The notes under the pieces are model-generated. The model was given only the letters and a program-made list of their open reading frames with translations, ran no database searches and was not told where the DNA came from. Position numbers and translations under genes: made by a program. Positions 1 through 7,778 of a stretch of 7,778 nt of DNA are shown one piece after another. The number at the start of each line of letters is the position of its first letter. The stretch's first letter is position 1. This stretch comes from Candidatus Poseidoniaceae archaeon (GTDB lineage Archaea; Thermoplasmatota; Poseidoniia; Poseidoniales; Poseidoniaceae): the NCBI GenBank assembly GCA_022425585.1, contig JAKMFF010000287.1, positions 1 through 7,778 on the forward strand, in the 5' to 3' direction.

Positions 1-486
1 AATAAGAATGGCAAGGGCCCGAAAATGATGATGGTTGGAGCTAATGGACAGATGATGCCAATAACTGATTTAACTCCAGAAAATATTGCCAAGTTACAAC
101 AACAGGCAGTCGTTGAAAAGGTAGACAACCCGTTTGCTGACACGGGTTTAACTGAATCAAGTGACTTTGTCGACGGCAGTGAAGATGTACAAAACGGCAC
201 ATTATTGACTACAGAGCAAGTATTTGCCCTAATGAAAGGAGATGTTGATGAAGCACAGAGCAGGGTCAGCGATCCATTCGCCGATTATAATCGGGTGCGC
301 ACCGAACAACCGGTGAAGAAGGCAACAAACACAAAGGAAATCGCATCATGGGATGACGGAGATCACCTATTCACTAAACAGGAAACCGAAAACAATACCA
401 AAACGGTGCTAGACAAACCCCCAAAGGCCACAGAGGATAAGCCGTCGGTAAAGCCTAATGCATGGAAAGATTGGGACGAAGATTAG
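1..486 (+). CDS. C-terminal part of an acidic, probably disordered protein of unknown function
   Basis: The reading frame is open to the left edge, reading NKNGKGPK before a run of three Met codons at position 25. No Shine-Dalgarno site is convincing at that Met run, so the gene most likely begins outside the window and this is its tail; a start at 25 giving 153 residues is the alternative. I recognise no family. The visible part has no membrane segment and no cysteine. It is rich in Asp, Glu, Lys, Asn and Thr, which suggests a flexible, water-soluble tail. Counting from the Met at 25, a short motif occurs twice, NPFAD at residues 35-39 and DPFAD at 83-87, and the protein ends in a Trp/Asp-rich tip, AWKDWDED. 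Its stop codon overlaps the ribosome binding site of the next gene, so the two are probably co-transcribed and translationally coupled. The coding call is good; the function is unknown. Confidence 0.72.
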   Translation, partial: NKNGKGPKMMMVGANGQMMPITDLTPENIAKLQQQAVVEKVDNPFADTGLTESSDFVDGSEDVQNGTLLTTEQVFALMKGDVDEAQSRVSDPFADYNRVRTEQPVKKATNTKEIASWDDGDHLFTKQETENNTKTVLDKPPKATEDKPSVKPNAWKDWDED

Positions 487-490
487 GTGA
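485..490 (+). promoter_or_regulatory. Shine-Dalgarno site for the two-helix membrane protein gene
   Basis: AGGTGA lies 4 bases before the GTG start at 495 and matches the canonical anti-Shine-Dalgarno sequence. It overlaps the stop codon of the preceding gene (TAG at 484-486), the usual layout for translational coupling. It supports the GTG start over any later ATG. Confidence 0.7.
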
Positions 491-494
491 TTAA

Positions 495-1070
495 GTGAAT
501 AAGTATATTTCGATTAGTATCACAGTTATTGGTTTATTGATGTTGATAATCTCATCATTAGCGGTGACTAATAACTTGAGCGATTCAGAATCTGTAGATG
601 CGATGCTACCACCTTGTACTGTAGAACAAGGTTTGCCAGTAGTTGGAGAGGATGAGGTGACTTGTTACTGGGGAATGTCTGGAGAAATACTAGAGATACC
701 GAGCGAAGCGATTGCTGCTGATGTAGATGTACAAATTTCTTGGCAGAAATCTGGCGTGTGGATTGGTATTGCTGAGGCTTCAGAAGCAGAAAAATGTGTA
801 TTAAAAACTGATTATTACGAGTGTGACAAAGATTCTGTTACTCTAATAGCTGGTGGACCTACTTCTAATGGTGAAATCATATGGAATCCTAGCCCTGGAG
901 AATATCGTTTTGTTGCGGGAGGCGATGACACACAAACATTACAACAATTTACGGTAGATTGGGAGTATGAGGCTTCATTAAAGTCTGGGTTAGCAATAAC
1001 CATGATGGTTATTGGCGGAGTCCTATTGATTACTGGTGCATTGCTAATTTATCAAAATAGCAATAAATAA
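495..1070 (+). CDS. Small membrane protein with two transmembrane helices and a Cys-containing extracytoplasmic domain
   Basis: The protein has 191 residues and starts at GTG, chosen because AGGTGA sits just upstream. A hydrophobic helix spans about residues 5-24 and a second about 165-187, followed by a short polar end (YQNSNK). The loop of about 140 residues between them is acidic, contains Trp, Gly and Pro, and has four cysteines (41, 57, 101, 110). This suggests a beta-rich domain outside the membrane, possibly held by two disulfides. The first helix may instead be a signal peptide, since LAV followed by a polar stretch could be cleaved; then the protein would be anchored only by its C-terminal helix. 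I do not recognise a family, and similar small archaeal membrane proteins are generally uncharacterised. The gene lies 8 bases after its upstream neighbour and 42 bases before the regulator gene. Confidence 0.8.
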   Translation: MNKYISISITVIGLLMLIISSLAVTNNLSDSESVDAMLPPCTVEQGLPVVGEDEVTCYWGMSGEILEIPSEAIAADVDVQISWQKSGVWIGIAEASEAEKCVLKTDYYECDKDSVTLIAGGPTSNGEIIWNPSPGEYRFVAGGDDTQTLQQFTVDWEYEASLKSGLAITMMVIGGVLLITGALLIYQNSNK

Positions 1071-1073
1071 TTT
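1062..1073 (+). promoter_or_regulatory. Possible TATA-like element for the ArsR-like regulator gene
   Basis: AATAAATAATTT is an AT-rich stretch overlapping the end of the membrane protein gene. An archaeal TATA box here would put transcription start near 1090-1097, giving a short leader before the ATG at 1113. Such AT-rich stretches are common, and the regulator could also simply be read through from the upstream genes. Confidence 0.25.
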
Positions 1074-1094
1074 GAAAAGGTTCTTCAATTAGGT

Positions 1095-1105
1095 AACCTT
1101 AGGTT
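1095..1105. promoter_or_regulatory. Short palindrome before the regulator gene, candidate operator
   Basis: AACCTTAGGTT is a perfect 11-base palindrome (arms of 5, centre T). It overlaps a second odd palindrome, AGGTAACCT (1091-1099), so TTAGGT appears twice, 10 bases apart. A dimeric winged-helix protein could bind such a site and autoregulate. The AGGT within it (1101-1104), 8 bases before the ATG, also serves as a plausible weak Shine-Dalgarno site. Confidence 0.3.
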
Positions 1106-1112
1106 TAGCAAT

Positions 1113-1865
1113 ATGGCAGACCTTGACCTAGCACTATCCCTTTTGCAGAACAAAGTTCGCAGACAAATCTTGGAGAGATTAGTCCGAGAACCGCACTATC
1201 CTATGCAGTTGGCTGAATTGATTGGAGTGAGTCAACAAGCAATAAAGAAGCATTTGAAAGAATTAGAACGAGGAAATTTCGTGACCAAAATGAAGGTCCC
1301 AAGTGAGAAGGGCGGGCCACCAAGAACGATTTATACTGTGCAAGAAGCGATTTCTATCAGAATTGATTTAGGCCCAGATTTATTTAATTGTGAACAACGA
1401 AAATTACCCGCTGGCGGACCTATGCGGTTATCGAGGAAATTACCTGAAGCAACTCACGGAGTTGCCGAAGTCGTCAGTGGTAGGAAACGTATCTCAGTAA
1501 GTGAAGGTGTGGCATATTTGGCTGAACTCAATCAAGTGATTGAGCAATTAGATGGTCAAAGAGATGCATTGATATCATTGCACCAACATATCAGAAACCG
1601 CATCTCGCAAGGAGTAGATAGTGATTTTGAACAGTATGAAGAGAGGGCAATGATTCATTCGATTATTGAAGCGCCAGAAAAGCGACTCGATCTTAACATG
1701 TTAAGCAAGGAGTTACAACTGGGGCAACGACAAGTTTCTGAATTACTGGAAGAAGTCAGAGCGAAGCTTCAACGACAAATCTCTGAAAAGGCAGGCCACG
1801 TAATAGTTACCCCTGAAAACTCCAACCTGTATTGGTGGCTTGGAGATTACAAAAAGTCTAGCTGA
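1113..1865 (+). CDS. ArsR-like winged-helix transcription regulator with extended C-terminal region
   Basis: This 250-residue protein is a DNA-binding transcription regulator. Residues 3-76 form an ArsR-like winged helix: helices at about 3-12 and 14-26, a helix-turn-helix at about 29-54 (PMQLAELIGVSQQAIKKHLK) and a basic wing with KGGPPRTIY at 67-74. Next comes IDLGPDLF (84-91), a segment I associate with archaeal ArsR-family regulators. Residues about 130-165 look like a long amphipathic helix able to form a dimerising coiled coil. Residues about 172-235 read like a second helix-turn-helix (LDLNMLSKELQLGQRQVSEL). At 250 residues it is much longer than typical metal-sensing ArsR proteins of about 100, and it lacks their CVC metal motif; its two histidine pairs are scattered and it has a single Cys (93). 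The ligand and targets are unknown. The stop codon is one base from the convergent giant gene. Confidence 0.88.
   Translation: MADLDLALSLLQNKVRRQILERLVREPHYPMQLAELIGVSQQAIKKHLKELERGNFVTKMKVPSEKGGPPRTIYTVQEAISIRIDLGPDLFNCEQRKLPAGGPMRLSRKLPEATHGVAEVVSGRKRISVSEGVAYLAELNQVIEQLDGQRDALISLHQHIRNRISQGVDSDFEQYEERAMIHSIIEAPEKRLDLNMLSKELQLGQRQVSELLEEVRAKLQRQISEKAGHVIVTPENSNLYWWLGDYKKSS
1851..1855 (-). terminator. Possible T-run terminator for the giant surface-protein gene
   Basis: Reading on the minus strand, a run of five T residues begins 12 bases after the giant gene's stop codon. Archaeal termination can use T-runs without a hairpin. The run lies inside the 3' end of the convergent regulator gene, and five T residues is a minimal signal. 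Confidence 0.25.
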
Positions 1866-1866
1866 G

Positions 1867-4800
1867 TTAATCTTCAGATTCGAGTACTGAAACTAATGAA
1901 GACTGTTCAGCAATCCTCAGTTTTGCCTCTTCTCTGCGGGCCTTACCGACAAAGTAAACAACTCCAAGTAAAGACAGGGTTAGTAAGATTACGACAAATG
2001 GTAATGCTGTTTTTCCGATAACTTGAGATGCAACATCTAAGAATGGGTTAGGTGATTCCAATGGTTCTGAAACCGCTTTTACGTTATTCTTTTCACTACC
2101 TTCGACAATTTCATTCATTGGGTCGACTACTACATAGACACCTTTGCTTCCAGCAACTACTGGATAGAGTAGGTAAATTTCAATCTCTTTAGCATCTTCT
2201 GAGGCATCTGGAGCAAGTAGAGCACCGACAACTTGACGCATGACAATACTGTCTTCGGCACATCCGTTCTTCTGTATCTCATTGATTATTGATTGACTAT
2301 CAACATCATCATATTGACATAATACGATTTCGATATCTATTGCATGAGTATTACCTTGATTTTGCAGTATAATACCAATAGGTATGGTTGAATCAATATC
2401 TGCGCTATAATCTGTGATGATTATCTCTTTGATAACAAGATCTGGGGCTTTTAGACTCAATGTTACAATAAATTCGTTGCTATCTAAATTTTCTCCTTGC
2501 CAAGATGGTGACGAATCGTAATCGCCTCCTTCAGTCATATCTCCTGCCTTAGATACTACTTTCAAACCAACTACTCTAGTGTCTAATTTAGCTGTAGTTG
2601 AGATTTTTACCACTGCAACCATTTCTATTGTTTGGTATGGCGCCATCTTAGGCATCATGTAAACGAAACTATCACCAGACGGAATCACTGCACAACGTAT
2701 TGAATCCTGTGCTTCCTCAACTGTTGCATAGAAGTTATCAATTTCTATTTGGCTAGCATCTCCTGCAGGCATTGGTTCAGATATCTCGACACACGGTTCG
2801 TCTACTTCCAAATCATTGCTTATCTTCTTGATAGTACGCCATTCAACAGACCAACCAGTCAAAGTACCCATTCCAGGAAGTTCTGACCAGATTAAGGCGT
2901 TTCCTTCCTGTTGTGCGGTGTGGTTGTCCAAAGTTGGCCAGTCTTCTACATTGCCATTGTTGGTTATGTTAACTGAGAAACTGACTATTTTGCCGGGTGC
3001 TGATACTTTCACTGGATTGTCTACTGCTGGATCCATATAGACTTCCATATCGTAAAATTCATTGACATAAACGTACAAAAAGTCTGAATCTCTTTCTCTA
3101 GTTAATCTATTATCTTCGTTTGGATATGCTTCTTCAGAGAGAGTTTGGAATTCTACTACATACAATCCTGCTGCAATGTCAAATTCTGGTACATTCATCA
3201 ACACATCGAAAGTCTGATCTGAATCACGATCTAGTTCCTCAAGACTTTCGCGAGGAATTACGATGTCCCAGTGGCCAGTTCTAACAGGAACCCCTGTTGG
3301 GTCCGTTACTGTGGTTAATCTGAAATCAAATCGGTCAGGGCCGTTACCGTTGTTGATAGTAGTGGTTGGTAGGACTATGTTTTCACCAGGGTTAACCGCT
3401 ATTGCAGAGACTGGATTACCAAAGGAATCTGTAACTGTTACCAACCTATCTGCATCTTGCTCAATATTGGTTTCAAGGCTGTATTCATGAATCACGTTGA
3501 TAGTATATCTTGCTGAATCTGAGACTTTTTGATAGCCCTCTAAGTTTGCTTGCAAAGTTATACTCTTAGAACCAATGCTGGCATCTTCTGGAACACAAAG
3601 TGTAACTCTTACTAAGTAAGTCTTGAAGGTAGTACCTGGGTCTAATTTCCATTCTATTGGAGTGCCAAGTGTTGCATCGCTACCTCCTAAAGTTTGAGAG
3701 AAGTCAACATCAACAACCCAGTTTGATTGCCCCCATGTTGCATCATCGATATCGTCTGGCTTTTCTGCTGGTGCTCCTGGGGTGCTAAAGATTAGATTTC
3801 CAGTCTCAAAATTCTTGGTGACATCTTGTTCAAAGGTGTGGCATTGTCCTGCCATTACTTCTTTTTCACTGTCCTCTGGCAGCAATTCTTCAAACACAAT
3901 ATTTCCTTCAGATTGTATAGAAACAAAGATGCCTAATTCAAGAATATCATAAGTTCCTTTGTCAACAGACTTAATCGGTTCGCCTTCTGACCAGCCCTTC
4001 AAGTAGATTACAAATGCACCTGGGTCTTCGGTAGATGGTACCTTTACAGTGAGTATTTTGGTAGTAGATTTGCCCGGGTCAAGTTCGACACGTAGTGGGA
4101 AAGTAATCTCCCAACCAAATGGTAGTAACCATTCTTGCTGACCTTCCAAGGTATTAGGGTCCCAGAATAGGAAACTATCCTGAACGTTACCGGTATTGGT
4201 TATCGTAATCGAGAAGGTCGCTTGACTACCTTGCTCGATATCCTGGACACTAAGTGATGTATCCAAGCTTATTCCGTGAACAACATCCATCAATGTAAGA
4301 GTAGTTAGATCAGACCTGATAGCTGGGTCTTTGTAGGATTTTGCAGTCACTACTATCTGGGCTAATTCATCTTCATTCGCTTGATAGATAGTTGGTGCTT
4401 GAACTCTTAGATAGAAATTAATGAATTCTCCGCCTTTCAGATAGATTGGTGTGGTTGGAGTAATTTGAGTTTGATTGTTAGCAAAGAAAATTTGCACGGT
4501 CCAATTTGTTGGCACTCCTGAAACATTTAATCCATAAGTATCTGCAACTAAATCAATGTCTCCAGGGGTAGAATTGTTCATCGTCATATTGTACAGTGTT
4601 TGTTCACCTGGCTCAATTACATGATAGAAGGTTTCACCTAAGGCTAATTCTACATCTACTTGCCCAGTTAGAACATGTGAATAACAGATGGTAAATGCAC
4701 CATTTTGTTCATCATTACACTTGTTTCTATCCGACCAACCAACGTGGGCACCACTTCCCAGATCGTTAGCAAATGCAGGAGGAATTCCTATTTCTGGCCT

Positions 4801-7014
4801 ACCTGCTGTATCTGTTCCAAGCTTATTGCTGGCCCATGAAGTAATTGAGACAATATCCCATGGATCAAGAGCGAACTCTCCTGTTCCAACAAGGTCTGTT
4901 TGGTTCAGTCTCGTATACTGTACCTCTTCCCCGGCAGTAGTATTGCCAGAATCAACCCAAGCAATGTGAACATTGTTTTGCTCGTCAGTTAGTAAAGAAG
5001 GATAGATCGAATGTCCAGACCATGGACGATTTGCTGCCAAACCGGATAACCCTTCAACATTCGAAATTGGAGTATCTTGAATTTTCTTTATTGCGTAGGT
5101 AGAGAGGCCTTCTTCAGCACCATCAAAAGCACCCGCACCTTGTAATCGTAGTTTGGTGTAATATACTTCATAATTGGCAGATTTTTCAAACCCGTAATCT
5201 CTGCCGTCCATCCATGCAATGTGCGTATTGCCTTGCATATCAACGCCAACGGATGGGTGGAAAGAGTATGCATCGTCGATAGTAACTCGTGTATCGTTGA
5301 CTACGACAAGGTGGCCTTCTTCTCCAGGCCCGGTATCTTCAATGTAATTGCCGTTGACTACGCTGTGACCGGTTGCTCCAGGCGTCCATGTTGGATCATT
5401 TTCCATCTTGGCGTAAGGATCTAACACGGTCATGTAGATTTCTCGAGAATTATTTGTCGCAACGAAAACCATTGCTTCTACCAGCAAAGCCATAGCGCCT
5501 GCTCCACCGCCACCGGATGGGAATTCATACGCCTGTCCTCCAGCGTTTACCGTTCTAGGGTTATTTGAAGGATCGGAGCCTGGACAATTTCTAGCTTGTG
5601 TTGATACGACGCCGTTTGGACACTTTGCCAAATCAAGGAAGTGAGATTGAATACTGCCAGCGCCACCGTATCCTTGACCATATAGGCCAATTGGAATTAC
5701 TCCAGCCTTAACACAGTTATCGTGCGCTTCATCTATTGAATTAATATCATCTGCTTGTTGAGACGGGTCACCGTCTTTAGGACCTTCATCGGAAACAGGC
5801 AACACAATCTTTGTTGCATTTGGATTCCATTTGTGATCTGCTGAAGTAGCAGGATTTCCTGGCACGTTGCCGTTAGTATCTTTCCAAGATAAGCAAGCCC
5901 AGTTTGTCCCTGGACCCCAATCTTCTCCAGAATTACCTGAGTATGGGTTGCCGTTGTAAATGGTATTGCCTAGCGACCTTATTCCTCCAGAATCATCTCC
6001 GTCGCCAAGGGGTGTTGACCTTGGTCCGGCGTTTTGGTTGAATCCTGCACAATCTCCGCTGTCAGCGGCACTTGGCAGCCCAAACCCTCCGTCTAGACCG
6101 TAAATTGTTTCATAAACAGTCATATTGGCGACCTCGAGTAGTGGCTTGATACCCTCAAATGAAGAACCATCAGAGAATGTCCCGCCGTAAATTACCGTGC
6201 ATACATCCGCCCATTCTGAATACATAGAACCAGAGGTGTCTATCACGAAAACCAACTCTACTTTGCCGCCTCTTGTATCGTCCCAAACGATTTGCACTTG
6301 GTCGTTAGCGTCAACAACAATATCTGGGTGGCCTTTGTGCCCGATAATGGGAGTAATCAATGTGTCATCAAATAATACAATGACATTGTTAGTGACAAAG
6401 TCTGGTTGAAGCATGCTGTAGTATATTTGTGGTTGATTGAAGAACTTCTCTTCCGAATCATATTCATCTTGCCATGCGATGTGAATATTGCCTTGAGAGT
6501 CAACATCAATAGATGGCCAATCTCTATCTTGAGCCCTTTGAGAAATTATCGTATCATCAATACCTGTTATTGAATTGTCAGTAGAGGTTTGACCGTTGAA
6601 CGGCTGAATCTTGTAAGGGCTTAGTGCCGTATACATGATTTTGTGAGTGCCTGATTTGTCAGTCCATACAATGTGTATGTTGTCATCTTCATCAGCAACT
6701 ACATCAGGATGCCAAACCTTGTGAATTCCAGCGTTAGTAATTTGGGTCGCATCGATTAGTGTTTCACCGTTACTAGCCACCATCGAATAATACAGATGCA
6801 GATTATTTCTTGCCCATATGATGTGGACATTGCCTTGGCTGTCACCAACTATTGCGGTTTGGGTATCCGAAGCTGAACCGCCATCGACGATTTGTTGAGG
6901 CTCGGTAATAACTACCGTATTTGCTTCAGCAAAATCGCTTGCTACCACCATTCCAGAAAGGGCTGAAAGTAGCATAATTGTTACTAAACTGATTGATTTG
7001 AATGTTTGACTCAT
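1867..7014 (-). CDS. Giant secreted surface protein: split seven-bladed propeller with inserted VWA domain, Ig-like stalk, CARDB and membrane anchor
   Basis: This protein of 1715 residues is probably a type I membrane protein exposed on the cell surface. The start at 7014 is chosen for a GAGGT ribosome binding site 6 bases upstream; an in-frame ATG at 7056 would add 14 residues. Numbering from 7014: signal peptide 1-25 (cleavage near VVA/SDF), seven propeller blades at about 36-785, a VWA domain at about 251-523 inside blade 4, Ig-like modules at about 786-1522 with recurring N-x-G-N turns, CARDB at about 1523-1651 (ending EGSEKNN), transmembrane helix at about 1670-1690, and a charged tail of 25 residues (1691-1715). 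Several N-x-S/T sequons lie in the ectodomain, consistent with N-glycosylation. Its 14 cysteines fall in even numbers per module. It carries no catalytic motif that I recognise, so adhesion or ligand binding is inferred. A propeller or VWA enzyme activity cannot be excluded. Confidence 0.92.
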   Translation of the reverse strand: MSQTFKSISLVTIMLLSALSGMVVASDFAEANTVVITEPQQIVDGGSASDTQTAIVGDSQGNVHIIWARNNLHLYYSMVASNGETLIDATQITNAGIHKVWHPDVVADEDDNIHIVWTDKSGTHKIMYTALSPYKIQPFNGQTSTDNSITGIDDTIISQRAQDRDWPSIDVDSQGNIHIAWQDEYDSEEKFFNQPQIYYSMLQPDFVTNNVIVLFDDTLITPIIGHKGHPDIVVDANDQVQIVWDDTRGGKVELVFVIDTSGSMYSEWADVCTVIYGGTFSDGSSFEGIKPLLEVANMTVYETIYGLDGGFGLPSAADSGDCAGFNQNAGPRSTPLGDGDDSGGIRSLGNTIYNGNPYSGNSGEDWGPGTNWACLSWKDTNGNVPGNPATSADHKWNPNATKIVLPVSDEGPKDGDPSQQADDINSIDEAHDNCVKAGVIPIGLYGQGYGGAGSIQSHFLDLAKCPNGVVSTQARNCPGSDPSNNPRTVNAGGQAYEFPSGGGGAGAMALLVEAMVFVATNNSREIYMTVLDPYAKMENDPTWTPGATGHSVVNGNYIEDTGPGEEGHLVVVNDTRVTIDDAYSFHPSVGVDMQGNTHIAWMDGRDYGFEKSANYEVYYTKLRLQGAGAFDGAEEGLSTYAIKKIQDTPISNVEGLSGLAANRPWSGHSIYPSLLTDEQNNVHIAWVDSGNTTAGEEVQYTRLNQTDLVGTGEFALDPWDIVSITSWASNKLGTDTAGRPEIGIPPAFANDLGSGAHVGWSDRNKCNDEQNGAFTICYSHVLTGQVDVELALGETFYHVIEPGEQTLYNMTMNNSTPGDIDLVADTYGLNVSGVPTNWTVQIFFANNQTQITPTTPIYLKGGEFINFYLRVQAPTIYQANEDELAQIVVTAKSYKDPAIRSDLTTLTLMDVVHGISLDTSLSVQDIEQGSQATFSITITNTGNVQDSFLFWDPNTLEGQQEWLLPFGWEITFPLRVELDPGKSTTKILTVKVPSTEDPGAFVIYLKGWSEGEPIKSVDKGTYDILELGIFVSIQSEGNIVFEELLPEDSEKEVMAGQCHTFEQDVTKNFETGNLIFSTPGAPAEKPDDIDDATWGQSNWVVDVDFSQTLGGSDATLGTPIEWKLDPGTTFKTYLVRVTLCVPEDASIGSKSITLQANLEGYQKVSDSARYTINVIHEYSLETNIEQDADRLVTVTDSFGNPVSAIAVNPGENIVLPTTTINNGNGPDRFDFRLTTVTDPTGVPVRTGHWDIVIPRESLEELDRDSDQTFDVLMNVPEFDIAAGLYVVEFQTLSEEAYPNEDNRLTRERDSDFLYVYVNEFYDMEVYMDPAVDNPVKVSAPGKIVSFSVNITNNGNVEDWPTLDNHTAQQEGNALIWSELPGMGTLTGWSVEWRTIKKISNDLEVDEPCVEISEPMPAGDASQIEIDNFYATVEEAQDSIRCAVIPSGDSFVYMMPKMAPYQTIEMVAVVKISTTAKLDTRVVGLKVVSKAGDMTEGGDYDSSPSWQGENLDSNEFIVTLSLKAPDLVIKEIIITDYSADIDSTIPIGIILQNQGNTHAIDIEIVLCQYDDVDSQSIINEIQKNGCAEDSIVMRQVVGALLAPDASEDAKEIEIYLLYPVVAGSKGVYVVVDPMNEIVEGSEKNNVKAVSEPLESPNPFLDVASQVIGKTALPFVVILLTLSLLGVVYFVGKARREEAKLRIAEQSSLVSVLESED
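1945..2007 (-). other. C-terminal transmembrane helix of the giant surface protein
   Basis: Residues 1670-1690 are a continuous hydrophobic stretch (ALPFVVILLTLSLLGVVYFV). It is followed at once by the basic KARREEAKLR, which fits the positive-inside rule and puts the remaining C-terminus in the cytoplasm. I see no LPXTG or PGF-type sorting motif, so the protein is probably held by this helix itself. Confidence 0.85.
2062..2448 (-). other. CARDB domain of the giant surface protein
   Basis: Residues about 1523-1651 show the CARDB pattern: an opening PDLVIKEI, then a strand ending in the N-x-G-N turn (NQGN), and a closing stretch VVVDPMNEIVEGSEKNN. CARDB is an Ig-like adhesion-type module common in archaeal and bacterial surface proteins. 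Two cysteines (1566 and 1585) may form a disulfide within it. Confidence 0.8.
2449..4659 (-). other. Tandem Ig-like stalk modules of the giant surface protein
   Basis: Residues about 786-1522 appear to hold five beta-rich modules of roughly 115-200 residues, with boundaries near 911, 1028, 1176 and 1319. Most carry a turn of the type N-x-G-N or N-x-S/T-x-G-[DN] after a strand: NNSTPGD in the first, NTGN in the second, NNGN in the fourth and fifth. Several have a 'P-G-x' strand entry, as in NEW3, DUF11 and CARDB-like Ig folds. The third and fifth each have exactly two cysteines (1058/1140 and 1408/1441). The exact borders are estimates. Confidence 0.65.
4660..6909 (-). repeat. Seven propeller-blade repeats in the giant surface protein, the fourth split by a VWA domain
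   Basis: A strand motif close to P-[DS]-x-x-x-D-x-x-x-N-x-H-I-x-W-x-D occurs seven times, with its Trp at residues 67, 117, 181, 244, 601, 686 and 760. Each copy is followed by a second strand of the type [IV]-x-Y-[ST]: LYYS (74-77), IMYT (126-129), IYYS (197-200), IYMT (526-529), VYYT (617-620), VQYT (698-701) and ICYS (776-779). Seven copies suit a seven-bladed propeller. The motif resembles 'BNR-like' repeats but lacks a full sialidase Asp box (S-x-D-x-G-x-T-W), so sialidase activity is not indicated. Confidence 0.75.
5446..6264 (-). other. VWA domain with MIDAS motif inserted in propeller blade 4
   Basis: Residues about 251-523 begin with a strand, VELVFVI, running into DTSGS (Asp259, Ser261, Ser263), the D-x-S-x-S metal-binding motif of VWA domains. 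A later strand, KIVLPVSDEG, gives Asp409 in the position of the usual 'TDG' Asp, and GPGTNW offers Thr370 as a candidate third ligand. IPIGLYGQG (440-448) and HFLDLAKCPNG (458-468) match the final strand and helix of VWA folds. It is longer than the usual 180-200 residues because of a Gly/Asn/Asp-rich insertion at about 290-395. It holds six cysteines. Confidence 0.85.
6940..7014 (-). other. Signal peptide of the giant surface protein
   Basis: From the start at 7014, MSQTFK is followed by a hydrophobic core (SLVTIMLLSALSGMVVA) and a small-residue cleavage context near residue 25. A start at 7056 would only lengthen the basic n-region and would not remove the signal. Confidence 0.85.
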
Positions 7015-7017
7015 AGA

Positions 7018-7040
7018 TAAACCTCGCTTATAGCGATTTA
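7018..7040 (-). promoter_or_regulatory. Leader hairpin enclosing the ribosome binding site of the giant gene
   Basis: On the minus strand the leader can fold as TAAA-TCGCT, a three-base loop ATA, AGCGA, a GG bulge, then TTTA: 9 base pairs in all. The bulged GG is the core of the GAGGT ribosome binding site. The inner TCGCT/AGCGA arms are perfect. The 13-base inner palindrome could instead be a protein-binding site on DNA. Confidence 0.4.
7021..7025 (-). promoter_or_regulatory. Shine-Dalgarno site deciding the start of the giant gene
   Basis: GAGGT on the minus strand ends 6 bases before the ATG at 7014. The alternative in-frame ATG at 7056 has no such site. Confidence 0.7.
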
Positions 7041-7082
7041 TCCATGGCCTCTTCATACTTAACTACGACCCATTCAGGTCAG

Positions 7083-7089
7083 TTTTATA
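7083..7089 (-). promoter_or_regulatory. TATA box of the giant surface-protein gene
   Basis: TATAAAA on the minus strand lies between the DUF2299-like gene and the giant gene. An archaeal start site about 22-27 bases downstream would fall near 7058-7063, giving a leader of roughly 45 bases to the ATG at 7014. It would also suit nearly leaderless translation from the ATG at 7056. No clear purine-rich BRE was seen. Confidence 0.55.
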
Positions 7090-7099
7090 CAGGCTTGAA

Positions 7100-7747
7100 T
7101 TAGGCCCATTCTGATGGGTCGAAACTAGTGCCAAAAGACATTTTTTCGTCAAATTCAATTTCTGGGCTTTTCGTATTTGCTTGTGTAATGTCAATGTTAT
7201 TACTCCGCTCTTTTTGCACCGCTTCCCGATTATCCCAATCGTCAACTGGCCCGGGCTTACCGACACCTGGCCCATATGAGTATTTTATTTCGTGAATTAT
7301 GCCTAGCTTGGCTAACCAAAGTCTCCTTAACGAGTGCATAAATTCATGCTTTGTAACCCCATCAAACCAGATTGGCAAGCTAACATTGAATGCTTGAAGC
7401 GGACCCGGTTTTTTATTGTCATCGTGACCCATGTGTATACCCCAGTCTACTGAAGAGTTGATCAATTGAAGTCGTGCTTCGTGAATCCATTCAGACCACC
7501 CATCGCTATCATCCTTCATGTGATTTTTCATTTCCTCTTGTTGTCCTTTGTCTACTCTAGTCATACTAGAAATAGCAATTAAATCACGATTTTTTGGGAT
7601 TACTACCGCAAACATATGTCCTTGTTTTCCTTGTGGATATTTAATCAAAATATGAGCGTGTGCTCGACCATCTGGCTGTTCTTTGACAAAGAGCCTCTCC
7701 TCGCCTAACCACTTCATGACCATAGACACTATCTCGGTTGGGGACAC
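7100..7747 (-). CDS. Probable DUF2299-family protein with an acidic C-terminal tail
   Basis: The coding stretch gives 215 residues from a GTG at 7747. The frame remains open upstream to the right edge (FKQYEVLAGY precedes the GTG), so the gene may start outside the window; ATG codons at residues 9 and 11 are other options. The opening helix with KWLGEERL, then alternating strands around AHAHILIKYP and HMFAVVIPKNRDLIAISS, resemble my recollection of DUF2299, an archaeal family of unknown function with a small alpha/beta fold. No catalytic residues stand out. Residues about 85-140 add helices around WSEWIHEARLQLI and KHEFMHSLRRLWLAKLG. The last 65 residues are polar and acidic, probably flexible, ending DPSEWA. 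There is no signal peptide or membrane helix, so it is cytoplasmic. It lies upstream of the giant gene on the same strand with no T-run between them, so read-through is possible. Confidence 0.75.
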   Translation of the reverse strand: MSPTEIVSMVMKWLGEERLFVKEQPDGRAHAHILIKYPQGKQGHMFAVVIPKNRDLIAISSMTRVDKGQQEEMKNHMKDDSDGWSEWIHEARLQLINSSVDWGIHMGHDDNKKPGPLQAFNVSLPIWFDGVTKHEFMHSLRRLWLAKLGIIHEIKYSYGPGVGKPGPVDDWDNREAVQKERSNNIDITQANTKSPEIEFDEKMSFGTSFDPSEWA

Positions 7748-7778
7748 ATACCCTGCGAGAACCTCATATTGTTTGAAT

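Follow-up and report, generated by a model that had tools for sequence, protein, structure and literature searches.

Does an archaeal protein carry a VWA domain with a MIDAS site inside a seven-bladed propeller, as some animal integrins do, and if so, was this arrangement reached independently? The question is raised by an open reading frame in a stretch of 7,778 nt (the window) from a Candidatus Poseidoniaceae archaeon (contig JAKMFF010000287.1, assembly GCA_022425585.1), for which a preliminary description based on the letters alone had proposed such a layout. The encoded window protein is large, acidic and predicted to be secreted. Computation here established its predicted fold, where the insert lies, how far the MIDAS and the cysteines are conserved, and how widely the family is spread. 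Its features are listed below, with MIDAS loop names and VWA strand assignments that follow common usage for the domain.

1867-7056, minus strand: whole gene, open reading frame of 1729 aa
6919..7014, minus strand: predicted signal peptide, residues 15-46 (hydropathy only; hydrophobic windows 19-43)
4657-6915, minus strand: propeller head
6274..6915, minus strand: predicted blades 1-3 and strands a and b of blade 4, residues 48-261 (AlphaFold2 model, VIA alignments and hand sorting of strands)
5446..6273, minus strand: inserted VWA domain, residues 262-537, 276 residues (separate model, fold matches and conservation)
6223..6240, minus strand: MIDAS loop 1, DTSGSM 273-278, with D273, S275 and S277 (motif and conservation)
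5905..5907, minus strand: MIDAS loop 2 hydroxyl, T384 in GPGTNW 381-386 (assigned from the motif and from where a helix starts in the model)
5788..5790, minus strand: MIDAS loop 3, D423 in VSDEGP 421-426 (motif and conservation)
4657..5445, minus strand: predicted remainder of blade 4 (strands c and d) followed by blades 5-7, residues 538-800 (model, VIA alignments and hand sorting)
2008..4656, minus strand: stalk, residues 801-1683 (Pfam/NCBIfam scans)
2074..2448, minus strand: CARDB domain, residues 1537-1661 (above the Pfam cut-off)
1945..2007, minus strand: single C-terminal TM helix, residues 1684-1704 (hydropathy)
1870..1944, minus strand: short charged tail, residues 1705-1729, with 6 acidic and 5 basic residues, putatively on the cytoplasmic side

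M15 (7014) may be the true start, because the database protein P0002, 100% identical to the window protein across the region searched, has 1715 aa. Within the stalk, residues ~939-1017 were NEW3/DUF7507-like, below cut-off. PADLOC returned nothing for the window protein, and a phage collection searched with it gave no match at E<=1e-5.

Blade count of the propeller head

Seven H-I-x-W repeats were found in residues 1-900 (W81, W131, W195, W258, W615, W700 and W774), and the tryptophan spacings of 50, 64, 63, 357, 85 and 74 residues given earlier were reproduced exactly. Across 2000 shuffles of the same residues the motif occurred 0.27 times on average and four times at most. A chance or artefactual origin was rejected on this count of seven and on the 168 of 194 class genomes that matched the head query, a figure that counts weak and partial matches.

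Residues 39-869 were modelled with AlphaFold2 from 49 sequences. Confidence was moderate overall, with a mean pLDDT of 73.2 and a pTM of 0.72, but low in the final strand of blade 5 and in portions of blades 6-7. Sorted by hand, the model strands formed seven a-b-c-d units, the N-terminal strand (residues 47-56) being the predicted fourth strand of blade 7. VIA aligned the model with WDR5, PLL lectins, CylK, integrin alpha-M and alpha-L over chains spanning both model ends (~residues 43 to 800), a range that records only the first and last aligned residues of propellers that can align in shifted register. WDR5 and the PLL lectins are seven-bladed. Because these chains extend to either end of the model, the blades on the two sides of the VWA domain were aligned to one propeller; a reading as two propellers or two separate domains was rejected on the same extent of the alignments. 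The hand-sorted blades and the fold matches support the proposal of a single propeller of seven blades, the fourth of which holds the VWA/MIDAS domain: in the predicted model, the blades flanking the insert belong to one domain and number seven. Distant propeller-like rows were obtained from a viral structure library, and PDB sequences gave no match in single-sequence or profile searches.

The top Foldseek and VIA rows for the head model were propeller enzymes and PLL lectins. Lectins, sialidases and glycoside hydrolases resemble the propeller in fold, which would suit the capture of substrates for feeding: sugars or other polymers would be bound or cleaved by the propeller, with the VWA domain as an accessory binding module. 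BNR_4, which scored above cut-off in the VWA-less protein P0208 and just below it in L161, speaks for the same role, as do the genes for degrading high-molecular-weight matter reported for MGII genomes (PMC6336850). However, the sialidase Asp-box pattern SxDxGxxW is absent from residues 1-900, the VIA rows share 5-13% identity, indicating a common fold only, and the VWA domain shows no less conservation than the blades (0.656 mean identity to the window, versus 0.573 and 0.622). We regard a feeding function as unlikely.

Fold, junction and conservation of the inserted VWA domain

The motifs DTSGSM, GPGTNW and VSDEGP all fall between strand VQIVWDD (residues 254-260, 6277-6297) and strand EIYMTVL (residues 539-545, 5422-5442), where the VWA domain had been placed. 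In the model, segment 262-537 separates strand b of blade 4 from strand c, in agreement with an insertion in a loop within one blade. The interval first assigned to the whole arrangement, 5446-6909, does hold the VWA domain but reaches only blades 1 to 4b besides it, the head extending over 4657-6915. At the exit from the VWA domain, R538 and E539 were invariant in 49 of 49 aligned rows.

Modelled alone, the insert had a pLDDT of 81.6 and a pTM of 0.86 and showed a predicted Rossmann-like VWA fold. Its best matches in Foldseek and VIA were VWA folds, among them integrin beta-I and alpha-I domains, an outcome that favours the assignment made before any structure was predicted; no Foldseek row passed E 0.001. 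Foldseek also listed unrelated folds at low probability (e.g. galactanase 2gft, prob 0.16), and one of the 50 VIA rows was chain 9c4f_I, titled B19V capsid. Pfam VWA scored 12.7 bits on the window protein against a cut-off of 23.8 and matched 9 of 56 family members at E<=1 (best E 0.019), and PF00092 was found in 0 of 4 Poseidoniia genomes versus 11 of 14 control genomes. Annotation pipelines will tend to miss the domain because it falls below the Pfam cut-off.

After short and duplicate rows were dropped from 279 aligned rows, 144 distinct VWA segments of at least 220 aa were compared. All five MIDAS positions (DxSxS...T/S...D) were intact in 133 of them, and the position of T384 was Ser/Thr in most relatives. 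The other 11 comprised seven segments with Ala at the loop-2 column (four with a Thr one residue on, three without), one truncated and three degenerate. Since Ala replaces the loop-2 hydroxyl in L016, L023 and L043 (GPGANW), and the MIDAS is broken with the fold kept in L153, L154 and L158, an intact MIDAS is not needed in every copy. Each of six VWA cysteines was retained in 143 or 144 of the 144 segments. The insertion held throughout the family: the VWA domain was matched in all 269 distinct protein strings that reached the junction from both sides, a set in which one gene can occur at several lengths. Among the matched genomes, G005 (E 1.1e-4) was not confirmed by profile search.

Some genomes hold more than one copy of the head protein, and one paralogue has a different stalk type, TSP_3. 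A widespread (168 of 194 class genomes), large, secreted and acidic protein with several copies in some genomes might be a structural envelope or S-layer-associated component, its VWA domain binding a neighbouring copy and its metal serving lattice assembly instead of adhesion. The TSP_3-stalk and degenerate-MIDAS paralogues, however, are more in keeping with diversified ligands than with a uniform lattice, and we consider this structural role very unlikely.

Origin of the insertion

Relatives of both parts occur separately in the same phylum. The large repeat proteins L170, L171 and L172 carry the same VWA subtype without a propeller match in the stretches covered, and all three share a DTSxSM...W start, an E[ST]W loop and an SDExxYxG loop. 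L170, in which Pfam VWA reached 19.5 bits (cut-off 23.8), has Big_7 and PKD domains by Pfam. L171 and L172, which both reach the end of the stretch covered, look Ig-like by eye. L161, of the same phylum, has at least five propeller repeats followed by CARDB and PKD domains, and P0208 has seven repeats of ~51 residues, six recognized by pattern and one by eye. No VWA match was found at E<=10 in L161, L162, L163 or P0208, though their propeller repeats are of the same type. A search for a close VWA-less copy of the head gave only pieces and distant propellers, and the VWA-alignment search yielded 97 short proteins, many named partial or on short contigs, among which there may be a stand-alone copy.

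No FG-GAP family was detected by Pfam at E<=1 in the window protein and no DxDxDG calcium loop in residues 1-900, confirming the predicted lack of the FG-GAP Ca motif; with both absent, the protein is not an integrin. Because the phylum has the VWA subtype outside propellers and the same repeats without a VWA domain, the sequences support a genuine insertion independent of integrins, and the suggested convergence agrees with all of these observations. With relatives of both parts surviving apart, the origin could be reconstructed. In the proposed course of events, a propeller gene of the Poseidoniia lineage took up a VWA subtype that the phylum already had, in an event separate from the one in animal integrins.

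Proposed function and known systems

The architecture suggests a metal-dependent binding or adhesion protein. We think it probable that the window protein is a membrane-anchored extracellular receptor, a propeller with an inserted MIDAS VWA domain that mediates metal-dependent ligand binding or adhesion and arose independently of animal integrins. The head would be one seven-bladed propeller of BNR_4/'PDIAV'-like repeats that carries the VWA domain in the b-c loop of its fourth blade. The top face of this propeller would serve as the platform on which the VWA domain is presented, with an Ig-like stalk to raise the head above the single TM anchor. A divalent metal in the MIDAS would make the contact with a ligand, perhaps an acidic group carried by another cell, by particulate organic matter or by a partner protein. 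Metal binding, ligand binding and a role in adhesion or capture are what we infer from the computed features.

VWA domains also have non-adhesive roles, which counts against the adhesion reading, as do the relatives with a broken MIDAS or a loop-2 Ala. The reported presence of Poseidoniales in particle fractions (PMC6461757) counts for it, and the mostly free-living state of coastal MGII cells (PMC6864105) against it. Adhesion in Poseidoniales/MGII has so far been credited to archaella, flotillin and thrombospondin genes (PMC6461757, PMC6336850); for this uncultured group, the window protein offers a concrete candidate that may act in attachment or recognition.

Literature searches, which had little subscription coverage, returned no description of the protein or of a VWA domain inside an archaeal propeller. 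RIVW/LVIVD repeats were reportedly the subject of Adindla 2007, cited in PMC3192720. The repeat type of the head is that of BNR_4/PDIAV propellers (PF15892; NCBIfam NF053835). NF053835 matched the window protein at E 1.4e-11 with 44.5 bits (cut-off 90), and PF15892 was not listed for it at E<=1, although relatives P0124, P0125 and P0142 have PF15892 as a precomputed domain.

PilY1/PilC resemble the window protein as prokaryotic surface proteins with a VWA domain and a seven-bladed propeller, and PilY1 has an N-terminal VWA domain with conserved cysteines (PMC11891296). A PilY1-like mechanosensor or assembly factor, acting on a surface filament and not as a classical receptor, would fit this pairing, the six nearly invariant cysteines found here and the archaellum genes described in Poseidoniaceae (PMC6461757). 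PilY1/PilC, however, have tandem domains and are pilus-associated, whereas the window protein is a stalked head with a TM anchor; the order of an N-terminal VWA domain followed by a separate C-terminal propeller is absent, the VWA domain being nested in the propeller in the model. Such a role seems very unlikely.

Integrin alpha subunits share the predicted seven-bladed propeller head, and their layout is repeated in the window protein: a signal segment, then the head on its stalk, and lastly one TM helix with a short tail. The insertion point differs, as had been proposed: alpha-I lies between blades 2 and 3 in integrin alpha-M, alpha-L and alpha-X, and the VWA domain here is within blade 4, after strand b and before strand c. 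Further differences from alpha-I are a long insert in the VWA domain and its six conserved cysteines, and the window protein has no known beta partner. PF00362 (integrin beta) was found in 0 of 4 genomes and likewise in 0 of the 14 control genomes. In integrins, alpha-I is placed after the end of blade 2 (PMC12422189) and its insertion is described as an early-chordate event (PMC12422189, PMC3192720); the 1-2 loop and the 3-4 loop of a propeller blade are at the same end of it (PMC3192720). The 2-3 loop would therefore be at the same end as alpha-I, and strand order together with these two papers would place the VWA domain on the same propeller face. An independently evolved, integrin-alpha-like archaeal adhesion receptor, with a same-face MIDAS VWA domain, an Ig-like stalk and one TM helix, present in most sampled Poseidoniia and with paralogues that have different stalks or lost metal sites, is a tentative reading that we place a little short of even. 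On this reading, the archaea that are most abundant in the surface ocean would have in it a general means of surface recognition. If true, a MIDAS domain would have entered a seven-bladed propeller a second time, on the same face and with no relation to the first event, and the design would be reachable outside animals and integrins.

Layout of the gene and its neighbourhood

The head protein, in which a VWA domain sits inside blade 4 of a propeller, is encoded on the minus strand, flanked in the window by a regulator gene and a DUF2299 gene.

Genes in the window
495-1070, plus strand: small protein, hydrophobic near both of its termini, no family above cut-off
1113-1865, plus strand: winged-helix regulator that matches HTH_20 and HTH_5 above cut-off, with weak Phr/SurR-like and Csa3-like matches
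1867-7056, minus strand: open reading frame of the head protein, 1729 aa
7100-7777, minus strand: DUF2299 protein

Parts of the head protein
Residues 19-43: hydrophobic signal segment
Residues 48-800: head
Residues 1537-1661: CARDB in the Ig-like stalk, above the Pfam cut-off; the stalk also has a NEW3-like match below it
Residues 1684-1704: single transmembrane helix
C-terminal tail: 25 residues

Locus L013 (contig PBTA01000014.1, MAG 'Euryarchaeota archaeon isolate NP73') matched residues 1-1729 at 99%, and genome G001 matched the 831-residue query (residues 39-869) at 100%. Among 14 loci checked for the window's neighbours, six of which encoded heads and stalks 44-49% identical to those of the window, DUF2299 was present in 13, the locus L001 being without upstream sequence. 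An HTH match occurred in all 14, with the gene adjacent and convergent in 13; at L169 it lay ~3 kb off on the same strand. In the eight closer loci the small protein is encoded next to the HTH gene; in the six more distant ones it was undetected.

Constancy of the insertion and of the predicted metal site

Seven H/Q-I/V-x-W motifs were located in the head, ending at W81, W131, W195, W258, W615, W700 and W774, and the Trp spacings of the preliminary description (50, 64, 63, 357, 85 and 74) were reproduced exactly from these positions. In 2000 shuffles of residues 1-900 the motif occurred 0.27 times on average and never more than four times. The 357-residue gap is the place of the VWA domain, which is flanked as had been proposed: VQIVWDD ends at residue 260 and EIYMTVL begins at residue 539. 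R538 and E539, where the chain returns into blade 4, were invariant in every row of a 49-row alignment. In the same alignment, conservation of the VWA domain (0.656) was at least equal to that of the blades (0.573 and 0.622).

Both propeller halves were matched in 356 distinct protein strings, where one gene may enter as several strings differing in length. The VWA domain was matched in 334 of these, and the other 22 were partial pieces or generic repeat proteins; no close head relative without the VWA domain was found. Where the junction was reached from both sides, counted irrespective of the VWA domain, the domain was present in 269/269 strings, and the insert measured 269 to 549 residues in the 263 strings with clean order.

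Some genomes carried further copies of the head protein, and alignment of eight paralogues (L151-L158) placed the VWA domain at the identical position in all of them. Two, L151 and L157, are longer by a segment of about 160-270 aa close to the end of the VWA domain, giving inserts of 547 and 435 residues versus about 276; read from sequence, this is a putative nested insertion of a further segment in the VWA domain within the propeller. In L157, thrombospondin type 3 repeats follow the head (ORF residues 1199-1525; 23.9 bits, Pfam cut-off 25) and replace CARDB/NEW3 in the stalk, and this copy may be one of the 'thrombospondin genes' reported for Poseidoniales. At another locus, L017 (G004:C26:25032-27507), the head is split over two overlapping open frames of 502 and 984 aa; this single copy carries either a frameshift or an error of sequencing.

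For the predicted metal site (MIDAS), 279 rows were aligned to the VWA profile, and removal of duplicates and rows below 220 aa left 144 distinct segments. All five positions (D273, S275, S277, S/T384 and D423) were intact in 133 of them, and the six VWA cysteines were conserved in 143 or 144. One of the 11 segments without a full MIDAS was truncated. Seven segments had Ala at the aligned loop-2 column: four read GPAATW, with Thr one residue later, and three (loci L016, L023 and L043) read GPGANW, without a hydroxyl at that spot. The paralogues L153 and L154 had Gly at the third position of MIDAS loop 1, and L158 had lost four of the five positions. These three paralogues, together with L016, L023 and L043, keep the head fold with a degenerate MIDAS and represent natural controls for metal dependence. 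Judged from such sequences, some copies can do without the MIDAS, an argument either that ligands have diversified or that the metal's role is secondary.

Distribution and separate occurrence of the two parts

Within the class Poseidoniia, the head query matched 168/194 sampled genomes at E<=0.001, weak and partial matches counted, including that in G005 (E 1.1e-4), for which the profile gave no confirmation. The 20 listed of the 26 genomes without a match measure 0.7-1.4 Mb. Across the phylum, the head profile matched at least 121 of 292 genomes among the matches listed, where the weak matches examined were partial and mostly to propeller repeats. The VWA profile matched 127/389 phylum genomes, weakly in G240, G278, G284 and G386, which appear to lie outside Poseidoniia given their match strength and first appearance in the phylum search.

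Examination of three of these four genomes (all except G240) yielded the loci L170, L171 and L172, which encode the same VWA subtype; within the stretches covered, no part of the propeller was matched. L170 contained Big_7 and PKD domains (Pfam), and L171 and L172 were Ig-like in appearance, as judged by eye. All three are large repeat proteins of the phylum, with the VWA subtype below the Pfam cut-off in L170, and this subtype is a candidate new VWA subfamily. Conversely, three loci from the phylum search (L161, L162 and L163) and the database protein P0208 matched the propeller profiles and gave no VWA-profile match at E<=10. L161 had five regular repeats in the part read, followed by CARDB and PKD domains, and P0208 had seven repeats of ~51 residues, six recognized by pattern and one by eye. 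Both parts therefore exist apart.

Comparison with known systems

No description of the archaeal head protein was found in the literature searched, mostly beyond subscription journals. An identity as PilY1 was rejected, since the PilY1 domains lie in tandem (PMC11891296). The earlier expectation of a different insertion point and no FG-GAP Ca motif was borne out: a Pfam search of the archaeal protein gave no FG-GAP at E<=1, DxDxDG was absent from its residues 1-900, and its VWA position differs from the alpha-I insertion point of integrins. The archaeal protein is thus not an integrin.

The 1-2 and 3-4 loops of an integrin blade together make one end (PMC3192720), and alpha-I directly follows the end of blade 2 (PMC12422189). 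Alpha-I is therefore a 4-1 loop insert at the opposite end. Since the 2-3 loop shares that end in an antiparallel blade, the archaeal VWA domain, on geometric reasoning rather than coordinates, should occupy the same propeller face as alpha-I. The predicted function of the protein, which would act at the cell surface, is most likely the metal-dependent binding of a ligand. The archaeal head resembles the integrin alpha-I head in design, and the order of signal segment, head, stalk, transmembrane helix and tail is the same as in the integrin alpha subunit.
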